Notes under the pieces: model-generated | Databases searched by the model: none | What the model saw: the letters and a program-made list of their open reading frames with translations, nothing else | Told to the model about the DNA's origin: nothing | Program-made: the position numbers and the translations under genes | In this document: in pieces, positions 1 to 64,000 of the stretch | Position numbering within the stretch: the stretch's first letter is position 1 | How the letters are laid out: every line of letters begins with the position of its first letter | From: a virus | Strand: one strand, 5' to 3' | DNA length: 64,000 bases | Virus record (IMG/VR): IMGVR_UViG_3300007512_000016 | Coordinates: 1 to 64,000 of that record

Positions 1-332
1 TTCACCGTCAGGGTGCTCGCGTTGGGGTCGATCACATCGACCACCATCTCTTCCACCAGCTCCAACCCCGTCGCCGTCTCCGTCGCCGTCATCAACCCGT
101 AGACAGGTGAGGGCTCGTCGTAGGAAGAGCTGACGGTGTAGACGTAGGCATACCGCCCCGTGTCCCCGGTCACGGCAGTCATCACCCCGCTGGTGACAAG
201 ATTCTGCCTATCCCCAGCGTTATCGAAGTAGAAGATATCGATCGCAGGAGAGGTCACCGTCATCGGGCTCCCTTCCGCGTCCAACCAGAGGACGTGGAAG
301 GTGAAGGGATCTCCAGCTTGTCCAAGCGGCAT
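1..332 (-). CDS. Virion/tail protein, C-terminus beyond window
   Basis: Partial gene. It starts with ATG at 332 and runs off the left edge, giving about 110 residues of N-terminus. The product begins MPLGQAGDPFTFHVLW and is rich in Thr, Val, Tyr and acidic residues with alternating hydrophobics, suggesting beta structure as in tail or baseplate components. It lies three bases after the stop of the coiled-coil gene at 336-1223, so the two are probably co-transcribed. I recognise no named family; a structural role is inferred from composition and position only. Confidence 0.6.
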   Translation of the reverse strand, partial: MPLGQAGDPFTFHVLWLDAEGSPMTVTSPAIDIFYFDNAGDRQNLVTSGVMTAVTGDTGRYAYVYTVSSSYDEPSPVYGLMTATETATGLELVEEMVVDVIDPNASTLTV

Positions 333-335
333 AGA

Positions 336-1223
336 TCACCCGCCCTTTACGAAACGAACCACCATCCCATTAGCCGATTGCTGAAGGGCATCCACGTCGT
401 CCCGAAGCGTTGTTACGTCGCTTTGAAGCGTCGTAATATCTGATTGCGCTGTCGTCATATCAGACTCCAGGGAGTCGATATCCGCCTCCGCAGCGGTCAT
501 CTCTGACTGAAGAGTCGTGATATTTGACTGAGCCGTCGCCATTTCCGACTGGAGAGTGCTGACTTCTCCTTGGGTCGTCGCTACGCTCGCCTCAAGAGTC
601 TGGAGGTCATCCTCCGTATCCTGAGCCGTTCGTCCGACATACCGGAACCCGACCACGTAAGGGTCCGAGACGCTCCCCTTGAAGTCGTCAGAGAGCAGCA
701 GCATCCCGTTCGCGTAGTTCCAGACCCAGCCGACAGTCTTCTCGTCACCCGTCCCGGTCGTCCCTGAGGTCGTAGAGATCTCCGTGCCGCCGCTCGCCGG
801 GTCGCCCTCATACAAGCGAATCGCGTACCCGTTGGAAGGCACCCCAGAAGACTGCGGAACAAGCTGCGGGAGGAGCCAGTTGGTCAGGACGGCTGAAGAG
901 GCGTCGTTGTAGGTGCTGTGAGCAACCCAAGTGCTACCGTTGGTCCCCGTCACCGCGGTTAAACGAACCGCGTTCGCGGCTGCGGAACGATCCTCCAAAA
1001 TTGTGGAGAGAGCCGGGTCTGCCGCGTTCGTCTGGGCGGCTGACAGATTCGCGGCTGGGAAGCCCCTGAGCGTCCCCAGCTCCATCCACACCGTCCCCGC
1101 CTCGTTGATGAACCGAAACGGGAAGAAGGTCTCATACCAGGAAGAAACCGAATTAGCGTCCAACACCCCGGCGGCCAGCGCCTTGGTAAGCAGGTTGATC
1201 CGCTCTTGATTGCTGAATCCCAT
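336..1223 (-). CDS. Virion structural protein with C-terminal coiled coil
   Basis: 295 residues, ATG start preceded by GAGGAG. The N-terminal ~200 residues look globular and beta-rich (Gly, Thr, Ser, Trp, Tyr). Residues ~205-285 form a heptad repeat built from near-identical units such as TLQSEMTAAEADI and TTAQSDITTLQSDV, a long coiled coil with Leu at core positions. The protein ends in a short basic tip, VVRFVKGG. A globular head plus trimer-forming coiled coil is typical of tail fibres, whiskers or baseplate attachments, so a tail-associated role is likely but unproven. It is co-oriented with the partial gene to its left. Confidence 0.7.
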   Translation of the reverse strand: MGFSNQERINLLTKALAAGVLDANSVSSWYETFFPFRFINEAGTVWMELGTLRGFPAANLSAAQTNAADPALSTILEDRSAAANAVRLTAVTGTNGSTWVAHSTYNDASSAVLTNWLLPQLVPQSSGVPSNGYAIRLYEGDPASGGTEISTTSGTTGTGDEKTVGWVWNYANGMLLLSDDFKGSVSDPYVVGFRYVGRTAQDTEDDLQTLEASVATTQGEVSTLQSEMATAQSNITTLQSEMTAAEADIDSLESDMTTAQSDITTLQSDVTTLRDDVDALQQSANGMVVRFVKGG

Positions 1224-1335
1224 CAGCGGGCTCCTCTACACTGGTGGAACCTATCAGGGATCTACCGGCCGCAACCCCGGACATTTTTAGGGAAATATCT
1301 CCGGGCCAGTCGTATACGAAAATAGGAGGTATCCC
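1224..1335. promoter_or_regulatory. Divergent intergenic region with candidate promoters
   Basis: A 112-bp gap between divergently transcribed genes must contain promoters for both. On the plus strand the palindrome CGTATACG (1311-1318) lies 10 nt upstream of a strong AGGAGG (1323-1328) serving the ATG at 1336. An AT-rich stretch, TTTTTAGGGAAATAT, lies upstream. On the minus strand, CCTGATAGG (revcomp of 1251-1258) lies upstream of GAGGAG and the ATG at 1223. The CGTATA core recurs before other genes at 28526, 32353 and 56265. Confidence 0.4.
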
Positions 1336-1941
1336 ATGCGAGTCGGACGACACGCGATCCAGCGATTCCAGATACATCACCCGGAAGCCACACCGCTAGC
1401 CCTGCTCGCGGCCCGCCACGTCGCCACTGAGCTGAGCCCGGACCTCGTCATGGTCCTCCTGGGCCGACGAGGGAACCGGAGCCAGAACACCCGGTACTGG
1501 CTGACCCACGACTTTCTCGGGATCATCTGCGAGCACATCTACGACCATGTAATCGTCACCTACCTCCGCCTGGGGCTCCAGCAGCGGGATTTCTGCCGGA
1601 AGCACTTCGGCCCGAAGAAGGCCACACCCAAGCCCGAAGCTCCGAGCCCGCCGAAGCCGGAACCCGTCAAGGCGGAGCCGGAGCAGGTCCCGGCGAAGAT
1701 CCCCGCACGGCGACCTCGGACGGTCCAGTGCCTCCCAGGCACCTCGATTCAGTTCCGGAGCCTCCCGGGACCCCCGCGAGGGCGATCGACGCTCTGGGAG
1801 CGTCTGAAGGCCGGGCGACGTACCGACAGCACCTTCTGTCCGAAGACGTGGGAAGAGACCCACACTTTCGAGACCGAGGACGGAGAGGTGCTCCGGCTCA
1901 AGGGTCAGGCGGGCGGCACCTTCCAGGTCGAGGCCGCCTAG
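1336..1941 (+). CDS. Hypothetical protein, plus-strand insertion
   Basis: 201 residues with an excellent ribosome site (AGGAGG, 7 nt before ATG). Residues ~1-95 are rich in His, Arg and hydrophobics, with segments like TRYWLTHDFLGIICEHIYDH that suggest a compact helical domain. Residues ~96-130 are a Pro/Lys/Glu linker (repeated PKPE units). The C-terminal part, ~135-201, contains ETEDGEVLRLKGQAGG, a likely beta hairpin. No family is recognised. Its stop overlaps the convergent stop of the next minus gene by 4 nt, leaving no room for a terminator between them. Its orientation against the neighbours suggests a separately acquired gene. Confidence 0.7.
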   Translation: MRVGRHAIQRFQIHHPEATPLALLAARHVATELSPDLVMVLLGRRGNRSQNTRYWLTHDFLGIICEHIYDHVIVTYLRLGLQQRDFCRKHFGPKKATPKPEAPSPPKPEPVKAEPEQVPAKIPARRPRTVQCLPGTSIQFRSLPGPPRGRSTLWERLKAGRRTDSTFCPKTWEETHTFETEDGEVLRLKGQAGGTFQVEAA

Positions 1942-2762
1942 CGGTTCTTAGCCGCGAGGTTCTTGACGAACTCCTCCCAGACCACCCTCGGGAGGTCCCC
2001 GAGGGTGGGCACCGACCAGTGACCCAGCACGGAAAGAGAAATCACCTCATGAGGGTCGGGACGAACGATCGAGAGCACGTTGTTGCTCCCGTAAGCGTTG
2101 ACAGAAAAGTGAAGCCCGAACTCCTCTCCCTCATAAGTGAATGCCACGGGAGCCGACTCCCGAACAACCTGTACGCCCCGCTGACTGCTCAGGTACCTCA
2201 AAATCTCAGGGAGAACCTGCTGAAAAGCTTCTCGACCTGAACCATAGTGGATCGTCACAAGGCGACGGAAATCAAGAGACTGCATCGGCTGGGCAGCCGG
2301 ACGCTTGAATTCCCAGGTGACCCTGTACCCGGGCCTCCGAGTCCTGGGTGACCGGATAGCCTGCACCTCTACCGTCTTGTTCCTCCAGTCCATACGTTCC
2401 GCATCCAAGAGCTGCTCATAGCGAGCCTTGAACCCCTCTACCCGAGGAAGAGTCGGCTTCCGGGGCTTAGGCCCCCGGCCGGTCCACATACCGGAAGTAG
2501 GCCGAACCGAGGCACCTGAGAGTGCCTCGTCCAACTTGTCCTTCAAAGCCCGCTCCGAGGTGACGCCGTCATCGTCCACTACATAGAGCGTACCCGTGTT
2601 CTCTCGGAGCATCTGAGCCACTAAGGACTGCAAGACGGAAGAGAAATTGAATCTCGTCAACTCCTCAAAGCCCGCTGCTGCCTCTACAAGATGACCCCGA
2701 AGCGGGTCTCCTGCTTCCAAGGAAGCAGCCAGCCGGATGACGCTAGAACGCAGAGATCTCAT
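1938..2762 (-). CDS. Hypothetical protein with N-terminal IRLA motif
   Basis: 274 residues from the ATG at 2762, which has GGAGAA five bases upstream; a GTG at 2777 is possible but has a worse site. The N-terminus contains VIRLAASLEAGDPLRGHL, a short amphipathic motif resembling the IRLA...LR..LL segments of the small virion proteins at 45770-45988 and 46626-46904. The central part (~90-140) is basic (PKPRKPTLPR, RSPRTRRPGYR). The C-terminal ~100 residues mix beta and helix. No catalytic motif is visible. The shared N-terminal motif suggests a virion-associated protein, by inference. Confidence 0.65.
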   Translation of the reverse strand: MRSLRSSVIRLAASLEAGDPLRGHLVEAAAGFEELTRFNFSSVLQSLVAQMLRENTGTLYVVDDDGVTSERALKDKLDEALSGASVRPTSGMWTGRGPKPRKPTLPRVEGFKARYEQLLDAERMDWRNKTVEVQAIRSPRTRRPGYRVTWEFKRPAAQPMQSLDFRRLVTIHYGSGREAFQQVLPEILRYLSSQRGVQVVRESAPVAFTYEGEEFGLHFSVNAYGSNNVLSIVRPDPHEVISLSVLGHWSVPTLGDLPRVVWEEFVKNLAAKNR

Positions 2763-2800
2763 TACTTCTCCAGACACCTCTCAAGGACAATAAACCAATT

Positions 2801-2828
2801 ATTCGGGCTCCTATATGAGGGCCCGAAT
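2801..2828 (+). promoter_or_regulatory. RNA hairpin abutting a start codon
   Basis: ATTCGGGC (2801-2808) and GCCCGAAT (2821-2828) are perfect 8-base complementary arms around a 12-base loop, TCCTATATGAGG. The loop holds the Shine-Dalgarno-like GAGG. The 3' arm ends exactly at the ATG at 2829, so the ribosome site would be presented in, or closed by, the hairpin. The same architecture occurs at 49323-49359. Confidence 0.55.
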
Positions 2829-3821
2829 ATGGCGGTCAAAGTCCAAGTGTCCCCCAGAGGGACAAACAAAGCCCGGAAGCAATTCGGCGGGGCCATTGCT
2901 ATCGGAAAGTTTCTCTCCCCCATCCAGCTCTTCCGTGTCTTCGACGGGGAAGAGCTACGTCGAATTCTCTCCACAGGGAAAATCGAAGGAGGCTCCTACT
3001 CCATCGCAGGAGAGAGAGCCTACGGTTCTCAATGGGGGAGCAACCGAACCGAGATAGCTCAATGGGGCGAGGCCCAAAGAGGGAAGCGTCTGGGCCACGA
3101 GCTGTTCATGGCTGAGATTCAGGGCAAGGGGCGAAGTTTCGCTCACCTGGAAGGTGCGGGGGGCAAGATGGATCCCAAAGCAGGGACCATTGACCTGGAC
3201 CCCGCCTTCTGCTCCTCCGGGCTGGGATGCTCCCTTAAAGTCGAGACCTCCGACGTCCTCCAGTGGTACACCGTCCGCGGTGGTGGGGCTGAACCTACAC
3301 CGCTGCTTGAACTCCAGGGTCAGTTAGGTCAAGTGGGGCTGCGAGAGCGAGAGATCGTCTTCTACAAGGGGACCTTCTACAAGGATTCCGCGAACGCAGT
3401 CACCCGAGCCCTTCAACTCCGACTCGTGGAAGAAGAAGCCGACAGAACCCGGTCCGACCCTGGCCCGAACCTTCGATCTCTGAAGATCGGGGTCGGGGAC
3501 TACATGCCAGAGGAAGCCCTGGGCCGAGCCCTCTTCAGCAAAATCTGCTCCCTTAGAGGCTGTGACCGCTGGGGGGTGTCGATCGCTCGGGCGGAGTATG
3601 AAGCCGGGACCAACCTATCCAACTTGAGACAGAGGAGTTTCGCCCTGATCGCTTGTGTATCAGCCACCGCTGCCGTGCCCGACATGAAAGCGAACTTGAA
3701 CGAGGCTTCAATCAAATTCGTGGACGTCTATTCCAAGACGCTGCGAGAGTGGATTCGGATCTGGAATCCCTGGGGGAGCACCCGAGTCCGATTCCACCAA
3801 CGGGGGCCGGAATTCCTGTAA
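2829..3821 (+). CDS. Protein with ADP-ribosyltransferase-like N-terminus
   Basis: 330 residues; ATG chosen because it directly follows the hairpin at 2801-2828 and its GAGG. Residues ~33-70 read LFRVFDGEELRRILSTGKI followed by SYSIAGERAYGSQWG. This pattern of an early Arg, an E-E-L-x-x-I-L-x-T-G-x-I helix and an aromatic/Gly strand resembles the first half of ADP-ribosyltransferase-like folds. The catalytic Glu cannot be assigned confidently. Residues 225-330 hold a second conserved-looking region with several Cys and Trp. It stands alone on the plus strand, tail to tail with the gene at 3823. Enzymatic function is a weak inference. Confidence 0.6.
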   Translation: MAVKVQVSPRGTNKARKQFGGAIAIGKFLSPIQLFRVFDGEELRRILSTGKIEGGSYSIAGERAYGSQWGSNRTEIAQWGEAQRGKRLGHELFMAEIQGKGRSFAHLEGAGGKMDPKAGTIDLDPAFCSSGLGCSLKVETSDVLQWYTVRGGGAEPTPLLELQGQLGQVGLREREIVFYKGTFYKDSANAVTRALQLRLVEEEADRTRSDPGPNLRSLKIGVGDYMPEEALGRALFSKICSLRGCDRWGVSIARAEYEAGTNLSNLRQRSFALIACVSATAAVPDMKANLNEASIKFVDVYSKTLREWIRIWNPWGSTRVRFHQRGPEFL

Positions 3822-3822
3822 G

Positions 3823-4443
3823 CTAGCCACACCAGGGAGGCTCATGGACTCCCGGCCATAGCTCAAACCAACAGGGATTGCTCACCGTCACGATCGGGCT
3901 GTACAGAAGGGAGCCCATCGAGGAGCCCGTACCCCCTGCCTGGGAAGGCTTGGTCGCAGAGTACAACACCCCACCGCACTTGCCTACCCAGATGCCCGAC
4001 CCAGGCCCGCCCGAGGAGTCGTACTCCTTCGGAAACGCCATCCCGGAAGAGCAAACGAAGAGATTGGCATAGGTGCCGTCCGGAAGCACCTTGGACACCC
4101 AAACCACCTCGCTGCCCAGGAAGCCCAGCATCTCATCAACGGAGACCTCTTCCGGATCCTCCCCCGCCTCATAGCGGTAGTAAACCGCCTCAGGATCCAG
4201 ACTCACCAAAGTCCCGGTGGAAGGCACCTGGAGCGGGGTGGTCATCTCGCTGTGGTCAGCGTCGTAGGACTCCCAGATCTGCTCAAAGGCTTCACCGATA
4301 CTCAGAACCAGAAGCCCGTTGATCTCGCTGACCGAGAACGAGACTTCATCGTCCTGAAAGGAGACCCCGGAATAGCTCCCGCTGGCCCCCGCAACGGGGA
4401 TAAAGGTGAAGAGGAAGGCTGCCAAGAGGGTGATCATTCTCAT
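3823..4443 (-). CDS. Secreted or periplasmic hypothetical protein
   Basis: 206 residues if it starts at the ATG at 4443; an upstream in-frame ATG at 4491 would put 16 residues before the signal sequence. The chosen start gives MRMITLLAAFLFTFIPVAGA followed by small residues, a good Sec signal peptide with charged n-region, hydrophobic core and A-x-A-like cleavage site. The mature part is acidic and rich in Gly/Ser with four Cys (VCSSG, GKCGG, NPCW, PPWCG), fitting a disulfide-stabilised exported protein. Export by a phage-infected cell suggests a role in the envelope or host surface. No family recognised. Both starts have weak ribosome sites. Confidence 0.6.
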   Translation of the reverse strand: MRMITLLAAFLFTFIPVAGASGSYSGVSFQDDEVSFSVSEINGLLVLSIGEAFEQIWESYDADHSEMTTPLQVPSTGTLVSLDPEAVYYRYEAGEDPEEVSVDEMLGFLGSEVVWVSKVLPDGTYANLFVCSSGMAFPKEYDSSGGPGSGIWVGKCGGVLYSATKPSQAGGTGSSMGSLLYSPIVTVSNPCWFELWPGVHEPPWCG

Positions 4444-4518
4444 GGACGCATGAGACCACAACTGATCCCAAACCGGAAGCCGACGGTTCATTGATGTAAG
4501 ACAGATTACACCAAAAGT

Positions 4519-4974
4519 TCAAGCCCCTCCGTCCGGGTTGCCCTCACACTTCGTCGCTGGAGTAAAGGGCAACCACCCGGAACGACCGGGACCTCGGTTG
4601 ATATGGACCGAAGGAAGAATCTGGCTCGCGGTAACCAGCAGCCCTTCCCCGCCATTCGCAGTCAGCTTGGGGTGGGTACATGTAGTCCCCTCCCGGTGGG
4701 GACAAGTCCCGCAGACGAGCATAAACCGACCGGGGCCCCCGCGAGACCAGGGCATCTCTGCATACAGCCGCTCGTGGTCCAGAATCACCTGCTTGCACGG
4801 GTCCGCTTTGCAGACCAAGACGGCAGGGGAGGTATCCTCCCACTCATCGTCCTCGTCAGCCTCCCACCAGAGGTTCAGGTAGCAGATATCGTCGTAGGTG
4901 ATCCCACACGCTTGACACCGGAGAAAGCTGTCAGCCGGGATCGGGTGAGGAAGAGTCTCCGTGAGCTTATCCAC
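4519..4974 (-). CDS. Cysteine-rich, probable zinc-binding protein
   Basis: 151 residues from a GTG at 4974 with CAGGAGC seven bases upstream, one base after the stop of the upstream gene, so translationally coupled. Metal-binding residues come in pairs: CQACG near residue 20, CKADPC near 60, then CGTCPH and CTHPK near 95-110. The last cluster, C-x2-C-P-H-x4-C-x-H-P, would make a compact zinc or iron-sulfur site. A very similar pattern (CGGCVH...C) is in the 729-residue structural protein at 42674-44863. No enzyme family is recognised. Confidence 0.65.
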   Translation of the reverse strand: MDKLTETLPHPIPADSFLRCQACGITYDDICYLNLWWEADEDDEWEDTSPAVLVCKADPCKQVILDHERLYAEMPWSRGGPGRFMLVCGTCPHREGTTCTHPKLTANGGEGLLVTASQILPSVHINRGPGRSGWLPFTPATKCEGNPDGGA

Positions 4975-4975
4975 G

Positions 4976-5680
4976 CTACGCTCCTGCCTCCGGCAAAGAG
5001 GAAGAGCGCAGCAAGCCGGTCTCCGGGCAGACCACCACGGAAGCCCCAAAAGAAAGCCCGCTCCGGGGCTTCAGGCACTCGATCTTGATCCCACCGTCTT
5101 CTCGCGACAAGAAGAAACGTTCCGAGGATGCGAAGCCCCACACCCTTGACCCCGCCACGTTTCGGTGATCCTTCGCTTCCGTCAAGACGAGTAAGGCTGC
5201 CCCGGTAGATTCCAAGCGAGGGCCAATATTCTGGACAAACACCGAGGTCATCTTGGCCCTATAAACAGGCCCGGGTGCCGCCGGGTGAGTGATTTTCGGG
5301 AGAAATTCCACGTCCGCGAGTACCAGCGGAGAGCCCGCCGCTACCGCGAGATCGGTTGCCCTCCAGAAGTTCTCCACCACATCAACCCGGGCTCCTTTGA
5401 CCCAATCCTCTGAACCGGCCACCCGAGTCGAAACGAGAGACCCTCGGGAAGTGACGTGAACCACCGGGGAACCCTCCTGCTCGGCATGGTGCCGCCACAC
5501 CATCTCGCGGAACCACCTGAGCAGATCAAAGGAACCCATGACCTGCGTGATCTGACCCGACAAGAAATTACCGCCGGGCAACAAGGGCATCATGCCAGGA
5601 ATGCCGGCATTCACGGATCGACGGGGCTGAGGCGGACTGGATAGTTCTCCTGGGGTCACAGGCTTCTCCTGTCTCCCCAT
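4976..5680 (-). CDS. RecA-fold protein with degenerate P-loop
   Basis: 234 residues from ATG 5680; the ATG at 5800 is less likely because a strong hairpin (5749-5779) lies between. The product can be laid along the RecA core. GGNFLSGQITQVMG matches the strand entering the P-loop, but GSFDLLRW replaces GxxxxGK[T/S]. SPLVLADVEFL fits Walker B, ALLVLTEAKD fits the following strand, and the RVWGFASSERFFL to IKIECLKPRSG segment fits the C-terminal core strands seen in the true RecA at 60721-61908. Without a P-loop it should not hydrolyse ATP, so it may be a regulatory RecA/RadB-like paralogue. The match is by eye. Confidence 0.5.
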   Translation of the reverse strand: MGRQEKPVTPGELSSPPQPRRSVNAGIPGMMPLLPGGNFLSGQITQVMGSFDLLRWFREMVWRHHAEQEGSPVVHVTSRGSLVSTRVAGSEDWVKGARVDVVENFWRATDLAVAAGSPLVLADVEFLPKITHPAAPGPVYRAKMTSVFVQNIGPRLESTGAALLVLTEAKDHRNVAGSRVWGFASSERFFLSREDGGIKIECLKPRSGLSFGASVVVCPETGLLRSSSLPEAGA

Positions 5681-5748
5681 ACGACCCCAGGCGTCGAACT
5701 TGTGGGCTCTACCTGAACAAGCGAGAGGGGAGGGTGGAGTCAGACATA

Positions 5749-5779
5749 GGGAGACCTCAGCGTTTACTGGAGGTCTCCC
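5749..5779 (-). terminator. Strong hairpin after methyltransferase gene
   Basis: GGGAGACCTC (5749-5758) and GAGGTCTCCC (5770-5779) are perfect 10-base arms around an 11-base loop, in the short space after the stop at 5802. No T-run follows on the minus strand, so it may be a Rho-independent-like pause, an mRNA-stabilising stem or a processing site rather than a classical terminator. Its presence argues that the next gene starts at 5680. Confidence 0.5.
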
Positions 5780-5801
5780 ATAGGGAGCATACCGAACCAT
5801 C

Positions 5802-7703
5802 TCATCGTCGTCGGAACACCAGCAAAGGCTCCGAGGCGTTCTTCCGGTTTAAGCTCGCCAAAGGCATCCGGAGGGTGTCCTCATGCTTGAAACCCGCCGT
5901 CACAGCCTCCCTGATGGCTGCTTCGACCAGGGGGAAGGTCTTCCTACCCTGGCGAACATCGGTGACGTTCAGGACCAACACACCGCCATCTGGGAGCCTC
6001 CTGTACGCCGTGACGAGGACCGGAACCAGAAACCCAGAGACCCACTCCTCAAAACCAGAATTCGTCACCGACGATTGATCCCGCGATCTCCCGTACAGCT
6101 CCAGGTTGAAGTAGGGAGGGGACGTAAAGACCAAGTCCACAGGACCGGGATCAAACGTCTCAGCGGGGTTCAGATGAATCTCAGCCCGGTCTTCCATGCC
6201 CAGGAGAGCAGCCAAACGACGGTTCCCCCCCACTGTCTCAGGCTCCACGTCCGTCCCGATATACTTCCCAACACCCGCCGCGAGAGCCCCCAGGAGCCGC
6301 CCACCGTACCCTGAGCAGGGATCCCAGACCACCCCACCAGAGGGGCAGTAGGTCTCGTACAGGTATCTGGCTACCACGGGACGGAAGACCGAGGGCGTCC
6401 GACAGTTGGCGGTCAAGGCTCTCAAAACTCTCTTCGGGATGACCGGATCTCCCACCCGAACCTGGAACCTGATCGCCCTACGAAGGTGCTTCTCGTCATG
6501 CCAGCCCTCCCACGCAGAGACGTTGCTCTTGTAGGTAGCCTTGTACCTGTTGGGGAAGAGGCTGTTACACACCCGCACCCCAACAGGGGTCCAGGAAGTG
6601 ATCCCGGATTTGGACTTCTGAACCCGAGCCAGCTCCTTGTGAGCCTCCGTCTCGTCCATCGGAGCCGGGAAAGGAAACGGAGTCTTTTTGAGGATCCGCA
6701 AGGCTTCCTCAAGCAACTGGTCAGTACCCAGAATCGGATCGAGATTTCCGAGGAGGACAGTAGCGGACTCCACCGTGTATCCGGCTCTGGGCCTCCCCAT
6801 CCGACGTGGTGTAGCACCCACGGCTTTCAAACGACGATGGACTGTGGAGCGGCCCACCCCGTATCGTCGGGCGATGGCACCCAAAGACATCCCATCAGAG
6901 TAAAGCCGGCCCACCATCTCAGGGGTCACCTGAGACGCATTCCGGTCCTGAACACGACGAGGTGAATCCGTCCTGGGGACCTTGTAGCTCATACAATCTG
7001 GGATGTGTGGCCGGACCAAGTCAAAGAACTTCCTGCCCTGTCCTGGGAACGAAATCATCTGGTCCCCATTCTCACCACGATGATCTGGTTTCAGACCCAA
7101 CCGCCTCAGGGCTTTCACAGCCCGTTTGAGGCTTCTGGAGCCGAGACCGAAGTGAATCCTGGGGTGATAGTTAGAGGCTAAGGAACCATCGTCCAGGTAC
7201 CAGACCGCCAAAACCATTGGTGTCATCAGATCTGGGAGACTGGCGGGAAACACCTTCTTCCCGCTCTGGTAAAACAAGTCGAACAGCCCTCGGAGCTGGG
7301 GGCAACTTTTAGTGTTCAGTTCCATGCCATGAAACTCGCGACCGTCAGGTAGCCGCTTCACGGTGGGGTAGGTGCTGGAGATGTAGTCACCCAGCAAGCC
7401 CGCTTTCCACATGAGGTAGGGAGCCTGAGACTCTCCATGACGTTCGATAAACCGAGCTGAAGCCCTACTCGACTCTTTCATGTGCCCGTCACCCAAGAGC
7501 GAACCCACCAGGAGTTCCACCTGGAATGTCGTCAAAGGTGGCAACTGACGTTCAAGTCGTTGGGCCTTACTGATGGTCGGGATACCAAATTTGCGGCGAA
7601 GCCGACCCACCTTCACCTGATAGGTGCCAAAGGCTTCCGCAATCTCTTGTTCGGACTTCAAATCGTCGCAGTAGAGACGCCGTAATTCTTCTTCGGTAAT
7701 CAA
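5802..7703 (-). CDS. LAGLIDADG endonuclease fused to DNA methyltransferase
   Basis: 633 residues, apparently from TTG 7703. Four parts are visible. Residues 1-45 are a small helix-turn-helix (SEQEIAEAFGTYQVKVGRLR). Residues 58-245 are a homing-endonuclease domain with two LAGLIDADG helices, ELLVGSLLGDGH (63-74) and LAVWYLDDGS (165-174). Residues 258-296 are a second HTH, MSLGAIARRYGVGRSTVHRR. Residues ~305-633 are an N6/N4-type methyltransferase: DPCSGYGGRLLGA at ~461 binds S-adenosylmethionine and TSPPY at 527-531 is catalytic motif IV. It would methylate an exocyclic amino group of A or C. No intein splicing motifs are present, so this is a fusion, not a splicing element. The weak TTG start is odd. 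Confidence 0.85.
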   Translation of the reverse strand: MITEEELRRLYCDDLKSEQEIAEAFGTYQVKVGRLRRKFGIPTISKAQRLERQLPPLTTFQVELLVGSLLGDGHMKESSRASARFIERHGESQAPYLMWKAGLLGDYISSTYPTVKRLPDGREFHGMELNTKSCPQLRGLFDLFYQSGKKVFPASLPDLMTPMVLAVWYLDDGSLASNYHPRIHFGLGSRSLKRAVKALRRLGLKPDHRGENGDQMISFPGQGRKFFDLVRPHIPDCMSYKVPRTDSPRRVQDRNASQVTPEMVGRLYSDGMSLGAIARRYGVGRSTVHRRLKAVGATPRRMGRPRAGYTVESATVLLGNLDPILGTDQLLEEALRILKKTPFPFPAPMDETEAHKELARVQKSKSGITSWTPVGVRVCNSLFPNRYKATYKSNVSAWEGWHDEKHLRRAIRFQVRVGDPVIPKRVLRALTANCRTPSVFRPVVARYLYETYCPSGGVVWDPCSGYGGRLLGALAAGVGKYIGTDVEPETVGGNRRLAALLGMEDRAEIHLNPAETFDPGPVDLVFTSPPYFNLELYGRSRDQSSVTNSGFEEWVSGFLVPVLVTAYRRLPDGGVLVLNVTDVRQGRKTFPLVEAAIREAVTAGFKHEDTLRMPLASLNRKNASEPLLVFRRR

Positions 7704-7730
7704 TGTACCATATCCCGCTCATTCGAGCAG

Positions 7731-7762
7731 AAGTATACACCCCTTGCGACATGTGTATACTT
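7731..7762. promoter_or_regulatory. Operator-like inverted repeat
   Basis: AAGTATACAC (7731-7740) and GTGTATACTT (7753-7762) are perfect 10-base inverted arms separated by 12 bases. Arm centres are 22 bp apart, two helical turns, as expected for a site bound by a dimer of a DNA-binding protein. Each arm contains the palindrome GTATAC. It lies 28 bp upstream of the endonuclease-methyltransferase gene, which itself encodes two helix-turn-helix segments that could bind here (inference). Confidence 0.55.
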
Positions 7763-7810
7763 TGTCCGAGAACAAAAACAGAAAGGAACATTAAGTAAAG
7801 ACCAGACGCG

Positions 7811-7848
7811 GCGAGGCCCGGCCTCCTGGTGGGAAGGCGGGGCCTCGT
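7811..7848 (-). terminator. Terminator hairpin after major capsid gene
   Basis: CGAGGCCC (7812-7819) pairs with GGGCCTCG (7840-7847), and internal GCCT/AGGC bases extend the stem. It begins about 20 nt past the capsid gene stop on the minus strand. There is no long U-tract after it, only CTGGTCTTTAC, so termination may be partial or the stem may protect the mRNA 3' end. Confidence 0.65.
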
Positions 7849-7868
7849 AGACTCGCTCAGCAGGCCAA

Positions 7869-8744
7869 TCAGCGAGTGATCGTCATCCGAGCGAGGCCCC
7901 GGGGGTTGTAGGCACCCAGACCGAGGTTCTCGAAAATACTGAAGCCGATGGTCCGGGCCTTCGGGTCGTCGGCCGAGAGCACCGTCAGCTCGGTGCGGAC
8001 GGGGATGCGGCCGAACATCTCGGGATCGCAACACACGTACACCGTGCCCACCGGGACGAGGCGGGAGGTCACGATCTGGCAGCCGTAGATGGTGCCGACG
8101 AGGCCGGTGCGGACCAGCTCCCGCTGGCTCTCGGGGTCGAACACGTCGCGGCCGAACTTCCGGATATCCGTGAAGTCCCGCTGGTTCATGTAGATCCGAG
8201 CGGCGTGGAGGTCGTGCCGCTCGACGAGACCCATCGCGTCAGCGATGACCGCGGCGGACAGCGGCGCGATGACGGGGATATCGGCGTTGGTGCCGCCCGC
8301 CACGGAGTCGAAGCCGTTGGTCGCGATGGCGTCCAGCACGGCGAAGACACGCTCGTCCTCGGCGGCCTGGACCTGCGACTTCGCGAGCACCTGGGCCCGG
8401 TCGATCATGTCGAACCGGCGTTCCTTGATCTGCGTGAGCGGGATCTCGGGGTTCGACGCGATCTCGAACAGGGGGAAGAGCACCCGACGCGGCTTCTGGA
8501 TGGCGAGGATGTTCTCACCTTCCTCGCCCACCACGTAGGCGGTGACTTCCGGATCCTTGTCGTAGATCGGGAGGGCTCCATCGGGGAGATCCTCGACGAG
8601 GAAGGTCTTGCGACCGACCGCCGAGTAGTCCCGACGCATCCGGAGGGGCTGCGTCATGGAGGCTGCGAGGCGAGCACGACCGCGGGGGGTCTTGATGTAC
8701 TCGCTGATGATCCGCTGCTTGACAGCGTTGCTTACCTTTGCCAT
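7869..8744 (-). CDS. Major capsid protein, HK97-like
   Basis: 291 residues from ATG 8744, with GGAGGG upstream. The long alpha/beta layout fits an HK97-fold capsid subunit: a basic N-terminal arm (TPRGRARLAASMTQPLRMRR), then DLPDGALPIYDKD, a P-domain-like helix (AQVLAKSQVQAAEDERVFAVLDAI), an A-domain with YMNQRDFTDIRKFG, and a closing strand set ending GLGAYNPRGLARMTITR. It lies after protease and scaffold-like genes, the canonical order, and its own terminator and leader suggest high expression. Codon use is markedly G/C-ending compared with neighbours, as in abundant proteins. Assignment rests on architecture and context, not a database match. Confidence 0.75.
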   Translation of the reverse strand: MAKVSNAVKQRIISEYIKTPRGRARLAASMTQPLRMRRDYSAVGRKTFLVEDLPDGALPIYDKDPEVTAYVVGEEGENILAIQKPRRVLFPLFEIASNPEIPLTQIKERRFDMIDRAQVLAKSQVQAAEDERVFAVLDAIATNGFDSVAGGTNADIPVIAPLSAAVIADAMGLVERHDLHAARIYMNQRDFTDIRKFGRDVFDPESQRELVRTGLVGTIYGCQIVTSRLVPVGTVYVCCDPEMFGRIPVRTELTVLSADDPKARTIGFSIFENLGLGAYNPRGLARMTITR

Positions 8745-8757
8745 TGTGTCTCCCTCC

Positions 8758-9420
8758 TCAGATGCGCTGGTCGAAGACGATCTCGGCCTGCGTGGCATCC
8801 GAGGGCATCTTGAGGATTCCGATGACGGTGGACGCCGACTGGCCGTGCTCGACCTCGGCAGCCACAGAAGCCACGTCCATCGTCTCAGTGTTGGTGAGAT
8901 CGTAGGACGGCTGGAGGTAGCCGTTGCGGCTCGCCACCAGGGAGAGGCCCGTCAGGTAGCTGATATCGTCGCCAGCGGATCCGGTGAGGCCGGTGCCGCT
9001 GAGGAGCTGGGTCTCAAAGAGCTGGCTGGCGTAGGTGCCCTGGCCGGAGACGTAGGGCCCCTTGCCGCTGGCGGACGCCGGCTGGTTCTCGAAAGAGTTG
9101 CCCGCCGCGTTGTTGATGAACAGCCCCAGGGGACGGACGATCAGCTCGTGGCTGGCGGTCGCGAGACCCTCGGCGTTGCCGCCGATGTAGTTGCTGCCCT
9201 CATCGGGGCGGGTGAAGGCCACCGAGCCGCTGAGGACGCCCAGGAGGCTGGTGTCCACGTTGGAAGCGATGGTAGAGGTTGCGGTGACGATCGGCGGGTT
9301 GGTCTGCGTGAAGCTATCATCGGTCAGGATGCCCACCGAGTTGTTGATCCCCTTGTAGAGGATCCTCAGGGCGCTGCTCGACTCAGTCCACGCACCGCTC
9401 GCCTGTCCAAGCAAAGCCAT
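8758..9420 (-). CDS. Capsid-associated structural protein
   Basis: 220 residues, ATG with GGAGAAATC upstream, 13 nt before the capsid gene and in the same transcription unit. The sequence is rich in Ser, Thr, Gly, Ala and Asn, has no Cys and no catalytic motif, and contains many short beta-prone segments (NNSVGILTDDSF, VASRNGYLQPSYDL). Co-expression with the major capsid protein and its size suggest a head decoration or stabilisation protein present at comparable copy number. This is inferred from context. Codon bias is strong, as in the capsid gene. Confidence 0.65.
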   Translation of the reverse strand: MALLGQASGAWTESSSALRILYKGINNSVGILTDDSFTQTNPPIVTATSTIASNVDTSLLGVLSGSVAFTRPDEGSNYIGGNAEGLATASHELIVRPLGLFINNAAGNSFENQPASASGKGPYVSGQGTYASQLFETQLLSGTGLTGSAGDDISYLTGLSLVASRNGYLQPSYDLTNTETMDVASVAAEVEHGQSASTVIGILKMPSDATQAEIVFDQRI

Positions 9421-9440
9421 GATTTCTCCGGGCTCGTGCT

Positions 9441-9454
9441 CCCTGTTTACAGGG
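9441..9454 (-). promoter_or_regulatory. Small leader hairpin upstream of capsid operon
   Basis: CCCTG and CAGGG flank a TTTA tetraloop, extended by T/A pairs, about 20 nt upstream of the ATG at 9420. It leaves GGAGAAATC free for ribosomes. A short 5' stem like this commonly stabilises late phage mRNA; that role is inferred. Confidence 0.4.
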
Positions 9455-9500
9455 GAGAGGGGGTTGAGTTTGATTCACCCGCTCAGACCGACCGGGTTCA

Positions 9501-9529
9501 CCTATACATGTTTGTCGTATTTACATGTT
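9501..9529 (-). promoter_or_regulatory. Candidate promoter of capsid operon with direct repeat
   Basis: On the minus strand AACATGTA occurs twice with a period of 17 bases (9529-9522 and 9512-9505), the second running into TATAGG. A -10-like TATAGG preceded by a direct repeat at near -35 spacing, just downstream of the scaffold gene terminator, makes this the likely start of the capsid transcription unit. The element could also bind an activator. Confidence 0.4.
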
Positions 9530-9564
9530 ATCGAGACTTTCAGCCCATCCCGAGGGGGCTCACG

Positions 9565-9598
9565 CTCCCCTGAGGCGAAACTCGCCGCCCCAGGGGGA
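9565..9598 (-). terminator. Terminator hairpin after scaffold-like gene
   Basis: CCCCTGAGGCG and CGCCGCCCCAGGGG pair with a small bulge around AAACT, starting about 12 nt after the stop at 9609. It would separate scaffold transcription from the capsid unit. There is no clear U-run. Confidence 0.6.
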
Positions 9599-9608
9599 CG
9601 CAATCAAA

Positions 9609-10925
9609 TCAGGAGAACACCTGACTGATATCGGGCTTGGTCTCCCAGAGACCTTCCAGGTCCACGTCCGCGGACGCGGTGCGGACCTGAGCACCCACGG
9701 TCTTCGGACCCTTGGACGCCTTGCGGGGGCGGGGGGTCTGAGCGGCGGCCTTGTTGATGGTGTCCGCGGCGGTGGAGTCGGACTCCAGGCCCATCGAGGA
9801 GCGGGCCTCCTCCGCGAAGATGGCGGAGAGCACCGAGTCATCCTCAGGGTAGGGGACCTCGTCGCTCATGAGGCCCATCGGGTCCTCGGCCATGCCCATG
9901 TCGAGCATGTCCTCTTCCTCGGGCTCCGCGAGCAGATCGTCCAGGCCCATGTCCGCCATCTCACCGCAGGCAGCCTTGTCAGCCTCCTCGGCAGCCTTGC
10001 CGGTCTCAGCGACCTCCTCGGCCTTCTTCCCGGCGTCGTCGTCGGACTCCCCGCTGTCATCGTCGGAGTCATCCTCGCTGTCGTCGTCGGAGTCATCCTC
10101 CTCTTCCGCGAGCATCTGCTGAAGGAGGGCCTCATCGGGATCGATCTCGGCCTTCTTCCCAGCGGTCTCCTCCGCGAGCATCTGCTGAAGCAGAACCTCA
10201 TCGGGATCCGAAGCGGCCTTCTCTTCAGCGAGCATCTGCTGAAGGAGGGCCTCATCGGGATCGGGGCGAGCCGCCTCTTCCGCCAGCATCTTCTTGAGGA
10301 GAGCCTCGTCGGAATCGACCTCCTCGGCCTTCTTCTCGACGGGGGTCTCGACCGCCGCGGGAGCGACCTCGGCCTTCTTCGCAGTCATGAGACCCTGGAC
10401 GGAAGCCGCGAGGCTCTGGACCAGGGAGGTCAGCTCCGCGATCTTCTGGTCCGACGCGGTGACCTGGGTCTCCGCCTTCTTGCCCTCATCCACCTCTTCC
10501 TCCTCTTCCTCATCGGCCGCGAGGCGGCTGAGGCTCTGATCGATCGCCGTGTCGGCCATGTCCATGAAGGTGAGGGCCTGATCCTCGATCGCGGCGGTGT
10601 CGGTGCCGGGGGGGAGCATGGCTTCAGCCAACCGGATGCACTTGGCAGCCTTCTCCGTAGCGGCGACGCGGATCTGATCCGCGGCGGCTTTCTCCGCGGG
10701 GTGCCAGCCACTCTCGGAGGGCTGGGCGGGGGGCTTACCCTCGGGGTAGGGGGGCTGAGCTACGTCTTCCTTCCACTTGGAAGTGTCGCCGTTCTCGTAG
10801 TCGTGGAGGCCCGGATCCTCGGACTGGTGGGCGGGGTGCCAACCGCTCTCAGTGGGCTGTGCAGGAGGCAGAGCGGCGGCCTTGTCCTCGCCCTGCTTCT
10901 GGGTCATGCGCTGTCGCTTGGACAT
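9609..10925 (-). CDS. Acidic scaffold-like prohead core protein
   Basis: 438 residues from ATG 10925 with AGGAG upstream. The N-terminal part has two copies of a QP-[T/S]-ESGWHPA element. A helical segment (~75-140) follows, then four near-identical repeats of DPDEALLQQMLAEE separated by short linkers, then a Ser/Asp tract (DDDSEDDSDDDSG), and a C-terminus rich in Met and Asp. The protein is extremely acidic, helical and repetitive, and lies between the prohead protease and the major capsid protein. That is the position and character of phage scaffolding or prohead core proteins, which guide capsid assembly and are then degraded. No motif confirms it. Confidence 0.65.
   Translation of the reverse strand: MSKRQRMTQKQGEDKAAALPPAQPTESGWHPAHQSEDPGLHDYENGDTSKWKEDVAQPPYPEGKPPAQPSESGWHPAEKAAADQIRVAATEKAAKCIRLAEAMLPPGTDTAAIEDQALTFMDMADTAIDQSLSRLAADEEEEEEVDEGKKAETQVTASDQKIAELTSLVQSLAASVQGLMTAKKAEVAPAAVETPVEKKAEEVDSDEALLKKMLAEEAARPDPDEALLQQMLAEEKAASDPDEVLLQQMLAEETAGKKAEIDPDEALLQQMLAEEEDDSDDDSEDDSDDDSGESDDDAGKKAEEVAETGKAAEEADKAACGEMADMGLDDLLAEPEEEDMLDMGMAEDPMGLMSDEVPYPEDDSVLSAIFAEEARSSMGLESDSTAADTINKAAAQTPRPRKASKGPKTVGAQVRTASADVDLEGLWETKPDISQVFS
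10101..10320 (-). repeat. Tandem coding repeats in scaffold-like gene
   Basis: Four units encode D-P-D-E-A-L-L-Q-Q-M-L-A-E-E or close variants. The DNA is nearly identical between units (CATCTGCTGAAGGAGGGCCT recurs), so the array probably expands and contracts by recombination. Adjacent DNA at 10030-10105 is a GAC/TCG-rich Asp-Ser tract. Confidence 0.8.
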
Positions 10926-10935
10926 GAGTAGACTC

Positions 10936-13900
10936 CTAGGGGGTCTTGTTGGGGGGGCTCTCCAGCAGGGAGAGGAGACTTCCAAGGCGTCGGAACACCT
11001 TGACTTCTGGGATACCAAAGCGGCGTCCCGTGTGATCCTGACACGCCAAGAGGAAGCGAGCCGGGTTGTCGCGGTATGCCTGCCCTCCAACCCGGAGGGC
11101 AGTCAGGTAGGTGTCCCGAGGCTGAACACAGCCAAACTCAGCATCCAGAAGAGCGACCTTGTTGATGAGATCGGTCTCGGAACTCGCGGTACGGAGGAGA
11201 ACCCTCTCTACCCGCTCCTGAGCTTGCTTGTGAAGATTGTCGTTGGTGTGGACTTCATCCGAGGATGGAGGCTTCTCGTCCTCCAAATCCTTCTCAATGT
11301 CCTCACGAACATCCTTGATGAGCTTCTCCTTGAGCTTCTCCTTGGTCTTGTCCAAGGGACGCGCAGGGGACTTCGGAGAATCCTGCTCTTCCTCGCCATC
11401 CTCCGGATCACCGAAGTCGAAGGCTAGAGCCGCCGCTCGCGGCATCCCCCCCTCAGTCCAGGTCGGGGGAGGAGAGGAGAGCACATCTTGGAGAGTCTTG
11501 TTGTGGGGAATCGCCTGAGTAGGAGAAAGAACGTTCCGGAGAACGGCTCCCTTGAACGCAGGATTCCCCACCCAGGAAGCCTCAATGAACACCACTCCGC
11601 CAGTGTCATCCAGGGAATGATGCCCGCAATTATGTACGGCAATCCCTTCCGCCAGATACGAATGATCGGTGTCCACTGCGATGTTGTGAACCTTCCCCTT
11701 ATAGGACTCCGTCCACACATCCCGGACCCGGTACAGCATGTACCCCTCATGGGTACGCCATGCCGGGGTCAAACCTCGACTACCAACCTCAGTCAATCCG
11801 AAAAACGCCGTGGCCTCATCAGAAGGCTGGATGTGCAGTTCATGACGAGCACGGAATCCGTCAGACCCAACAGGCACCGCTGTCCCGTTGACGACTTGCT
11901 GAAGCTCTACACATTGACCCTCGAAAATCACTTGCCGTCGGGTCCAGAAACCACACCGAGCAGCCACCACTTGCATCTGGCTGATCAGGGTCTCCGACAC
12001 GGACGACACAGAATGGCGACCTCGGGTGTCAACGGTGCCGTCCCCCCAGAGGTAAGATCGAAGCATCGATGCTTGCAGGGTTTTGGGCCAGAGAATTGCA
12101 TCCTCCGAGAGCCTCTTGGAACCGGAATACTCCCCGGCGTGCTTATAGAACCAGTCGGCAGCACTTCGGTTCGTATAGCAGACGACCAACTTCTTGCCGG
12201 GCTCCGCAACCCGGTCAAAGCAATGAACCCGGGCTAGATTAAACCAATCAGCCGGAGCACCACTCAGCCGCTCCCACACGAGAGCGTTGGTCCCGGAGGC
12301 CCCGAATTGCGTCTTCTCCGAAGCACGAAGCCTCCGACTCGAAACGAGTCCCTCTGACCTGAGCCCCGACAAAGCCAGTTGAATTGTCTTCTCTCGCAAC
12401 CCCAATCTACGAGAAACCTGTCGAGTCGTTGCGGGGATCGCCAGAGCTTCCAACAGCCGGACCTTCGTGGCCTTCTGGAGGTTGAACTCGGGAGTAAAGC
12501 ACTTGCTCAGGAGGGAAGCCAGGGCTTCCGCAACACCCACCTCATCCTCTGCATTAAGGGTGAGTTGAATGCCCACCCGCTGCCCATCCTTCTTGATGTA
12601 GCAGCCCTCAGCCAAGAACCATCCCAGGAGCCGTGCCCTGTCCTCATCCACATCCTCCGGAACCACCACACCCTGCGGGGCCGGCATCGCCACCATGTCC
12701 CCAACCCTCACGTTCCCGGCTTCGACAAAGTCAAAAGAGGGCGCATCCAAGGACACGACATTCGTAGGGTTGTGCCCTGGGGCATACTTACGAGTATATT
12801 CCCCCCGTGCAAAGGTCTTGCGGACGCTCTTAAGCTTGATGCCGCAACCACAGGCACACACATCATTCTGGCTGATAACCCAGAAGGGGTGGTTGGGGGT
12901 GCTCCGTAGCGTTTGCGGGAGACCCACCAAGTCCAAGGCTACCAGATCACCATCAAAGTCCCGCTCGAAAATCTCAACGACCTCACGTCGGTGCCCCGTG
13001 TGGGAGAGAACCACATCCCCAACTTGGAGATCCTCAATGGCTACCCGACTCCCATCTCCGATTGAGACTCGGATGCCAGGAGGGAAACACAGCTCCGCGA
13101 TGACTCGACGCTGACCTTGACTGTCGTAGAAGGTATCGAGTTTGTGGTACCGGATGCAGTCGCAGGTATCCGTGTCATCCACGGCGACGTTGCCGCACTT
13201 CGTACACTGAGTCGTCTGGGTTGTGCAGCCCATCGAGAGCGTGCCCATCTTCCCGGATTCAATATCCGTGACAAGCTGGGTGTGCTTCCGGTCAGTCGCG
13301 ACCAGAATATCCACGTAGACCGACCGACCGATATCCCTCGCGGCGGCGTCGATAATCCTGCCCTTGGACAGCTCCTCTACCTGGACATGCTCGCAGTTAT
13401 GTACTGCGATTCCGTAATCGATAACGTAGCTGTGATCGCCCTCGACCTCAATATTGTAGACCTTTCCACGGAAAGGAAGAGTCTCATTAGAAGCCACTCG
13501 ATGAGTGCGGCAGCCACCCCACCAAGCCAACTCCGACCGCTTCCGCTTCGCCGTCGCATCAAACAACGGGGTGCCCCACCTTGGGGTTGCCGAAGCCACT
13601 TGCGAAGTAGAGCCCTTGGAGACAACCAGCGTCCAGACGTGGTGACGAGGAACTACATCAAAGGACCTATCTTCGCCCCCGATGGTCATCACAACACGAC
13701 TCTGGACTTCCCCAATCTTCTGGGGCTCAAACATAACAAAAGACTTGACACCAGCCAGCTCAGCCACCCGCTGCATTTGCTGAGCGAGAGCTTCAGAGGT
13801 GGTGGTTCCACGCAGACGAAGGGTGGCCTTATGGAGGTTCCCGTCCCCAGCCAACCAAGCGGCCAGGAGACGGAGCAAGGACTCCTCATCCCAGGAGAAA

Positions 13901-14997
13901 ACCTCTTCCGACAGCCGCTTATCCGCAGCCCGGTGCCCGCCCAGGGACACCATTCGACGGGATGCCTCCGCGGAGTATACCCGCACTTGAATGCCGGTCT
14001 GAACCGTAGCCACCGTCACGGAGCTTGGGTTCAGCACTGCGTAAGCCAGAGACTCAGCACGGCGAGCCAGATCAACTTCGTGGTGCCCGAAGGCGAGCAC
14101 GAAGCCCTGATCCGAACTCGGAGACAAAGGGCATCCCTCAGCCAAGTAGTACCCTAGCAACTCAGCTAGGCCCGGATCCGAATGAGTGCCAGCCTCTCGG
14201 ACGGGACCCAGAACCCGGTCCCCTACCCGCATCTGATCAGCACGAACCCAAGTGGATTCAGCCTTGAAATCCTTGAGAGAGTGCTTGTCGCCCCGTAGAG
14301 CCTTAGCCACCTGATCTTTGTAATAACGGGTAGTGCTGGACGCCTTGGAACCTGACCGTGGTTTGACGGGTGCCGAAGAGACTTGAATCCCTCGGAAGGG
14401 ATGGTTGCCCGTCACCAACACCGGATCCTTAAATCGGTCGAATCCGATAGCGTGAATGTCCCCTTCGTAATCCCGCTCGAACTTATGAGTTACTGCCTGA
14501 CAAGCACCCGTATGGGTTACCACACGGTCCCCCACCTGGACTTCCTCGATAGCCTTGTAAGTGCCATCCGACAGGAGAATGCCGGTACCAGCCGCGAAGC
14601 AGAAGTTGTGGGAACCAATGAACGTGGGGTAGCTCGCCAGGAGCACCTTCCTCGACCACGCATCCCCGTTGTTGTTGACCAGATCAGAGCACGCCGGATT
14701 GATGTAGTAAGCACCCCATCGACGATCGATGGTCTTGCTGCCCACCCGCACCTTGCCCAGCTTGGCGCCCTGGACCTCCTCCACATCCACCGAAGCCACG
14801 ATCGTAGCGTGGGAGAGGAGATACCGATCAGGGTCGAACCGCTCCCCGAGAATCTCTGACGCCCGAGAGGCGAGATCATGAGAGGCAATCGGGGACGCGC
14901 CGCCCTTCTTCCGAGCCGCAGTCCGCACCCGACCCCAGCCCCGGGAAGAGATTCGCGGGTGTGTGACCCTGGCGTTGGCGAACTTACGGAAAGCCAT
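10936..14997 (-). CDS. Prohead protease with two inteins
   Basis: 1353-residue precursor. Removing inteins at residues 133-534 and 637-1123 leaves about 464 residues. The joined extein reads ...YPTFIGSHNF-CEHVQVEE, then SGKMGTLSMGC with CTKCG, then RVIAEL-CGHHSLDDTGG. A His in the first block and a Ser in the GTLSMGC strand fit the His/Ser pair of herpesvirus-type phage prohead proteases. C-x2-C pairs (CTKCG, TCDC) suggest a zinc knuckle. Both inteins sit next to the presumed catalytic region. The C-terminal ~150 residues are acidic and helical (DVREDIEKDLEDEK). The gene precedes the scaffold and capsid genes, as expected. The protease call rests on motif plus order. Confidence 0.7.
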   Translation of the reverse strand: MAFRKFANARVTHPRISSRGWGRVRTAARKKGGASPIASHDLASRASEILGERFDPDRYLLSHATIVASVDVEEVQGAKLGKVRVGSKTIDRRWGAYYINPACSDLVNNNGDAWSRKVLLASYPTFIGSHNFCFAAGTGILLSDGTYKAIEEVQVGDRVVTHTGACQAVTHKFERDYEGDIHAIGFDRFKDPVLVTGNHPFRGIQVSSAPVKPRSGSKASSTTRYYKDQVAKALRGDKHSLKDFKAESTWVRADQMRVGDRVLGPVREAGTHSDPGLAELLGYYLAEGCPLSPSSDQGFVLAFGHHEVDLARRAESLAYAVLNPSSVTVATVQTGIQVRVYSAEASRRMVSLGGHRAADKRLSEEVFSWDEESLLRLLAAWLAGDGNLHKATLRLRGTTTSEALAQQMQRVAELAGVKSFVMFEPQKIGEVQSRVVMTIGGEDRSFDVVPRHHVWTLVVSKGSTSQVASATPRWGTPLFDATAKRKRSELAWWGGCRTHRVASNETLPFRGKVYNIEVEGDHSYVIDYGIAVHNCEHVQVEELSKGRIIDAAARDIGRSVYVDILVATDRKHTQLVTDIESGKMGTLSMGCTTQTTQCTKCGNVAVDDTDTCDCIRYHKLDTFYDSQGQRRVIAELCFPPGIRVSIGDGSRVAIEDLQVGDVVLSHTGHRREVVEIFERDFDGDLVALDLVGLPQTLRSTPNHPFWVISQNDVCACGCGIKLKSVRKTFARGEYTRKYAPGHNPTNVVSLDAPSFDFVEAGNVRVGDMVAMPAPQGVVVPEDVDEDRARLLGWFLAEGCYIKKDGQRVGIQLTLNAEDEVGVAEALASLLSKCFTPEFNLQKATKVRLLEALAIPATTRQVSRRLGLREKTIQLALSGLRSEGLVSSRRLRASEKTQFGASGTNALVWERLSGAPADWFNLARVHCFDRVAEPGKKLVVCYTNRSAADWFYKHAGEYSGSKRLSEDAILWPKTLQASMLRSYLWGDGTVDTRGRHSVSSVSETLISQMQVVAARCGFWTRRQVIFEGQCVELQQVVNGTAVPVGSDGFRARHELHIQPSDEATAFFGLTEVGSRGLTPAWRTHEGYMLYRVRDVWTESYKGKVHNIAVDTDHSYLAEGIAVHNCGHHSLDDTGGVVFIEASWVGNPAFKGAVLRNVLSPTQAIPHNKTLQDVLSSPPPTWTEGGMPRAAALAFDFGDPEDGEEEQDSPKSPARPLDKTKEKLKEKLIKDVREDIEKDLEDEKPPSSDEVHTNDNLHKQAQERVERVLLRTASSETDLINKVALLDAEFGCVQPRDTYLTALRVGGQAYRDNPARFLLACQDHTGRRFGIPEVKVFRRLGSLLSLLESPPNKTP
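11629..13089 (-). mobile_element. Intein 2 in prohead protease, with LAGLIDADG domain
   Basis: Residues 637-1123 of the precursor (487 aa). Starts with Cys (CFPPGIRVSIGDGSR), has STPNHPF as the block B histidine, and ends GIAVHN before a Cys +1 residue. Homing-endonuclease helices are RARLLGWFLAEGC (~787-799) and MLRSYLWGDGT (~978-988), with a winged-helix-like segment (ATTRQVSRRLGLREKTI) between. A CACGCGIKLK cluster near 714-723 is an extra zinc-binding-like insert. Splicing residues are intact. Confidence 0.9.
13396..14601 (-). mobile_element. Intein 1 in prohead protease, with LAGLIDADG domain
   Basis: Residues 133-534 of the precursor (402 aa). Starts CFAAGTGILLSDG, has TGNHPF as the block B histidine, and ends YGIAVHN before Cys +1. 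LAGLIDADG helices are LAELLGYYLAEG (~278-288) and LLRLLAAWLAGDG (~374-386). All residues needed for splicing appear present, so it is probably active. It shares the ending AVHN-C with intein 2 but the endonuclease parts differ. Confidence 0.9.
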
Positions 14998-15512
14998 CAG
15001 AGCCCAGCCTCCTCATCACAACCATTGAGGTGACACCCATGGATGGCTGTGGGCTTGATCAAGAACGAGCACTCGTGCCCAGAGCAGCCATAGAGCCGCT
15101 GGCTCCGGCCCTCTTCCCGCTTGTAGATCATGGCTTTCAGGGACGAACCGCACCGAGGACAGGCGTAGCTGCGAGAGTCTTGCTCGCCCCTGGTTGCCCG
15201 GTACTGGCGATCTCGGGAAGCCCAATAGATCGCCTTACGAGCAAACGCCTTAGCAACCCTCTCCGGGTTGGGGGCACGGGACGCTTCCCGGTCCTTCGGA
15301 GGAGCCACCTCCGCGTTGCTCTGGTCCAGCCGCATGAGGTCTTCCACCGGGTAACGGATAGTCCCCGTGGGGAACTTCACGTCAACCATCCCGATCCCCT
15401 GGTAGACCTCGGTCACCCGACCCCGAGAGTTTGGGGTCCGGACCACGGACACCATGTCTCCCTCGCTGAAATCGCGAGCAAGAGACTGGTAATCGAGGGC
15501 GGAACGGACCAT
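14997..15512 (-). CDS. SH3/KOW-like and zinc-ribbon protein
   Basis: 171 residues; its TGA shares one base with the protease ATG (TGATG), so the two are coupled. Residues ~18-62 (GDMVSVVRTPNSRGRVTEVY, then VDVKFPTGTIRYPVEDL) look like an SH3/KOW-type beta barrel. Residues ~117-150 form a zinc ribbon: CPRCG, a basic hairpin, then YGCSGHEC. Such ribbons bind nucleic acid or protein. It sits directly upstream of the prohead protease, so it may take part in head assembly. No named family. Confidence 0.65.
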   Translation of the reverse strand: MVRSALDYQSLARDFSEGDMVSVVRTPNSRGRVTEVYQGIGMVDVKFPTGTIRYPVEDLMRLDQSNAEVAPPKDREASRAPNPERVAKAFARKAIYWASRDRQYRATRGEQDSRSYACPRCGSSLKAMIYKREEGRSQRLYGCSGHECSFLIKPTAIHGCHLNGCDEEAGL

Positions 15513-15521
15513 CCGTAGAAC

Positions 15522-16031
15522 TCAGGCGAAGAGGTTGTAGCCGTGGCTAAAAGGGGCTTCGGAAGCCTCCTTCTCCGTGGGAGGAGTGGAAGCTTCCTTC
15601 TCCTCAACAGGCTCCGCCGCAGCTTCCTTCTTCTCAGAATCCTCTGAACCGGCCTGGAGAACTTGAATCTCCCCCTGGAGTGTCGCCAGGGACGCCTGTA
15701 GCTCCTTGAGGCGAGCAAGCCGACCCGACTCTTGCTTGCGGCTCAGCTCCTCGTTGTCCACCTGAGTGAACTGCCCCTTCATATAGGACTCGTCCGACTC
15801 CATCTCCTCAGGACCGGGCTTGATCTCCCCGATCTCATCCGGAGCGATAGACGCTGCGTTGTCCGCTGCGACCTTCTCAATCCGATCCGAAAGGAGGTCT
15901 GTCCGATAGGCGTAATCCATCGCCACCTTCTCGGGAATCCCGAGAACAGCAAACTCACGCTGAACAACCTCAGCGATCCGCTCCATATCAGCCGTGACTC
16001 GCTTAGCACCCGCAAGGGTCAGCTTCGCCAT
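15522..16031 (-). CDS. Coiled-coil head-region protein
   Basis: 169 residues, ATG with GGAG seven to nine bases upstream. The N-terminal ~60 residues are helical (VVQREFAVLGIPEKVAMDYAYRTDLLSDRIEK). A second helix with heptad spacing (LARLKELQASLATLQGEIQV) is a probable coiled coil. The C-terminus is acidic and Pro-rich (EKKEAAAEPVEEKEASTPP) and ends FSHGYNLFA. It is transcribed just before the zinc-ribbon protein and protease. Function unknown; an assembly chaperone or internal head protein is possible. Confidence 0.65.
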   Translation of the reverse strand: MAKLTLAGAKRVTADMERIAEVVQREFAVLGIPEKVAMDYAYRTDLLSDRIEKVAADNAASIAPDEIGEIKPGPEEMESDESYMKGQFTQVDNEELSRKQESGRLARLKELQASLATLQGEIQVLQAGSEDSEKKEAAAEPVEEKEASTPPTEKEASEAPFSHGYNLFA

Positions 16032-16190
16032 TTGCTATCTCCACAGGTCATGCTCATACGCAAGCAGGGGTTTACTGCTGTCTGACCTATAGAGAGGGCT
16101 ATAAGGAGAATACCGCCAAAGTTACCCGCAGTTATTTACGGAGGGCGGTCTGAGTACCCGCAGACCTAACTCCCGAGCCCCTTTAGAAGA
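16032..16190. promoter_or_regulatory. Intergenic region with hairpins and candidate promoter
   Basis: This 159-bp gap holds a stem GGTCTG/CAGACC (16147-16152 and 16161-16166) shortly after the stop of the giant gene, a possible terminator. An element on the minus strand, TTATAGCCCTCTCTATAGG (16103-16085), could be a promoter. A small stem AGCAG/CTGCT lies at 16063-16079. No gene is seen. Confidence 0.4.
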
Positions 16191-19100
16191 TTAGGTTGCT
16201 CGGTTGAACGAGACCGGACCCACGTCCGGATCCCCCTTAATGAGGAGGGCCTCGATTACTTTCATAGTCCGTGTACGAACCCCCTCAAACCGCTTCTGGA
16301 GCATGTCCAGAACACGTTGAAGGCTATCCAAGCGCGAGACCTCCTGCTTCTCCGGGCTCCCCAGGGTTTCCTGAAGAGGGTCCTCAAAAGAGTAAAGATC
16401 GGCCTCTTCTTGGTCGTCGCTGTCGCCCCCACCCTCCACGGCAGCCCAGGTGCCGGCGTATGCCTCCTGCACCTCTATCACCAATTCCTCACCCGCTCCG
16501 GAACCCAGATCCCGACTGTCCTGAACGATCTCCTCTGCCACCGGGGAGAGCAAACCAAAAGCGTCCAAGGCGGCATCTTGCATCCATTGGCGAGCCATCG
16601 CCTTCCGCTCATCAGGAGCCTCAGAGTCCAGCAAGAACTTCGCCATGCCGGAAAAGGGGTGTTGGTCCGAGTCAGCCCCTACCACCCGGACCAGATCCTC
16701 ATGGGAGAGGTTCTTAATCTGGTCCGAAATCCCAACCCAGGAGCCTGACCCGACCCCGCGACCCACTCCAAGAAGGTCAACCTCCTTTCCAGGGATTTTC
16801 GCGACCGTCTTCAGAAGACGGTGAGCCATCTGCATCAGCGGGGAACGCCCCTCAATGGCGACTTCTTGACCACGAACGATAGACGCAACCTCCACCGCGT
16901 CGAGGGCAGCCACATACCCTGCCCGGAGAACGGACTCCTCTCCCGGAAGCTCCCGGACTCGGTCCTGGATCTGATCGACGAGGCTCTGAGATTCTGCTGG
17001 GGTCAGACCAGAGATTTCCTTGTAGAACATCTGACCGACCTCCAGCGGGTCAGTGAAATCCCCGCCAGGATCATCCAGACGATCCACCATGCCGCCGACC
17101 TGACCGACCAAGTCCTGTAGAGCCTTGGCTCGCTCAGACTTCATCTTCTTTGCAGCCGCAGCGTCTTCTCTCTGCTGCCGCTCGGACTCCAGGGTGTCCC
17201 GACGGCTCTGGAGGCGGGACACCTCCTTCTTCATCTCGTTGCGGCCCTTCACCGCTGCCTGGAGCTTCTGCTTCGCAGACGCCTTTTGCTTACTGGTCGT
17301 GGCAGGGTCAGCCAAAAGGGAATCCAGGGACTCCTCCAGTTCAGCCACTTCCTTCTCAGCAGCCGCCAACTTGTTCGTCATCACGGACAAGGCAGCCTCA
17401 ACCAACTCGCTCCGGCGAATTGCCTTCTGCTCCGGAGTCAGAGACTCCGGGATCTCCTCCAGCAGGGAAGACACATCCTCGTAGTCCTCCGTGTCCGGGT
17501 CACTCGTAGATTCTTCTTCCTGGGAAACCTCTTCCTCCTGGGAAACCTCTTCCTCCTGGGGGGCCTCTTCTTCCTGGGGGGCCTCTTCTTCCTCCTCTTC
17601 CCCCTCCTCTCCTCCCTCCTCTTCCTGAGGAGCTTCTTCCGCCTCTTCCTCCTGGGGAGTCTCCTCAACCGGAGGCTTCTTACGGAGCCTATTCTTGTCC
17701 TTTTCCTCGGGGGACATGTCCCGCCACAGCTTGTACTTCCCCGGGTTCCTCTGGAACCGCTCCGGAGAGATGTTCTCCATCTTCCCGGTATCCGTATTCA
17801 AGACCCGAACCGTCTTGACGCGGAGGGCCTCCAGATAACGAGCCGCCACCCGGCTGACGCTATCCTTGTAGTTGAGGCTCATATCCTTGTCTCGCTTGGT
17901 GTCCCGGTCTCCGTCCGTGTCCCGATCCTCCTCACGAATTTGCTCTCGTCTCTTGTCCTTCCGCGGCGGCTTCTTCTTAGGCGAGGGCCTCACCAGCCGC
18001 TCTACCTCGGCATCCTCTTTGTCCGCGGGGGATTTCTTCCCTACCCGAATCCGGAGCCCCTCCTCTACGAGCCGACTCCACGCCGGATACCTCCGACCTA
18101 CATCCCCATCCGTGAAATAACTGGCGAAGGAATCCGCGAAGGCCTCGTCCTGATTGAACTGACCGAAGGGGAGATTCGGTGTATCCCACGGGTCAATCCC
18201 AAGAGCAGCAGCAGCCACGCCAAAAGCCAAGCCCCACTCCGATCGAACCGCGTGACCGATCTCATGCGCGAAGATGAAGTCCTGGATTTCCGTGGAGTGA
18301 CCCCAGAACTTCGGATACAGCTCAATCCCCCGATAGGTCTGACGAGCCTCGGGATGCGAACCCGACCCCGGCGAGGAGACGTGGAGAACCGGAATCCCCT
18401 GGTAGCGACGCAGAGCTGGATGCCGCTGAAAAAACGACTCCACCCAGGCTACCGCCTGGGGATGTGAGCGATCCATGACACCCGCTCGGAGAACCCGACC
18501 AAACAACTCACCCGCCGCTGCGACTCGTGAGGGGAGAGTCATCGCCTGGAACCAGGGATCGACCCGAGTGAAAGCCAGGAGATCTGCCCGACCCCACTTC
18601 TCCGGGGCAGAAGACAGAAAAGCCTCCGCCGCCCGGTCCAGGGAAGCTTCTTTCTTGTAGAGCTTCTTTTTCGCCAGGAACAACCCCGAGAGCCGGACCT
18701 CCCCCTCCCCCTCCAGATAGCCCGCGGCGACCAGCTCACCTACAGCATCAGACATGACGGGGTGGCCGCGAAGAGAATACCCCTCCTTCCCCTTCCGGAT
18801 TGGCTGATCGTGAACCAGCATATCCTGAACCAGAGCCCGCTCATAGTAGGTGAGACTGGAGATCAACCCAGCCACTCCACGTAGGGAGTGGTCTCCCTTC
18901 TCCCCATCCGTGGCGTGGTTGAGATTGATAATCGCGACCCGGCTGGAGGCGTGCTTCACGGAAACAGAGCCATCCTTCAGGAAGGTCTGCTCTACTCCAG
19001 GTACGAGGTACTGACTCTTGAGGGTGCCGGGCTGGTGACCGACAGCCGAAGCGGCGGCTTCCAAGGCTTCCTTGAACTCCGCCTTGAGCTTCTCAGCCTT

Positions 19101-20228
19101 CTTCTTCGGATCGGTCGGGAGCTTGCCGCCCTTCCTGCGGACTTCCTTCAGTCGGGTCTTGACTTCCTCATTGGCGTGGAGCCCACGGATATCCTTCGCC
19201 GTGATGTTGAAAGGCTTCAAGTAGCCGTTGACGTCCTGAGCCAGAACCCGACAGTCATCCCCCTCGCAGAGCACCTGCGTGGTCCCGGACTTGCCTTTCA
19301 TCGCCCGCTTGAGTGCCGAGACCACCTTCGCAGTGGTGACCTCTTTCTTCTGGCGGACACCGGATTTTCCCACATAGGAAATGGTCGCCTTCCCCCCGCT
19401 GAACTTCACATGCTTGGCTTGCCAGCCAGTGACCCCGAAATGGCCCTCCTTAGCCGATTGGTCATTCCCAACCCGCTCATAGGTCTCGTCCATCAAAGCC
19501 ACAGCCAGGGCTGTCAAACGGGTCTTATCGTCTGACGAGGTGAGGTCTCCCTTGACCTTGGCTCGCAGCTTCCCGATTCCCGTGCGGAGCTTCTCAATCC
19601 GCTTCGCCTTCTCCCGATTCCGGTGCTGAACCTGACCCTCGCTGTACTCGTACACCGTGGTGGTCCCCTCGCCCTTCGCCTTCGGAACTTCCTTCTTCTT
19701 CTGGTAACGAGCGGCGACCCGCTCCGCGATATCAGAAGACTGAAGGTACCGGAAAGCAACCCTCTGGGGTTTCGGCCTCATGTAAACCTCTCTTGCCTCA
19801 CCGAGCCCTACAGCCAGATTATGAGGCGCGAAGGCTCGCTCATTCTGGCCTTCTAAAACCCGCTGCCTGAAAGCCCCCTTGTCCAGAGACTTCCCCAGAA
19901 ACTTGACGTGCTCCCACAAGGGCTCCGGAATCAGCACCTCGGTCGCGTGGTCATACCGCTGGAGACCACCGGCTTCCTTCAGGACCCACCGAGGGACCTG
20001 ATAGGCATAGACGTGGCCCATGATGCCGTGCTCTGTCGCTACATTAAACGGGTTGGTCGTAAGAAAGACGCCAGCCTGAACCGGGGAATCCAACCAGGGT
20101 CGGACCCAATCAGGCCCCTCTTGTCCCCGGTCTACCCAGGAGGTCCGCTTCGGGACAGGTCGAGCAGGCCGATGCCCTATGTAGAAGAGCACCTTGCTGC
20201 CACCCGCAGACCGACAGGTCTCACTCAT
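16191..20228 (-). CDS. Giant topoisomerase IB / metallopeptidase protein
   Basis: 1345 residues. Modules: 1-150, an unknown domain (KVLFYIGHRPARP, GVFLTTNPFNVATEHG, HVYAYQVPRWV). 155-175, two basic motifs, RVAFRYL and RVAARYQ. 185-418, a topoisomerase IB: KTRLTALAVALMDETYERVG supplies Arg237, TAKDIRGLHAN Arg348, and HQPGTLKSQYLVPG the nucleophile Tyr407. This class nicks and reseals one DNA strand. 600-720, a metallopeptidase: FIFAHEIGHAV (zinc His655 and His659), with Glu695 in QDEAFADSF as likely third ligand. 791-801 holds RVAARYLEALR. The rest is Glu-rich repeats and long coiled coil. The combination suggests a virion-packaged multi-enzyme protein. Start ATG overlaps the upstream gene by 8 nt. 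Confidence 0.8.
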   Translation of the reverse strand: MSETCRSAGGSKVLFYIGHRPARPVPKRTSWVDRGQEGPDWVRPWLDSPVQAGVFLTTNPFNVATEHGIMGHVYAYQVPRWVLKEAGGLQRYDHATEVLIPEPLWEHVKFLGKSLDKGAFRQRVLEGQNERAFAPHNLAVGLGEAREVYMRPKPQRVAFRYLQSSDIAERVAARYQKKKEVPKAKGEGTTTVYEYSEGQVQHRNREKAKRIEKLRTGIGKLRAKVKGDLTSSDDKTRLTALAVALMDETYERVGNDQSAKEGHFGVTGWQAKHVKFSGGKATISYVGKSGVRQKKEVTTAKVVSALKRAMKGKSGTTQVLCEGDDCRVLAQDVNGYLKPFNITAKDIRGLHANEEVKTRLKEVRRKGGKLPTDPKKKAEKLKAEFKEALEAAASAVGHQPGTLKSQYLVPGVEQTFLKDGSVSVKHASSRVAIINLNHATDGEKGDHSLRGVAGLISSLTYYERALVQDMLVHDQPIRKGKEGYSLRGHPVMSDAVGELVAAGYLEGEGEVRLSGLFLAKKKLYKKEASLDRAAEAFLSSAPEKWGRADLLAFTRVDPWFQAMTLPSRVAAAGELFGRVLRAGVMDRSHPQAVAWVESFFQRHPALRRYQGIPVLHVSSPGSGSHPEARQTYRGIELYPKFWGHSTEIQDFIFAHEIGHAVRSEWGLAFGVAAAALGIDPWDTPNLPFGQFNQDEAFADSFASYFTDGDVGRRYPAWSRLVEEGLRIRVGKKSPADKEDAEVERLVRPSPKKKPPRKDKRREQIREEDRDTDGDRDTKRDKDMSLNYKDSVSRVAARYLEALRVKTVRVLNTDTGKMENISPERFQRNPGKYKLWRDMSPEEKDKNRLRKKPPVEETPQEEEAEEAPQEEEGGEEGEEEEEEAPQEEEAPQEEEVSQEEEVSQEEESTSDPDTEDYEDVSSLLEEIPESLTPEQKAIRRSELVEAALSVMTNKLAAAEKEVAELEESLDSLLADPATTSKQKASAKQKLQAAVKGRNEMKKEVSRLQSRRDTLESERQQREDAAAAKKMKSERAKALQDLVGQVGGMVDRLDDPGGDFTDPLEVGQMFYKEISGLTPAESQSLVDQIQDRVRELPGEESVLRAGYVAALDAVEVASIVRGQEVAIEGRSPLMQMAHRLLKTVAKIPGKEVDLLGVGRGVGSGSWVGISDQIKNLSHEDLVRVVGADSDQHPFSGMAKFLLDSEAPDERKAMARQWMQDAALDAFGLLSPVAEEIVQDSRDLGSGAGEELVIEVQEAYAGTWAAVEGGGDSDDQEEADLYSFEDPLQETLGSPEKQEVSRLDSLQRVLDMLQKRFEGVRTRTMKVIEALLIKGDPDVGPVSFNRAT
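17510..17660 (-). repeat. Glu-rich coding repeats
   Basis: Short tandem units encode EEEAPQ and EEEVSQ (residues ~858-910 of the giant protein). DNA units resemble TCTTCCTCCTGGGAAACC. This looks like a low-complexity acidic linker between the metallopeptidase/motif region and the coiled coil, and is a likely place for length variation. Confidence 0.75.
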
Positions 20229-21171
20229 GAAGCCCCAACCAGCGATTCGCTACGACGCCCGCAGAAGTCCGGACACCCGGCTTCACGGGACCCGTCACCG
20301 CAATCACCTTGCCGCTGGAAGGATACTGTCGAGCCAGCGAATCCCAGACTCGCATCGCCATAGCCGACGTGCCTGATCCATAGCTACACCACATCGGCGT
20401 CAGGAAAAACGGGCGGCCCTCCTGCTTCCAGCCCTCCGCCATCAACGCTTGATACATCGCCCGACCATATCCCAGCCCTCGGAACCCCTCTTCCAAGCCT
20501 GACGTATACACCTGCAAGATCCGCTGGGGCGTGGGAGTCACCGTGATCGAGAGCATCCCGATATCCGAGACGCAAAGGTCCCCGGGGAACCTCTTCCAGT
20601 GCGCGACCATCGCTCCCGCTGAACGCCTCCCAGAATAGAGAGCGATGACAATCCCATCACTGTTGGACCGCACTCGGTAACGAATCTTGTCCACAAGATC
20701 CTGGCGGGGGCCTAGCGGTGGTTGCCGGTATTTCGCCAGCCGACCCATAGGAGGGATAGTCAGCCTGACCCTCCCATCACGGCTGAAATCCAACGCCTGA
20801 CGGAGGTCCGCCTCCACCCGCTCACGCATAGCTGGGAACTCCTCAGGCTCCTTCCAAGAAGCCAGGAATTCCTCGTAGGCGGGGTGTTCCTCGATCCCCT
20901 CTACGAACTCCAGGGCGTGCTTCACAAGGCTCTCAGGGACACCCTGGAGGGCGTCTGAGACGAGGTACACCTCACCCACCCAATCCCAGGGGAGGAGGAT
21001 CTGGCGAACCGGGGACTCGTCCTTCAGATCCTTCGCCTTTGGCCGGAGATCCCGCAGCTTCTTGTATGCCGGCCCCTTCTTCAAGGTCTTCAGGACCGCG
21101 CTCAGGTTGTCCTCCTGAGCGTCGCCCGCCCAGGGCTCGTAGCCCCAGGTACCAGCGGTGATACTGCTCAT
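20221..21171 (-). CDS. GNAT acetyltransferase-like protein
   Basis: 316 residues from ATG 21171, overlapping the upstream stop as ATGA. The N-terminus, TAGTWGYEPWAGDAQEDN, resembles the DUF4259-type opening G-x-W-G-x-x-x-x-x-x-D. Residues ~120-160 are a helical linker. Residues ~190-300 look like a GNAT domain: strands around LSITVTPT and ILQVYTSGL, then GFRGLGYGRAMYQALM as the acetyl-CoA-binding motif A (R-x-x-G-x-G/A). The end, AGVVANRWLGLHE, is a variant of the RVAxRWL motif. Substrate unknown. It sits between two multidomain metallopeptidase proteins and is translationally coupled to both. Confidence 0.65.
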   Translation of the reverse strand: MSSITAGTWGYEPWAGDAQEDNLSAVLKTLKKGPAYKKLRDLRPKAKDLKDESPVRQILLPWDWVGEVYLVSDALQGVPESLVKHALEFVEGIEEHPAYEEFLASWKEPEEFPAMRERVEADLRQALDFSRDGRVRLTIPPMGRLAKYRQPPLGPRQDLVDKIRYRVRSNSDGIVIALYSGRRSAGAMVAHWKRFPGDLCVSDIGMLSITVTPTPQRILQVYTSGLEEGFRGLGYGRAMYQALMAEGWKQEGRPFFLTPMWCSYGSGTSAMAMRVWDSLARQYPSSGKVIAVTGPVKPGVRTSAGVVANRWLGLHE

Positions 21172-23879
21172 ACCTGGACCCCGATGGAGAAAGGATCCCA
21201 ATCCGTCAGAGACGTCGCGACCGCCTTGAGGATCAGCCGGCGGTTTTCCTCAGTCATGAACGGCCTCACCCGGTTCCATGTCGGAGCCTGCTCCAAGGCC
21301 CGCATAACAAAGCCGCTGGAGACCCTCTTGTCGATCTTCCGGGCTCGCCAGTACCAGCGAGCCCCTGACTTGGCGGCGTCCTCCAAACCCTCCCGCACCT
21401 CCGCGACGACCTGCTGCATGAACGCCCGAACTTCATGGGGGAGGTTGTAATAGGCGTCGGGGTCACGCTGACTCGTCTCCCGATCTTCCGGGGACTGAAG
21501 ACGGAGGAGGTCTCGCAAATGAGTCGCCTCGTGGATGACCACGGAGCGGACCTCCTGGGTAACCCGATTCAAGTCCCCCATAATCTCATTCGGAGTCCTC
21601 GCTGAATTCAGCTTGATCACCATCTGCCACTTACGACCAAACTTTTCCCCGTGGGAATACCGGGCGCTGACCGCTCCACCGACGATGTACCGCCGAACGT
21701 GATTCGATAGCTCTTGCTCTGTCTTCAATCGGACAGGGACATTAATCCGCTGACCCCGAACATCGGTCGTCTCGTAGACCGCGACCTCACCGCCCCACTT
21801 CCTCGGGTCAAAGCCCCGGACGTAATAGAGAGAATCGTCTCGATCTCGCCGGAACACGGAGAGCCCCGAAATGATCTTCCGCACCACCCGAGCAACGACC
21901 TTATCCACCATCGCCGGGTTCAAGGGAATTGGACGAGCCCCCTCCAGCCACCGCTGAGCAACCCGGGCGGCTCTCACCCGACACCGCGACTGGATATCTA
22001 CGAGCCCCTTGTACTGGAGAACCCGAGGGTTGAACCAGATCGTTGACTCCGCATCTATCCCATAGAGGTACTCGGATAAGGCACGGTCCCGTAGGGCTTC
22101 CCGAGTGAAGTGAACCCCGTCGTAGTAGAGAGCGACAGAATTCCAATCGATCAGGTTCTCCGTGTCCCCGAACATGGCGTCGCGATGAACCCGACCATGA
22201 GCCGCAGCGAGCTGGAGATAGCTCTTCAGATCGCGGATATGGAAGACGCTGCCCCCAGGGACAAATAGAACCCCCTGGTTGCCGCCACGGAAGCCCTCTC
22301 GATCACACCAGTCCAGCCAGTCCGACCGACCCCCCGCATACGTGGACGTCCAGAACCCGCCGCGGGGCTTGTTCATATCCGACCGGGAGGTGGACACGGT
22401 GACGTTGTTCATCAACCTGGGTGACCACGCCTGCCCAGGCCGCAACATAAACAACTGCTCCCCATACGACGCTGTGCGACCCATCACGTCCTCACTGGCC
22501 TTCCGGCCCCAGAAAGCGTCCCCGTCATTCGGATACCTGCGACGAAGAGAATCCCAGACCCGAGCCGCTGAGGGGCTCGTCCGCCGGGCTTCCTCGCAGT
22601 CATCAGGGACCAGGATCAAATTAGCTGCCGCAGCCTCTCCCAGAGCCCGCTCATACACCATCCGGCCAAACCCCCGACCCTGGTGGTCCCCGGCATGGGC
22701 CGACCGTACAACGAGCACGTCAGCCTCCGAGGCTCCTGTCTGAGCCGCGAGAGCACGGATATCCTCCTGGCATCCTGACGACATGGAAGAAACAGACTCT
22801 CGGGTCGCCATCAGGACAACCTGCTCATCCTTCTGGTCATCCCAGATTTCCACCATGAGCGTCCGGCCATACCACTTGTGGCGAAGAGTCCAGCCCACAG
22901 GTAGACCCGAACCTGCTTCCTTGAAATGTCGCCCAAGCGGAGCCCAATCCCGAGCTTCCTGGTCCTTGTGACGGTAGTGGAGCCTGTCGTTGTGACGACT
23001 GATGAAGTCATCCAGGTCGTTGAAGGCGTCATTCACCAAAGCCACCTGGGGTCCATCCCCACCCTCGATTTCCTCCCACTGAGAGGACTTCAGACCCCAC
23101 TTCTCGACCCACTCCAACCCCTCGTCGTACTCCCCCCGAATGAGGTACTGGAAAGCGTCCACACTGTCGGCACCCCAAGCCGGGGCGGAGCCAGCTTGGC
23201 GGATCGGGTACGCAGGACCACGCCGAGACTTCATCAGAACCGCCGACCGAACATCCCAGGCGTCCACCGGAAGAGCGGTCCCGAACATATGGGAGGACCG
23301 GTGCGTCTTGAAAACGTAGCCCGGAGTAAACTGAACCCCTCGCTTCCGGAGATCCTGCCGAGCCCGCTTCGCGGCGGCTGACGCCTCATCGTCCGAGACG
23401 AGCCCGGCCCCATGCTCCGTCGCATACTTGATCGCGGCCATGTAGGCTTCAACCCCGAAGCCCTGACCCCGGATATACGCCTTCGCGCTATCCAGGTACC
23501 AGTAGCCCTCCGGATCCATCTGGACAATCCAGACCCGGGCCAAATTCTCTCCCATCCTCCCATCACGGAGGAAGAACCGGAGGTAATCCTCGGGGTCCCC
23601 CTCAACGTAAACCTCAGGGGAGACATGGGCCTTCCGAGGCCGAATCTTGAAGAGCTTCAGCTCCTTGTTCTGCTTCCGCCCCTTCGGGTCAGGCTCGATC
23701 ACAACGATCGTATCTCCCTTGTCGTTCCCCTTGAAGCCCTTGACGATCCCCTTCTTATTCTTGTACTTCCCGTACCAGATCGGGTCACCCACCTCAATCT
23801 TGAACGTCTTCGCCTGAGTCTCACGATAACAACGCACCACCTTCTCAACGGAAGGAATGGCCGCTTTATCCCGACTCAC
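21168..23879 (-). CDS. Multidomain GNAT / metallopeptidase protein
   Basis: 903 residues from a GTG with GGGGGC upstream. Residues ~24-80 are KOW/SH3-like (VGDPIWYGKYKNKKGIVKGF). ~95-170 is a GNAT-like region with RGQGFGVEAYMAAIKYA. ~370-460 is a second GNAT with HQGRGFGRMVYERAL. ~500-570 has GGFWTSTYAGGRSDWLDWC, which resembles ADP-ribosyltransferase-like strands in phage proteins (weak). RVAQRWLEGAR lies near residue 650, and a metallopeptidase domain follows with VVIHEATHLRDLL, its HEATH at 783-787. The motif thus sits between the transferase half and the peptidase half. Probably a virion-borne effector by context. Targets unknown. Confidence 0.7.
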   Translation of the reverse strand: MSRDKAAIPSVEKVVRCYRETQAKTFKIEVGDPIWYGKYKNKKGIVKGFKGNDKGDTIVVIEPDPKGRKQNKELKLFKIRPRKAHVSPEVYVEGDPEDYLRFFLRDGRMGENLARVWIVQMDPEGYWYLDSAKAYIRGQGFGVEAYMAAIKYATEHGAGLVSDDEASAAAKRARQDLRKRGVQFTPGYVFKTHRSSHMFGTALPVDAWDVRSAVLMKSRRGPAYPIRQAGSAPAWGADSVDAFQYLIRGEYDEGLEWVEKWGLKSSQWEEIEGGDGPQVALVNDAFNDLDDFISRHNDRLHYRHKDQEARDWAPLGRHFKEAGSGLPVGWTLRHKWYGRTLMVEIWDDQKDEQVVLMATRESVSSMSSGCQEDIRALAAQTGASEADVLVVRSAHAGDHQGRGFGRMVYERALGEAAAANLILVPDDCEEARRTSPSAARVWDSLRRRYPNDGDAFWGRKASEDVMGRTASYGEQLFMLRPGQAWSPRLMNNVTVSTSRSDMNKPRGGFWTSTYAGGRSDWLDWCDREGFRGGNQGVLFVPGGSVFHIRDLKSYLQLAAAHGRVHRDAMFGDTENLIDWNSVALYYDGVHFTREALRDRALSEYLYGIDAESTIWFNPRVLQYKGLVDIQSRCRVRAARVAQRWLEGARPIPLNPAMVDKVVARVVRKIISGLSVFRRDRDDSLYYVRGFDPRKWGGEVAVYETTDVRGQRINVPVRLKTEQELSNHVRRYIVGGAVSARYSHGEKFGRKWQMVIKLNSARTPNEIMGDLNRVTQEVRSVVIHEATHLRDLLRLQSPEDRETSQRDPDAYYNLPHEVRAFMQQVVAEVREGLEDAAKSGARWYWRARKIDKRVSSGFVMRALEQAPTWNRVRPFMTEENRRLILKAVATSLTDWDPFSIGVQV

Positions 23880-24528
23880 GACTGCCCCCTAGGTAACGGG
23901 CAGCGACCCGGCGTGCTGCTGCGAGCCGGGCATTCTCCCGAAACTTCTGCCCCAGGTCGGTCCTCGCGCTCGGGCCCAGGTCCCGGACAGTGATCCCTTC
24001 CCGACGGAACAGCTCCTTATACAAGGCAGTGGCGACCCCGCTACGGCGATACTCAGGCACCACATGAACGTGGTCGATCGTGTACTCCCCCTGATATTTG
24101 GAGTAGTCCACCCAACCCACGAGCCCTCGCTCACCCCCATCGGTCATGACGGCACCGAGACGAGCCTTGTACTCCTCTCGGCCGATTACGTCATCCCAAA
24201 CTATCTCAAACGTCAGCTTCATATTGGGGTGGGCACCCCCGCGGTCGTACTCGAAAGCTACGGTTGGCTTTCCTGCAAGCCGGATGATGTACCGGATCAC
24301 CCGGTCGTCAAATTTAGAGGACTCGTCGTTCAGGATGAGGATTCGACCCGCTCTCCAGACTGCGAACTTGCTCTCCCCAAAAGATCGCTTCCACAACGAC
24401 CGTCCATCTGACCTCAGAGCACGACTATCTCCAGGCTTTTGCTCCACGAAAGCCCGGATCACCTTCTTTGTGCTTTCCCGAAGACGATCCGCCGCCTGAC
24501 GGACAAGCGGGTCTTTGACCTTGGGCAT
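23866..24528 (-). CDS. GNAT acetyltransferase with C-terminal RVAARYL
   Basis: 220 residues, ATG at 24528. Residues ~60-130 are a beta-rich region (AVWRAGRILILNDE, PTVAFEYDRGG). Residues ~140-185 are a GNAT core: YTIDHVHVVPEYRRSGVATALY, with R-R-S-G-V-A as the acetyl-CoA pyrophosphate loop and the usual following helix. The extreme C-terminus, AARRVAARYLGGSRES, is a textbook copy of the recurrent motif. It is the first gene of the GNAT/peptidase run and overlaps the next by 14 nt. Acetylation target unknown. Confidence 0.75.
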   Translation of the reverse strand: MPKVKDPLVRQAADRLRESTKKVIRAFVEQKPGDSRALRSDGRSLWKRSFGESKFAVWRAGRILILNDESSKFDDRVIRYIIRLAGKPTVAFEYDRGGAHPNMKLTFEIVWDDVIGREEYKARLGAVMTDGGERGLVGWVDYSKYQGEYTIDHVHVVPEYRRSGVATALYKELFRREGITVRDLGPSARTDLGQKFRENARLAAARRVAARYLGGSRESG

Positions 24529-24579
24529 CCTACAACTCCGAGAGGACTCGACCCCCGGAGTCCATAGAAGGGATACCAG

Positions 24580-26079
24580 CTAGCTTTGCTCACTCCAGCG
24601 ATCGGCTACCCGATCCGCCGCCGTGCGGCCCAAAAAGATCCTGTCAAACGCTTCCACCCCTTCAGGGGAAAGTTCTCCAAACGCCTTGAAGGAAAACGCC
24701 TCGCAGAAATGCTCCTGCGGATCCGTGGCCGCATACGGAGAGGGGAAACGACCTGTCCGACCAGTGTTCTCCAGAATCCGCTGAACTGAAATCACGCTAT
24801 AGCGAACCCCGGGAGCCTCCTCAAACTCAACCCACTCAGAGCCCCGAGCCTTGACCGTGGGTTGAATAAGCACCCTCTTCCTACGCTTTCTCCCTGGAGG
24901 AAGAATCTTCATGTGGATCGGGTGAGGGAGCTGTTCCCCAACCCCCGGAAAAGCCACAGGGTCTACCGGCTGGCTCCCCAGCCTCCGGTGGTAAGCGTGC
25001 CACGCCCGGACCAGATCCCGATCTCGGGCGATGACTTTATGCCAATACCGGTGTCCAATCTCATGGACAAGATGCCGAGCAGCATCAGCCGCAGAAATCC
25101 CCCGAATGAAGGGGCGAATCGCGATATTGTCCTTCGACGGGGTGTACCACGCAGCCCAGGACGCCCGGCCAATCTGACCCACAATCAACAGATCGCCGTA
25201 AGCCATGCTCTGAGCACCTGCGAGCCCCGTCCTGGGGAGGGCCCTCGACGCAGCAGAGATCATATCCCGGACAGCCTGAAGCTTGTTTCCTTCAGCGTGG
25301 ATGGTGTTGTGAACGGTAAACGAACCCTGCTGGAACTGCCTCGCCAAATCGTCGGAAGCTTCAGAGCGAAGGGGCCACCTCTCCGCTTCAATCAGCAACT
25401 CAATGTGGCGACGGTTCTTCTTGAGCCACTTCGTTGAGTCGCGAGTACGGCTGACCTGGAAAGCCCGAACCGCCAGCTCAATTTTCTTCGCCTTACCCCT
25501 GGGAGTAGCCCGAGTCTCAATCACCTCCTCTGACCACCGCCGACCCGCTGAGACAATGCTAGACCAATCCGTGTTGAGAGCCCAGACTACTGACCGGTCA
25601 TGGCGGCCCTCAGCCTCAGCCCGCTTCAAAGCGTTCAAGTTGTTCAGAATGCGGTTACCCACCATCAAAAACCTAGGCAGGTCCGAAACCTGACGACCTC
25701 GCTCCGCCGACAACCAACGGGAGGCCACCCGCACCTTGAGGGTCTCCGGCATCAATCGCTTCCTCAACTTGCGAGCTGCTTGAGCGATTTCCTGCACCGG
25801 CTTCTCCTCCTGAAACATTCGGAACAGCCGCCTCAAGACCCCTGGGAGAGGGTTCAGCAGCTCGGAAAACTCTCCCGCCACGTCGAGAGAACGGGCCTCC
25901 TCTGCGAACGCCTCAGCGGTCAGGAGATGCTTGGTGATGCAATCCTCGCAGTGCCGCTCAGGATGAAAGAGGTGGTCTTCCAACAGGATGAGTTGCTTAG
26001 CCACCTCCCGCACATTGTGGAGGGGCTCCATGATAGGGAGCGAGCCGTCAGAGGCTTCAGCGTGGGCGAGGGTTTCCAT
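24580..26079 (-). CDS. HExxH metallopeptidase with N-terminal Cys module
   Basis: 499 residues, ATG with GGGGAGG upstream. Residues ~20-70 form a small helical module with HPERHCEDCITKHLL, a possible metal site. VRVASRWLSAERGR lies near residue 120. The metallopeptidase domain contains HLVHEIGHRYWH (HEIGH at 339-343) and a downstream HFCEAFSF whose Glu (~460) may be the third zinc ligand. TAADRVADRWSEQS at the C-terminus is another motif variant. So the motif is used twice, before the catalytic domain and at the end. The domain is a gluzincin-like zinc protease by motif only; the substrate is unknown. Its sister follows immediately upstream (26103). Confidence 0.75.
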   Translation of the reverse strand: METLAHAEASDGSLPIMEPLHNVREVAKQLILLEDHLFHPERHCEDCITKHLLTAEAFAEEARSLDVAGEFSELLNPLPGVLRRLFRMFQEEKPVQEIAQAARKLRKRLMPETLKVRVASRWLSAERGRQVSDLPRFLMVGNRILNNLNALKRAEAEGRHDRSVVWALNTDWSSIVSAGRRWSEEVIETRATPRGKAKKIELAVRAFQVSRTRDSTKWLKKNRRHIELLIEAERWPLRSEASDDLARQFQQGSFTVHNTIHAEGNKLQAVRDMISAASRALPRTGLAGAQSMAYGDLLIVGQIGRASWAAWYTPSKDNIAIRPFIRGISAADAARHLVHEIGHRYWHKVIARDRDLVRAWHAYHRRLGSQPVDPVAFPGVGEQLPHPIHMKILPPGRKRRKRVLIQPTVKARGSEWVEFEEAPGVRYSVISVQRILENTGRTGRFPSPYAATDPQEHFCEAFSFKAFGELSPEGVEAFDRIFLGRTAADRVADRWSEQS

Positions 26080-26102
26080 GCTAGCCTCCCCACATAGAGG
26101 AA

Positions 26103-27227
26103 CTAGCGGCCGGTCGCGTCCCGGAAGCGTTCCAGAGCCCTTGCGTCAACCCTCTTCCCGGTGCAGAAGAACGCGAAGACCTCAGCGAAATCCTCCGTCA
26201 CCCCGCCTGTTTCAGCGTAATCACTCACGGAGACGGGGCGGCCCAGGAAGAAGTTTCTCACAGAAGGGACCACGAAAGCTCTCTGAGCATGGGCCTCCAT
26301 GAACCCCGTCCGCGGGTCCGGGACGATCAACAACCCCTTCCTCCTCTCCCGGACATAATCCGAGAGATGCTCCCGCAAGGCGGGGTTCCTCAACCGCCGA
26401 TGAGCACCTCGGAGGGTGTACCCGGCTTCCTTGAACGCCTGCCACATGTCCTCCCGGTCCCCCAGAGAGAACACAACGCCTGCTGTACCCGAATAGGCGT
26501 CGTCATATGCCTTCTGCTGTGCGGACGTCATCTTCTGGAACCAGAACCGGTGACCTAGCTCGTGGACCACCGTATGAACAGCCCCTAAGCGGTACTGGCA
26601 ATCCGCGTTGATCTGAAGGAAGTCCCCATTCTTGAAGTACCTCCCACAGAACCCCCCGCTCTTCGGGCTCACTATTTGAACGACCCCGTACAAGACCTCC
26701 TCAAACCCCCGGGAGCGGATCTGATCCATCGCTCCTGAGAGGAGCGATAAGGGTGCCGCCAATTCCTCCTCACGGTAGCCGTAGTGATTCTCAACCGTGA
26801 AAGGGCCGTGCTGGAAGGAGCGAGTCAAGCTCTGGTACCCGGTCACTCGCTCCCAGACTCTCAGAACAGCCTTCACGGCATCTTCTAGCGTCTCCCAGCT
26901 ACTCCAAGCCCAATAGGCGGTCTGATACTCGGTATCTCGGAGGAAGCCAGGAGCCGTATACCGCTTGATCAGAGACAGGTTCCGGCGGACGTTCTTCAGC
27001 TTCCTCCGCTCACTCTGCCGCTCGACGGTAACCCCATCCAGAAGTCCCCCGAGGGGACGGAGAGCCGAAGCCGCCTGCTCATAGGCAGCCGCAGCCGCAG
27101 TCCAATCATCCTGCCGGTAGGCGGCTTCCACGCGAGAGCGACCCCGCCGCAAAACGGATCGGTACTTCGACTTGGATGCAACCAACCAACGAGAGGCTAC
27201 AAGACGAGAGGGCGGGTAATCCTTCAT
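26103..27227 (-). CDS. HExxH metallopeptidase
   Basis: 374 residues, ATG with GGGG upstream. SRLVASRWLVASKSK lies at residues ~7-21, the RVAxRWL motif at the very N-terminus. A helical region follows (~30-130). The catalytic domain has AVHTVVHELGHRFWF (HELGH at 222-226) and VTEDFAEVFAFF near 345, giving a Glu in the position of a third zinc ligand. It is similar in plan to the C-terminal half of the protein at 24580-26079, including the FTVENHYG versus FTVHNTIHA segment, so the two are probably paralogues. Target unknown. Confidence 0.8.
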   Translation of the reverse strand: MKDYPPSRLVASRWLVASKSKYRSVLRRGRSRVEAAYRQDDWTAAAAAYEQAASALRPLGGLLDGVTVERQSERRKLKNVRRNLSLIKRYTAPGFLRDTEYQTAYWAWSSWETLEDAVKAVLRVWERVTGYQSLTRSFQHGPFTVENHYGYREEELAAPLSLLSGAMDQIRSRGFEEVLYGVVQIVSPKSGGFCGRYFKNGDFLQINADCQYRLGAVHTVVHELGHRFWFQKMTSAQQKAYDDAYSGTAGVVFSLGDREDMWQAFKEAGYTLRGAHRRLRNPALREHLSDYVRERRKGLLIVPDPRTGFMEAHAQRAFVVPSVRNFFLGRPVSVSDYAETGGVTEDFAEVFAFFCTGKRVDARALERFRDATGR

Positions 27228-27250
27228 ATCACCCCACTGAGATAGAGAAC

Positions 27251-28519
27251 CTACCGCCGAAGACGTGCCCTGACTCGGTCAGCGATCTCTCGTCGAAAGC
27301 GGGCCGGGCTCAACCGAATGTGGGGATCCCCCATCAGGATCCTCCGAGCTATGGGCAGGTACACCTCGCGGTTGAACCCCGCGATTTGAGGGCCAAAGAA
27401 CCCATGCTCCCGAGCCAGCTCAGGGAAGAACTTCTTGTCCTGGATGATGACGCCAGGGTTCCGCAAGGCTTCCACGAATCCCCACGCTTCCTCAGCCGGC
27501 CAGTGACCGATAGAGTCGCGTAGATGACTCTGATCCGCCCGAGAGAGGAACCGCACCCGGTAGCCGACCGGGAGACCCAGCTCCATCAGGCTGAACAGCA
27601 TCTCCAACCGGTAACCCCGGATGTGGTTGATGAGAGAGGTCTTGAGCTGCTCGTCCGACAGCACCATCTCCCTGATCGGTGCCAGGAGGTTCAGATCCTG
27701 CATCCACTGAAGGGCTTCTTTCCAGGTCGCCTCACGGAGGATGATCCCCGTCAGGAGGTTGATGAGATGCCCGCCCGGGATGTTCTTGATCTTCTCCGCG
27801 TTGTTGAGGATCGCCGCCCGAGTGTCCTCAGTGAGACGGTGCCCGTAACGAAGAGCGAACTTAATCACCCTGATCATCCGGCTCGGGTCGTCGGAGAACA
27901 CAATGTTGGGATCCGCCGGGCAACGCATAATCCCAGCTTCCAGGTCACTGAGGCCGCAGCCCGTCAGGTCCAGAATGTCTGCCTTATCCGGCCCGTCCGC
28001 CAGATGGAGGAGCCGGATCATCAAGGTGTTGTAGGACAACTCCCTGCGTGCCACGTCATCCTCAATCCTCGCCGGAGCGACCTCCGAGGGCTTGTAGCCC
28101 TTCCCTGAAGCACCCCCATAGGACTCCGTCCGGGCATTGGCGATCTCGATCACTTCGCCCTGCATCTCCACACCTTCCAGAACCCAGGACTCCGAAATGG
28201 TGAGAATGGCGACCCCATAGTTGTTGGTCACCAGCGTCGTCCGAGCCGGGATGGCTGCGGAAATCTGACGGGCGAACCACTCGCTGTCTCTCCCGAGAGA
28301 GACGGAGTCGATCACCACGTCGATATCCTTGATCGGACGGTCCAAGACGAAATCCCGAACCGCCCCGCCCACCACGTAGACGTTCTCAGCCACGGCTCTC
28401 CCCAGCCGGAGAGCCAGCCGGGAGAGAAACCGCATCAACGCGATTGAACGAACGTGGGCAGCCGAATCCGCAGAGCGGGACAGCCAAAGGTCCGCGATTC
28501 TTGGAGCGTAAGGCGACAT
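27251..28519 (-). CDS. CCA-adding-type tRNA nucleotidyltransferase
   Basis: 422 residues. Residues ~44-75 carry the class II nucleotidyltransferase head: VYVVGGAVRDFVLDRPIKDI then DVVID, giving G-G-x-V-R-D and the catalytic D-x-D. RRELSYNTLMIRLL (~158-171) corresponds to the R-R-D-x-x-x-N-x-[LM] motif, and DDPSRMIRVIKFALRYG to the E/D-D-x-x-R-x-x-R-x-x-R-F element that recognises bases. The enzyme family adds CCA (or poly-A) to RNA 3' ends. It is longer than minimal enzymes at its C-terminus. The ~30 N-terminal residues before the domain are basic and hydrophobic. Lying in the virion-cargo block, it may repair tRNAs damaged by host defences (inference). Confidence 0.85.
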   Translation of the reverse strand: MSPYAPRIADLWLSRSADSAAHVRSIALMRFLSRLALRLGRAVAENVYVVGGAVRDFVLDRPIKDIDVVIDSVSLGRDSEWFARQISAAIPARTTLVTNNYGVAILTISESWVLEGVEMQGEVIEIANARTESYGGASGKGYKPSEVAPARIEDDVARRELSYNTLMIRLLHLADGPDKADILDLTGCGLSDLEAGIMRCPADPNIVFSDDPSRMIRVIKFALRYGHRLTEDTRAAILNNAEKIKNIPGGHLINLLTGIILREATWKEALQWMQDLNLLAPIREMVLSDEQLKTSLINHIRGYRLEMLFSLMELGLPVGYRVRFLSRADQSHLRDSIGHWPAEEAWGFVEALRNPGVIIQDKKFFPELAREHGFFGPQIAGFNREVYLPIARRILMGDPHIRLSPARFRREIADRVRARLRR

Positions 28520-28538
28520 GTCCCTCTATACGAACCAA
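28520..28538 (-). promoter_or_regulatory. Candidate promoter in a 19-nt gap
   Basis: Between the stop at 28539 and ATG 28519 the minus strand reads GGTTCGTATAGAGGGAC. CGTATAG (28532-28526) matches the CGTATA element before the genes at 1336, 32390 and 56240. GAGGG doubles as ribosome site. Confidence 0.3.
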
Positions 28539-31500
28539 CTAGGCTTTTTTGCCCAGGAGCAAAACCTTCTTACGCTCCAGGCCCCAGACTTCCAAGCGAT
28601 CAAATTCCCAACCGCCTGTCGGGACCTCACCCTGATAATGCTCCGAGTGGGGCTTCTGGTAGCCGAGAGTGACATGAGGCCGCCACACCATCTGACTCCT
28701 ATCCGCCAGAGTCCAGCCCGCCTCCCGAAGATCGTCGATCACTAGCTTCCGAACCCGAGCAAGATCCTGATCGAACCGAACCCGGACATGAGGGATGTAG
28801 CCGTCTGCGTTGCGGAAGAAGTCCTGACCGTCCAGCCTCGCTTGGACAGGAGCCTCCAGCTCCCCTAGCCGACGCCTCAGAATCTCCATGAACAACCCCT
28901 CCTCCCAGACCTTCCCGGCGTACAGGAAGGTCACATGAACAGGGCTCGAATCCTCCTTGAGAGAGGGGAACTGCTGAGCCAGATTCGCGGGCAAGGGGAT
29001 GAAGACACCAACCCGAGAACCATCTCCTTCAGCCGCCCCACAGCGGAGGAGACGCTCGTAAGTACCTGTTTTTAACAGGATCAACTTTCTATCAACTATC
29101 CGAGATAGCTCCTGCTCTCGACGAACGACCCGGGCGATGATCGAGCGGTCCCGGAGTTTGTTGAACACGGCGTCCATGAGAGGTTCGATCCGCTCTTCAA
29201 AGGTGGCCTCCTCTACGAACTGGTCCAACACATCCACGTCATAGGTCAACTGCGTCAGCCAGGGATTCGCGATCCCCTGGCGGGCCAATTTCGTGTAGAC
29301 ATACTGCTCGCAGAGCCGAGCCCAGCACTCTGGGGAGGAGTGGTAGTAGGTAAGCTTCCGCGGATCCCCATCCCGTAGCCGAATCGCCCTCCGCTTGGCT
29401 GCCTCCAGTACCTCCGGAGGGAGGTCTGACTGGTACTGAGCATCCATCCAACCACGAGCTTGCTCGTTGCCCTCGGCATAGGGGCTCTGACCCGTCACCT
29501 CAGTGATCGCCTCATAGAGAGCGTCACTGAGGGCACCGCCGATCTTGTCCTCCCACCGAGCATAATCGGGCGTGGACACCACCGTCGCCATCAGCTCCAA
29601 GAACTCCGGGAAGTGCTCCTGAAGAGCCTTCCCCATCGTGCTATTGCCCGACCTCTCCACAAACTGACGGAGAGAGGTCCCCGTCCTCCCGAAGAGGTCT
29701 CCCCAGCCATGGGCTACGTCCCCATACTGGTACTCTGGCATGTCCGGGTTGGTCGCCTTCTCAATCCGGAAGGCCAGGAGGTCTTCAAAGTAATGAGACA
29801 GCTCGTGGGCTAATAGCCCGTCGAAATCCTCCCCGAAGCTCACCCGAGGCTGCCAGCGATTCCGATCCTCCCACCCGAAGTAATGAGCGAGGGCTCCCGA
29901 CCCCGTCCCGGAGCCCTCGTGGAACCGGAACATCAACTTCCTGGCGTGCCTGCCGCAGAACCCCTTCCCGAAGACGCCCTCCAAGTCCACAATCGCCCGG
30001 CTCGCCCGGCCCAGCACCTCTGCCTTCTGCTCCTCAGTCCAAGCATCTCCTCGGAAATCAACGCCTCCCGCATCATGAGCCGCGACAAACTCTTGCTCCG
30101 TCATCGGCTCCCACTGGAGAGGGGCCAGGACAGGATTGTCCCGAAGAGCCTTGTTTCGACGAGCCTTATCCAGCTTGCTCGTCAGCGTCTCCAGAGCGGT
30201 CTTATGGAGCAGACCACGACGAACCGCAGTCTTGATCACCCGCTCCATCGTCGAGAACGTCTTCACCTTGTCCAGCGTCGTGAACAGCTTCCCCAACTCT
30301 CGCTTACTGAGGAGCTTCGGCCGGAAAGAGGGGCTCTCCTCCCAGGAGGAAAGGAGGTCTTTCTTGAACGAATCCAAGACGTATTCTGTCGGCCCGTCCC
30401 GGTTCACCTGAGCCTCGGATCGAAGCACCTTGTCCAGAGGAGGTTGGTCCTCTTCCATGAGATGAGCAAGGTGGATGCCGGCTCGGGCCTGAATCTGCGA
30501 CAACGCCCCCATCAGCCGCTTTGCTTCCGCAGAACGCTCTTCCACGTCCATGTCCCGAGTGAACAACGAGGACAGCTCATCTTGGAGGCCGAGAACCTCT
30601 CTACGGATTCCCGCTCTCTGGTCCGAAGTCAGGTCAAACCAAGCCCCGGGGTCTGCGTCGAAGTGGAGCACGTCTGCGCTGTCCCTGGGGATGCCCAGCA
30701 GCTTCAGCTTACGGAAGAGAGTCTTCACGGGGGCGGGAGTCGAACGACTCCGGAGGAAGACGTCCAGAAGGGTCTCCAGGTCCGAGAATGCCCGGTAGTA
30801 GTCCCCCCGCTCCTCAAGACCCGAGAGCCGCAAGGCTCGGTGAATCGCGACGAAGGACTGAACTACCAATCGCGGAGGAGACTGGTACTCGTACCCGGGG
30901 AGGTCCGACACCCGAACACGACCTAGCGACCGGAATGCCTGAACGCCCGCGGACAAGGCTCCCCGAACCTGAGCCGGGGGCATGATAGAGATCCGCCTGA
31001 GACCCGGGATAGCGGCTTGGAATCGAGGGGCGTCCCCGAAATACTCCGCCAGCACAGCGGCGGCTGCCGTAAACACCCCGTGGTACTTCTTCCGGATCTG
31101 GATGAATCGTCGGATCTCCCCCAGGTCGAAGAACGGGTGGGTGCTCACAAACCCCTGCGTGATTGCCAGAGCCATCCCGAGAGAGAACCCTTCGATCGCC
31201 TTACCAGCTTCCGTCAAACGCTCCTCATCAAACGCCTGCCGGTACTGGCGAGCCAGGAGTAACTTGACCGAATCCGGCTTCGCTGGAAGCTGCTCCATCA
31301 TGAAAGAAGAATCATCCCAGGCGAGACTGACACACGCCTTGATATGTTCCCCGAACCCCGTAAAGTCCCCGCGCTCAGACCCCTCACGCCAAAGGCGAAC
31401 AGCGTCCCGAGTCCTCGACTCGTCCAGACAAAGGAGGAGAACCTTCATTGGAACGCCGGTCAACTCGACCGCCTTGTCTACCCAGACATTCCAGCCCGAC

Positions 31501-32282
31501 GCCTTCGCTCCCTTCCGGTACCCGCGAAAGATAAACTCCCAGACGGCATCCATCTCCGCCACGGTGGCCCCACGACCCCACGCCTCTCGATAGATCATGT
31601 CGATCTCATCGAGGACTGCCTCCATCATGTCCGCTGGGCCGTCCCCGTTATACAACGCCCCTTCATCAGGATCGACGCCAGGGACCGCGTTCATGAGGCC
31701 GCCCTTATCCACGGGCGGCGGGTTGATTCCAGGGTCCTCTGGAGTGATCGCCCACCAGCCAGCCTCCCGGTACTGCGGGGTACCGTAGGGGCGAGTCAAA
31801 CCCAGACTACGCACCGCTCCCTCAACCTCAACCTCAAACCCCCCGTCCCCACCCGTATGAAAGACGGCGCCGCCATGAGCACGCCAGGACGACTCCAGAT
31901 CCTCCCAGCGATTCGCCCACACCTGCCAATCCAGGCCAGCGAGCCCCTCATCTTCGATAAAATGATGGAGCTGCTCCGGAGCAATCGCCCAGACCGCGGC
32001 GGTATCAGTCCCGACCTGAGCCCCTACACGACCCCACTTGGCAACGGTCTCTACCGCATAGGTCCCCGACGAAGGCTCCCGGAGTACACCCCCGCCGCAG
32101 TGCTCTACAAGCCGGTGAGCCCCCTCCAGATCGTCCGAAGACACCAGCCCGACCCATTGGTCACCCTCAGACAACTGAGCCAGCGTCTCGGGTGTCAGGA
32201 CATACAACACACCCGAGCTGGTATACACCAGACTCCCCATGCGACGGCGAAGCTCCGCAGCGACCTGAACATGCTGATTCAT
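28539..32282 (-). CDS. Giant metallopeptidase / 2H phosphoesterase protein
   Basis: 1247 residues, ATG with GAGG upstream. The N-terminal ~200 residues contain several Trp-rich repeats (QWVGLVSSDDLEGAHRL and DWQVWANRWEDLESSW). ~200-680 is mostly helical. A metallopeptidase domain spans ~740-1000: DGLLAHELSHYFEDLL, with HELSH at 826-830. The C-terminal ~160 residues are a 2H phosphoesterase: HVTFLYAG (~1116) and PHVTLGYQ (~1203), the paired H-x-T motifs that cleave 2',3'-cyclic or 2'-5' phosphodiester bonds in RNA. No RVAARYL is seen, but RLLRCGAAEGDG separates the two halves. It may be packaged in the virion with its neighbours (inference). Confidence 0.8.
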   Translation of the reverse strand: MNQHVQVAAELRRRMGSLVYTSSGVLYVLTPETLAQLSEGDQWVGLVSSDDLEGAHRLVEHCGGGVLREPSSGTYAVETVAKWGRVGAQVGTDTAAVWAIAPEQLHHFIEDEGLAGLDWQVWANRWEDLESSWRAHGGAVFHTGGDGGFEVEVEGAVRSLGLTRPYGTPQYREAGWWAITPEDPGINPPPVDKGGLMNAVPGVDPDEGALYNGDGPADMMEAVLDEIDMIYREAWGRGATVAEMDAVWEFIFRGYRKGAKASGWNVWVDKAVELTGVPMKVLLLCLDESRTRDAVRLWREGSERGDFTGFGEHIKACVSLAWDDSSFMMEQLPAKPDSVKLLLARQYRQAFDEERLTEAGKAIEGFSLGMALAITQGFVSTHPFFDLGEIRRFIQIRKKYHGVFTAAAAVLAEYFGDAPRFQAAIPGLRRISIMPPAQVRGALSAGVQAFRSLGRVRVSDLPGYEYQSPPRLVVQSFVAIHRALRLSGLEERGDYYRAFSDLETLLDVFLRSRSTPAPVKTLFRKLKLLGIPRDSADVLHFDADPGAWFDLTSDQRAGIRREVLGLQDELSSLFTRDMDVEERSAEAKRLMGALSQIQARAGIHLAHLMEEDQPPLDKVLRSEAQVNRDGPTEYVLDSFKKDLLSSWEESPSFRPKLLSKRELGKLFTTLDKVKTFSTMERVIKTAVRRGLLHKTALETLTSKLDKARRNKALRDNPVLAPLQWEPMTEQEFVAAHDAGGVDFRGDAWTEEQKAEVLGRASRAIVDLEGVFGKGFCGRHARKLMFRFHEGSGTGSGALAHYFGWEDRNRWQPRVSFGEDFDGLLAHELSHYFEDLLAFRIEKATNPDMPEYQYGDVAHGWGDLFGRTGTSLRQFVERSGNSTMGKALQEHFPEFLELMATVVSTPDYARWEDKIGGALSDALYEAITEVTGQSPYAEGNEQARGWMDAQYQSDLPPEVLEAAKRRAIRLRDGDPRKLTYYHSSPECWARLCEQYVYTKLARQGIANPWLTQLTYDVDVLDQFVEEATFEERIEPLMDAVFNKLRDRSIIARVVRREQELSRIVDRKLILLKTGTYERLLRCGAAEGDGSRVGVFIPLPANLAQQFPSLKEDSSPVHVTFLYAGKVWEEGLFMEILRRRLGELEAPVQARLDGQDFFRNADGYIPHVRVRFDQDLARVRKLVIDDLREAGWTLADRSQMVWRPHVTLGYQKPHSEHYQGEVPTGGWEFDRLEVWGLERKKVLLLGKKA

Positions 32283-32389
32283 CGAGGTTCCTCACCCCGC
32301 CCCAACCATAAAAATTATACCGGAAAAAAGCGGTAACTTTTTCGGGGGTGGGCGTATACATCAACAGAACTCAAGGAGCGGAGAGCATC
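32283..32389. promoter_or_regulatory. Divergent AT-rich promoter region
   Basis: A 107-bp gap between divergent genes. On the minus strand TATAAT (32319-32314), a perfect bacterial sigma-70 -10 box, precedes the giant gene, though no good -35 is visible at 17 bp. On the plus strand CGTATAC (32353-32359) precedes AAGGAG and ATG 32390. The bases between (32320-32345) form an imperfect A/T stem, GGAAAAAAG / CTTTTTC. Confidence 0.45.
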
Positions 32390-32890
32390 ATGGCCGTCAT
32401 CACCCGCAACACCCTGAAGGGCATCCTCTCCCACATCTTCGCCAGCGGCGAAGACAAGCGAAAGGACCGCGCCGAGTCCCTCTCCGTCAACACTCTCAAC
32501 TCTCGCCGCAACCGTCGGGGCGAGGTCTACGAGGTCACCGCGACCACCGCTTCGCAGGACGGCGAGCGGACCTACAACCAGACCGTCCGCCACACGGGCC
32601 GCGGGGCCTACCGCTGGACCTGCACCTGCCGCGACGCCATCCGGGGCGCAGACGTGGGCCCCTGCAAGCACACCCTCGCGGTGGCGACCGAGGGTCTGAA
32701 CCGCATCACCGCGGTGGAGGAGAGGGAGACCCTCCGGGCCGCCCTGGACGCCGACGCGGCTCGCATCGCCAAGGCGATGAGGGACATGGAGGGTCGCCCC
32801 ACCGACCAGCCCTTCACCATGACCGTGACCGTCCCGGCGGACGGTCCCCGGGTGGACCCCGCCGCCTCCAACCTGGACGACCTGTTCTGA
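32390..32890 (+). CDS. SWIM-type zinc finger protein
   Basis: 166 residues from ATG 32390 with AAGGAGCGGAG upstream. Residues ~70-95 hold WTCTCRDAIRG then GPCKHTLA, the C-x-C-x(n)-C-x-H arrangement of SWIM zinc fingers, which bind DNA or proteins. The N-terminal part is basic (SRRNRRGEVY). The C-terminal part is helical with an acidic tail (NLDDLF) resembling the acidic protein-interaction tail of single-stranded-DNA-binding proteins. Codons are strongly G/C-ending, unlike the two genes that follow. It leads a four-gene plus-strand operon. Confidence 0.75.
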   Translation: MAVITRNTLKGILSHIFASGEDKRKDRAESLSVNTLNSRRNRRGEVYEVTATTASQDGERTYNQTVRHTGRGAYRWTCTCRDAIRGADVGPCKHTLAVATEGLNRITAVEERETLRAALDADAARIAKAMRDMEGRPTDQPFTMTVTVPADGPRVDPAASNLDDLF

Positions 32891-33120
32891 TGACTCGGAC
32901 GCGGGACCCAAACCGATACGAGCCGTGTTTCTTCTGCGAGAAACCGGTTCGGATCGATCGCCCCTATTGGGTTGTCCACATCACCCTGGACGAAGTCATC
33001 GTACCGAAAGACTACGACGGTGAGGACAGCCACGGGGGTTTCGCTATCGGACCCGAGTGCCGAAAACGAAGCCCGCTCGCCTTCCGAGTCCAAGGACTCC
33101 CGATCCAAAAAGAATCATGA
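32890..33120 (+). CDS. Small zinc-binding hypothetical protein
   Basis: 76 residues; ATG overlaps the previous stop by one base (TGATG). CFFCEKPV near residue 13 and ECRKR near 57, with His31 and His48 between, could form a zinc site. The sequence otherwise looks like a small beta-rich fold (YWVVHITLDEVIVPKDY). No family is recognised. Coupled to the SWIM protein upstream and the phosphatase downstream. Confidence 0.65.
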   Translation: MTRTRDPNRYEPCFFCEKPVRIDRPYWVVHITLDEVIVPKDYDGEDSHGGFAIGPECRKRSPLAFRVQGLPIQKES

Positions 33121-33812
33121 ACCTGATCATCTGCGGACGGACACAAGCAGCCCGACGGCTCAACTCCAAGAGTCGCCGGGCTGCTCTGCGTGCCGTCGTC
33201 TCAATCGGCTCCAGCCGCCGGGAGAGAACCAACAGACACCCCCCCTTCGGCTTCCAGTCTTTCGGAGGCCCACGTCTCCGCCTGGAATTCGACGATATCG
33301 AACAAGAGGTAGAATATCGCTCAGCCTCCGGAGGCTGGGGGGGCCCCGTCCCCGCCTTCTTCGGCCCCACCGAAGACCACATCCGAGCCCTCCTCGACTT
33401 CGGAAAGGGTCTGGACCTGGACGCAGAAGGGGACTTGCTGATCCATTGCTACGTCGGCATCAGCCGAAGCACCGCGGCTGCGTATATCATCCACGCGAGC
33501 CAGTGGGGTGAATCCCGAGCCCGAGAGGCAGCGGAGTACGTCTACCGCTGCCAAGCAAGGCACCAGAGGTACGGCTTCGCATCCCCAAACACGAGGATGA
33601 TCGAGATCGCCAGTCGGCTGGAAGGCTGGGATATGCTCTCTCCCCAGGACGCTGTGGATGACGAGTGGTACTTGACTGACAAGTGGAACCACCTCAAAGA
33701 GACCCATCGCCTCGGCTGCTCAAAGAGAGGCTACCCTCGGGTCCTGTCTCCCCGGGACGAAAAGAAACGCAACCGCAAGGCGAGCCTACTGAGGAGGGGC
33801 AAAGGTGGCTAA
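33117..33812 (+). CDS. Dual-specificity-type protein phosphatase
   Basis: 231 residues from ATG 33117 (ATGA overlap). LLIHCYVGISRSTAAAYII near residue 118 is the H-C-x5-R-S/T signature of cysteine-based phosphatases: Cys nucleophile, phosphate-binding loop and Arg. An upstream loop with several Asp, FDDIEQE near 60, may carry the general acid. The size fits dual-specificity or PTP-like enzymes. It would remove phosphate from protein Ser/Thr/Tyr or from nucleotide/RNA 5' ends. The C-terminal 40 residues are basic (KRNRKASLLRRGKGG). In a phage this suggests control of host signalling or nucleic-acid end repair; which is not clear. Confidence 0.8.
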   Translation: MNLIICGRTQAARRLNSKSRRAALRAVVSIGSSRRERTNRHPPFGFQSFGGPRLRLEFDDIEQEVEYRSASGGWGGPVPAFFGPTEDHIRALLDFGKGLDLDAEGDLLIHCYVGISRSTAAAYIIHASQWGESRAREAAEYVYRCQARHQRYGFASPNTRMIEIASRLEGWDMLSPQDAVDDEWYLTDKWNHLKETHRLGCSKRGYPRVLSPRDEKKRNRKASLLRRGKGG

Positions 33813-34101
33813 GCTGCGCGTCCACTGCATGAAAGAAGACCCCCAGGGCGGCGTCTCCGTGGCTCTTTGTGGGCAGAAGCTCATCTCAGAGGCGAGCTTC
33901 TGGCTCGCTGTAGCCGCCGACCCGGGCCTCATCTTCCGTTCCAGGTGGAACGTCCGCGTGTTTACGGACGCCGCTCCTGCCTACGTGATTCTGGAGGACT
34001 TCATCGCGGGAGCCCCCGGCAGCGACGCAATCGACTGTCTTCGCTGCCGGAAGAAGATGACGGCAGCGATCTCCGAGGTCTTCTCTTTCCTGGGAGATTA
34101 G
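33805..34101 (+). CDS. Small Cys-containing hypothetical protein
   Basis: 98 residues from GTG 33805, with GAGGAGGGGC upstream, overlapping the phosphatase end by 8 nt. HC near residue 8, LCGQK near 22, and DCLRCRKK near 80 could form a zinc site of the C-x2-C type. The middle is hydrophobic (ASFWLAVAADPGLIF). Its stop overlaps the convergent portal stop by 4 nt. No family recognised. Confidence 0.6.
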   Translation: MAKLRVHCMKEDPQGGVSVALCGQKLISEASFWLAVAADPGLIFRSRWNVRVFTDAAPAYVILEDFIAGAPGSDAIDCLRCRKKMTAAISEVFSFLGD

Positions 34102-37100
34102 AACCTCCCTCCAGAGTCCTCCTTCGGCTTCTCGTACTCCAGCCCCAGAATCTTCGCGATCTTATCCACGGCGTCAGAGCCCTCAACCAACTGTCGAGCT
34201 ACCTCGCTATAGAGACCTCGGAAGACTTCGTTGAAGGTCGCGTCCCGAAGCGTCATGGAGTCCTCCTTGAGCTTCTCAGTCGCGGTCACCGGATCGATGT
34301 TGAGCAACTCATAGATGGTCTCCACCGGGAGTGAACCCTTCTGGTAGAGATTCATGAAGGCGTCGAAGGTGTCCTGAGTGTCCCGGATGCCCAACCGGGT
34401 GAAGCTCAGAAGCGGAGTCAGGACCACCTCTTCCCCATCTTCATCCTCTTCGATAAAACCCATTCGACGGCACATGGGCTCAAATAGGCAGTCCTGAACG
34501 AAGTCCTGAAGGAACTCCCGAAGGAACATGTATCGGGTGTTGATAACCTCCAGGCTCGTCCTGTCGGCGGAGTAGGTTGACTCTCCTGTCAGAAGAGACT
34601 CGGTGACACTGAGGCCGGCGTACAGCTCCCGATCCGCCCGGTCATACTCTTGGGAGGTCTCAAGGAGTCGGTTCCCCTGTCCTCCCCCCATCTCCTCCCA
34701 GCGAATTTCAAAGTTCGCCACGATGGAGAAATCTGGATCCGCGAGAGCCATATCGACCTGATCGCGAAGAGCCTCCGTGTCCGCGGCGTCCATATCCTCC
34801 GCCCAGACGATCCTCACCGGAGTCATATGCCGAGAGGCGATAGAAGCATTTGCCTGTCGCAACTTATCCTGGTGGACGAGCGTCCGAATACAGTTGTGAA
34901 TACAGACACTTAGAGCAACAAGGCTCGAATCTACTTCAACGTCAAAAGAGTGGACAAGCCCTTCGTACCAGACGGTCTCGACCTTCCTGACCTTCCGGGT
35001 CAGCCACCCGTCTTGGAACGGGCTCCCCCAGGAGTGGTTCCTCTCCGGCCAGTTGACCTCGGCACCCTTGATGGTCCCGGAGACCCACTTGAGAACATCC
35101 TCATGTCGGGTGCAGGACACCTGCCAGAAGGTCTTAGGCTCGTAGTCGTAAGTCTTCTCCTGAACCCCTTCCGTCGTCACCCAGGTGCGTGTCCAACTGC
35201 GGGCTTCCCGGCGAACAGGTCTCACTTGTGTTTTGATCCCGACTCGGCTGCATAGCAGATGGACCTGACGGATGAGAGTCTCGTTGTCCAGTTGAACCAG
35301 AGCAGTCGAGACCCGGCCTGCTCGACAGAAACCATCGGTGTCCAGAAGACCCTGGAGGAAGGACAAGATGTGCTGCTCAGGAAGGTCGAACACCCACTTG
35401 GGGGCTGTCTTGGTCTGAGCCGATCCTCCGAACTCCTCGTAAAACCACCGAGCCAACAAGGAATCTTCAACCCGGAGATTCTCTGTAGAGGAGCCGGAAC
35501 CAGAGAACAGGTTGCCCTCGACCACGGAATCTGCCCCGAAGAAGGTCTCCAGGTGGTCTCGGATTCGAGACCGGAGCTTGTCGGCGTTCTTATCGATAGA
35601 CCAAGCAAGGCAAACTGTGTTGAGGAACTTGCCCTTTGCCTTCCAAGCCCAACCATCTCCGAACCATGTACCCAGGAGGTACATGAAATCGGGGGTGAGC
35701 GGGATCTGGTGAATAGAGCTGGTTTCTGTTCTGGTGACGACTGAGCCTGGGGAGGTGGCAGTCTCCGGGAGAGGGTACCAAGTGACCTTTCGCCCCTCGA
35801 CTGTCCGATGGAAGGCAGGCACATCTCTCTCGAAACGACGGACAGCGTTCTGGACCTCGGACTTGGTGAGCCCCGTAACGGCGGCCACAGCCGTCGAGGA
35901 CGCCGTCTTTGATTCTTTGAGGGACTTGAGCCAACGAGTAAGTCGCCGGTCGTTCTCGACGGTTCTGACACGTCCTACATCGTCCTGGTCATGCTCAAAG
36001 TGGACCGTAAGGCCCTCCTCATCCGCCATGACTTCGGCTACCCGAACTTCACGGGTGGTGTCAACAACCAGACCTTGCTGGTTGTCCCGAACTCGACGCT
36101 CAACCTGAAGCGAGCCCTTATTCTCCCACCAAGCAGCGAGATCGATGACTTCAGGGTGTCCTGAAGTAGGGACCGGGTGGGCTTCTCGGAGGGTGTCACC
36201 TTCCTTGAGATTCCCGGCGTAAACCCACTTCTCAGAACTGTCGTCGTCAAGACGGAGGAGCGGGTGGTCTGAGGTGAGGCATAGGGGACGGTCTTCGCCA
36301 TCGAGCCAAAGAACAGTAATGTCCTCCGCTACAGGGCGGGAGCCTGCTTCAGCCTTATGAAAGGCTCCGGTATGCGTGAGCAGGAGATCGGTCTCGACGT
36401 TGACCAGCTCGACAGGTACTTCAAGTATGGTGTTGTTCCGAAGAACCGTGATGGGGGTGCCTGGGAGGATGCACCGCTCCAACATGCTGTGGGGGCGGTT
36501 CTCGTACTGCGACCGCTTTCGCTCCATGTGGTAGATGAAGGAGCCGGCGTCCGGATCCGTGTTGAGAGGGATAGCCTCCCCATCCTGTAGAGCCTTGACC
36601 ACCTCCACAGGCATGGACTCCAACACCCGACGTGCTCGACGATCCCCCCCACGAGCCCGGTCAACCAGGGTCAAAGTCCGCTTGTCTGGGCGGAGACTAA
36701 ACAGCTTCTCATCAGTGAAAGGGAAGCTCTCTACATCCACCTGCTCAGGTGGAAGAACCCGCAGGGCTGTCCACCCCTTGTAGTTCTTTTTCAACCACGC
36801 AACGGCACGCTCGTTGGCGTCCTCCCGGAGCCGTCGCTCTGTCCTGAGGAGCGGTTCTCCATCTGGAGTCTCTTCCAGGTACGTGTCCGAACGGAACCGC
36901 ACCTCATCCGGCATATCCGGAGAGGTATCCTCTGCGTAGATGTTCACCACGCCCAACAGGTGATACTCGTGGACGATTTCCCTGAGACGAGAGAGCAGCT
37001 TGATTCGTTGTGCCCAGCGAGTACAGAACCGCGAAGCCGCCATCGCCAAATCCCGGTTCCTCGCCTTAGGAGGCGAGATCCGGACCTTCGACAGAGGCAA

Positions 37101-37466
37101 CTCCGTATGGAGATCAAGCGCCTGCCCCACGAAGGGATGAGACCGGTAGAAGTGCCGATAAAAGTTCCACTGCTCCTGCTGACTCTGGGGCAGCTCCAGA
37201 AAATCGGTGCTCAGCTCCGGGTGGTAGTAGTTCCCGTGAGCCGCATCCACAGTGCTGGCCGACCCGAGCCCTGAGCTGCTGTAGCCCATTCGCATCGAGG
37301 AAGCCCGGACGAGCCTCTTCGGCTTGCCGACTCGGACCTTGCTCCGATCTTTCACTCGACTCACCGGGACTCCCTCCTGCTCAGACAGATCCGGACCCAT
37401 CGACGCGAGACGACGTGGCGGCTTACCCGGGGGAGACCCCGAGCCTGTCGTAGGTTCATCAGCCAT
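34098..37466 (-). CDS. Portal protein with intein
   Basis: 1122-residue precursor. Removing residues 332-858 leaves ~595. The extein is a phage portal: an N-terminal basic tail (VGKPKRLVRASSMR), a helical wing (QQEQWNFYRHFYRSHPFVG), LHTELPLSKVRI, the region HEYHLLGVVNIYAED, then after the intein QDKLRQANASIASRHMTPVR and the stem/crown part FSIVANFEIRWEEMGGG. The dodecameric portal is the channel for DNA and sits next to terminase in the operon. The C-terminus ends KILGLEYEKPKEDSGGRF. Its stop overlaps the plus-strand gene at 33805-34101. The intein lies between MLER and CIRTLVHQ. Confidence 0.85.
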   Translation of the reverse strand: MADEPTTGSGSPPGKPPRRLASMGPDLSEQEGVPVSRVKDRSKVRVGKPKRLVRASSMRMGYSSSGLGSASTVDAAHGNYYHPELSTDFLELPQSQQEQWNFYRHFYRSHPFVGQALDLHTELPLSKVRISPPKARNRDLAMAASRFCTRWAQRIKLLSRLREIVHEYHLLGVVNIYAEDTSPDMPDEVRFRSDTYLEETPDGEPLLRTERRLREDANERAVAWLKKNYKGWTALRVLPPEQVDVESFPFTDEKLFSLRPDKRTLTLVDRARGGDRRARRVLESMPVEVVKALQDGEAIPLNTDPDAGSFIYHMERKRSQYENRPHSMLERCILPGTPITVLRNNTILEVPVELVNVETDLLLTHTGAFHKAEAGSRPVAEDITVLWLDGEDRPLCLTSDHPLLRLDDDSSEKWVYAGNLKEGDTLREAHPVPTSGHPEVIDLAAWWENKGSLQVERRVRDNQQGLVVDTTREVRVAEVMADEEGLTVHFEHDQDDVGRVRTVENDRRLTRWLKSLKESKTASSTAVAAVTGLTKSEVQNAVRRFERDVPAFHRTVEGRKVTWYPLPETATSPGSVVTRTETSSIHQIPLTPDFMYLLGTWFGDGWAWKAKGKFLNTVCLAWSIDKNADKLRSRIRDHLETFFGADSVVEGNLFSGSGSSTENLRVEDSLLARWFYEEFGGSAQTKTAPKWVFDLPEQHILSFLQGLLDTDGFCRAGRVSTALVQLDNETLIRQVHLLCSRVGIKTQVRPVRREARSWTRTWVTTEGVQEKTYDYEPKTFWQVSCTRHEDVLKWVSGTIKGAEVNWPERNHSWGSPFQDGWLTRKVRKVETVWYEGLVHSFDVEVDSSLVALSVCIHNCIRTLVHQDKLRQANASIASRHMTPVRIVWAEDMDAADTEALRDQVDMALADPDFSIVANFEIRWEEMGGGQGNRLLETSQEYDRADRELYAGLSVTESLLTGESTYSADRTSLEVINTRYMFLREFLQDFVQDCLFEPMCRRMGFIEEDEDGEEVVLTPLLSFTRLGIRDTQDTFDAFMNLYQKGSLPVETIYELLNIDPVTATEKLKEDSMTLRDATFNEVFRGLYSEVARQLVEGSDAVDKIAKILGLEYEKPKEDSGGRF
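34893..36473 (-). mobile_element. Intein in portal, with LAGLIDADG domain
   Basis: Residues 332-858 of the precursor (527 aa). Starts CILPGTPITVLRNN, with LTSDHPLLRL as block B, and ends ALSVCIHN before Cys +1. LAGLIDADG helices are MYLLGTWFGDGWA (~595-607) and FLQGLLDTDGFC (~703-714). A winged-helix-like segment (TAVAAVTGLTKSEVQNAVRR) is inserted between the splicing and endonuclease parts. All splicing residues look intact. Confidence 0.9.
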
Positions 37467-37782
37467 CAGTCACCCCAAGGTCTGCCTGAACCCCACGGAC
37501 CAGACTCGAAAACGCATCCCGACTCAGGGGAGGGGTCGCCGGGGACACCGGATCCTGAATCCGATGAGTCCCTTGAATCTCACTGACCTGCCTGTGTAGA
37601 CGCATCAGGTTCACGGACATTCTCCGATAAGCCTTCTTCCGCTCGGGATTTTCATCGCGACGAGCAGCCTCCCGACAAAGCCTCAGAGCGGAGTCCAGCT
37701 CTCTCTGAGCACGCACCAGATGAACAAGAAGACGCTTCTCTCGCTCATTCGGGGCATTGCGGGCGTGGCTTCGTGTTGGCAT
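37459..37782 (-). CDS. Small helical protein upstream of portal
   Basis: 107 residues from ATG 37782 with GGTGG upstream; an in-frame ATG at 37803 is possible but less well placed. Residues ~15-75 are one long basic/acidic helix (EREKRLLVHLVRAQRELDSA, then LRLCREAARRDENPERKKAY) likely to form a coiled coil. The C-terminus is Pro-rich and ends QADLGVTDG. It overlaps the portal start by 8 nt. Position between terminase and portal suggests a packaging or head-assembly accessory. Family unknown. Confidence 0.6.
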   Translation of the reverse strand: MPTRSHARNAPNEREKRLLVHLVRAQRELDSALRLCREAARRDENPERKKAYRRMSVNLMRLHRQVSEIQGTHRIQDPVSPATPPLSRDAFSSLVRGVQADLGVTDG

Positions 37783-37793
37783 CGACCACCAAT

Positions 37794-38051
37794 TCAGGAC
37801 CAAGAGGGTGATTTCGTAAAGACGCCTGACTTTACCGCCACTTTCAGTGTTCGCTTCAGGAGAGTCATGTCCTCTGAACTTCCAAGGTACAGCCTCTCCC
37901 AGGAGCCCCCTGCTCGTTGAAAGACACGAGAGACCCTATCCAAGGCTTCCGGCGTGGGGCTGACCTTCGCCTTCCGGTGACTGGTCTTCACCATCGTCAC
38001 CATCAAACGATGGTGAGCAGACAGGGGCGAGGTAGGGGTTCGGACAGGCAT
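37794..38051 (-). CDS. Small hypothetical protein after terminase
   Basis: 85 residues, ATG six bases after the terminase stop. Basic and Ser/Pro-rich at the N-terminus, then a predicted helix (TPEALDRVSRVFQRAGGSWE) and strand region (DMTLLKRTLKVAVKSG). No motif recognised. Kept because it fills the space between two certain genes in the correct register and orientation. Confidence 0.5.
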   Translation of the reverse strand: MPVRTPTSPLSAHHRLMVTMVKTSHRKAKVSPTPEALDRVSRVFQRAGGSWERLYLGSSEDMTLLKRTLKVAVKSGVFTKSPSWS

Positions 38052-38056
38052 CTACC

Positions 38057-41000
38057 TCACCTCTTCTTTTTCTTGTGGGAGACCATCACCAGCCCCCGAT
38101 ATGGACTCATCCCCCCCGCCCTCGCCTTACGGGGATCCATACGCTTCAGGGAACTCCCACCCAGGAGAGCCTTACGGCGTGCTCGGGACAGGGATCCGGG
38201 ATTCGGGTGCCTGTTCAACGAACCTGGACGTGGGCCACCCCCCGTCGCGAGATGCCGACCTTCTCCGATGGACTGAGAGGCCAGCCACACCATCCGAACC
38301 ACAGCATCCGAGAGGTCATCGTGGTTGTCCCGCCCAGGAGGAGCCTCTACCACCGTGACATACTTGCTCTTATGCTCCGCCTGGAGAGTCAGCATCTCCG
38401 CGATATAAGGGCAGTGCTGCTCAATCCCATGCTCATCTACGGGGCGAGGCCAGTCATAGAGGACAACCCTCCGCTCCTGCATCATGTTGTAGAAGTTGCG
38501 GTAGATCCGAGAGGACAACGGAGCCGTGAAGTGCTCCGCCCTGATTTGAGTCAGGCCCCGGTCTTCCAGAGCTTGCTCCAACGGGAGCCCAGCCCACTGG
38601 TCAAACATCCCGTTGACGAGGTAGAACCGCTGACTCAGATCCTTCAACCAATCCGCGACCCACTCCATCCGAAGACGATCCACGTCCGCGTATTGACCCT
38701 CTCCTGCCTGGATCGAGTCCACAAAATCCACGACGACGTTTCGATCTTCGACATGGCCGATAGCGACAGCGGAGGCGTCGCCCACCATCGCGAAGTCGAA
38801 GCCCAGGTAATGCGGGAACCGGCTCCGACCTCGGAACCTGGGCCTGCGGGCGGGGTCTATGCAGGCAAGAAGGTCGTCCTCGTTCTCAATCCAGCCTCGT
38901 GTCCGGTCACTGAAGACCGCCCCGTACTCCGTGAAGAAGACCCGGACGTCCTTCAGGTAGTGCTTCTCAAACTCATGAGCCGGGATTGTCGGGTTCACCT
39001 CCCAGGTGGGAGCCTGAACGCAGATCATGTTCTCCGAGGGTCCAGGCTGGAACCCCAGGGTGTACTGATCATAGAACAGCCCGGTCTTACCGAGAGGAGA
39101 GCTGATCAGAATAATCCGACCTTCCACCTCTCCAATCGGGAGCCGCTTATCCGCCGGGTCCTTCGGGGAGTAAGCAGAAGTAGAGGGGGTCACCGCCTGA
39201 TAGACTTCGTCCGCGCCGGACTGGCCCGCGTCCGTGAAGTGAGCCACCTCATCCAGAATGACCAGGATATTACCTGCTCCTCGCAGCCCCTTCGCCACGC
39301 AAGAGCGGAACGTGATCTTGATGCTGGAGCGGGCCTTGGGATCGTCCGCGTAGCTCCCATACTGGTCGATATCATACGGCGTCTGGAAGTTCGCGTATGA
39401 CATGGTGTTGTTCGCCATGTACGGCGAGAAAAAGTCACAGGACTTGAAGTGCCCGGCGACCTCACGGTACAAGAGCCCCGCCTGATCCTTATCCGTCGCG
39501 ACGCTGATAAGCTGGATGACGTTGGAGTGAGGCAGCCCGTAGTACCGGTGAGGGTCCCCCTTCAAAAGCAGCTTGTAGGTCTCATAAGCTGCGATGCAGG
39601 CAGATATTGTCGTGTTGTGGTTCGTCATCCCATTGGCAACGAACATGGACCCCTGAGGGACATTTAGGTCGTAGACCGCTTCCTCACCCTGCTCAACCGA
39701 GACCACAGGGTCGAAAAAATAGTCGAGGTCGTAAATCTCCTGGAGGTGTTGGACGATTTCCTGGTCAGCCCCCAGCCGCCGAGCTTCTGCCAACGTCTTC
39801 TCCAGACGCGGATAGGTCATCTGCTCTGTCGAGCTGGGCTTGATGGTGTTCCCCATCACCCCCCGCAGGTCAGACCGCGACCACCCTTGTCCCGGCTTAC
39901 TGGTCGGGACTGAGGCTAACAGCTTTGAGCCCCATTCACGGAGGTATGGAATGGACTCCGAATTCCCACCCTCTCGACTGGAAGACTTCAGACCCGCCCA
40001 GAGAGGCTCCATCTTGCGTCGGGATACGAATCCCACTCGCTCCGCAAACATCTGCCTATGCCGGAGCCCTCGGACAATGAGGATGTAATAGTTCCGCTCA
40101 TAGGTCTTATTCCACTTGGCCCGGATTCGACTCACGATCCCCAGGTTCAGCAAGAGGGTCTGAACCTCATGGGCAAGACGCTCGCTGGCGGAGCAGAAAG
40201 AGACCACCTTCCCGTTGGACTCCATCCCGCCATCAGTCTCAAATAGACCTCGGAGGAAAGCCCGAACGACAGGAGCCGTAGACTGCATGACAGACCAGGG
40301 GACCATCTTGGAGCGACGATCTGCGTCGTAGACCCACCCGAGGTCGTGGAGGAACTGTCGAGCCCCCAAGCTATGAAACTGAATTCTGGTCGTCTTCGGG
40401 GAGTGCCCAACACCCTGTTCCTTGAACCCCCCGAACAGCCTTGTCCACAGGGCCTTCATCTCGACCCGAAACTCTGGGCAAGCCACTGTCAGCTCAACCA
40501 CCCGGTCCCGAGTCCAAGAGCCATCCCCCACAAGAGCCCCAAGCAAAAGCCCCCATTCCTCAGTCAGATGTGTCGGGAGAGACAGGTCTTTCCTACCCAG
40601 GTCAGACCAGTAGGGGGAAACATCGAGATACTCCTGCGGCCACAGGTTTGTCCCTCGATGAATCGCAACGAAATCGCCCTCTTCAACATCCCCCAGGTAC
40701 TTCCAGACGACAAAGCCTTCCGGGCTCATTACTTTGATGCGATGGTTGGGTGTGCCTCCAAGCCTGAATCCACAGTAGGTCTTCAGGTCTCGGATTTCAC
40801 GAACACCACCGTTATAGAAGTACGCTGACTCTGCCGTGGTCTGCCTGCCCTCTTGAGCTACTGTAATCCGACAGGGTTGGTGTTCAGGGCCTTCGGGATC
40901 TCCCAAAGACTCGATTGGAAGAACTCCCTTTGAGGTCAGGACCAGAGACCCGGCTTTCAAGCACTTTCCTGAGCGTCTTCCGACACTTAGGATCATCTCC

Positions 41001-41386
41001 CTACGTTCATGCCCGGGGACGACCTCTCGGACATTGCACCTACCGTCATCGTGGAGGTAGCGGAGATATCCCGCCTCCGTCAGATATTGGTAGTTCTTCC
41101 TCTGCCAGTCCGAGATGACGAGTCGATGCTTGTAGTACCCGTCGTGGTCCAACACCTCCGGGTCATAATGGGGGTGGTCTTCCGGGACCGGGGCGTCTAG
41201 CGGATAGTCGAACTCGTTATCGTCCAGAGCGAGTCCGTAGTGGACCTTGAGGATGACCCGCTGAACGGGGAACAGCTTGAAGTCGAGGCCCCAGGGAGCC
41301 TCGATGAACGTGATGATATCAGCGACCTCACGACCCTGAGTGGTCGTGGTCCTCCCGACATTCCTCGCGAGATCTGCGAGGCTCAC
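38057..41386 (-). CDS. Terminase large subunit with intein in P-loop
   Basis: 1109-residue precursor from a GTG. Removing residues 142-591 leaves ~659. The ATPase half has SVGRRSGK joined to TTISACIAA, a perfect Walker A once spliced, then NILVILDEVAHF as Walker B with catalytic Glu and ILISSPLG as motif C/coupling region. The C-terminal RNase H-like nuclease contains YLGFDFAMVGDASAVAIG (first Asp), GMFDQWAG and DNHDDLSDAVVRM (Asp cluster). It pumps DNA into proheads through the portal and cuts the concatemer. The tail is basic (SHKKKKR). The GTG overlaps the stop of the gene at 41383 as GTGA. Confidence 0.9.
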   Translation of the reverse strand: MSLADLARNVGRTTTTQGREVADIITFIEAPWGLDFKLFPVQRVILKVHYGLALDDNEFDYPLDAPVPEDHPHYDPEVLDHDGYYKHRLVISDWQRKNYQYLTEAGYLRYLHDDGRCNVREVVPGHERREMILSVGRRSGKCLKAGSLVLTSKGVLPIESLGDPEGPEHQPCRITVAQEGRQTTAESAYFYNGGVREIRDLKTYCGFRLGGTPNHRIKVMSPEGFVVWKYLGDVEEGDFVAIHRGTNLWPQEYLDVSPYWSDLGRKDLSLPTHLTEEWGLLLGALVGDGSWTRDRVVELTVACPEFRVEMKALWTRLFGGFKEQGVGHSPKTTRIQFHSLGARQFLHDLGWVYDADRRSKMVPWSVMQSTAPVVRAFLRGLFETDGGMESNGKVVSFCSASERLAHEVQTLLLNLGIVSRIRAKWNKTYERNYYILIVRGLRHRQMFAERVGFVSRRKMEPLWAGLKSSSREGGNSESIPYLREWGSKLLASVPTSKPGQGWSRSDLRGVMGNTIKPSSTEQMTYPRLEKTLAEARRLGADQEIVQHLQEIYDLDYFFDPVVSVEQGEEAVYDLNVPQGSMFVANGMTNHNTTISACIAAYETYKLLLKGDPHRYYGLPHSNVIQLISVATDKDQAGLLYREVAGHFKSCDFFSPYMANNTMSYANFQTPYDIDQYGSYADDPKARSSIKITFRSCVAKGLRGAGNILVILDEVAHFTDAGQSGADEVYQAVTPSTSAYSPKDPADKRLPIGEVEGRIILISSPLGKTGLFYDQYTLGFQPGPSENMICVQAPTWEVNPTIPAHEFEKHYLKDVRVFFTEYGAVFSDRTRGWIENEDDLLACIDPARRPRFRGRSRFPHYLGFDFAMVGDASAVAIGHVEDRNVVVDFVDSIQAGEGQYADVDRLRMEWVADWLKDLSQRFYLVNGMFDQWAGLPLEQALEDRGLTQIRAEHFTAPLSSRIYRNFYNMMQERRVVLYDWPRPVDEHGIEQHCPYIAEMLTLQAEHKSKYVTVVEAPPGRDNHDDLSDAVVRMVWLASQSIGEGRHLATGGGPRPGSLNRHPNPGSLSRARRKALLGGSSLKRMDPRKARAGGMSPYRGLVMVSHKKKKR
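39614..40963 (-). mobile_element. Intein in terminase large subunit
   Basis: Residues 142-591 of the precursor (450 aa). Starts CLKAGSLVLTSKG, has GGTPNHRIKV as block B, and ends MFVANGMTNHN before Thr +1. LAGLIDADG helices are LLLGALVGDGSW (~280-291) and FLRGLFETDGGM (~377-388). It lies exactly between Lys and Thr of the Walker A motif, so unspliced precursor cannot bind ATP. Thr at +1 is a permitted but less common nucleophile. Confidence 0.9.
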
Positions 41387-42033
41387 GACTTCCCTCGCAT
41401 CTTAGCTCGGGCTTCGGCCTTCCAAGCGTCGTCGAGCTTCTCACCCATCCTCGTGAAGATGGTCTCCACCAGCTCGGGGCGAACCCCGGAGTCCTCCAAA
41501 ACCGCGCGGAAAGTCTCCAAAACGAATCGGAAGAGGAGCTTGAACTGGTCCCCCTCCAGATCGATTGTCGCCGTCCTCTCCATCCTCTTGACCCAGGCAT
41601 CCCCGAGAGCCGTAAGGGCTCGGACTCGCCGGGAAGAGATCATCGCGGTCTGCTCCCCCTGCCGCTCTGCTTCCTCTCGCTCAAACTTCAGACTCGCGGC
41701 CTCTTCCGCGATCCCCTGCATGATTACCGGGAGCACATCCTGGTTGGGGTCCCGGGCCAATTTGCCCCGCAGATCGTCATCCCGAATCGCCTCCTTCTTC
41801 TGCCGACATACCTCTCCGACCTCGTCCGAGGCGGGGGGCAACTCCACCCGAGCGGGGCGGCCAGGAGCACCGCGCATGACTACGGGGGCTCCTCCTTTCA
41901 TCGCAATCACGTCCGACTTCCGGACCTGATCTGGAGCCCTCCACTTCGTCTTCCCAGAGGCGTCTACCACCTGCACCCGTTGAGTCCCTGCGGGCAGGTT
42001 AGCAAGAATCTGGTTCAGGGAAGGGTTCGGCAT
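41383..42033 (-). CDS. Possible terminase small subunit
   Basis: 216 residues from ATG 42033 with GAAGGT upstream. The N-terminal ~60 residues are beta-like (TQRVQVVDASGKTKWRAPDQ). The rest is helical: a central helix (AAEEAASLKFEREEAERQGE) and a C-terminal DQFKLLFRFVLETFRAVLED with Met-Gly-Glu-Lys. It is translationally coupled to the terminase large subunit by a GTGA overlap, where small subunits are usually found. No obvious HTH was seen, so the small-subunit role is inferred from position. Confidence 0.5.
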   Translation of the reverse strand: MPNPSLNQILANLPAGTQRVQVVDASGKTKWRAPDQVRKSDVIAMKGGAPVVMRGAPGRPARVELPPASDEVGEVCRQKKEAIRDDDLRGKLARDPNQDVLPVIMQGIAEEAASLKFEREEAERQGEQTAMISSRRVRALTALGDAWVKRMERTATIDLEGDQFKLLFRFVLETFRAVLEDSGVRPELVETIFTRMGEKLDDAWKAEARAKMRGKS

Positions 42034-42042
42034 CAATTACCT

Positions 42043-42612
42043 TCAGGGCAGAAGGGTTGGGGCCCCGAGAGACGGCGAGCCTCCCGAGCAGTAGCCATTC
42101 GCAGGAGCCAGGGTGTAGTTGGTCACTGACCCGGCGAAGAGAACATCAAACCGTACCCGGTCCCCCGCGGGACCTCCCCGAACTGTGATGTTCACATCTG
42201 AACCTGAGGGGCTCGCCGTGATTCCTGGGAGGGCTCCGATCGCAGTAGCGATTGCCGTCGCCGTCGCTCCCGTGCTCCCCCCAACCGTGAAATCCTCACC
42301 CGAGGTGAGGACATAAGGGCCGATGAACAAGAACGCCTTGTCCGTGAAATCATTGTCGTCCACGGTAATCGTCGCGGTAGCTCCAGCAGGGTCACCAGAC
42401 AGGAGGCCCTGCTGTGTGGTGACCCCCGGTGTGGTCCCGCGATTGGACCTCGCGAGACCATCCCCTCCACGGCTGACCTGGGGTAGATGCTGAATCGTGA
42501 ACCCTGTCCGCACCTTCTCCGGGTTCCCAACGGACCCGCGGCTCGGGTCCGACCCCTGCCTGAGATTGGCGACCAGGATGGTAAAGGGCTTCTGACCAGT
42601 GACGAGCTTCAT
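42043..42612 (-). CDS. Virion structural protein
   Basis: 189 residues from ATG 42612, with AGGAG eight bases upstream; an ORF extension to 42789 overlaps the gene at 42674 and is rejected. Residues ~90-165 contain TSGEDFTVGGSTGATATAIA, then IGALPGITASPSGSDVNITV, a beta/Gly-rich module typical of phage head-decoration or tail proteins, where an N-A-N-like repeated strand appears. Cys only at the C-terminus (NGYCSGG). It precedes terminase genes in transcription. Confidence 0.65.
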   Translation of the reverse strand: MKLVTGQKPFTILVANLRQGSDPSRGSVGNPEKVRTGFTIQHLPQVSRGGDGLARSNRGTTPGVTTQQGLLSGDPAGATATITVDDNDFTDKAFLFIGPYVLTSGEDFTVGGSTGATATAIATAIGALPGITASPSGSDVNITVRGGPAGDRVRFDVLFAGSVTNYTLAPANGYCSGGSPSLGAPTLLP

Positions 42613-42673
42613 GAGCGAGCACTCCTGATCCCCCGTTTTCCATAGGGAATCTATTGGAGTTTGCTCCGTTACT
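42613..42673 (-). promoter_or_regulatory. Gap with hairpin-like CTAT element
   Basis: The 61-bp gap reads on the minus strand CCAATAGATTCCCTATGGA (ATAG/CTAT stem with bulge), then ACGGGGGATCAGGAG before the ATG. CCTATGG is like the CTAT[A/G] elements in other gaps (5778, 16086, 24562, 45517). It is a candidate promoter or processing site. Confidence 0.3.
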
Positions 42674-44863
42674 TCACCAGAGCATCCCACCGAACTGAAT
42701 GTCCTGAATGGGATCGTGGTCTTCAGACTGGTTGAAGTTGATGTGCTCCAACTCTGCCTCGCGACCCAACTTGAATTCATCAGGGTCATATCCCGGCCCT
42801 GAAAGGACCACTTCCAGCTCAGCCTTCTTCTTCGCTGCCTTCTGTCGAGCCTTGATACCTTCAGCCTGAATCAGATCACGGAGGGCAGGCATCGCCGCCC
42901 CGATGACATGAGCGGCGAACCGAGACCGTAGACCTTGCTTGAGGCGAGTCCCGTAGAGCCCATAGTGAAGCTGCCGGCGGGTCCACTGAACGCAATCGCG
43001 GACCTCCCGAGCACTCGCTACCTTGGCCTTCTTACCCGCCCCGGGAGCCGCCTCATAGCGGACTCCGTCATACGACCGGCGCTTCGGCGGGGCCGACTGT
43101 AGAGCAGCTTGCAGATCTGGCCCCAGGCTGCCGAGGATTTCCTTGGCGTGCTCCCTCGGAACAACCCGAGCGATATGGTTCCGAAGGGCCTTGCCCTTCA
43201 GACCCCGTCGCATGGCGTTACGAACCAGATCAGCTCGTCGCTGGAGATCCTGACTCAGGCGATACTCCCGAGTCGCCTGATGCTCCCGGACGGCTACGGT
43301 AGCATCCACCTGAGACTGGACCTCCTTACGACCTTCCGCCGCCTTCTTGAGCGAGGCCCAGACCTGCTCCGGAGTCGCCAGCTTGATCGTCCTCTCGTTG
43401 GGCTGACCTGTGTAGGGGTTCGACCCGGTCTGACGAGTGATCAAGGTCGCCGCTGCCTTCAAGACAAGGCGGGGATCCGCCTGGGATTGAACCAGACGCC
43501 GGCAGTCTTCCCGGGTCAACCACTCCTTCCGATGCCACGCGAGGAGCTGACGGTGGGCCTGCTTCCGACGAGCCGCTGGCTCTCGGTGAGAGATATCCAC
43601 GGGAGCCGGGCCCGGGGTCTTGGCGGCCTCCGCCATCGCTTCCCGGGCATGTTCAGGGCTAGCCGGTGTAGGCCGCACATCATTCGAGACTCCGGAGTAC
43701 GCCTCAGGAGGGAGGGGGCGGGTAATCTGCGTCGCTGCCCGACGGAGCATCTCTCCGGGAGAGAGGTCCGATCGGACAATCTGAGATCCCGCCTCCCGAG
43801 TCAACAGCCCGGACTTGACCCACCCTGCGATCTTGAGCTGGGCCTTCCGGCGGACAACGGACAGCTCCGCTTCCCGGTTGTCCAACGCTCGGGCAGGCTC
43901 CCGAGGAGTCTCTTGGAAGGCCCTGACAGCCTCCTCAGCCGTGACTCGCTGGCTAGGTGCCGTATGGGTCGGGAGATGGTCCCCCGCGGCTCTCACGTCG
44001 GCCTGGGGAGCCGTAAATGCCATCTTCAGAGCGAGCCGAGGCGTAGCGTCGGCAGCTACCTGCCGACCCGTGGCCTCAAGCAATGGCTGATAGATTTCCT
44101 GAGCCTCTTCCCAGGGAACCGTCGCCACAAGCTTCCGAGCAAAGACGGAACAAGACCCACCGCGGTTGTGGACACAACCACCGCAACCCTGCTTGCTCAC
44201 CAGATAGCGGGCACCCCGTCCAATCTTCGGTAGCTCGGACTTCCACTTGCCCTTGGCACAACCCGGGTACGCTTCAGCCCGAAGGAAGACCCGACCGGCG
44301 AGCCCATGATCTTCCTTGACCCATGCGAGAGCTTTCGCGACCCGAGGAGCACTGCGACCAGCCGCCTGACGGGCCTCCTGAAGGAGAGCCTGGAGGGGCT
44401 CTCCCCGAGCCGATCGCCGCATCGCCCTCTGAACCACCCACCGGAGGTCCGAGGCCGACTTGTGCTTCTCGGGAACGGGCCGGTCCTGACTCCGCTCGTA
44501 AGCAATCTTCTCCCGGTCCAGGGCAGGATAACGAGCGTCAGCCTGCACATGCTGGCCCCACGCTTCTTCCAGCTCAGGGATGACCGTCCCGGTCTCCGTG
44601 TTCTCAGGGAGACGCTCAGCGTCCTGCTCGGAGATTTTCAACCAGGACAAATCCTGAACAGAACTCTCCATCAGACGCCCGAGATCCGCGACCCCGCTGT
44701 CATCTTGGAACATCCCAGGCGACGCCTCCAGGGGCGTCTCCGGGTCCTCGCCCCAGAGGGCGGCGGAGAGGTTGCTCATCTGACCCGGATCTACGTCCAG
44801 GTCAAGAATGGGATCCTCAGAGCCAAGGAGGACGTCATCCGGGAAATGCTTATCAACACTCAT
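42674..44863 (-). CDS. Large virion protein with Cys cluster
   Basis: 729 residues. The N-terminus is acidic (DPILDLDVDPGQMSNL). A helical basic region follows (~130-190), then AYPGCAKGKWKSEL and CGGCVHNRGGSCSVF (~200-245), a four-Cys site like that in the protein at 4519-4974. Residues ~290-620 contain repeated helical units with similar spacing (KLKIAGWVKSGLLTREAG and HRQLLAWHRKEWLTREDC), i.e. at least two repeats of a ~110-residue domain. The C-terminus is basic, then acidic and ends DIQFGGMLW. A structural role near portal and terminase is likely; function unknown. Confidence 0.65.
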   Translation of the reverse strand: MSVDKHFPDDVLLGSEDPILDLDVDPGQMSNLSAALWGEDPETPLEASPGMFQDDSGVADLGRLMESSVQDLSWLKISEQDAERLPENTETGTVIPELEEAWGQHVQADARYPALDREKIAYERSQDRPVPEKHKSASDLRWVVQRAMRRSARGEPLQALLQEARQAAGRSAPRVAKALAWVKEDHGLAGRVFLRAEAYPGCAKGKWKSELPKIGRGARYLVSKQGCGGCVHNRGGSCSVFARKLVATVPWEEAQEIYQPLLEATGRQVAADATPRLALKMAFTAPQADVRAAGDHLPTHTAPSQRVTAEEAVRAFQETPREPARALDNREAELSVVRRKAQLKIAGWVKSGLLTREAGSQIVRSDLSPGEMLRRAATQITRPLPPEAYSGVSNDVRPTPASPEHAREAMAEAAKTPGPAPVDISHREPAARRKQAHRQLLAWHRKEWLTREDCRRLVQSQADPRLVLKAAATLITRQTGSNPYTGQPNERTIKLATPEQVWASLKKAAEGRKEVQSQVDATVAVREHQATREYRLSQDLQRRADLVRNAMRRGLKGKALRNHIARVVPREHAKEILGSLGPDLQAALQSAPPKRRSYDGVRYEAAPGAGKKAKVASAREVRDCVQWTRRQLHYGLYGTRLKQGLRSRFAAHVIGAAMPALRDLIQAEGIKARQKAAKKKAELEVVLSGPGYDPDEFKLGREAELEHINFNQSEDHDPIQDIQFGGMLW

Positions 44864-45483
44864 CAGCCAATCCTCCGGGACAAGGAACGGTGAGCGACCC
44901 GATTCCTCATCTGTACCCGCTCAGAAGAAGCCATCTTGTCATGCTCGGCGTCCATCTCCGCCTCTTCCTCTTTCGCCCAACCTTCCGGGTCCCGACGAAT
45001 CTCTTCAGCGTCGTCCACGATATCCTGAACCTCTTCCCGCTCCCGCTTGTCCACGGCTGCCTCAGGGTTCCAATGAGGGGCGTTGATCTCATCATAGAGG
45101 GTATCGGATAACGCAGACAGGGCCTCGCAGACGTTCATGAACCCCCGCCGCATGTCCGCGATCTTCTGGATGTAACCCCGTCCTCCGAGGTTCCCATCTG
45201 GGCTCACCCTCGCGCTCTTGACCTTGAGAAAATTCTGGTGAGCACTGGAGACATGGCCCAAACCAGCCAGGGTAGACCGAAGCACCTGGGCGAGGGGCTT
45301 GAGCTGGCGGGGGTCGAACACAAACCCCTCGTCCATCTCCCGAGCAGAGGGAGCGTGATCATTCCAGGCCCACTCGTTGCGGTCGCCGCTCCGGTCCTTC
45401 TTGAAAATGACCTCGCCCGCGGTGCGGGAACGGGCCTTCGCTTTCAAGTAACGGTCAGCTACTCGGGAAGCTGAGGGGGTCAA
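44863..45483 (-). CDS. Virion protein with N-terminal RVADRYL motif
   Basis: 206 residues from TTG 45483, with AGGAG upstream. It begins TPSASRVADRYLKAKARSRT, an N-terminal copy of the recurrent motif, and ends VQMRNRVAHRSLSRRIG, a degenerate second copy. The middle is acidic and helical (KREREEVQDIVDDAEEIRRD). The TGA overlaps the ATG of the 729-residue protein. No catalytic motif. It may be an internal head protein handled like the cargo proteins at 16-32 kb (inference). Confidence 0.7.
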   Translation of the reverse strand: MTPSASRVADRYLKAKARSRTAGEVIFKKDRSGDRNEWAWNDHAPSAREMDEGFVFDPRQLKPLAQVLRSTLAGLGHVSSAHQNFLKVKSARVSPDGNLGGRGYIQKIADMRRGFMNVCEALSALSDTLYDEINAPHWNPEAAVDKREREEVQDIVDDAEEIRRDPEGWAKEEEAEMDAEHDKMASSERVQMRNRVAHRSLSRRIG

Positions 45484-45527
45484 GGGGAGTCTCCTGAGGT
45501 CTCAACTCCACCAGAGGTATAGGCTCC

Positions 45528-45773
45528 TCACCGAGTCGTGAGAGGAGGCCCCCGATATACCAAGGCTCCCGTAAAGGGTCCCCGCTCCGTATCCGCCACC
45601 TTTTCAACCCGACCCGGGTGGCCCAGGCTCTCCTTCAACTCACTCATCGTCATGTGCTGGGAATCCGAAGCTTGACGAGCAAGAAACTCCTCCTCCGTCA
45701 AACCAGGAGGAGCACTGGACCCCGTAAATGGAGCCAGGGAGGTATCTTGATTGATGAGGTCTCGTAGACTCAT
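45528..45773 (-). CDS. Small virion-region hypothetical protein
   Basis: 81 residues, overlapping the next gene upstream by 4 nt (ATGA type). SLRDLINQDTSLAPFTGSSA then LTEEEFLARQASDSQHMTMS suggests mostly helical and flexible segments. No motif beyond an acid-hydrophobic alternation. Part of a run of small co-oriented genes. Confidence 0.55.
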   Translation of the reverse strand: MSLRDLINQDTSLAPFTGSSAPPGLTEEEFLARQASDSQHMTMSELKESLGHPGRVEKVADTERGPFTGALVYRGPPLTTR

Positions 45774-45988
45774 GCTCGACGAATATCCTTCCTCAGCTCC
45801 CCCAGGAGAGCCGTCTTCAGCTCCGGGTTCTCCGTCACGGAAGCAAGCCGAATCGCCTTCCGACGAAGAGCCACCTCGGAAGCAACCCTTCGGTTGCTGT
45901 GAGAACCACTGAAAGGCCGGGCGTCTGCGGATTTCCCAGCGTTGAGCTGGGCTACATCCCAGAGGGTCGTGTCAGGTCGAGAGGACAT
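45770..45988 (-). CDS. Small virion-region protein with IRLA motif
   Basis: 72 residues. HSNRRVASEVALRRKAIRLA then SVTENPELKTALLGELRKDI: an RVAS element leads into the IRLA...PEL..ALL..LRK helix. The same helix occurs at the N-terminus of the neighbouring 92-residue protein (IRLGQVEPELRSGLLQLL). Such a short repeated helix points to a shared binding partner in the virion. No known family. Confidence 0.6.
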   Translation of the reverse strand: MSSRPDTTLWDVAQLNAGKSADARPFSGSHSNRRVASEVALRRKAIRLASVTENPELKTALLGELRKDIRRA

Positions 45989-45997
45989 GTCTAAATC

Positions 45998-46633
45998 CTA
46001 AGCCTTCAGGGGGTTTCCATCATCGCGGAAGAGACGCTCGATCACGAAGTCCTTCCCGTCCTTCCGGACAGACCAGAGATCCCGCGTCGCTTTGTTGATC
46101 AGGGTGTCCGCGGCGACCCGAAGGAACCCGTTGAGATCACCCAGGTTGGCGACTCGCTTGGTCGCAGCCGGGGGCGAAGGGACCTCTTCCAACCACAAGT
46201 GATTCGCGGCGATTGGACGAACCTTGCCATCAGGCCAGAGGGTGAAGACGAGACCGTTGTACTCCGTCAAATCACCCGCCGCCGTCCGAACCGTGACCAC
46301 CTCACCGATGGACTCTCCTTCGGGCACATCGTCGTAGGTGAGCACGGAGCCCAGGTTGACCTTGAACCGCACCCGGGTCCCCGCTGGGGGGTGCTCCGGG
46401 ACCGCGTTGGCCTCCTTCAGCTTGTCGGTCAGGTTGACCACTTGGCTGAAGTAATCCCCACCTACCTCGTGATCGCTGAAGTAGTTGACCTCAGGGGGGC
46501 CGCCTTGGGTTCCCTGAGGGAATAGGGCCTCCAGACCCGCTTCAGGCACAGGTTCGTCCTCAAGGAAACCGCCGAAAGCATCCCGCTCACCGAACTCGCT
46601 GCCCATGAGGCTCTTCCAGAAATCGTCATTCAT
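45998..46633 (-). CDS. Hypothetical structural protein
   Basis: 211 residues. The central part looks like a beta domain (GTRVRFKVNLGSVLTYDDVP, then VVTVRTAAGDLTEYNGLVFT). The C-terminal ~55 residues (LNGFLRVAADTLINKATRDL, then DFVIERLFRDDG) form a helix plus hairpin with an RVAAD element. It overlaps the 92-residue gene by 8 nt. Function unknown; likely part of the head or neck. Confidence 0.6.
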   Translation of the reverse strand: MNDDFWKSLMGSEFGERDAFGGFLEDEPVPEAGLEALFPQGTQGGPPEVNYFSDHEVGGDYFSQVVNLTDKLKEANAVPEHPPAGTRVRFKVNLGSVLTYDDVPEGESIGEVVTVRTAAGDLTEYNGLVFTLWPDGKVRPIAANHLWLEEVPSPPAATKRVANLGDLNGFLRVAADTLINKATRDLWSVRKDGKDFVIERLFRDDGNPLKA

Positions 46634-46904
46634 TCGAGGCTCCCTTGAGCACCGGGTTCTTGTCCCGAGGAGGACGACCCTGCTCGTGGAGCAGGCGGTC
46701 CTGAAGCCGCTTCATTACGTCCGTCCCCCCAGCGAGGGGCTGGTCGTAACCATGGTCTATCTCATTCGGGTAGATATCTTTCCCATCCGGGTTGCCCTTG
46801 TACCCAGCCTCTTTCAATAGCTGAAGAAGTCCAGATCTCAGCTCAGGCTCAACCTGCCCCAGACGAATCACCTGTCTCTGAAGAGGACTCAGGGGCTTCT
46901 GCAT
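46626..46904 (-). CDS. Small protein with IRLG motif
   Basis: 92 residues; the start lies 56 nt inside the end of the thioredoxin gene, an unusually long overlap. QRQVIRLGQVEPELRSGLLQ is a helix near the N-terminus shared in pattern with the 72-residue protein at 45770. The remainder is polar (PNEIDHGYDQPLAGG, KRLQDRLLHEQGRPPRDKN). No catalytic residues. Probably virion-associated. Confidence 0.55.
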   Translation of the reverse strand: MQKPLSPLQRQVIRLGQVEPELRSGLLQLLKEAGYKGNPDGKDIYPNEIDHGYDQPLAGGTDVMKRLQDRLLHEQGRPPRDKNPVLKGASNE

Positions 46905-47235
46905 GGGAAGAATTCCGGGTGAAGAGATTTACGATGCCCTGCATCCCCACGGCACCGATAGAACGATCAACGGGATCGCCATCCCAGAAGAGGATGAATG
47001 TAGGCACCGTCCGGACCTCAAACTGCTCAGCCAGCTCCATGTCCTGTTCAACATCTACCTTCACCACCCGACCCGTCTTTGAGGCCACCAGAACATCATG
47101 GATCTGGATCAGTGAAGGCTCCATCGCCTTGCAGGGACCGCACCAGGAAGCCGTGAACTGGACCATGACAGGTACATCAGAGTCCAACACGTCCCCCGTG
47201 AACTCATCGAAACTAGTGTAGGGAACCTCGGCCAT
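46849..47235 (-). CDS. Thioredoxin
   Basis: 128 residues. VPVMVQFTASWCGPCKAMEP contains the WCGPC redox active site, and VRTVPTFILFWDGDPVD carries the conserved cis-Pro (T-V-P-T). Length matches a single thioredoxin domain plus a ~20-residue Ser/Glu-rich tail overlapped by the next gene. It reduces disulfides using host thioredoxin reductase and, in some phages, is a polymerase processivity factor. Its place among virion genes suggests a role in folding or in keeping Cys-rich virion proteins reduced (inference). Confidence 0.9.
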   Translation of the reverse strand: MAEVPYTSFDEFTGDVLDSDVPVMVQFTASWCGPCKAMEPSLIQIHDVLVASKTGRVVKVDVEQDMELAEQFEVRTVPTFILFWDGDPVDRSIGAVGMQGIVNLFTRNSSHAEAPESSSETGDSSGAG

Positions 47236-47248
47236 GCCTTGACCCTAC

Positions 47249-47377
47249 TCAACGACGGGGCTGGAGTAGTCTCATTTTACGGCCCCGTTGGGTCAACTCG
47301 ATGACCCCCGCCGCCAACTCCTGAAAGGTCAGGGAAGCTGTAAGCCAACGGGACGCGACCCGGGCCTCTCTCATCAT
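47249..47377 (-). CDS. 42-residue protein with RVASRWL motif
   Basis: Small gene starting at ATG 47377, overlapping the stop of the beta-helix protein as ATGA. The product starts MMREARVASRWLTASLTFQE and ends MRLLQPRR: essentially the recurrent motif plus a helix and basic tail. Coupling, register and an exact RVASRWL argue it is real. It may be a stand-alone form of the motif used in larger proteins. An alternative is that it is the 3' relic of a longer gene. Confidence 0.55.
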   Translation of the reverse strand: MMREARVASRWLTASLTFQELAAGVIELTQRGRKMRLLQPRR

Positions 47378-48567
47378 GTCATCTGCCTTGTGACTGTGTA
47401 GGACACGTTGCCCGTGTAGCTAGCACTTGTCGAGATCGTGAACCCCGTCGTTGCCCGGGAGGTCACCGCTGCTGTGAGGCTGGTATCCTCCCAATCGAGA
47501 TGGACCGCGTAGCTGGTATCAGGCATGTCAGCGTCGAAGAGAACCGCCTTGGAGGTCTCCGAAGAAAAAGCCACCACAGCCATCACCCCGGACTCCGTCA
47601 TCGTTCCATCCCCTGTCAGCGTCCCCCGGGCTCCTCCGATACGAGTACAAGCAATCGTCTCATTGAGAACCAGATTCCCCACCCGAGACCCCACCAGGGT
47701 CAGGGTCCGATCTCCGCCGATCGTAATGGCACCAACGGAAGGGCAGCCGGCATAAAGGAGGCTCCCTGCCCCGTCCAAGTCATTGGTCGAGGCTCCTATC
47801 TGAGAGCAACCCACCACCTTGTACTCTGAAGTCGTGACCGAGGGTCGAGAATTCGCGGTGTCATAGGAGAGCTGGAGGTCTATGACCCGAGCCACCCGCT
47901 CCAGGTGAAACGAAGCGCAGTTAGCAACCGAGCAGACCGCTGTCGAGCTGGACCCTTCCCAGGACCCGCCGACCACCCGAATGTGATTAACCGCGGAGGC
48001 TCGGATGTTGTAGGTCCCGACCCCGGAGGCAATCAGATCGCAATCGTGGAGGTAGACTCCCGTGCTGGCGACGGTCGAACTGGCCCCACCCACGATGTAA
48101 ACGCAGTCCTCCCCGTCCCCCGTGTGCTCCACCCGAAGGTTCCGCAGGAGGGTGAAGAGAGGGATTCCGGACCCCGCCTGAATCGTGATCGTCGGACTGG
48201 TTGCGGTGCTGGGCTGGAGAACAACCCGACCCAGACCCACCAGACAAACCCCGTCCTCATCAATGGTCAGGTTCTCGGTGTAGGTGCCGGGACCGATCAG
48301 GATCAACGTCGGGGAGGCCGCGGTGGCTCCCGAGACAGCGTCGATCGCTGACTGGATGGTGGTGTACTGAGCCCCCGAGCCTGCCCGGCCGACCATCAGA
48401 ATGCCAGTGATCGTTTGGAGACCCGCGAGCTGAGAGAGCAAGAGCCCTGAAGTCTCCACCGCGTCGATAAACTTCATCGCCCCCGCGGTCGCGTCCCGAC
48501 TCACCGTCAGAGTATCTCCGCTGCCGGGCTCAATCTGAAGCTGGTCCACCTGGAAGTTGTCGGGCAT
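47374..48567 (-). CDS. Beta-helix tail protein
   Basis: 397 residues. The central ~60-320 region has repeating beta-helix turns with Gly/Ser/Thr and Val/Ile alternation (YTTIQSAIDAVSG, TLILIGPGTYTENLTIDEDG, VYIVGG). YTTIQSAI...LILIGPGTY is the classic opening of pectate-lyase-like folds in phage tail spikes and depolymerases. The C-terminal ~65 residues (FSSETSKAVLFDADMPDTSY, then TTGFTISTSASYTGNVSYTV) are a small beta-sandwich also present in the neighbouring 143-residue protein. A host-surface-binding role is likely; catalytic residues cannot be assigned. Confidence 0.75.
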   Translation of the reverse strand: MPDNFQVDQLQIEPGSGDTLTVSRDATAGAMKFIDAVETSGLLLSQLAGLQTITGILMVGRAGSGAQYTTIQSAIDAVSGATAASPTLILIGPGTYTENLTIDEDGVCLVGLGRVVLQPSTATSPTITIQAGSGIPLFTLLRNLRVEHTGDGEDCVYIVGGASSTVASTGVYLHDCDLIASGVGTYNIRASAVNHIRVVGGSWEGSSSTAVCSVANCASFHLERVARVIDLQLSYDTANSRPSVTTSEYKVVGCSQIGASTNDLDGAGSLLYAGCPSVGAITIGGDRTLTLVGSRVGNLVLNETIACTRIGGARGTLTGDGTMTESGVMAVVAFSSETSKAVLFDADMPDTSYAVHLDWEDTSLTAAVTSRATTGFTISTSASYTGNVSYTVTRQMT

Positions 48568-48576
48568 CTTCGGTCC

Positions 48577-49008
48577 TTAGAGGAAGACGTTGTAACGGAC
48601 GGTGCCGGTAAACGTCGTGCCTGCCTCGATCGTGAAGCCCGTCGTCGCCTTAGAAGTAGCCTTGAAAGGAACGAAAGCGTCAGAGTCGAAGAACACCGAG
48701 TAGGTAGCGGAGTTGAGAGCCGTCGTGAAGGTCACGCTCTTGGAAGTCTCCGCGGTGAAGGTCACCTCACCACTGATCGCACTAGTTGAAGCCAAGAAAT
48801 CCTCCACCGTGGTGTAGGCAGAGCTGATATCGTCCGTGACCGACTGCGGTAGCTCAGTCAGAGAATCCTGAAGCAGACCTGTGGGTGCAGTCAGGTTCCT
48901 GACCGAGAGGTTCCCCGAGGAGTCTGAGACGATGGTGAAATAGTAGTAGCTGGCACTACTCGCCCCGGAGCGGAACGTGAACTCGCTGAGAATGAGCGTT
49001 CCGGCCAT
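48577..49008 (-). CDS. Tail protein with shared C-terminal beta domain
   Basis: 143 residues, overlapping the upstream stop by one base. The N-terminal half is beta-rich (SYYYFTIVSDSSGNLSV). The C-terminal ~65 residues, FTAETSKSVTFTTALNSATY then TTGFTIEAGTTFTGTVRYNV, closely parallel the end of the beta-helix protein (FSSETSK...TTGFTIST). The shared domain resembles H-type lectin or receptor-binding tips. It is likely a second receptor-binding or assembly component. Confidence 0.7.
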   Translation of the reverse strand: MAGTLILSEFTFRSGASSASYYYFTIVSDSSGNLSVRNLTAPTGLLQDSLTELPQSVTDDISSAYTTVEDFLASTSAISGEVTFTAETSKSVTFTTALNSATYSVFFDSDAFVPFKATSKATTGFTIEAGTTFTGTVRYNVFL

Positions 49009-49322
49009 TACCAGACTCCGGTGGTCTCGTAGCCCTTCTTCTCAAACCACTCGCTGAGACGAACCATCGCTTCCTGGTCCTCGGACCAAAGTACGAGATG
49101 ATCGAACTCTTCTCGGATCCCGAGGTCCAAGATGGGCTCAACGCCGCCGACCTTGGTCTTCCCATCCCGGTAAAGATGCAGGAGCTTCCCCACACCCCGC
49201 CCGTCTCGCTCACCATTGAAGAAGACCTTCACCCGGTACTCAGGGCGAGCCTGAGCCTCCAGCCACCGTCGAGCCACGGTGCGGGCGAGGACAACTCGAT
49301 GAACTGAGAGGATCGTGCTCAC
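49008..49322 (-). CDS. Small protein with N-terminal RTVARRWL motif
   Basis: 104 residues from GTG 49322, which directly follows a 12-base stem (49323-49359). HRVVLARTVARRWLEAQARP is the motif at the N-terminus. The remaining 75 residues form an alpha/beta unit (YRVKVFFNGERDGRGVGKLL, EFDHLVLWSEDQEAMVRLSE, YETTGVW). No catalytic signature. The hairpin at its start suggests translational control. Confidence 0.65.
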   Translation of the reverse strand: MSTILSVHRVVLARTVARRWLEAQARPEYRVKVFFNGERDGRGVGKLLHLYRDGKTKVGGVEPILDLGIREEFDHLVLWSEDQEAMVRLSEWFEKKGYETTGVW

Positions 49323-49359
49323 GTCTATCCAGGGTTTCTACTCCTGGCCCTGAATAGAC
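49323..49359 (-). promoter_or_regulatory. Hairpin abutting a GTG start
   Basis: GTCTATCCAGGG (49323-49334) pairs with CCCTGAATAGAC (49348-49359): 12-base arms with a single mismatch around 13 bases. In minus-strand mRNA the loop reads CCAGGAGTAGAAA, containing AGGAG, and the 3' arm ends at the GTG at 49322. It could also end the sigma-like gene's transcript. Same architecture as 2801-2828. Confidence 0.55.
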
Positions 49360-49369
49360 CGAATATCGA

Positions 49370-49981
49370 CTAGTCCAGCAGGTAGGTCATCGTGGACTGG
49401 CATTGGGGACGCTGAACTTCACGCAACATATTTAGATTCTTATACACATACCGGAACAAATCCGCATACTTCTGGCACCCGCCGGCTTCATCCAGGCGTT
49501 TGATCGACCGCAAGAACCGGTGCCTGACCAACCCCTGAGAGACCCCCAGCCTCTTCGCCACCTCGCTCTGGCAGGTGGTCTCAAACATCAGCAGCATAAT
49601 CTGAACATCCAGAGGGTCATCCAGTGTCCGTTTGAGGACGACCTCCAGCTCCCCCTGCTTCAGAGGGGGCAGCTCAATCAGGTACCGAATCCGGGCCGAC
49701 GCCCGCTTCAGCCGGTAGCTGACCGTCGGTTGACTTACTCCGAAAATCGCTGCGATATCCGTCTGCTTACGACGCTTGAACACGTACAGCTCAATGAAAT
49801 CCGCCTCGCGGTGAGGGATGCTCCGAAGAGCCTCCCGGACTCGCTCCATCTGGGCTTCCTGCACATCATCCAGATGATCCCGATGAGAGATCCCCAGGGC
49901 ACCCAACCCGTCCTCGTTGGAAAACCGTGCCTCCAACTCCGCGGGATCCAAAACCTTGTGACCGCCCCACCAACCTCGCAT
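49370..49981 (-). CDS. Sigma-region-4-like transcription regulator
   Basis: 203 residues. Residues ~45-105, LRSIPHREADFIELYVFKRR then QTDIAAIFGVSQPTVSYRLK, are a sigma-70 region-4 type helix-turn-helix (the recognition helix is QPTVSYRLKRA). A second HTH follows at ~130-170: TCQSEVAKRLGVSQGLVRHR. There is no visible region 2 for -10 binding, so it may recruit polymerase to -35-like sites or act as a late-gene activator. It sits beside a NusG-like factor and ahead of the late structural genes. Two HTH units in one chain are unusual. Confidence 0.7.
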   Translation of the reverse strand: MRGWWGGHKVLDPAELEARFSNEDGLGALGISHRDHLDDVQEAQMERVREALRSIPHREADFIELYVFKRRKQTDIAAIFGVSQPTVSYRLKRASARIRYLIELPPLKQGELEVVLKRTLDDPLDVQIMLLMFETTCQSEVAKRLGVSQGLVRHRFLRSIKRLDEAGGCQKYADLFRYVYKNLNMLREVQRPQCQSTMTYLLD

Positions 49982-49990
49982 ACCTCTCTC

Positions 49991-50530
49991 CTATTGATCT
50001 TCCAACGGGGAAAGAAAAGCCCGCGGGATGGTTTGGACACTCTTCAGTGATCTCATGGTGAACATCACCTTTGCATGATCTCCGTCAAGAAGCAAAACCT
50101 CGCCCTCCAGAGACGAGTAAAGACCGTCGTTGACAACGACGGTCATTCCTTCCTCGATATCGGAGGCGATTTGCTCCGCGAGCTGCTTCCTCATGTCGTC
50201 AATAGAACGCTGCTGGACGACCTTGAGGGTCCGGACCCTTCCGGGCTGAGAGAGCACCGACCGGACATAAGGGCAATCGCGCTCCAGGGCGACATAATCC
50301 GAATCCCCCAGACCCGAAGCAACGAAAGCGTAGCCCTCCATGAGACAAATGGAGACAGTCCTCTCTTGCTGAGTAAATCGGACGCAGGGGACAAAGACAG
50401 GGTGGCTTGAATCCACCCCGAGATGATCTCGGAGGGCTTTTTCCAAACCGCCCTCTCGGGCAAGGGCCTCCCCGGCACTTGTCAGTTCAAGAACCACCCA
50501 GGTCGGTGCATCACGCAGGTCGCCTGTCAT
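49991..50530 (-). CDS. NusG-like transcription elongation factor
   Basis: 179 residues. The N-terminal part has the order and strands of a NusG NGN domain: TWVVLELTSAGEALAREGGL, FVPCVRFTQQERTVSICLME, GYAFVASGLGDSDYVALER. The C-terminal ~55 residues are a KOW domain: GMTVVVNDGLYSSLEGEVLL then DHAKVMFTMRS. NusG joins RNA polymerase and ribosomes or Rho, and phage-coded variants act in antitermination. It overlaps the clamp-loader gene by 20 nt and precedes the sigma-like gene, forming a transcription-control pair. Similarity is by eye but domain order is convincing. Confidence 0.7.
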   Translation of the reverse strand: MTGDLRDAPTWVVLELTSAGEALAREGGLEKALRDHLGVDSSHPVFVPCVRFTQQERTVSICLMEGYAFVASGLGDSDYVALERDCPYVRSVLSQPGRVRTLKVVQQRSIDDMRKQLAEQIASDIEEGMTVVVNDGLYSSLEGEVLLLDGDHAKVMFTMRSLKSVQTIPRAFLSPLEDQ

Positions 50531-51869
50531 CGTGACTTAGACGGTCCAAGAGAGTGCCAAGTTCAACCCGAAACTGCTCCGGGGACAACATCCCCCGCAA
50601 CCCCATCGGGGTTGGCTGATCCTCCAGCCGCTTTCGAGTCTCCCGGTTGACTGCTCTCTCATCAACGTGTACTCCTCCGATGTTTCGGACTTGTAGGGAC
50701 ACCTTACCGGGATCATCTCCCGAGGGAGCCTCAGCTTTCTCCGGCTGAGACTTCACGGCGGGTTGTGGAACAACAACCGCAGCCGCGGGGGTCCTAACAG
50801 GAGTACCCACTCTTATCTGATGAAGCAACGAGAGATCACATCGAAGCGTGGCCTCTGAGGGGCGGGCCAGTCTGGAAGACATGTGAGTCGCGAAGGCCAC
50901 GAGAAAGCTACCATGCAGCTTCCCTGCTGATTTCACACGGGTTTTATCCAGGTACAAGGGGATGGAGCCGGCACCCAGAACCGCCCGGTAAGCCACCATG
51001 AAGAGATCAGTCAGGGCGTGGTAAACGCTCGCCGGGCTCGTCGAGCGCAGGAGACCGTCCACCGCGACCTGACAAGCCGCTTCATCTTGACCGATCTGCT
51101 CAAGAATCGCTAAATAAGCGTCGAAGGCCCCCAGATTCAAGACGCGAGCCGTATTGGTCCGGTCCACGCTGCCAAACTTCGCGACGGTCTCCATCGCTTT
51201 GATGGCTCCCCGGAAGTGGCACTTCTTAACGGCCGCGATCAGCTCCAGGGTCGCTCTGTCATAGACCACCGACTCCTCATCGCAGATGTAGGCGAGGCGG
51301 TCCGCGACCTGCTCTGGCGTACATTTTTTGATGGTGAACGAGGGGGCACAACGATCGAAGATCGTCGCGCTCATGCTCTCCGGAGCCGTCGTACAGAAGA
51401 TGCAGATCAGCCACTTGTCCTCCGTCCCGGGGATGCAATCCTCCATGACCTTGAGGAGGGCGTCCAGGGCTCCCTTGGAGAGCTGGTGAGCCTCATCAAA
51501 GAGGTAGATACGACGGGTCCCTGAGAACGTCGCATACTGGAGGCTCTCCACGATCCCTCGGATATCCTCCTTGCCGCTGTTCGTAGCGGCGTCCACTTCC
51601 ACGAAAGACTCAGAAGACCCCGACCGGAGGATGTTTCGACAGGAGAGGCAGGCGTCGCAGGGATTACCCCTCTGCGGATCATCGCAGAGCAAAGCTCGGG
51701 CGAGGATCCGGCCCATCGTCGTCTTGCCCGACCCAAAAGGCCCAGAAAACACGTAGCTCTGCTCAAACCCGGCCCCTGCCGAGACGATCTCCCGCAGAAT
51801 CGCCGCGTGGGATTCTTGACCCACGACGGCTTCATAGCCCGCCGGCCGATACTGAGTATCCCACGCCAC
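50511..51869 (-). CDS. dnaX: DNA polymerase III gamma/tau-like clamp loader
   Basis: 452 residues from GTG 51869, with AGAGGAGGTG upstream. YRPAGYEAVVGQESHAAILR and SYVFSGPFGSGKTTMGRILA carry the DnaX opening and Walker A. CDACLSCRNI provides the zinc knuckle. RRIYLFDEAHQLSKGALDAL is Walker B with DEAH, and TTAPESMSATIFDRC has the sensor 1 and arginine-finger-like S-R-C-type element (here D-R-C). It opens the sliding clamp on DNA. The C-terminal ~90 residues are Pro/Ala-rich linker (PAAAVVVPQPAVKS), like tau. It is accompanied by a clamp and primase downstream in the operon. Confidence 0.9.
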   Translation of the reverse strand: MAWDTQYRPAGYEAVVGQESHAAILREIVSAGAGFEQSYVFSGPFGSGKTTMGRILARALLCDDPQRGNPCDACLSCRNILRSGSSESFVEVDAATNSGKEDIRGIVESLQYATFSGTRRIYLFDEAHQLSKGALDALLKVMEDCIPGTEDKWLICIFCTTAPESMSATIFDRCAPSFTIKKCTPEQVADRLAYICDEESVVYDRATLELIAAVKKCHFRGAIKAMETVAKFGSVDRTNTARVLNLGAFDAYLAILEQIGQDEAACQVAVDGLLRSTSPASVYHALTDLFMVAYRAVLGAGSIPLYLDKTRVKSAGKLHGSFLVAFATHMSSRLARPSEATLRCDLSLLHQIRVGTPVRTPAAAVVVPQPAVKSQPEKAEAPSGDDPGKVSLQVRNIGGVHVDERAVNRETRKRLEDQPTPMGLRGMLSPEQFRVELGTLLDRLSHDDRRPA

Positions 51870-51889
51870 GAGGCACCTCCTCTAAGAGA

Positions 51890-52468
51890 CTACGCCTCTG
51901 CCGCCACTTCCAGGCTAGCTTCCTCGGGCTCCGGAGCGGAATCGGCCTCAACCTCCGGACCGTCACCCGGGACCCTCTTCGTCGCAGGCTTGGGAGCCTG
52001 CAAGAGGTTCAGGATGTTGTTGCCGTCCGCTACTTCATCCTGGCTGTCCACGGGCGGGAAGAGGGCCTTGATGCCGTGCCTACGGATAGCATCCCGGAAG
52101 CCCCAGGCGTCGGGCTTCCGGAGCTTGGTCTTCGTCTCTCCAGACTCCGTGTCCTCCTCCGCAGAGCAGGCACAGAGAGCCGAGTCCATCCAGGCGTCCT
52201 TCTCCCTGGACGAAGCCCGATCCCAGAGATCCGCCGACAAGATGATGAAGAAGGCGTACTCGATCCGGACCTCGCTGAGGCCCCCCAGCACGCCCGGGGC
52301 CCTCTTCACCTGGAAGGGGATAGCGATCCCGTTCTCCTTCGGAGCCGTGTCCCGAAACATCACCGCGATCCCGTCAATCACCGCGACGAGATCATGGTGG
52401 TCCTGAAAGACCCGGTCCTTCATCGACTTCCAGATAGTGTCGTTAGCAGGATAGAACTTCACAGCCAT
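51890..52468 (-). CDS. Possible degenerate metallopeptidase-like protein
   Basis: 192 residues from ATG 52468 (GAGG six bases upstream; a second ATG at 52474 is alternative). The N-terminal ~110 residues resemble phage putative metallopeptidase proteins: AVIDGIAVMFRDTAPKENGI, then AFFIILSADLWDRASSREKD and AWMDSALCACS where relatives have HExxH. Here the His and Glu are gone, so it would be inactive. The rest is a Pro/Glu-rich tail. Partner or regulator function is possible. Similarity is weak. Confidence 0.5.
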   Translation of the reverse strand: MAVKFYPANDTIWKSMKDRVFQDHHDLVAVIDGIAVMFRDTAPKENGIAIPFQVKRAPGVLGGLSEVRIEYAFFIILSADLWDRASSREKDAWMDSALCACSAEEDTESGETKTKLRKPDAWGFRDAIRRHGIKALFPPVDSQDEVADGNNILNLLQAPKPATKRVPGDGPEVEADSAPEPEEASLEVAAEA

Positions 52469-52476
52469 CTTCATCC

Positions 52477-53205
52477 TCACAGGTAAGTCGCGAGGGCCTG
52501 TCGCAGACCCTCCGAACCGGTTTTTTCCCAAATCTCACCAGGATCTCCGCCACCTCTGTAGCGTACATCCTGGCACGTAATACCAGCAGCCCTCAGGGAA
52601 CGGAGGGCTCCCCAATATGTCCGCTTGGTTTTCTCGTCCACCCAACCCAGCACGCCCTTCCGCCCTGTAGGGTCCTCGTCGTACACGACGTAGACCGAAC
52701 CCCGGAGAAACCTCCGGAGGAAGGTAACGTGCTTTTTCGACAGACGGGCCCACATAGACGCCAGCACCGTGTCCTCCTGAGGGACTACATGACTCAAGGC
52801 TCCCAGGTCAAAGAGACCCTCGCAAACCCAGACGTCGCCGCCCGTGTGAATCTGGGTAGCCGCTTCAAAATCAAGACCCAGGAACACCGGATTCCACTTG
52901 GCTTCTGGGAGCAGAAGCCGGACGAGTTGCTTCTGCTCCATCCCACGACACTCCGCCCCGATCAACTCGCCTCGGGGCGAGTACAGGGGCGTCACCAGCA
53001 TTCCCTCCAGCTTCTCCCCATATGAGCCATGACGCTCCCGAAAGAGCGGGTCCGGGTGCGGGGTCGGGGGTGGAATGTCCGACCACACGCCCATCCCCAG
53101 GCGAAGGGCCAGAGGTTCCGGGACGCCGCGACCCAAGACGTAGTCTTCACCCACGTAGAAGAGATCCTGAGCCGAAGACACTCGCTCCTGAAGCCACTCC
53201 TTCAC
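52477..53205 (-). CDS. TOPRIM primase-like protein
   Basis: 242 residues from GTG 53205. VWVCEGLFDLGALSHVV provides the TOPRIM Glu and VYVVYDEDPTGRKGVLGWVD the D-x-D that binds Mg. EKLEGMLVTPLYSPRGELIGA resembles the DnaG N-terminal RNA-polymerase subdomain. A zinc-binding N-terminal domain is absent, so it is shorter than full DnaG. It makes RNA primers for lagging-strand synthesis and is in the same operon as clamp loader and clamp. Confidence 0.75.
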   Translation of the reverse strand: MKEWLQERVSSAQDLFYVGEDYVLGRGVPEPLALRLGMGVWSDIPPPTPHPDPLFRERHGSYGEKLEGMLVTPLYSPRGELIGAECRGMEQKQLVRLLLPEAKWNPVFLGLDFEAATQIHTGGDVWVCEGLFDLGALSHVVPQEDTVLASMWARLSKKHVTFLRRFLRGSVYVVYDEDPTGRKGVLGWVDEKTKRTYWGALRSLRAAGITCQDVRYRGGGDPGEIWEKTGSEGLRQALATYL

Positions 53206-53717
53206 CGTAGGACCGCCATACCACGGCTAGCGTTATGAACCACCACGATGCTGATTCCGCTGGGGTCTTCCCCAAGAAACCCCAGAAAAGCTCGATCCCG
53301 AGGTACCACCACCACCTCATCTCCCAACCAGGAGACCTTGGTGTGTTCCTGGTTCTCGCAGACCCGAGGATCCACAGTCTCCCCCACCAGCACATCGACC
53401 GGGAGGAGGTCATAGTACGACAGGTGATCCATAGCGGCCTGAAGTCCCTTTGATGTGAGAGGATGGACGTTCCCCCATCCTCGCCGGTCCCCCTCCGTGA
53501 TTACCGCAGCGACCACGCCTCGGTAGTAATTCTCGCGAGCTACATCGCGTCGGAAAGCAGCTCGGATCCTCCGGTTGGTTGAGACCCGATCCACCCAAAG
53601 GAAGCCCCTAGTTGAGGATACCAGGAAAGGAGCCAGATCAGGCTCAACCACAAACTCCGCGAAGAGAGCATTCCGTCTCTGAATCCGGTAAGGCCTCACT
53701 AGCAGTAGATCAGCCAC
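53202..53717 (-). CDS. Hypothetical protein in replication operon
   Basis: 171 residues, overlapping the primase start by 4 nt and its own GTG start by 8 nt with the upstream gene. The sequence is beta-alternating: ALFAEFVVEPDLAPFLVSST, DVLVGETVDPRVCENQEHTK, DEVVVVPRDRAFLGFLGEDP, ISIVVVHNASRGMAVL. The last part looks like a strand set. No catalytic motif recognised. Probably part of the replication apparatus. Confidence 0.6.
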   Translation of the reverse strand: MADLLLVRPYRIQRRNALFAEFVVEPDLAPFLVSSTRGFLWVDRVSTNRRIRAAFRRDVARENYYRGVVAAVITEGDRRGWGNVHPLTSKGLQAAMDHLSYYDLLPVDVLVGETVDPRVCENQEHTKVSWLGDEVVVVPRDRAFLGFLGEDPSGISIVVVHNASRGMAVLR

Positions 53718-54207
53718 CCCAGCCGCCCCAGAGACGTTGCCACCAGGAACGCTTCCGCGCTTCCGGACGGGGGGGAGGGACCGGGAGACTCACGGGTGCT
53801 CTCTGCTCGCTCTCAGCAACAGGCGGAGCTGATCCCGCCTGGGGGTCACTGAGGACCCACATGAGAGCAGCCAGGACCGGGTAAGAGGCGCCGATCTCAT
53901 CCATCGTCGCAGCCTCCAAGAAGTTCACGAAGTCCTTCTTGATCTCCTCCTTGGATTTCCGCGGTGAGAACATGCCGCAGGACCCTGACAGGTCCAGCTT
54001 GAGGTTCTCATCGCAGATCTGGTAGAGATCCGCGAACTTCCCAACAGGGTTCATGCAGATCCCGAGAGGTTCCCCGGATGGGGAACCCACGGACTCGTTG
54101 AACTCGCAGTTACACGGGCGAGGAGCAAGATTCAGCTCGATCAGCCGCTTCAGGTGGCGAAAGCGCACCTGCTTCAACTTCTGCTTGATCGATCCTTCTG
54201 ACTGCAT
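53710..54207 (-). CDS. Cysteine-rich replication-region protein
   Basis: 165 residues from ATG 54207 with GAGGAG upstream. Residues ~35-80 contain CNCEFNE, GICMN, ICDEN and SGSCGMF: five or six Cys in a pattern like an iron-sulfur or zinc site. A Lys-rich helix follows (SPRKSKEEIKKDFVNFLEAA), and the C-terminus is Pro-rich and ends SWWQRLWGGWGG, a Trp-rich tail. No named family. It is in the operon of primase and Rad50-like genes. Confidence 0.6.
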   Translation of the reverse strand: MQSEGSIKQKLKQVRFRHLKRLIELNLAPRPCNCEFNESVGSPSGEPLGICMNPVGKFADLYQICDENLKLDLSGSCGMFSPRKSKEEIKKDFVNFLEAATMDEIGASYPVLAALMWVLSDPQAGSAPPVAESEQRAPVSLPVPPPRPEARKRSWWQRLWGGWGG

Positions 54208-54226
54208 AGTCTCCTCGGTCCCCACC

Positions 54227-54859
54227 CTACCGGGGCTGCTCCCTAACTGAGGCCACCCCGCCTCGGTTAGTAATCCGGTAGCTGCGATCCGCGGACTCCT
54301 CCAGGGCAGTCAGGTGAGTCACCATCAGCAGGTCCATGCCCAGGCGAGCACACAGCCCCCGGAGGAAATAACCCGTGTTCACCACATAGGTGGTGTCCAC
54401 CGCAGGCAGAGCCTCATCCAGAAACAGGACCGGACGCATCCCTCGACGAAACAAGACGGTGATCCTCAGAATCACCGACTGCACCGTGGTCACGGACCCC
54501 CCAAACGCGGCGTCTGAGGCTCCTTCAATGCTGTTGTCCTTATCAAGGTGCTGGATGGTCGTCAGCGACACCGACACCTTCCCTCGCTGGACCTCTACGG
54601 TGGACTTGACCTCAATGTCTTGATCCGTGAAGATCCGCTGGAGCCCCTCCACCTGGAGTCGCTCCACCGCCGTGACGCTAGCGGTGACCTCGCGATCGAT
54701 CAACTTCTGGAAGAGACGAGCGACCAGATCCAGAATTTCTGTCTCCGCCGCGAGACCTTGAATCTCTCCAAGATAGGCAGCTTCAGTGCGCCGAAGGCTC
54801 TCTCTCAGGCCCACAGCCTGAGAGTAACCCTGGAGCAGCTCAGAAGCCGTCAGAGCCAC
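54227..54859 (-). CDS. Rad50/SbcC-like C-terminal half
   Basis: 210 residues from GTG 54859, overlapping the clamp stop by 10 nt. Residues ~20-70 are helical and look like a short coiled coil (LRRTEAAYLGEIQGLAAETE). AAFGGSVTTVQSVILRI is the ABC signature region and MRPVLFLDEALPAVDTTY is Walker B with catalytic Glu and D-loop; LLMVTHL has the H-loop His. It has no Walker A. Together with the N-terminal half (59500-60717) it would form a complete ABC head. That both halves are separate genes is an inference; the domain content is clear. Confidence 0.75.
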   Translation of the reverse strand: MALTASELLQGYSQAVGLRESLRRTEAAYLGEIQGLAAETEILDLVARLFQKLIDREVTASVTAVERLQVEGLQRIFTDQDIEVKSTVEVQRGKVSVSLTTIQHLDKDNSIEGASDAAFGGSVTTVQSVILRITVLFRRGMRPVLFLDEALPAVDTTYVVNTGYFLRGLCARLGMDLLMVTHLTALEESADRSYRITNRGGVASVREQPR

Positions 54860-55974
54860 TGAATAGCCGTCAAGTAGGTGTCCCCGTGGGCTTCCCAGCA
54901 AAAGCGCACGAGCCCCGTCTGCTGGCCCTTCTTGTTGACCTTCTTGATGAGGTCAAACCGAATGACCTCCTCCGGGTTCTTGTCCAGCATCTTCTTCAGG
55001 TGCGGGACAGAGAACTGAAAGCCTCCATCAGGGAACGCCTCGATCTTCTCTACAGAGACCGCCGGGACCGGGACCGAGTCGCTGCTGCCTGCCAAGCTCT
55101 CCATAGAGAGGGAAGCCCTCTCCTCCTCCGGATCCCAGAGGAATCGAACCTTCTGGTTGTCCTTATCCGCCGACGTCGAGAGGATGACCAGGACACGGCG
55201 AAGATCTTCCGTCCGGAAGGAGACCACGCAATCGGGCTCATCCTCCTTGTCCACGTCGATCTCAGGGAACTCCGCCAGCGGCAACGCGAGACCGAACACG
55301 GACCCATCTGATCCCGAGAAAAAGAGAGTCCCCCCAGCCAGCCGCAGATCGACGTCACCATCTCCCAGGCTGGCGAGGTAGGACATGACCGGACCCACCT
55401 GATCCAGGTGAATCTTCAGAGTGGACCCCTTCAGGACGTCGGACTCCACCATCGCAAAGGCCCGAAGATCCATCGACTTCAAGACCCCCTCCTGAACCTC
55501 CGTAAGGGCGAGGTGAGGAGCCTGAGACTCATGAGGGAAGATGAAATCCCGGGTGTGGTCGAGGGCAGCGCGGAGACGCACAGCCTTCACCGTCACCTGG
55601 GTGGAAGACTTCGCGAAGCCTTTATCCCAATAAGGAAAAGTGACCGGATCCAGGCTGGGCCAGCGGACACTCCCGGAGGGGGACGTCCCCGTCACGATCG
55701 AACCCTTGCTCTCCAGGGTGAGAGCAACGTCCCCCACACCGGAGACCCACCGGAGGAGACGCCAGCCCTCCACCGTGAAAGCCCCTTCCTTACCGGTCAC
55801 TTCGCAGACCAGAGGAGCGGAGGCGAGCACCTGCTGGTTGTGCGTCAGGACCGCCACCTTGTCGTCCTTCAGACGGACCACAAAGTGAGACTCCAACCCG
55901 CCCTTCTTGGCGAGTGCAACAGACGCGGTCTTGAGGGCCTGCTCAAGATCTTTCTGGGCAGCTCGAATCTTCAT
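54850..55974 (-). CDS. dnaN: DNA sliding clamp (beta-like)
   Basis: 374 residues from ATG 55974, the right length for a bacterial beta clamp. Three repeated domains are suggested: MKIRAAQKDLEQALKTASVA and VTVKAVRLRAALDHTRDFIF begin the first two, and EDLRRVLVILSTSADKDNQK the third, each starting a helix followed by strands (VRWPSLDPVTFPYW, FGLALPLAEFPEIDVDKED). The C-terminus, TYLTAIQWL, occupies the usual hydrophobic end position. It encircles DNA to hold polymerase. The DnaX-like loader lies downstream. ATGA overlap with the 89-residue coiled-coil gene. Confidence 0.75.
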   Translation of the reverse strand: MKIRAAQKDLEQALKTASVALAKKGGLESHFVVRLKDDKVAVLTHNQQVLASAPLVCEVTGKEGAFTVEGWRLLRWVSGVGDVALTLESKGSIVTGTSPSGSVRWPSLDPVTFPYWDKGFAKSSTQVTVKAVRLRAALDHTRDFIFPHESQAPHLALTEVQEGVLKSMDLRAFAMVESDVLKGSTLKIHLDQVGPVMSYLASLGDGDVDLRLAGGTLFFSGSDGSVFGLALPLAEFPEIDVDKEDEPDCVVSFRTEDLRRVLVILSTSADKDNQKVRFLWDPEEERASLSMESLAGSSDSVPVPAVSVEKIEAFPDGGFQFSVPHLKKMLDKNPEEVIRFDLIKKVNKKGQQTGLVRFCWEAHGDTYLTAIQWL

Positions 55975-56240
55975 CCATTCTCCAAATACGGGGCGAGGGT
56001 GTGGGCGGCGGTCTGGAGGTCTCGCTCCAAAGCCAGTACCAGCTCGGAGCACCGCGTCTCCAACTCCAGAATCGTGGCGTCCAGATGGGCAGGATCGAGA
56101 CCTTGCTCCCGACACCTATCGTCTATCTGGCGGAGACGAGCCTCAGCCTCTTCTCTCCGCCCAGAGAGGCGTTGAACTTCTTTCGCGAGCTGTTCTCGTT
56201 TCTGGACAGCTTCCTGAATCCGAGTGTCAAGACCGGACAT
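55971..56240 (-). CDS. Coiled-coil small protein
   Basis: 89 residues. Nearly all helix with heptads: LDTRIQEAVQKREQLAKEVQ, RLSGRREEAEARLRQIDDRC, ATILELETRCSELVLALERD. Two Cys residues only. First gene of the clamp/Rad50-C operon with AGGAGG and a CGTATAG element upstream. It could supply coiled-coil for the split Rad50 or be a replisome assembly factor; this is speculative. Confidence 0.65.
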   Translation of the reverse strand: MSGLDTRIQEAVQKREQLAKEVQRLSGRREEAEARLRQIDDRCREQGLDPAHLDATILELETRCSELVLALERDLQTAAHTLAPYLENG

Positions 56241-56291
56241 GGTGTAAACACCTCCTGCTCCCCCCTATACGACCGCCGCTGACCTTTCGGT
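56241..56291 (-). promoter_or_regulatory. Promoter and leader of clamp operon
   Basis: On the minus strand GGTCGTATAGGGGGG (CGTATAG at 56271-56265) precedes GCAGGAGGTG and the ATG at 56240. Upstream GACCGAAAGGTC forms a small stem with a GAAA tetraloop (56282-56271 region), possibly the end of the previous transcript. It has the clearest CGTATA[G/C] element with a good ribosome site. Confidence 0.4.
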
Positions 56292-56756
56292 CTATCTGCT
56301 GTGGCGGTTCTTATAGCCCCTGCGGCCGGACCTGGACCCCTCCCTCTGACTCCGCAGAGGACAGTGAGCCCCCGGTGTGTCAGAAGGAGTCACGGAAGAA
56401 GGGTCGTCTACCTGAAGGTTGGGTTCCCAACGCTGCCATTTCCCAATCCGCCGACGACGAGCCTCACGATCCGTCGCGTAAGCCAGGAAGGTAAGACGCT
56501 TGTGCTCGGAAAGATCAGCCTCACCCGTGATATCTCTCATCAGGCGATTGCCGCTGGGGTCATACCGCTGATTCAAGCCCCGTCGCCTATCGGTCCCGTC
56601 AGGCATACGAGCCGCTTGGTAGGGCTCTTGAGCCAGGAATCGCTCCTCCAGGCGTTGCTTAGCGTCCAACACCGCCGCCCGGAACCGGAGGAGCCCATGA
56701 TCCGAAAGCTTGCGAATTTCCGCCTCAGTCATTTTCCTGGGGGACTTTTTCGCCAC
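56292..56756 (-). CDS. Basic hypothetical protein
   Basis: 154 residues from GTG 56756 with GAGAGG upstream. Very basic: KKSPRKMTEAEIRKLSD at the start, EARRRRIGKWQRWEP in the middle and SRSGRRGYKNRHSR at the end. A helix (LRFRAAVLDAKQRLEERFLA) follows the N-terminus. Low-complexity basic tails suggest nucleic-acid binding. No family. Located between the PD-(D/E)XK nuclease and the clamp operon. Confidence 0.55.
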   Translation of the reverse strand: MAKKSPRKMTEAEIRKLSDHGLLRFRAAVLDAKQRLEERFLAQEPYQAARMPDGTDRRRGLNQRYDPSGNRLMRDITGEADLSEHKRLTFLAYATDREARRRRIGKWQRWEPNLQVDDPSSVTPSDTPGAHCPLRSQREGSRSGRRGYKNRHSR

Positions 56757-56766
56757 AAGGCACCTC

Positions 56767-57723
56767 TCATTTGAAGGAGAGGTCCACAACCCCATCCAGG
56801 GTCCCGAAAAACTCCTCCGACGACTTCAGAGAATTCTTACGACGCTTAGCCGAATTTGCGGCCCGCTGCTCCAACCGGGGAGTACATACGGGCTCAAACT
56901 CGCACCACCGGCAGACCTTCGGCTTCGGCGTCGCCGGGAACTTCTTCTTGTCCATCCCCTTCCGGGCCTCGATAGCCCGAATCGCCAACCCCTGAATGTC
57001 TTCCCGAGTGAACGGGATCCAGTCCACCCCGGTCTCCACCTCGCCCGTGTCGTTCCCGTCCTTATCCAGAACAGGGGCCCCTGCGGGGTAACGGAAGTAC
57101 ACAAAGCCCAGGCGATCCGGCAGCTTATTGTACAAGAGGTAATGACAGAGGGCATACCAGCGTAGCTGGTCCGGGTCCGTGTACTTCCCCTTGCTCTTGC
57201 TGTTCTTGCCATCCAGAATCGTGATCCCGGTGTCCTCACGGCGAATGATGATATCGGCCCGCCCACCAATCGGGGTGTATTTGTTGACGTACCCCAGGAG
57301 GTCAACCTCCGATCTGGAGTACACACCCAGGAGACGATTCTGCTTCACCGTCCGGATGAAGCCTTCCACCCCAGACCAGATCACCTCCCACATCTCATCC
57401 CGGGTCGGAGCCGATCGCCAGTCGATATACTTCCGCCGTAGATTCCGGTTGAAGCTCGCCCGGCACTTCGTCTCCAGGCGGCGGAGGAGCCCCTCCGGGT
57501 TCTTGTACTCCTCATCGTTGTAGAAATACTCGCACATGTCCGCCAGGACGATGCCCATCACGGCGTGGTGTTCGCTCTTCTTCTCCGGGATTTCCTTCCC
57601 CCGACCGGGACCCCTGCCCAGGTCGATATCGCCCCAACCCCGGTACCAGAGAAACTTCCGGGGACACTCTTCATACTTGAGCAAACTGCTCCAATAGAGA
57701 GTGAATTCCTTCTTCGGGGGCAT
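56767..57723 (-). CDS. PD-(D/E)XK nuclease, Cas4/RecB-like
   Basis: 318 residues. YWSSLLKYEECPRKFLWYRG has the first Cys. GGRADIIIRREDTGITILDG then KNSKSKGKY gives G-G-x-x-D and the catalytic D-x-K-like DGKNSK motif with the preceding Asp. QLRWYALCHYLL is the usual Q-x-x-x-Y helix, and KVCRWCEFEPVC supplies three more Cys. Four Cys at both ends mark an iron-sulfur cluster nuclease of the Cas4/AddB/RecB type, which resects DNA ends in recombination. It sits with SbcD- and Rad50-like genes. No Cas genes or CRISPR are nearby. Confidence 0.85.
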   Translation of the reverse strand: MPPKKEFTLYWSSLLKYEECPRKFLWYRGWGDIDLGRGPGRGKEIPEKKSEHHAVMGIVLADMCEYFYNDEEYKNPEGLLRRLETKCRASFNRNLRRKYIDWRSAPTRDEMWEVIWSGVEGFIRTVKQNRLLGVYSRSEVDLLGYVNKYTPIGGRADIIIRREDTGITILDGKNSKSKGKYTDPDQLRWYALCHYLLYNKLPDRLGFVYFRYPAGAPVLDKDGNDTGEVETGVDWIPFTREDIQGLAIRAIEARKGMDKKKFPATPKPKVCRWCEFEPVCTPRLEQRAANSAKRRKNSLKSSEEFFGTLDGVVDLSFK

Positions 57724-57733
57724 GTGGACTCGG

Positions 57734-58102
57734 TCAGATAAGGGTGCTGATAAGCCCCGCTAGGATGGGGCCTAGCACTCTACCGACCTTCGTGAGGAAC
57801 TCGACCGCAGCCGTCTTCTCTGTCTGCTCCGCCTGCTCCATCGCAGCGACCAGATCCGAAGAAGTCATGAGCCCGATCGCCCGAATCTCCTCCTGGCTGA
57901 GAGCTTCACCGGCTCCCAACTTGGTCACCATATTCAGGCTCATCTGGAGCCCTGCGGCTCCATGAGTCCCGAGCATGTCTGTCAGAGTCCCCAGAGCAGT
58001 TTCCTCTAGCAAACTGCTGGGGGCGAGGTTGCCCAACTTGCCGACGGCGTCGGTGACGCCCATCTTGGCGAGTTGAGCGATCAAATCTGAATTGGCTGAC
58101 AT
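57734..58102 (-). CDS. Hydrophobic-tail small protein
   Basis: 122 residues. Largely amphipathic helices rich in Ala, Leu and Met (DLIAQLAKMGVTDAVGKLGN, GLQMSLNMVTKLGAGEALSQ). The C-terminus, GRVLGPILAGLISTLI, is a short hydrophobic segment that could insert into a membrane or pack in a capsid. It has no Cys and no charged tail. Adjacent to a lipoprotein gene, a lysis or membrane role is possible but not shown; holins usually have longer membrane segments. Confidence 0.55.
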   Translation of the reverse strand: MSANSDLIAQLAKMGVTDAVGKLGNLAPSSLLEETALGTLTDMLGTHGAAGLQMSLNMVTKLGAGEALSQEEIRAIGLMTSSDLVAAMEQAEQTEKTAAVEFLTKVGRVLGPILAGLISTLI

Positions 58103-58106
58103 GGGC

Positions 58107-58496
58107 TTACTCCGGGGCTACGTCTTCTGGAAGAACTTCCAGAACTTCCTCTTCCTCTTTCTCTTCCGCCTCCTCCGAGGCAGGACACAACGTGTCCGCT
58201 GCGGGGACCTCTGGAGGATCACCGGGATCCTCCTCCAGCTCCGCTAGGAAAAGCGCCTGCTGTGTGTGGTAGGTCCCGCGAACAGAAAGCACCAGAGACA
58301 ACTCCGCGTACTCCAAGCATGAATCCTGGTCACCCGAAGCAAGAGCAGAGGCAGCGGCGGCCTCCAACGCTGCCGCGCTGTCCTGAACAGCCACCGCGAA
58401 CCAGTTGATCTCGGACTGATAGACGTTGGTGTCTCGGATTATCATCCGGTTGGATGCACAACCCGAGATCAGTAGGGCAAGGGCAAGAGTCCGCAT
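58107..58496 (-). CDS. Lipoprotein
   Basis: 129 residues. MRTLALALLISGCASN contains the lipobox L-I-S-G-C with Cys13 for lipid attachment after signal peptidase II cleavage. The mature part has a helical stretch (AVAVQDSAAALEAAAASALA) and a strongly acidic C-terminus with EE repeats (SEEAEEKEEEEVLEVL). Size and type resemble small outer-membrane spanin (Rz1-like) lipoproteins of phages of Gram-negative hosts, but no partner inner-membrane spanin was identified, so this is only one possibility. Confidence 0.75.
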   Translation of the reverse strand: MRTLALALLISGCASNRMIIRDTNVYQSEINWFAVAVQDSAAALEAAAASALASGDQDSCLEYAELSLVLSVRGTYHTQQALFLAELEEDPGDPPEVPAADTLCPASEEAEEKEEEEVLEVLPEDVAPE

Positions 58497-58540
58497 GAGT
58501 GGCTCCAGAGGAGGTTTCTTCCACCTCCTGTGCTCTCATC

Positions 58541-59503
58541 CTACCCCACCCGCTCCAAGTAAGACAGGGCCCGCTCCCGAATTAACTCGGGCACGCCTTG
58601 ACTCTGACGGATCAAATCCTCCAGAGGAGTGCCCTGGTCCTCGATCACGGTCTTCTGGAGAGCCTCAACAAATCCAGAGACCGTCATGTCCCGGACCTCC
58701 CCCCGAAACTTCTTCTCCAGATCGAAGACCTGGGCGGAGGGAGCCACACGCAGCCGGACCACGCTGACCTCTACCCTATCCTCCAAACAAGTCAGGACAG
58801 AACACGCCGGCTTCCGATTGAGATCATCCTGGGAGAGTGAACCACGGGTCAGAGACCCGATATTCACGACCAGCTTCTCCCCCACCCGAACGACACCCTG
58901 GTCCTTATGCCAATGACCGAACACCCACACGTCAGGGTCCAGATCGGCTAAGTCCTGGTAGCGGACGATATCCTCCCCCTCAAACATCGACCCGCCCTGG
59001 GGGCTGGCGAGGACATGAGCCATCACGATGAGATGGTTTTCATCACCCTTACGGAGCTGGACAAACCGCTCCATCTGATACTCCGTCCCGTGGTAGGGAA
59101 TGCCCACCACCCGGACCTTCACCCCATCCTTCTCGAAAACAGCCTCATACTCGTCATAGCAGCGTTGGAAGACCCCCGTGCTAAACAAGACCCCCAATGG
59201 TTGCTTGTCCAGGTAACGAATGTCCCCGTAAACGCAGTCGTGATTACCCACGTTGGCATAGACCGGACACGGGTACTTCGCATGGAGATCCGCGACGCGG
59301 CGAATCAAATCATGGCTGTTCCTCTGGGGGCTCTTAATGTGGAAGAAGTCCCCGTTATCGAGAACCGCGGAAGCCCCGACCTTCTCGGCAACCAGACCCA
59401 CCTGCTTCAGCTTGTCCAACACCGCTGAAGCCCAATCGTCCGTCCTGCTCTGAGGACCCTTGTCCGAGAGATGAACGTCGGTCCTGGTCACAAGACGAAT
59501 CAC
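58541..59503 (-). CDS. Mre11/SbcD-like nuclease subunit
   Basis: 320 residues from GTG 59503, with AGGAGG upstream. Metal-binding motifs of calcineurin-like nucleases are in order: TRTDVHLSDKG (D-x-H), AVLDNGDFFHIKS (G-D), ANVGNHDCVYGD (G-N-H-D), LIVMAHVLASP (H), WVFGHWHKDQG (G-H-x-H). As SbcD/gp47-type it would act with the Rad50-like protein encoded just upstream (GTGA overlap with 59500) to trim DNA ends. A C-terminal helical extension ends ERALSYLERVG. Confidence 0.9.
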   Translation of the reverse strand: MIRLVTRTDVHLSDKGPQSRTDDWASAVLDKLKQVGLVAEKVGASAVLDNGDFFHIKSPQRNSHDLIRRVADLHAKYPCPVYANVGNHDCVYGDIRYLDKQPLGVLFSTGVFQRCYDEYEAVFEKDGVKVRVVGIPYHGTEYQMERFVQLRKGDENHLIVMAHVLASPQGGSMFEGEDIVRYQDLADLDPDVWVFGHWHKDQGVVRVGEKLVVNIGSLTRGSLSQDDLNRKPACSVLTCLEDRVEVSVVRLRVAPSAQVFDLEKKFRGEVRDMTVSGFVEALQKTVIEDQGTPLEDLIRQSQGVPELIRERALSYLERVG

Positions 59504-60717
59504 GAAGCCACCTCCTGCCCACACAAGGGACAATCTCCCCTGGAGTCTAACAGCTCATGCACGTTGGACTCCCAGAACTCCAATTCCTGCCGGGAGTCTG
59601 AAAGACTCCCCTCCAATCGCTCCACAGCAAGTCTCGCTTGCTGCCTCGACCGGGCGAGTCCCTGGAGCTGGGCCAGGGCTTTGAGAGCTTTCAGAGCGGC
59701 GATCTGACCCTCCCGGAGCCCCTCCACCTGATCCCCGGGGAGATTCCCGAGATGCTCGACCTGCTCTTGTAGGAGACGCTGACGTGCCCGAAGATCTTTC
59801 CACTCACGCAGCTCCACGACTCTCGCAGAGAGATCCCCGACCCGTGTAGCCGTCGGGACTCCAGAAAGAGGAGCCTGCCGCAGGCTCTCCACGGCAGCAC
59901 AAGCCGTCCTCCTCTGGGTGCTCAGACGACGGTGAGTTTTGAGAGAGGCCACCGCCTCACGAGCTACTCTGAGCGATTCCACGGAGGGAAGAGAGACCTC
60001 TTGGAGTCCCTGGAGAGAATCCACCACCTGAAGGTACTGAGACCGAATGCTGTTCAAGGCTTCCAGGCTGGAAATCCTCTTTCGTAGAGAGGCCACTTCC
60101 TCCTCTCGCCTTTTCAAGGCGACGAGGGTAGAGCCCAAGTCATCCAGGCCCTCAAACTTCTTGAGGGCCTGTTGCGTCTTTTCCAGGTCGCCTCTGCGGA
60201 GAGTGAGAACCTGCTGAGCAGCCCGATGATCGCTCTGCGATGATTTCAGGGCTTTGTTCAAGCGACCAACCCGAGTCACATCCGAGATGGCTTCCGCCAG
60301 AGCAGACCCAGGCATCTTCAACAGGAAGACCTGACCCGTGAATTGCTGAGCGAATTGAGGCCATACCTTGACCCCGCCGGCTGACACCGGCCGGATCCCA
60401 AGAGCCAAAACCTCAGGTGGAGTTGTCCGACCTACGTTCTGGAGGACCACTCCGTTGACCGTATACTTGGCCTTGCCCTTGACGTTCTTCTCCCACCGGA
60501 CCCACTGACCGTCGTCAAAGCGAATCTCCACCGACAACTCGGATTCCCCATGGCGAATCAGGGCACCAGCCGGGGGGTTGGTGAAGACTCCCCGGATAGC
60601 TCGCATCACTGCGGTCTTGCCAGAATTGTTCCGGCCGCAGAGCACCGTGAACCCGTCCACACGGAGAGTCGCAGACTTGATCGACTGGAAATTCTCGATG
60701 TGGACGGTAAAAGCCAT
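59500..60717 (-). CDS. Rad50/SbcC-like N-terminal half with zinc hook
   Basis: 405 residues. VHIENFQSIKSATLRVDGF and LCGRNNSGKTAVMRAIRG give the Rad50 N-terminal lobe and Walker A. LWPQ-like and TGQVFLLKMPGSALA follow, then a long coiled coil from ~190 to 380. The chain ends SRGDCPLCGQEVAS: C-x-x-C, the Rad50 zinc hook, at its very C-terminus. The signature motif, Walker B and return coiled-coil strand are missing; a separate protein at 54227-54859 has them. The pair makes a split Rad50. GTGA overlap with the Mre11-like gene. Confidence 0.85.
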   Translation of the reverse strand: MAFTVHIENFQSIKSATLRVDGFTVLCGRNNSGKTAVMRAIRGVFTNPPAGALIRHGESELSVEIRFDDGQWVRWEKNVKGKAKYTVNGVVLQNVGRTTPPEVLALGIRPVSAGGVKVWPQFAQQFTGQVFLLKMPGSALAEAISDVTRVGRLNKALKSSQSDHRAAQQVLTLRRGDLEKTQQALKKFEGLDDLGSTLVALKRREEEVASLRKRISSLEALNSIRSQYLQVVDSLQGLQEVSLPSVESLRVAREAVASLKTHRRLSTQRRTACAAVESLRQAPLSGVPTATRVGDLSARVVELREWKDLRARQRLLQEQVEHLGNLPGDQVEGLREGQIAALKALKALAQLQGLARSRQQARLAVERLEGSLSDSRQELEFWESNVHELLDSRGDCPLCGQEVAS

Positions 60718-60720
60718 CGA

Positions 60721-61908
60721 TCAGACGTCTCCCAGGAGTGCATCCAGCTCGTCCACCACGGGATCGACGAACTCTTCTTCCTCCTCACCCTCCGGGGCTT
60801 CTTGAGAGAGGAAGGGCCTCACCTGCCCATACAACTCAGCCATGAGATTCCGTTCCAGAATCTCCTTCCGCATCTTCTCTTCCCCCTGAAACTTCAGGGG
60901 GTCCTCGTTGGGGCGGTTCCAGGTGAGCCAGGAAGAAGACTTCTTGATGATCCCGTGAGCCGTCGCGATCTCCATCGCAGTCGCCACATCGTCGATCCCG
61001 TAGCCCTGCCGGATGACGAATTCAATCTCATGCCCCTGGTTGGGTGAGACCTTGCACTTGACCAGCTTCGCCTTGACCCGATTCCCGATCACGACCTCAT
61101 CGACCTTGTGGCGGAAAGTGGAGTAGACCTTCGCCGTCTTCTTCTGGACCTTCCTGAGGCTGATGCGGACAGAGGCCCAGAACTTCCAGGCGTTACCACC
61201 CTGGATGGTCTCCTGGGGTCCGTAGGACTTCCCTCCCGTCGAGATCTTTGAGCGGACCTGAGAGATCCCGATCACCGCGGTCCCCGTCCGGGTGATCCGG
61301 GCCTGCAACTTCCTCAGGTAGCTGCTCCAGACCCGGGCGACCCGGCCAACCTGACCCGTATCCGCGACTTCCTTCGTGCTCTTCTGAGCTTCCGCCTCGG
61401 GGACCGCAGCACCCACGGAGTCCACCACGACGAGGTCCACGCCGGAAGAGACGGCGACCCACATGATTCTCAGTCCGTCCTCCATCGTATTGGGCTGAGA
61501 GAGCATGAACTTGTCCGGGTCCGTGACCGGAACCCCGAGGATGCTCGCGTACCCCACATCAACCGCGTGCTCCCAATCCAGGTAGAGGACGGAACCACCC
61601 CCAGCACAGGTCGAAGCAGCGACGGTCAAAGCAAAGGTCGTCTTCCCGGCCGCCTCATGCCCCCAGAGCTGGATGATCTTCCCCCTGGGAATCCCGGGGC
61701 AAGGAGGAACCCCGAAGGTGTTGGGCTGGCCCCCGATCAGCCAATCCATCGCGAGGCTCCCCGTAGGGATGTGGGGGAGCGACTCCTTCAGCCGATTCAT
61801 ATCAAGTTCGGTGTGGTACTCGGTCGAATCCTTGAAGATCTTCGACAGATTCGCCCGGGTGGCCGCCAGCGCGCTCACGGGGCCTTTCTTCTTAGCCGAT
61901 CTCGCCAT
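60721..61908 (-). CDS. recA: RecA recombinase
   Basis: 395 residues from ATG 61908 (GGAG upstream). GKIIQLWGHEAAGKTTFALT is Walker A, and LVVVDSVGAAVPEAEAQKST is Walker B plus loop L1. GISQVRSKISTGG and QETIQGGNAWKFWASVRIS match the RecA strand-loop region that carries the L2 and core residues. YLDWEHAVDVGYASILGV matches the RecA YIDAEHALD segment. The C-terminus is acidic (EEEEEFVDPVVDELDALLGD), as in many RecAs. It forms filaments for homologous recombination and repair. The RuvC-like gene precedes it by overlap. Confidence 0.95.
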   Translation of the reverse strand: MARSAKKKGPVSALAATRANLSKIFKDSTEYHTELDMNRLKESLPHIPTGSLAMDWLIGGQPNTFGVPPCPGIPRGKIIQLWGHEAAGKTTFALTVAASTCAGGGSVLYLDWEHAVDVGYASILGVPVTDPDKFMLSQPNTMEDGLRIMWVAVSSGVDLVVVDSVGAAVPEAEAQKSTKEVADTGQVGRVARVWSSYLRKLQARITRTGTAVIGISQVRSKISTGGKSYGPQETIQGGNAWKFWASVRISLRKVQKKTAKVYSTFRHKVDEVVIGNRVKAKLVKCKVSPNQGHEIEFVIRQGYGIDDVATAMEIATAHGIIKKSSSWLTWNRPNEDPLKFQGEEKMRKEILERNLMAELYGQVRPFLSQEAPEGEEEEEFVDPVVDELDALLGDV

Positions 61909-62548
61909 CTCGTTTGCTCCAACGGAAAAACCGCTCGTCTTCCCGGTGCAGGATCCCACGAACCTGGGATTGCCCGGCCCGCTTACCCCGCTGAAATTTG
62001 TGGATGAGGGTGAAGGTTCTCTTCTCCACCGCGGTCAAGTCACCAGCTTCGATGGCCCCGGCTTGAAGGGACCAGAACCGGGCTCCCAGAACAGCACACA
62101 GGTAGCCGTCAGCCTCATTGTGGTTCCACGCCCGATGATCCCCGGTGTCTACCTGGGCGGCCTCGATCATGTCCGACTTGCCCATCTTCCAGCCCTTCGG
62201 GCGACCCAGAGACTCAGCCGCGTGTGACTTGATCTGCCCGTTGGCGAAGAAGACGACGTCCTGCTTCTCCTCGTAAAGAGCTTCGCAGGTGAAGAGAAAG
62301 AGCCCGTACATCCCCTCAGAGTACAGGTCATTGAAGATCGGAAACTCTAAGGCGACTTTATCGTGATGCTGCTGTTGAAGCAGAGCACGGAGCCGCTCCC
62401 GCTGCTGCATATAGCGGGAGATGAAGAGTTGCCGAGGGGTGGTAGCGAACCGGCCGCGGGCGGCACACCGAGCTTTCCCGGTGGCCGCCGTGTCGTGAAT
62501 CGCCCACCCAAATCCCGTAAGGGACGGGTCCAATCCGAGTACCTTCAT
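61892..62548 (-). CDS. ruvC: RuvC-like Holliday junction resolvase
   Basis: 218 residues. MKVLGLDPSLTGFGWAIHD has the first catalytic Asp, KVALEFPIFNDLYSEGMYG the Glu, and DHRAWNHNEADGYLCAVLGA the C-terminal Asp cluster, in RuvC order. It cuts four-way junctions arising in recombination, here probably trimming branched replicative DNA before packaging. It overlaps recA by 17 nt. Start ATG has a weak ribosome site. It is longer than RuvC of bacteria by ~40 residues at the C-terminus, which is basic (RGKRAGQSQVRGILHREDER). Confidence 0.8.
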   Translation of the reverse strand: MKVLGLDPSLTGFGWAIHDTAATGKARCAARGRFATTPRQLFISRYMQQRERLRALLQQQHHDKVALEFPIFNDLYSEGMYGLFLFTCEALYEEKQDVVFFANGQIKSHAAESLGRPKGWKMGKSDMIEAAQVDTGDHRAWNHNEADGYLCAVLGARFWSLQAGAIEAGDLTAVEKRTFTLIHKFQRGKRAGQSQVRGILHREDERFFRWSKRDGEIG

Positions 62549-62566
62549 GGCCCGACCCCGGGTCGA

Positions 62567-63265
62567 TCAGGAGGTGCCGATGCTGTCCAGCAAATCGTCC
62601 ACCACGCCTGCGTCCACGGACGCACCCGTGATCGACGGGGAGTCCATACCCGCCTTCTCCCGGATCTCGTCCAGGGAGAGATCGCGGGCGAGATCCGTCC
62701 GGATATCGGCGGCGATCCGCTCGATCGCGGCGGCGATCTTCGCCTGGATCGGGGCCGCCTTCTCGTTCTCCATGATAGAGCGGAAGACCGACTCCTTGCA
62801 CGGGGTCAGGGTGCCCTTCTGGTACTGCGTGTCTTCGCAGGCGAAGAGGAAGTCGTGCTCACCCAACGACCACTCGTTGTGGAGACGAGCGAGCTGGTCG
62901 TAGCGGATCTTGCTGAAGGTCCAGCTCAACACCTGGAACCCGGAGGTGAGGCGATCCCGGTCCAGAGTGCCGTCGTTGTCCGAAGGCCACTTGACCACGA
63001 TGGTCGCGATAGCCTTCTTCGGCCTGCCGAGCTTGGCGTACTCCGGCCCCTTGACCAGGAAGTACCCCACGCCCTTCTTGTACCCCCTGTTGGCCCCGAC
63101 GAACCGGGGGCTCTTGGCCCCGAGGTTCGGCTTGCCGTCGTCGTCCACGGGCCACCAGACGAGGCTCAGGCGATCCGTCCGCCCCTCCTTCCCCTTGTAG
63201 CGGCTCGCCTTGTTCTGGAAGCCCTCGTCGCCGCTTCCGAATCCAAACTCCATGTATTCAGACAT
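62567..63265 (-). CDS. Probable single-stranded-DNA-binding protein
   Basis: 232 residues from ATG 63265 with AGGAG upstream. Aromatic/basic beta-rich sequence (DRLSLVWWPVDDDGKPNLGA, GFQVLSWTFSKIRYDQLARL, HDFLFACEDTQYQKG). The C-terminal tail (AGVVDDLLDSIGTS) is acidic, like the tails by which SSBs contact partners. It lies directly upstream of RuvC and RecA with strong, G/C-ending codon bias, as for an abundant protein. There is no clear OB-fold motif, so the call rests on context and tail; an alternative is a recombination mediator. Confidence 0.5.
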   Translation of the reverse strand: MSEYMEFGFGSGDEGFQNKASRYKGKEGRTDRLSLVWWPVDDDGKPNLGAKSPRFVGANRGYKKGVGYFLVKGPEYAKLGRPKKAIATIVVKWPSDNDGTLDRDRLTSGFQVLSWTFSKIRYDQLARLHNEWSLGEHDFLFACEDTQYQKGTLTPCKESVFRSIMENEKAAPIQAKIAAAIERIAADIRTDLARDLSLDEIREKAGMDSPSITGASVDAGVVDDLLDSIGTS

Positions 63266-63399
63266 GGTCTCTGTTCTCCTATGGTGATGAGCGAGCACTT
63301 AGTTGATTAAACGGGCCTCGCTCGTCTCCATGTACCCCTGGCTCCCGCATGTTGGGCTAGCCACCCCACTATTTTTTCTACCCTCTTCAGGAGTCCAGG
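63266..63399. other. Intergenic region upstream of the SSB-like gene
   Basis: The 134-bp gap has an AT-rich stretch on the minus strand (GTAGAAAAAATAG, near 63372-63384) that may be a promoter, and an imperfect stem GGCTAGCCC / GGGAGCC (63343-63362 region). No gene, tRNA or repeat is seen. Confidence 0.35.
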
Positions 63400-64000
63400 T
63401 CACATCCCGGCGGAGAGCATATCAATGAGCGCGTCGATATCCTCAGTGACGACTGCTGCCGCAGGCGCCGTAGCCTTCTGCCGCGGCATCGGAGCCTCCG
63501 GCAATGCCATCAGCAGGGAATCCAAGTCATCCGAGCTGATCGTCTCATCCCCAGGAGGGATCTTCTCCGGGTCGTCATCCACCACCCGATCAAAGATATC
63601 CAGGTCCAGGGGGGCCTCTTCCTCCTCTACAGGCTCCAGAACCGGCTCAGGCGGCGTCTGAGCCGTCAAACGCACCTCCTCAGGTGCTCCGAGGCCCAGC
63701 ACGGGCTCCTCCTCCTCAGGCTCGGGCTCGGGCTCCTTCTGAGAGGACTCCGTCGGGTCTTCCCACCCGGAGACGGTCCCCAGGTGAATCTCCCCATCCA
63801 CCTGAGCGATAATGTCTGTGGGATCATCCACAATGATCCCAGCCTGACCCGGCCTCAGAGCGACGGTAGCCGCACCGGGAGCCGGTGCGGTCCCCCACAC
63901 CCTCCCCAGGCCGATCTCTTCATGGACCAGCTTCATCTGATCCCGCAGCTTGGACCCCACATCCTTCAGATCCGTCCGCTTGGTCTTCAAGATGGCAATG
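63400..64000 (-). CDS. Acidic protein, 5' end beyond window
   Basis: About 200 residues from the window edge to the stop; the frame stays open to base 64000 and a TTG at 63990 is not a convincing start, so the N-terminus is missing. The visible part starts with a basic helix (KTKRTDLKDVGSKLRDQMKL), then Gly/Ala, then a strongly acidic region (PEPEPEEEEPVLGLG, LDLDIFDRVVDDD) and a helical tail (VVTEDIDALIDMLSAGM). The repeated acid-hydrophobic ends (DDLDSLLMAL, DIDALIDML) may be protein-binding motifs. Function unknown; it precedes the recombination genes. Confidence 0.6.
   Translation of the reverse strand, partial: IAILKTKRTDLKDVGSKLRDQMKLVHEEIGLGRVWGTAPAPGAATVALRPGQAGIIVDDPTDIIAQVDGEIHLGTVSGWEDPTESSQKEPEPEPEEEEPVLGLGAPEEVRLTAQTPPEPVLEPVEEEEAPLDLDIFDRVVDDDPEKIPPGDETISSDDLDSLLMALPEAPMPRQKATAPAAAVVTEDIDALIDMLSAGM

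Follow-up and report, generated by a model that had tools for sequence, protein, structure and literature searches.

A LAGLIDADG endonuclease fused to an amino-methyltransferase recurs beside the major capsid protein gene of jumbo phages and is a candidate mobile cut-and-modify element

The minus-strand open reading frame at 5802–7703 of the window, by which the whole 64,000-nucleotide stretch analysed here is meant (positions 1 to 64,000 of the virus record IMGVR_UViG_3300007512_000016), encodes a single chain in which a LAGLIDADG homing endonuclease domain between two helix-turn-helix (HTH) units is joined to an amino-methyltransferase (MTase), directly downstream of the gene for the major capsid protein (MCP). 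The reading we favour, with somewhat better than even confidence, is that of a free-standing homing endonuclease at an MCP hotspot of jumbo phages, the fused amino-methyltransferase of which spares the resident locus. Its basis is the architecture, the intact catalytic residues, the conserved locus, the recurrent gain and loss of the gene and the exchange of the nuclease with retention of the MTase; the protein would accordingly be expected to cleave a target in the MCP region and to home there, and its MTase to methylate DNA for the purpose of self-protection. A mobile or selfish role had already been proposed from a sequence-only reading of this DNA and is still judged the best interpretation.

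The frame spans 633 codons from a TTG at 7703 to the stop at 5802 with no internal stops and, since upstream of the TTG it stays open for just five codons, this TTG is the likeliest start. From the N-terminus onwards, and always on the minus strand, it encodes a first HTH (aa 3–48; 7560–7697; model helices at 4–13, 18–25 and 29–38), in keeping with PHROG matches of aa ~3–51 to phage HNH/DNA-binding families, a LAGLIDADG_2 domain with two motifs (aa 57–247; 6963–7535), a second HTH (aa 256–300; 6804–6938) with a resolvase-type match at aa 263–293 (Pfam PF02796, 3.9e-7), a flexible linker that constitutes the fusion joint (aa 301–310; 6774–6803) and a complete amino-methyltransferase unit (aa 311–633; 5805–6773). 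The single frame, together with the Pfam and PHROG matches, confirms the earlier proposal of a LAGLIDADG and a methyltransferase part in one polypeptide with two HTHs and a TSPPY motif. An AlphaFold2 model of the protein, run with 24 natural sequences, has a mean pLDDT of 91 and its sole segment below 50, residues 301–306, lies at the joint; the pTM is 0.54, therefore the placement of the two halves relative to each other is not fixed.

A reading as two genes or as a frameshift is rejected, as the frame is single in every relative; an identical copy of the gene in a second assembly and the same architecture on many independent contigs likewise exclude an assembly or frameshift artefact. Neither an in-frame stop or frameshift nor degenerate catalytic aspartates, which the sequence-only reading had named as grounds for its refutation, were seen: D72 and D172 are both in place. 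Splicing elements, the absence of which had also been noted, do not appear, with no Hint/intein domain in the window protein (Pfam) and, on the contig with the identical gene copy, L002, no match to a group I intron (Rfam), and the intein or intron reading is rejected on these grounds. The gene is thus its own ORF outside any intron or intein and the upstream MCP gene is intact, as characterizes a free-standing homing gene.

The MCP gene (7869–8798, minus strand) ends 165 bp before the start of the fusion gene and its product is 76% identical to the MCP of LR745208.1, a 485-kb uncultured phage, and 40% identical to gp27 of Bacillus phage G, annotated as 'major capsid'. A terminator-like hairpin immediately follows the MCP gene (7812–7847), as one does in most relatives. 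At the same place LR745208.1 encodes a protein of 1229 aa that comprises zinc ribbons, the same MTase and a pair of LAGLIDADG units; in the first of these units (L003 5195–5550) both catalytic aspartates are replaced (GNG, DRG), and the second is intact. The record from which the window is taken, a 100.6-kb virus contig, is probably a piece of a jumbo genome. Two further observations concern these surroundings. Right after the MCP of one relative (L085 7972–8850) lies, as judged by eye, a different, stand-alone Dam-like adenine MTase, and in the window a 1353-aa ORF (10936–14997, minus strand) matches Hint/intein splicing domains in two places and also has a LAGLIDADG_3 domain; this structural or enzymatic gene probably contains two inteins.

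The endonuclease half is recognized by Pfam as LAGLIDADG_2 (PF03161) at aa 63–199 (E 5e-25; 88.8 bits against a cut-off of 25) and by PHROGs as a LAGLIDADG homing endonuclease (1.5e-20), has I-SceI as its nearest relative by sequence (E 1e-4) and matches I-SceI in the fold of the modelled part with a TM of 0.80 (normalised by target length). Both LAGLIDADG helices carry the catalytic aspartate, D72 within LLGDG (codon 7488–7490) and D172 within LDDG (codon 7188–7190), and D72, D171, D172 and K241 are invariant over 24 aligned fusions. The half is predicted to cut a long specific site and to home. That it has become a dead DNA-binding guide which only targets the MTase, as the degenerate LAGLIDADG copy (GNG/DRG) next to an intact MTase in L003 could be taken to indicate, is very unlikely in view of the invariance of D72, D171 and D172 in the 24 fusions and of the second, intact LAGLIDADG copy that L003 itself retains.

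In the C-terminal half, phrog_12517 matches aa 434–607 (3.9e-19) and N6_N4_Mtase (PF01555) aa 522–600, the latter with a score of 26.1 below the gathering cut-off of 26.7 in the window protein; the relatives L051 and L038 and the stand-alone L004 pass it. The AdoMet-binding motif I DPCSGYGG (aa 461–468; 6300–6323) precedes the catalytic motif IV TSPPY (aa 527–531; 6111–6125), the combination of motif I and (T/S)PPY that marks amino-MTases, and D461, P462, C463, G465, G467 and G468 as well as T527-S-P-P-Y are invariant across the 24 fusions. The unit is continuous over aa 311–633, so the element does not interrupt the methylase; it aligns end to end with stand-alone phage MTases, and in the model its fold extends to the C-terminus of the protein. 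Its sequence neighbours are phage MTases labelled 'N-4 cytosine-specific', profile comparison yields 2zie and the cytosine-N4 MTase 8s9m, and its fold neighbours include pithovirus proteins annotated as N4-cytosine DNA MTases and, in the PDB, tRNA methyltransferases, among them Trm11-type RNA MTases. The methylated base is most likely N4-cytosine or N6-adenine in DNA; DNA is a putative substrate, since no target-recognition domain is recognisable in the window MTase and the PDB fold neighbours include tRNA methyltransferases.

A single chain in which, as in Type IIG enzymes, the nuclease comes first and an MTase with motif I ahead of motif IV follows, the swaps of the nuclease between classes described below and PADLOC matches to mad2 and Type II MTases would suit a compact Type IIG-like restriction-modification enzyme that attacks any host or superinfecting DNA and does not home. 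We consider this improbable: LAGLIDADG sites are long and rare and no LAGLIDADG has been described in restriction-modification systems (PMC9957025), neither a C-terminal nor a separate specificity module was recognised in the window protein, and a fixed MCP-adjacent locus combined with sporadic distribution looks like homing.

To turn to the distribution of the fusion, a scan that looked for MCP relatives, and so had no bias towards MTase or nuclease, yielded 80 loci, in which the gene downstream of MCP encodes, depending on the locus, a LAGLIDADG-MTase fusion, a putative PD-(D/E)XK-MTase fusion, LAGLIDADG alone or something unrelated. Further scans with MTase and LAGLIDADG alignments bring the ORFs with both LAGLIDADG and methyltransferase to 44 (34 distinct), nearly all just 3' of MCP and on contigs of up to ~0.5 Mb; in ~30 distinct loci the fusion is directly downstream of MCP. 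L248 and L249 came from a scan of bacterial and archaeal genome contigs; L249, binned as Altiarchaeales and probably a phage contig, has two tandem LAGLIDADG-MTase fusions of different LAGLIDADG subfamilies straight after MCP (3779–8235). Wherever the MTase family occurs near MCP in the MCP scan it is fused to a nuclease, LAGLIDADG or putative PD-(D/E)XK (13 of 13 loci), and never stands alone; away from MCP most of its members are stand-alone. The family is a frequent stand-alone phage gene and also occurs in ParB-like fusions, and in L096, L101, L105, L109 and L132 an N-terminal ParB-like region replaces the nuclease (by eye).

The fusion proteins are 27–56% identical to the window protein and, because their catalytic residues and motifs are invariant despite this divergence, both halves appear to be kept under selection; for dN/dS, the available pairs are either near-identical or saturated. 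The search for the same architecture elsewhere, which the sequence-only reading had suggested, has thus led to many independent contigs, and its view of a recent fusion does not hold: phages as different as these, the 485-kb phage among them, share the fusion at the same MCP-adjacent locus, and it has also been re-formed independently (L078/L248, see below). The fusion is no recent event, nor is it unique.

On the MCP tree the presence of the fused gene changes 15 times, at least six of these changes being forced by supported branches, which argues that the gene is mobile; a fixed locus that is occupied sporadically, in some relatives and not in others, is what distinguishes free-standing homing genes. 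A population variant, L018 and L024, is identical to L020 over a stretch of 4304 nt that takes in MCP and LAGLIDADG, after which the sequences diverge and the variant lacks the MTase. Empty-site boundaries among near-identical phages were partial and, blurred by repeated intergenic sequence, none was found at base level. In distant relatives with MCPs ~35–40% identical (L205, L209 and L225), LAGLIDADG ORFs interrupt the MCP gene or lie ahead of it, and there are group I intron matches at several different positions with E-values from 6e-4 to 3e-6, all below the Rfam gathering score. LAGLIDADG ORFs placed in this way were also seen in L208 and L211. In Bacillus phage G the unannotated gp28 (L328 4982–5914) adjoins MCP and shows, by eye, zinc-finger, NUMOD3-like and PD-(D/E)XK-like motifs; judged by these motifs it is likely a homing nuclease. 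The gain and loss of the fused gene, the intron matches and LAGLIDADG ORFs in or beside distant MCP genes and gp28 together suggest that homing nucleases have a standing target in the MCP locus of this group of phages and, for the window, that the MCP gene is the likely target locus.

The nuclease part is exchanged on a retained MTase. Among close MTase relatives, L091 has two HNH units instead (PHROG HNH, 4e-106), L089 a Vsr-like stretch recognized by motif only, and L013, L038 and L041 two PD-(D/E)XK-like units, of which the second is degenerate, again by motif only (GRVGE...FD...NVK). For this last module in L038 and L013 neither a profile nor a PDB match was obtained and the fold model, with a pLDDT of 35, is unusable, so that the PD-(D/E)XK label is solely motif-based. 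The pairing of an intact with a degenerate putative nuclease unit in the L013-type proteins resembles the LAGLIDADG pair of L003. More distantly, L005 combines NUMOD3 with Vsr and L208 has LAGLIDADG_3. With 13 stand-alone outgroup rows and the long-branch rows L240, L005 and L208 excluded, as also in the wider tree below, the nuclease-fused MTases group together at 100/100, and the LAGLIDADG label requires at least three changes inside this clade; in a more widely sampled tree with a weak backbone the nuclease association needs two changes. The narrow outgroup gives one origin of nuclease fusion; the wider sampling allows two. The MTases of L078 and L248 group with that of L180 (99/95) and the LAGLIDADG of L078 falls in the free-standing clade (100), an independent re-fusion at the same locus.

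Endonucleases of the LAGLIDADG clade of the window that are devoid of an MTase also occupy the MCP locus (L175, L177, L183 and L186). The ORF of L175 ends with ...KRMGRPARNR just past the second HTH, where the linker of the window protein begins. Because this protein stops at the joint and the MTase half matches stand-alone enzymes, the fusion joins two complete, separately existing proteins. It has to be considered here that the MTase gene itself might be the homing target or safe haven and the fusion a by-product without functional coupling, as actinophage methylases do carry an inserted LAGLIDADG domain, an intein or the ShiLan element (PMC9957025; PMC11855218). Such an invasion is unlikely for the present proteins, in which the nuclease is appended N-terminally and the MTase uninterrupted; in the MCP scan no stand-alone member of the MTase family turned up at the MCP locus as an uninvaded ancestor, and the endonuclease alone is common there, so that the nuclease looks resident and the MTase added.

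Homing endonucleases normally spare their own genome as the insertion or sequence divergence destroys the site, and restriction systems use methylation. In the mechanism we propose, the LAGLIDADG/HTH half would recognise and cut a long site that related, co-infecting phages have at their MCP locus, recombinational repair would then copy the element together with its flanks into the cut genomes, and the tethered methyltransferase would mark the genome of the resident, most likely on the cognate site or close to it, by which the intact locus of the resident would be spared. Self-protection would explain the fusion, because an intact target beside a free-standing endonuclease needs sparing, and also that no member of the MTase family without a nuclease was found at the MCP locus. 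The MTase is not obligatory for this purpose, however, as MTase-less endonucleases persist at the same site (including L018/L024).

For the MTase, a role as anti-restriction cargo is nearly as likely as self-protection. The endonuclease would then still home to the MCP region, and the fused passenger MTase would mask host restriction sites, the two activities acting on unrelated sites. That the family is common in phages as a stand-alone gene and in ParB-like fusions, that the MTase half aligns with stand-alone enzymes over its entire length and that endonucleases without MTase persist is all consistent with such a passenger, yet adjacency would suffice for cargo, and all members of the family found at the MCP locus are fused, with the fusion retained even where nucleases of other classes have replaced the original one; as a complete account it is possible, if rather doubtful. 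Returning to the endonuclease with a self-sparing MTase, we propose, tentatively and with less than even confidence, that these proteins form a distinct class of mobile elements, homing endonucleases with their own modification enzyme in the chain, which would cut and self-immunise and spread via the jumbo-phage capsid locus with interchangeable nucleases (LAGLIDADG, HNH, Vsr-like and possibly PD-(D/E)XK) on one MTase lineage.

Upstream of the fusion gene, a perfect inverted repeat with 10-nt arms, AAGTATACAC-N12-GTGTATACTT (7731–7762), overlaps promoter-like hexamers; the chance expectation for it in the window is 0. The repeat behind the GTATAC operator postulated earlier is therefore real and the operator role is that of a candidate, but it is not conserved upstream of the fusion genes of relatives, and a GTATAC operator as a conserved feature is rejected. 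GTATAC occurs nine times in the window against 1.8 expected, some copies lie just upstream of ORFs with at least one other gene preceded by it, and the motif possibly belongs to a phage promoter.

A recurrent fusion with nuclease exchange and a retained MTase would directly link two kinds of selfish DNA-cutting system, and the class of mobile elements proposed above, if real, would bridge homing endonucleases and restriction-modification systems in evolution. With the fusion, the way in which a free-standing homing gene next to an intact target avoids self-cutting becomes testable, and the fusion may also play a part at the capsid gene when co-infecting jumbo phages compete. Homing nucleases can disable competitors (PMC11620839), and those of ICP1 and T4 cluster at essential phage genes, adjoining capsid genes, either free-standing or in introns (PMC10448857); unlike these, the window nuclease carries an MTase, and neither 'methyltransferase' nor 'methylase' is mentioned in that work. 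For an N-terminal homing nuclease-MTase (LAGLIDADG-MTase) fusion at a phage capsid locus no description was found in the open-licence literature, in which absence is no proof; arrangement, locus and module exchange appear to be new.

Like I-SceI and I-WcaI (PF03161), the window protein has the two motifs of a monomer and both catalytic aspartates, but it differs from them in being free-standing, phage-borne, flanked by two HTHs and fused to an MTase. GIY-YIG nucleases with an appended N-MTase are reported from Lactobacillales (PMC1564403). The closest precedent comes from actinophage methylases with an inserted LAGLIDADG domain (PMC9957025), where Taj_79 and relatives in a few related phages have a 139-aa internal LAGLIDADG insertion outside an intein, explained as an invading element. 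Taj_79 and the window protein both unite LAGLIDADG and a DNA methylase in one phage polypeptide; in the latter, however, a whole HTH-LAGLIDADG-HTH unit stands N-terminal to an MTase that is not interrupted, and the arrangement occurs in many jumbo phages at the MCP locus and with several nuclease classes. The ten organism groups named among our tblastn matches include no Mycobacterium phage. The ShiLan element, a hidden out-of-frame HNH inside an actinophage methylase gene (PMC11855218), similarly ties a homing nuclease to a phage methylase, but not in one bifunctional chain. By analogy, Type IIG enzymes (PMC4081073) may be regarded as the functional counterpart, as cleavage and methylation, both predicted in our case, reside in one chain with motif I before IV; the window protein departs from them in its homing-type nuclease (LAGLIDADG or, in relatives, HNH), in having no C-terminal specificity module and in its mobile, MCP-adjacent locus. 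The recurrence with interchangeable cutting modules suggests a mobile cut-and-modify element and not a one-off accident.
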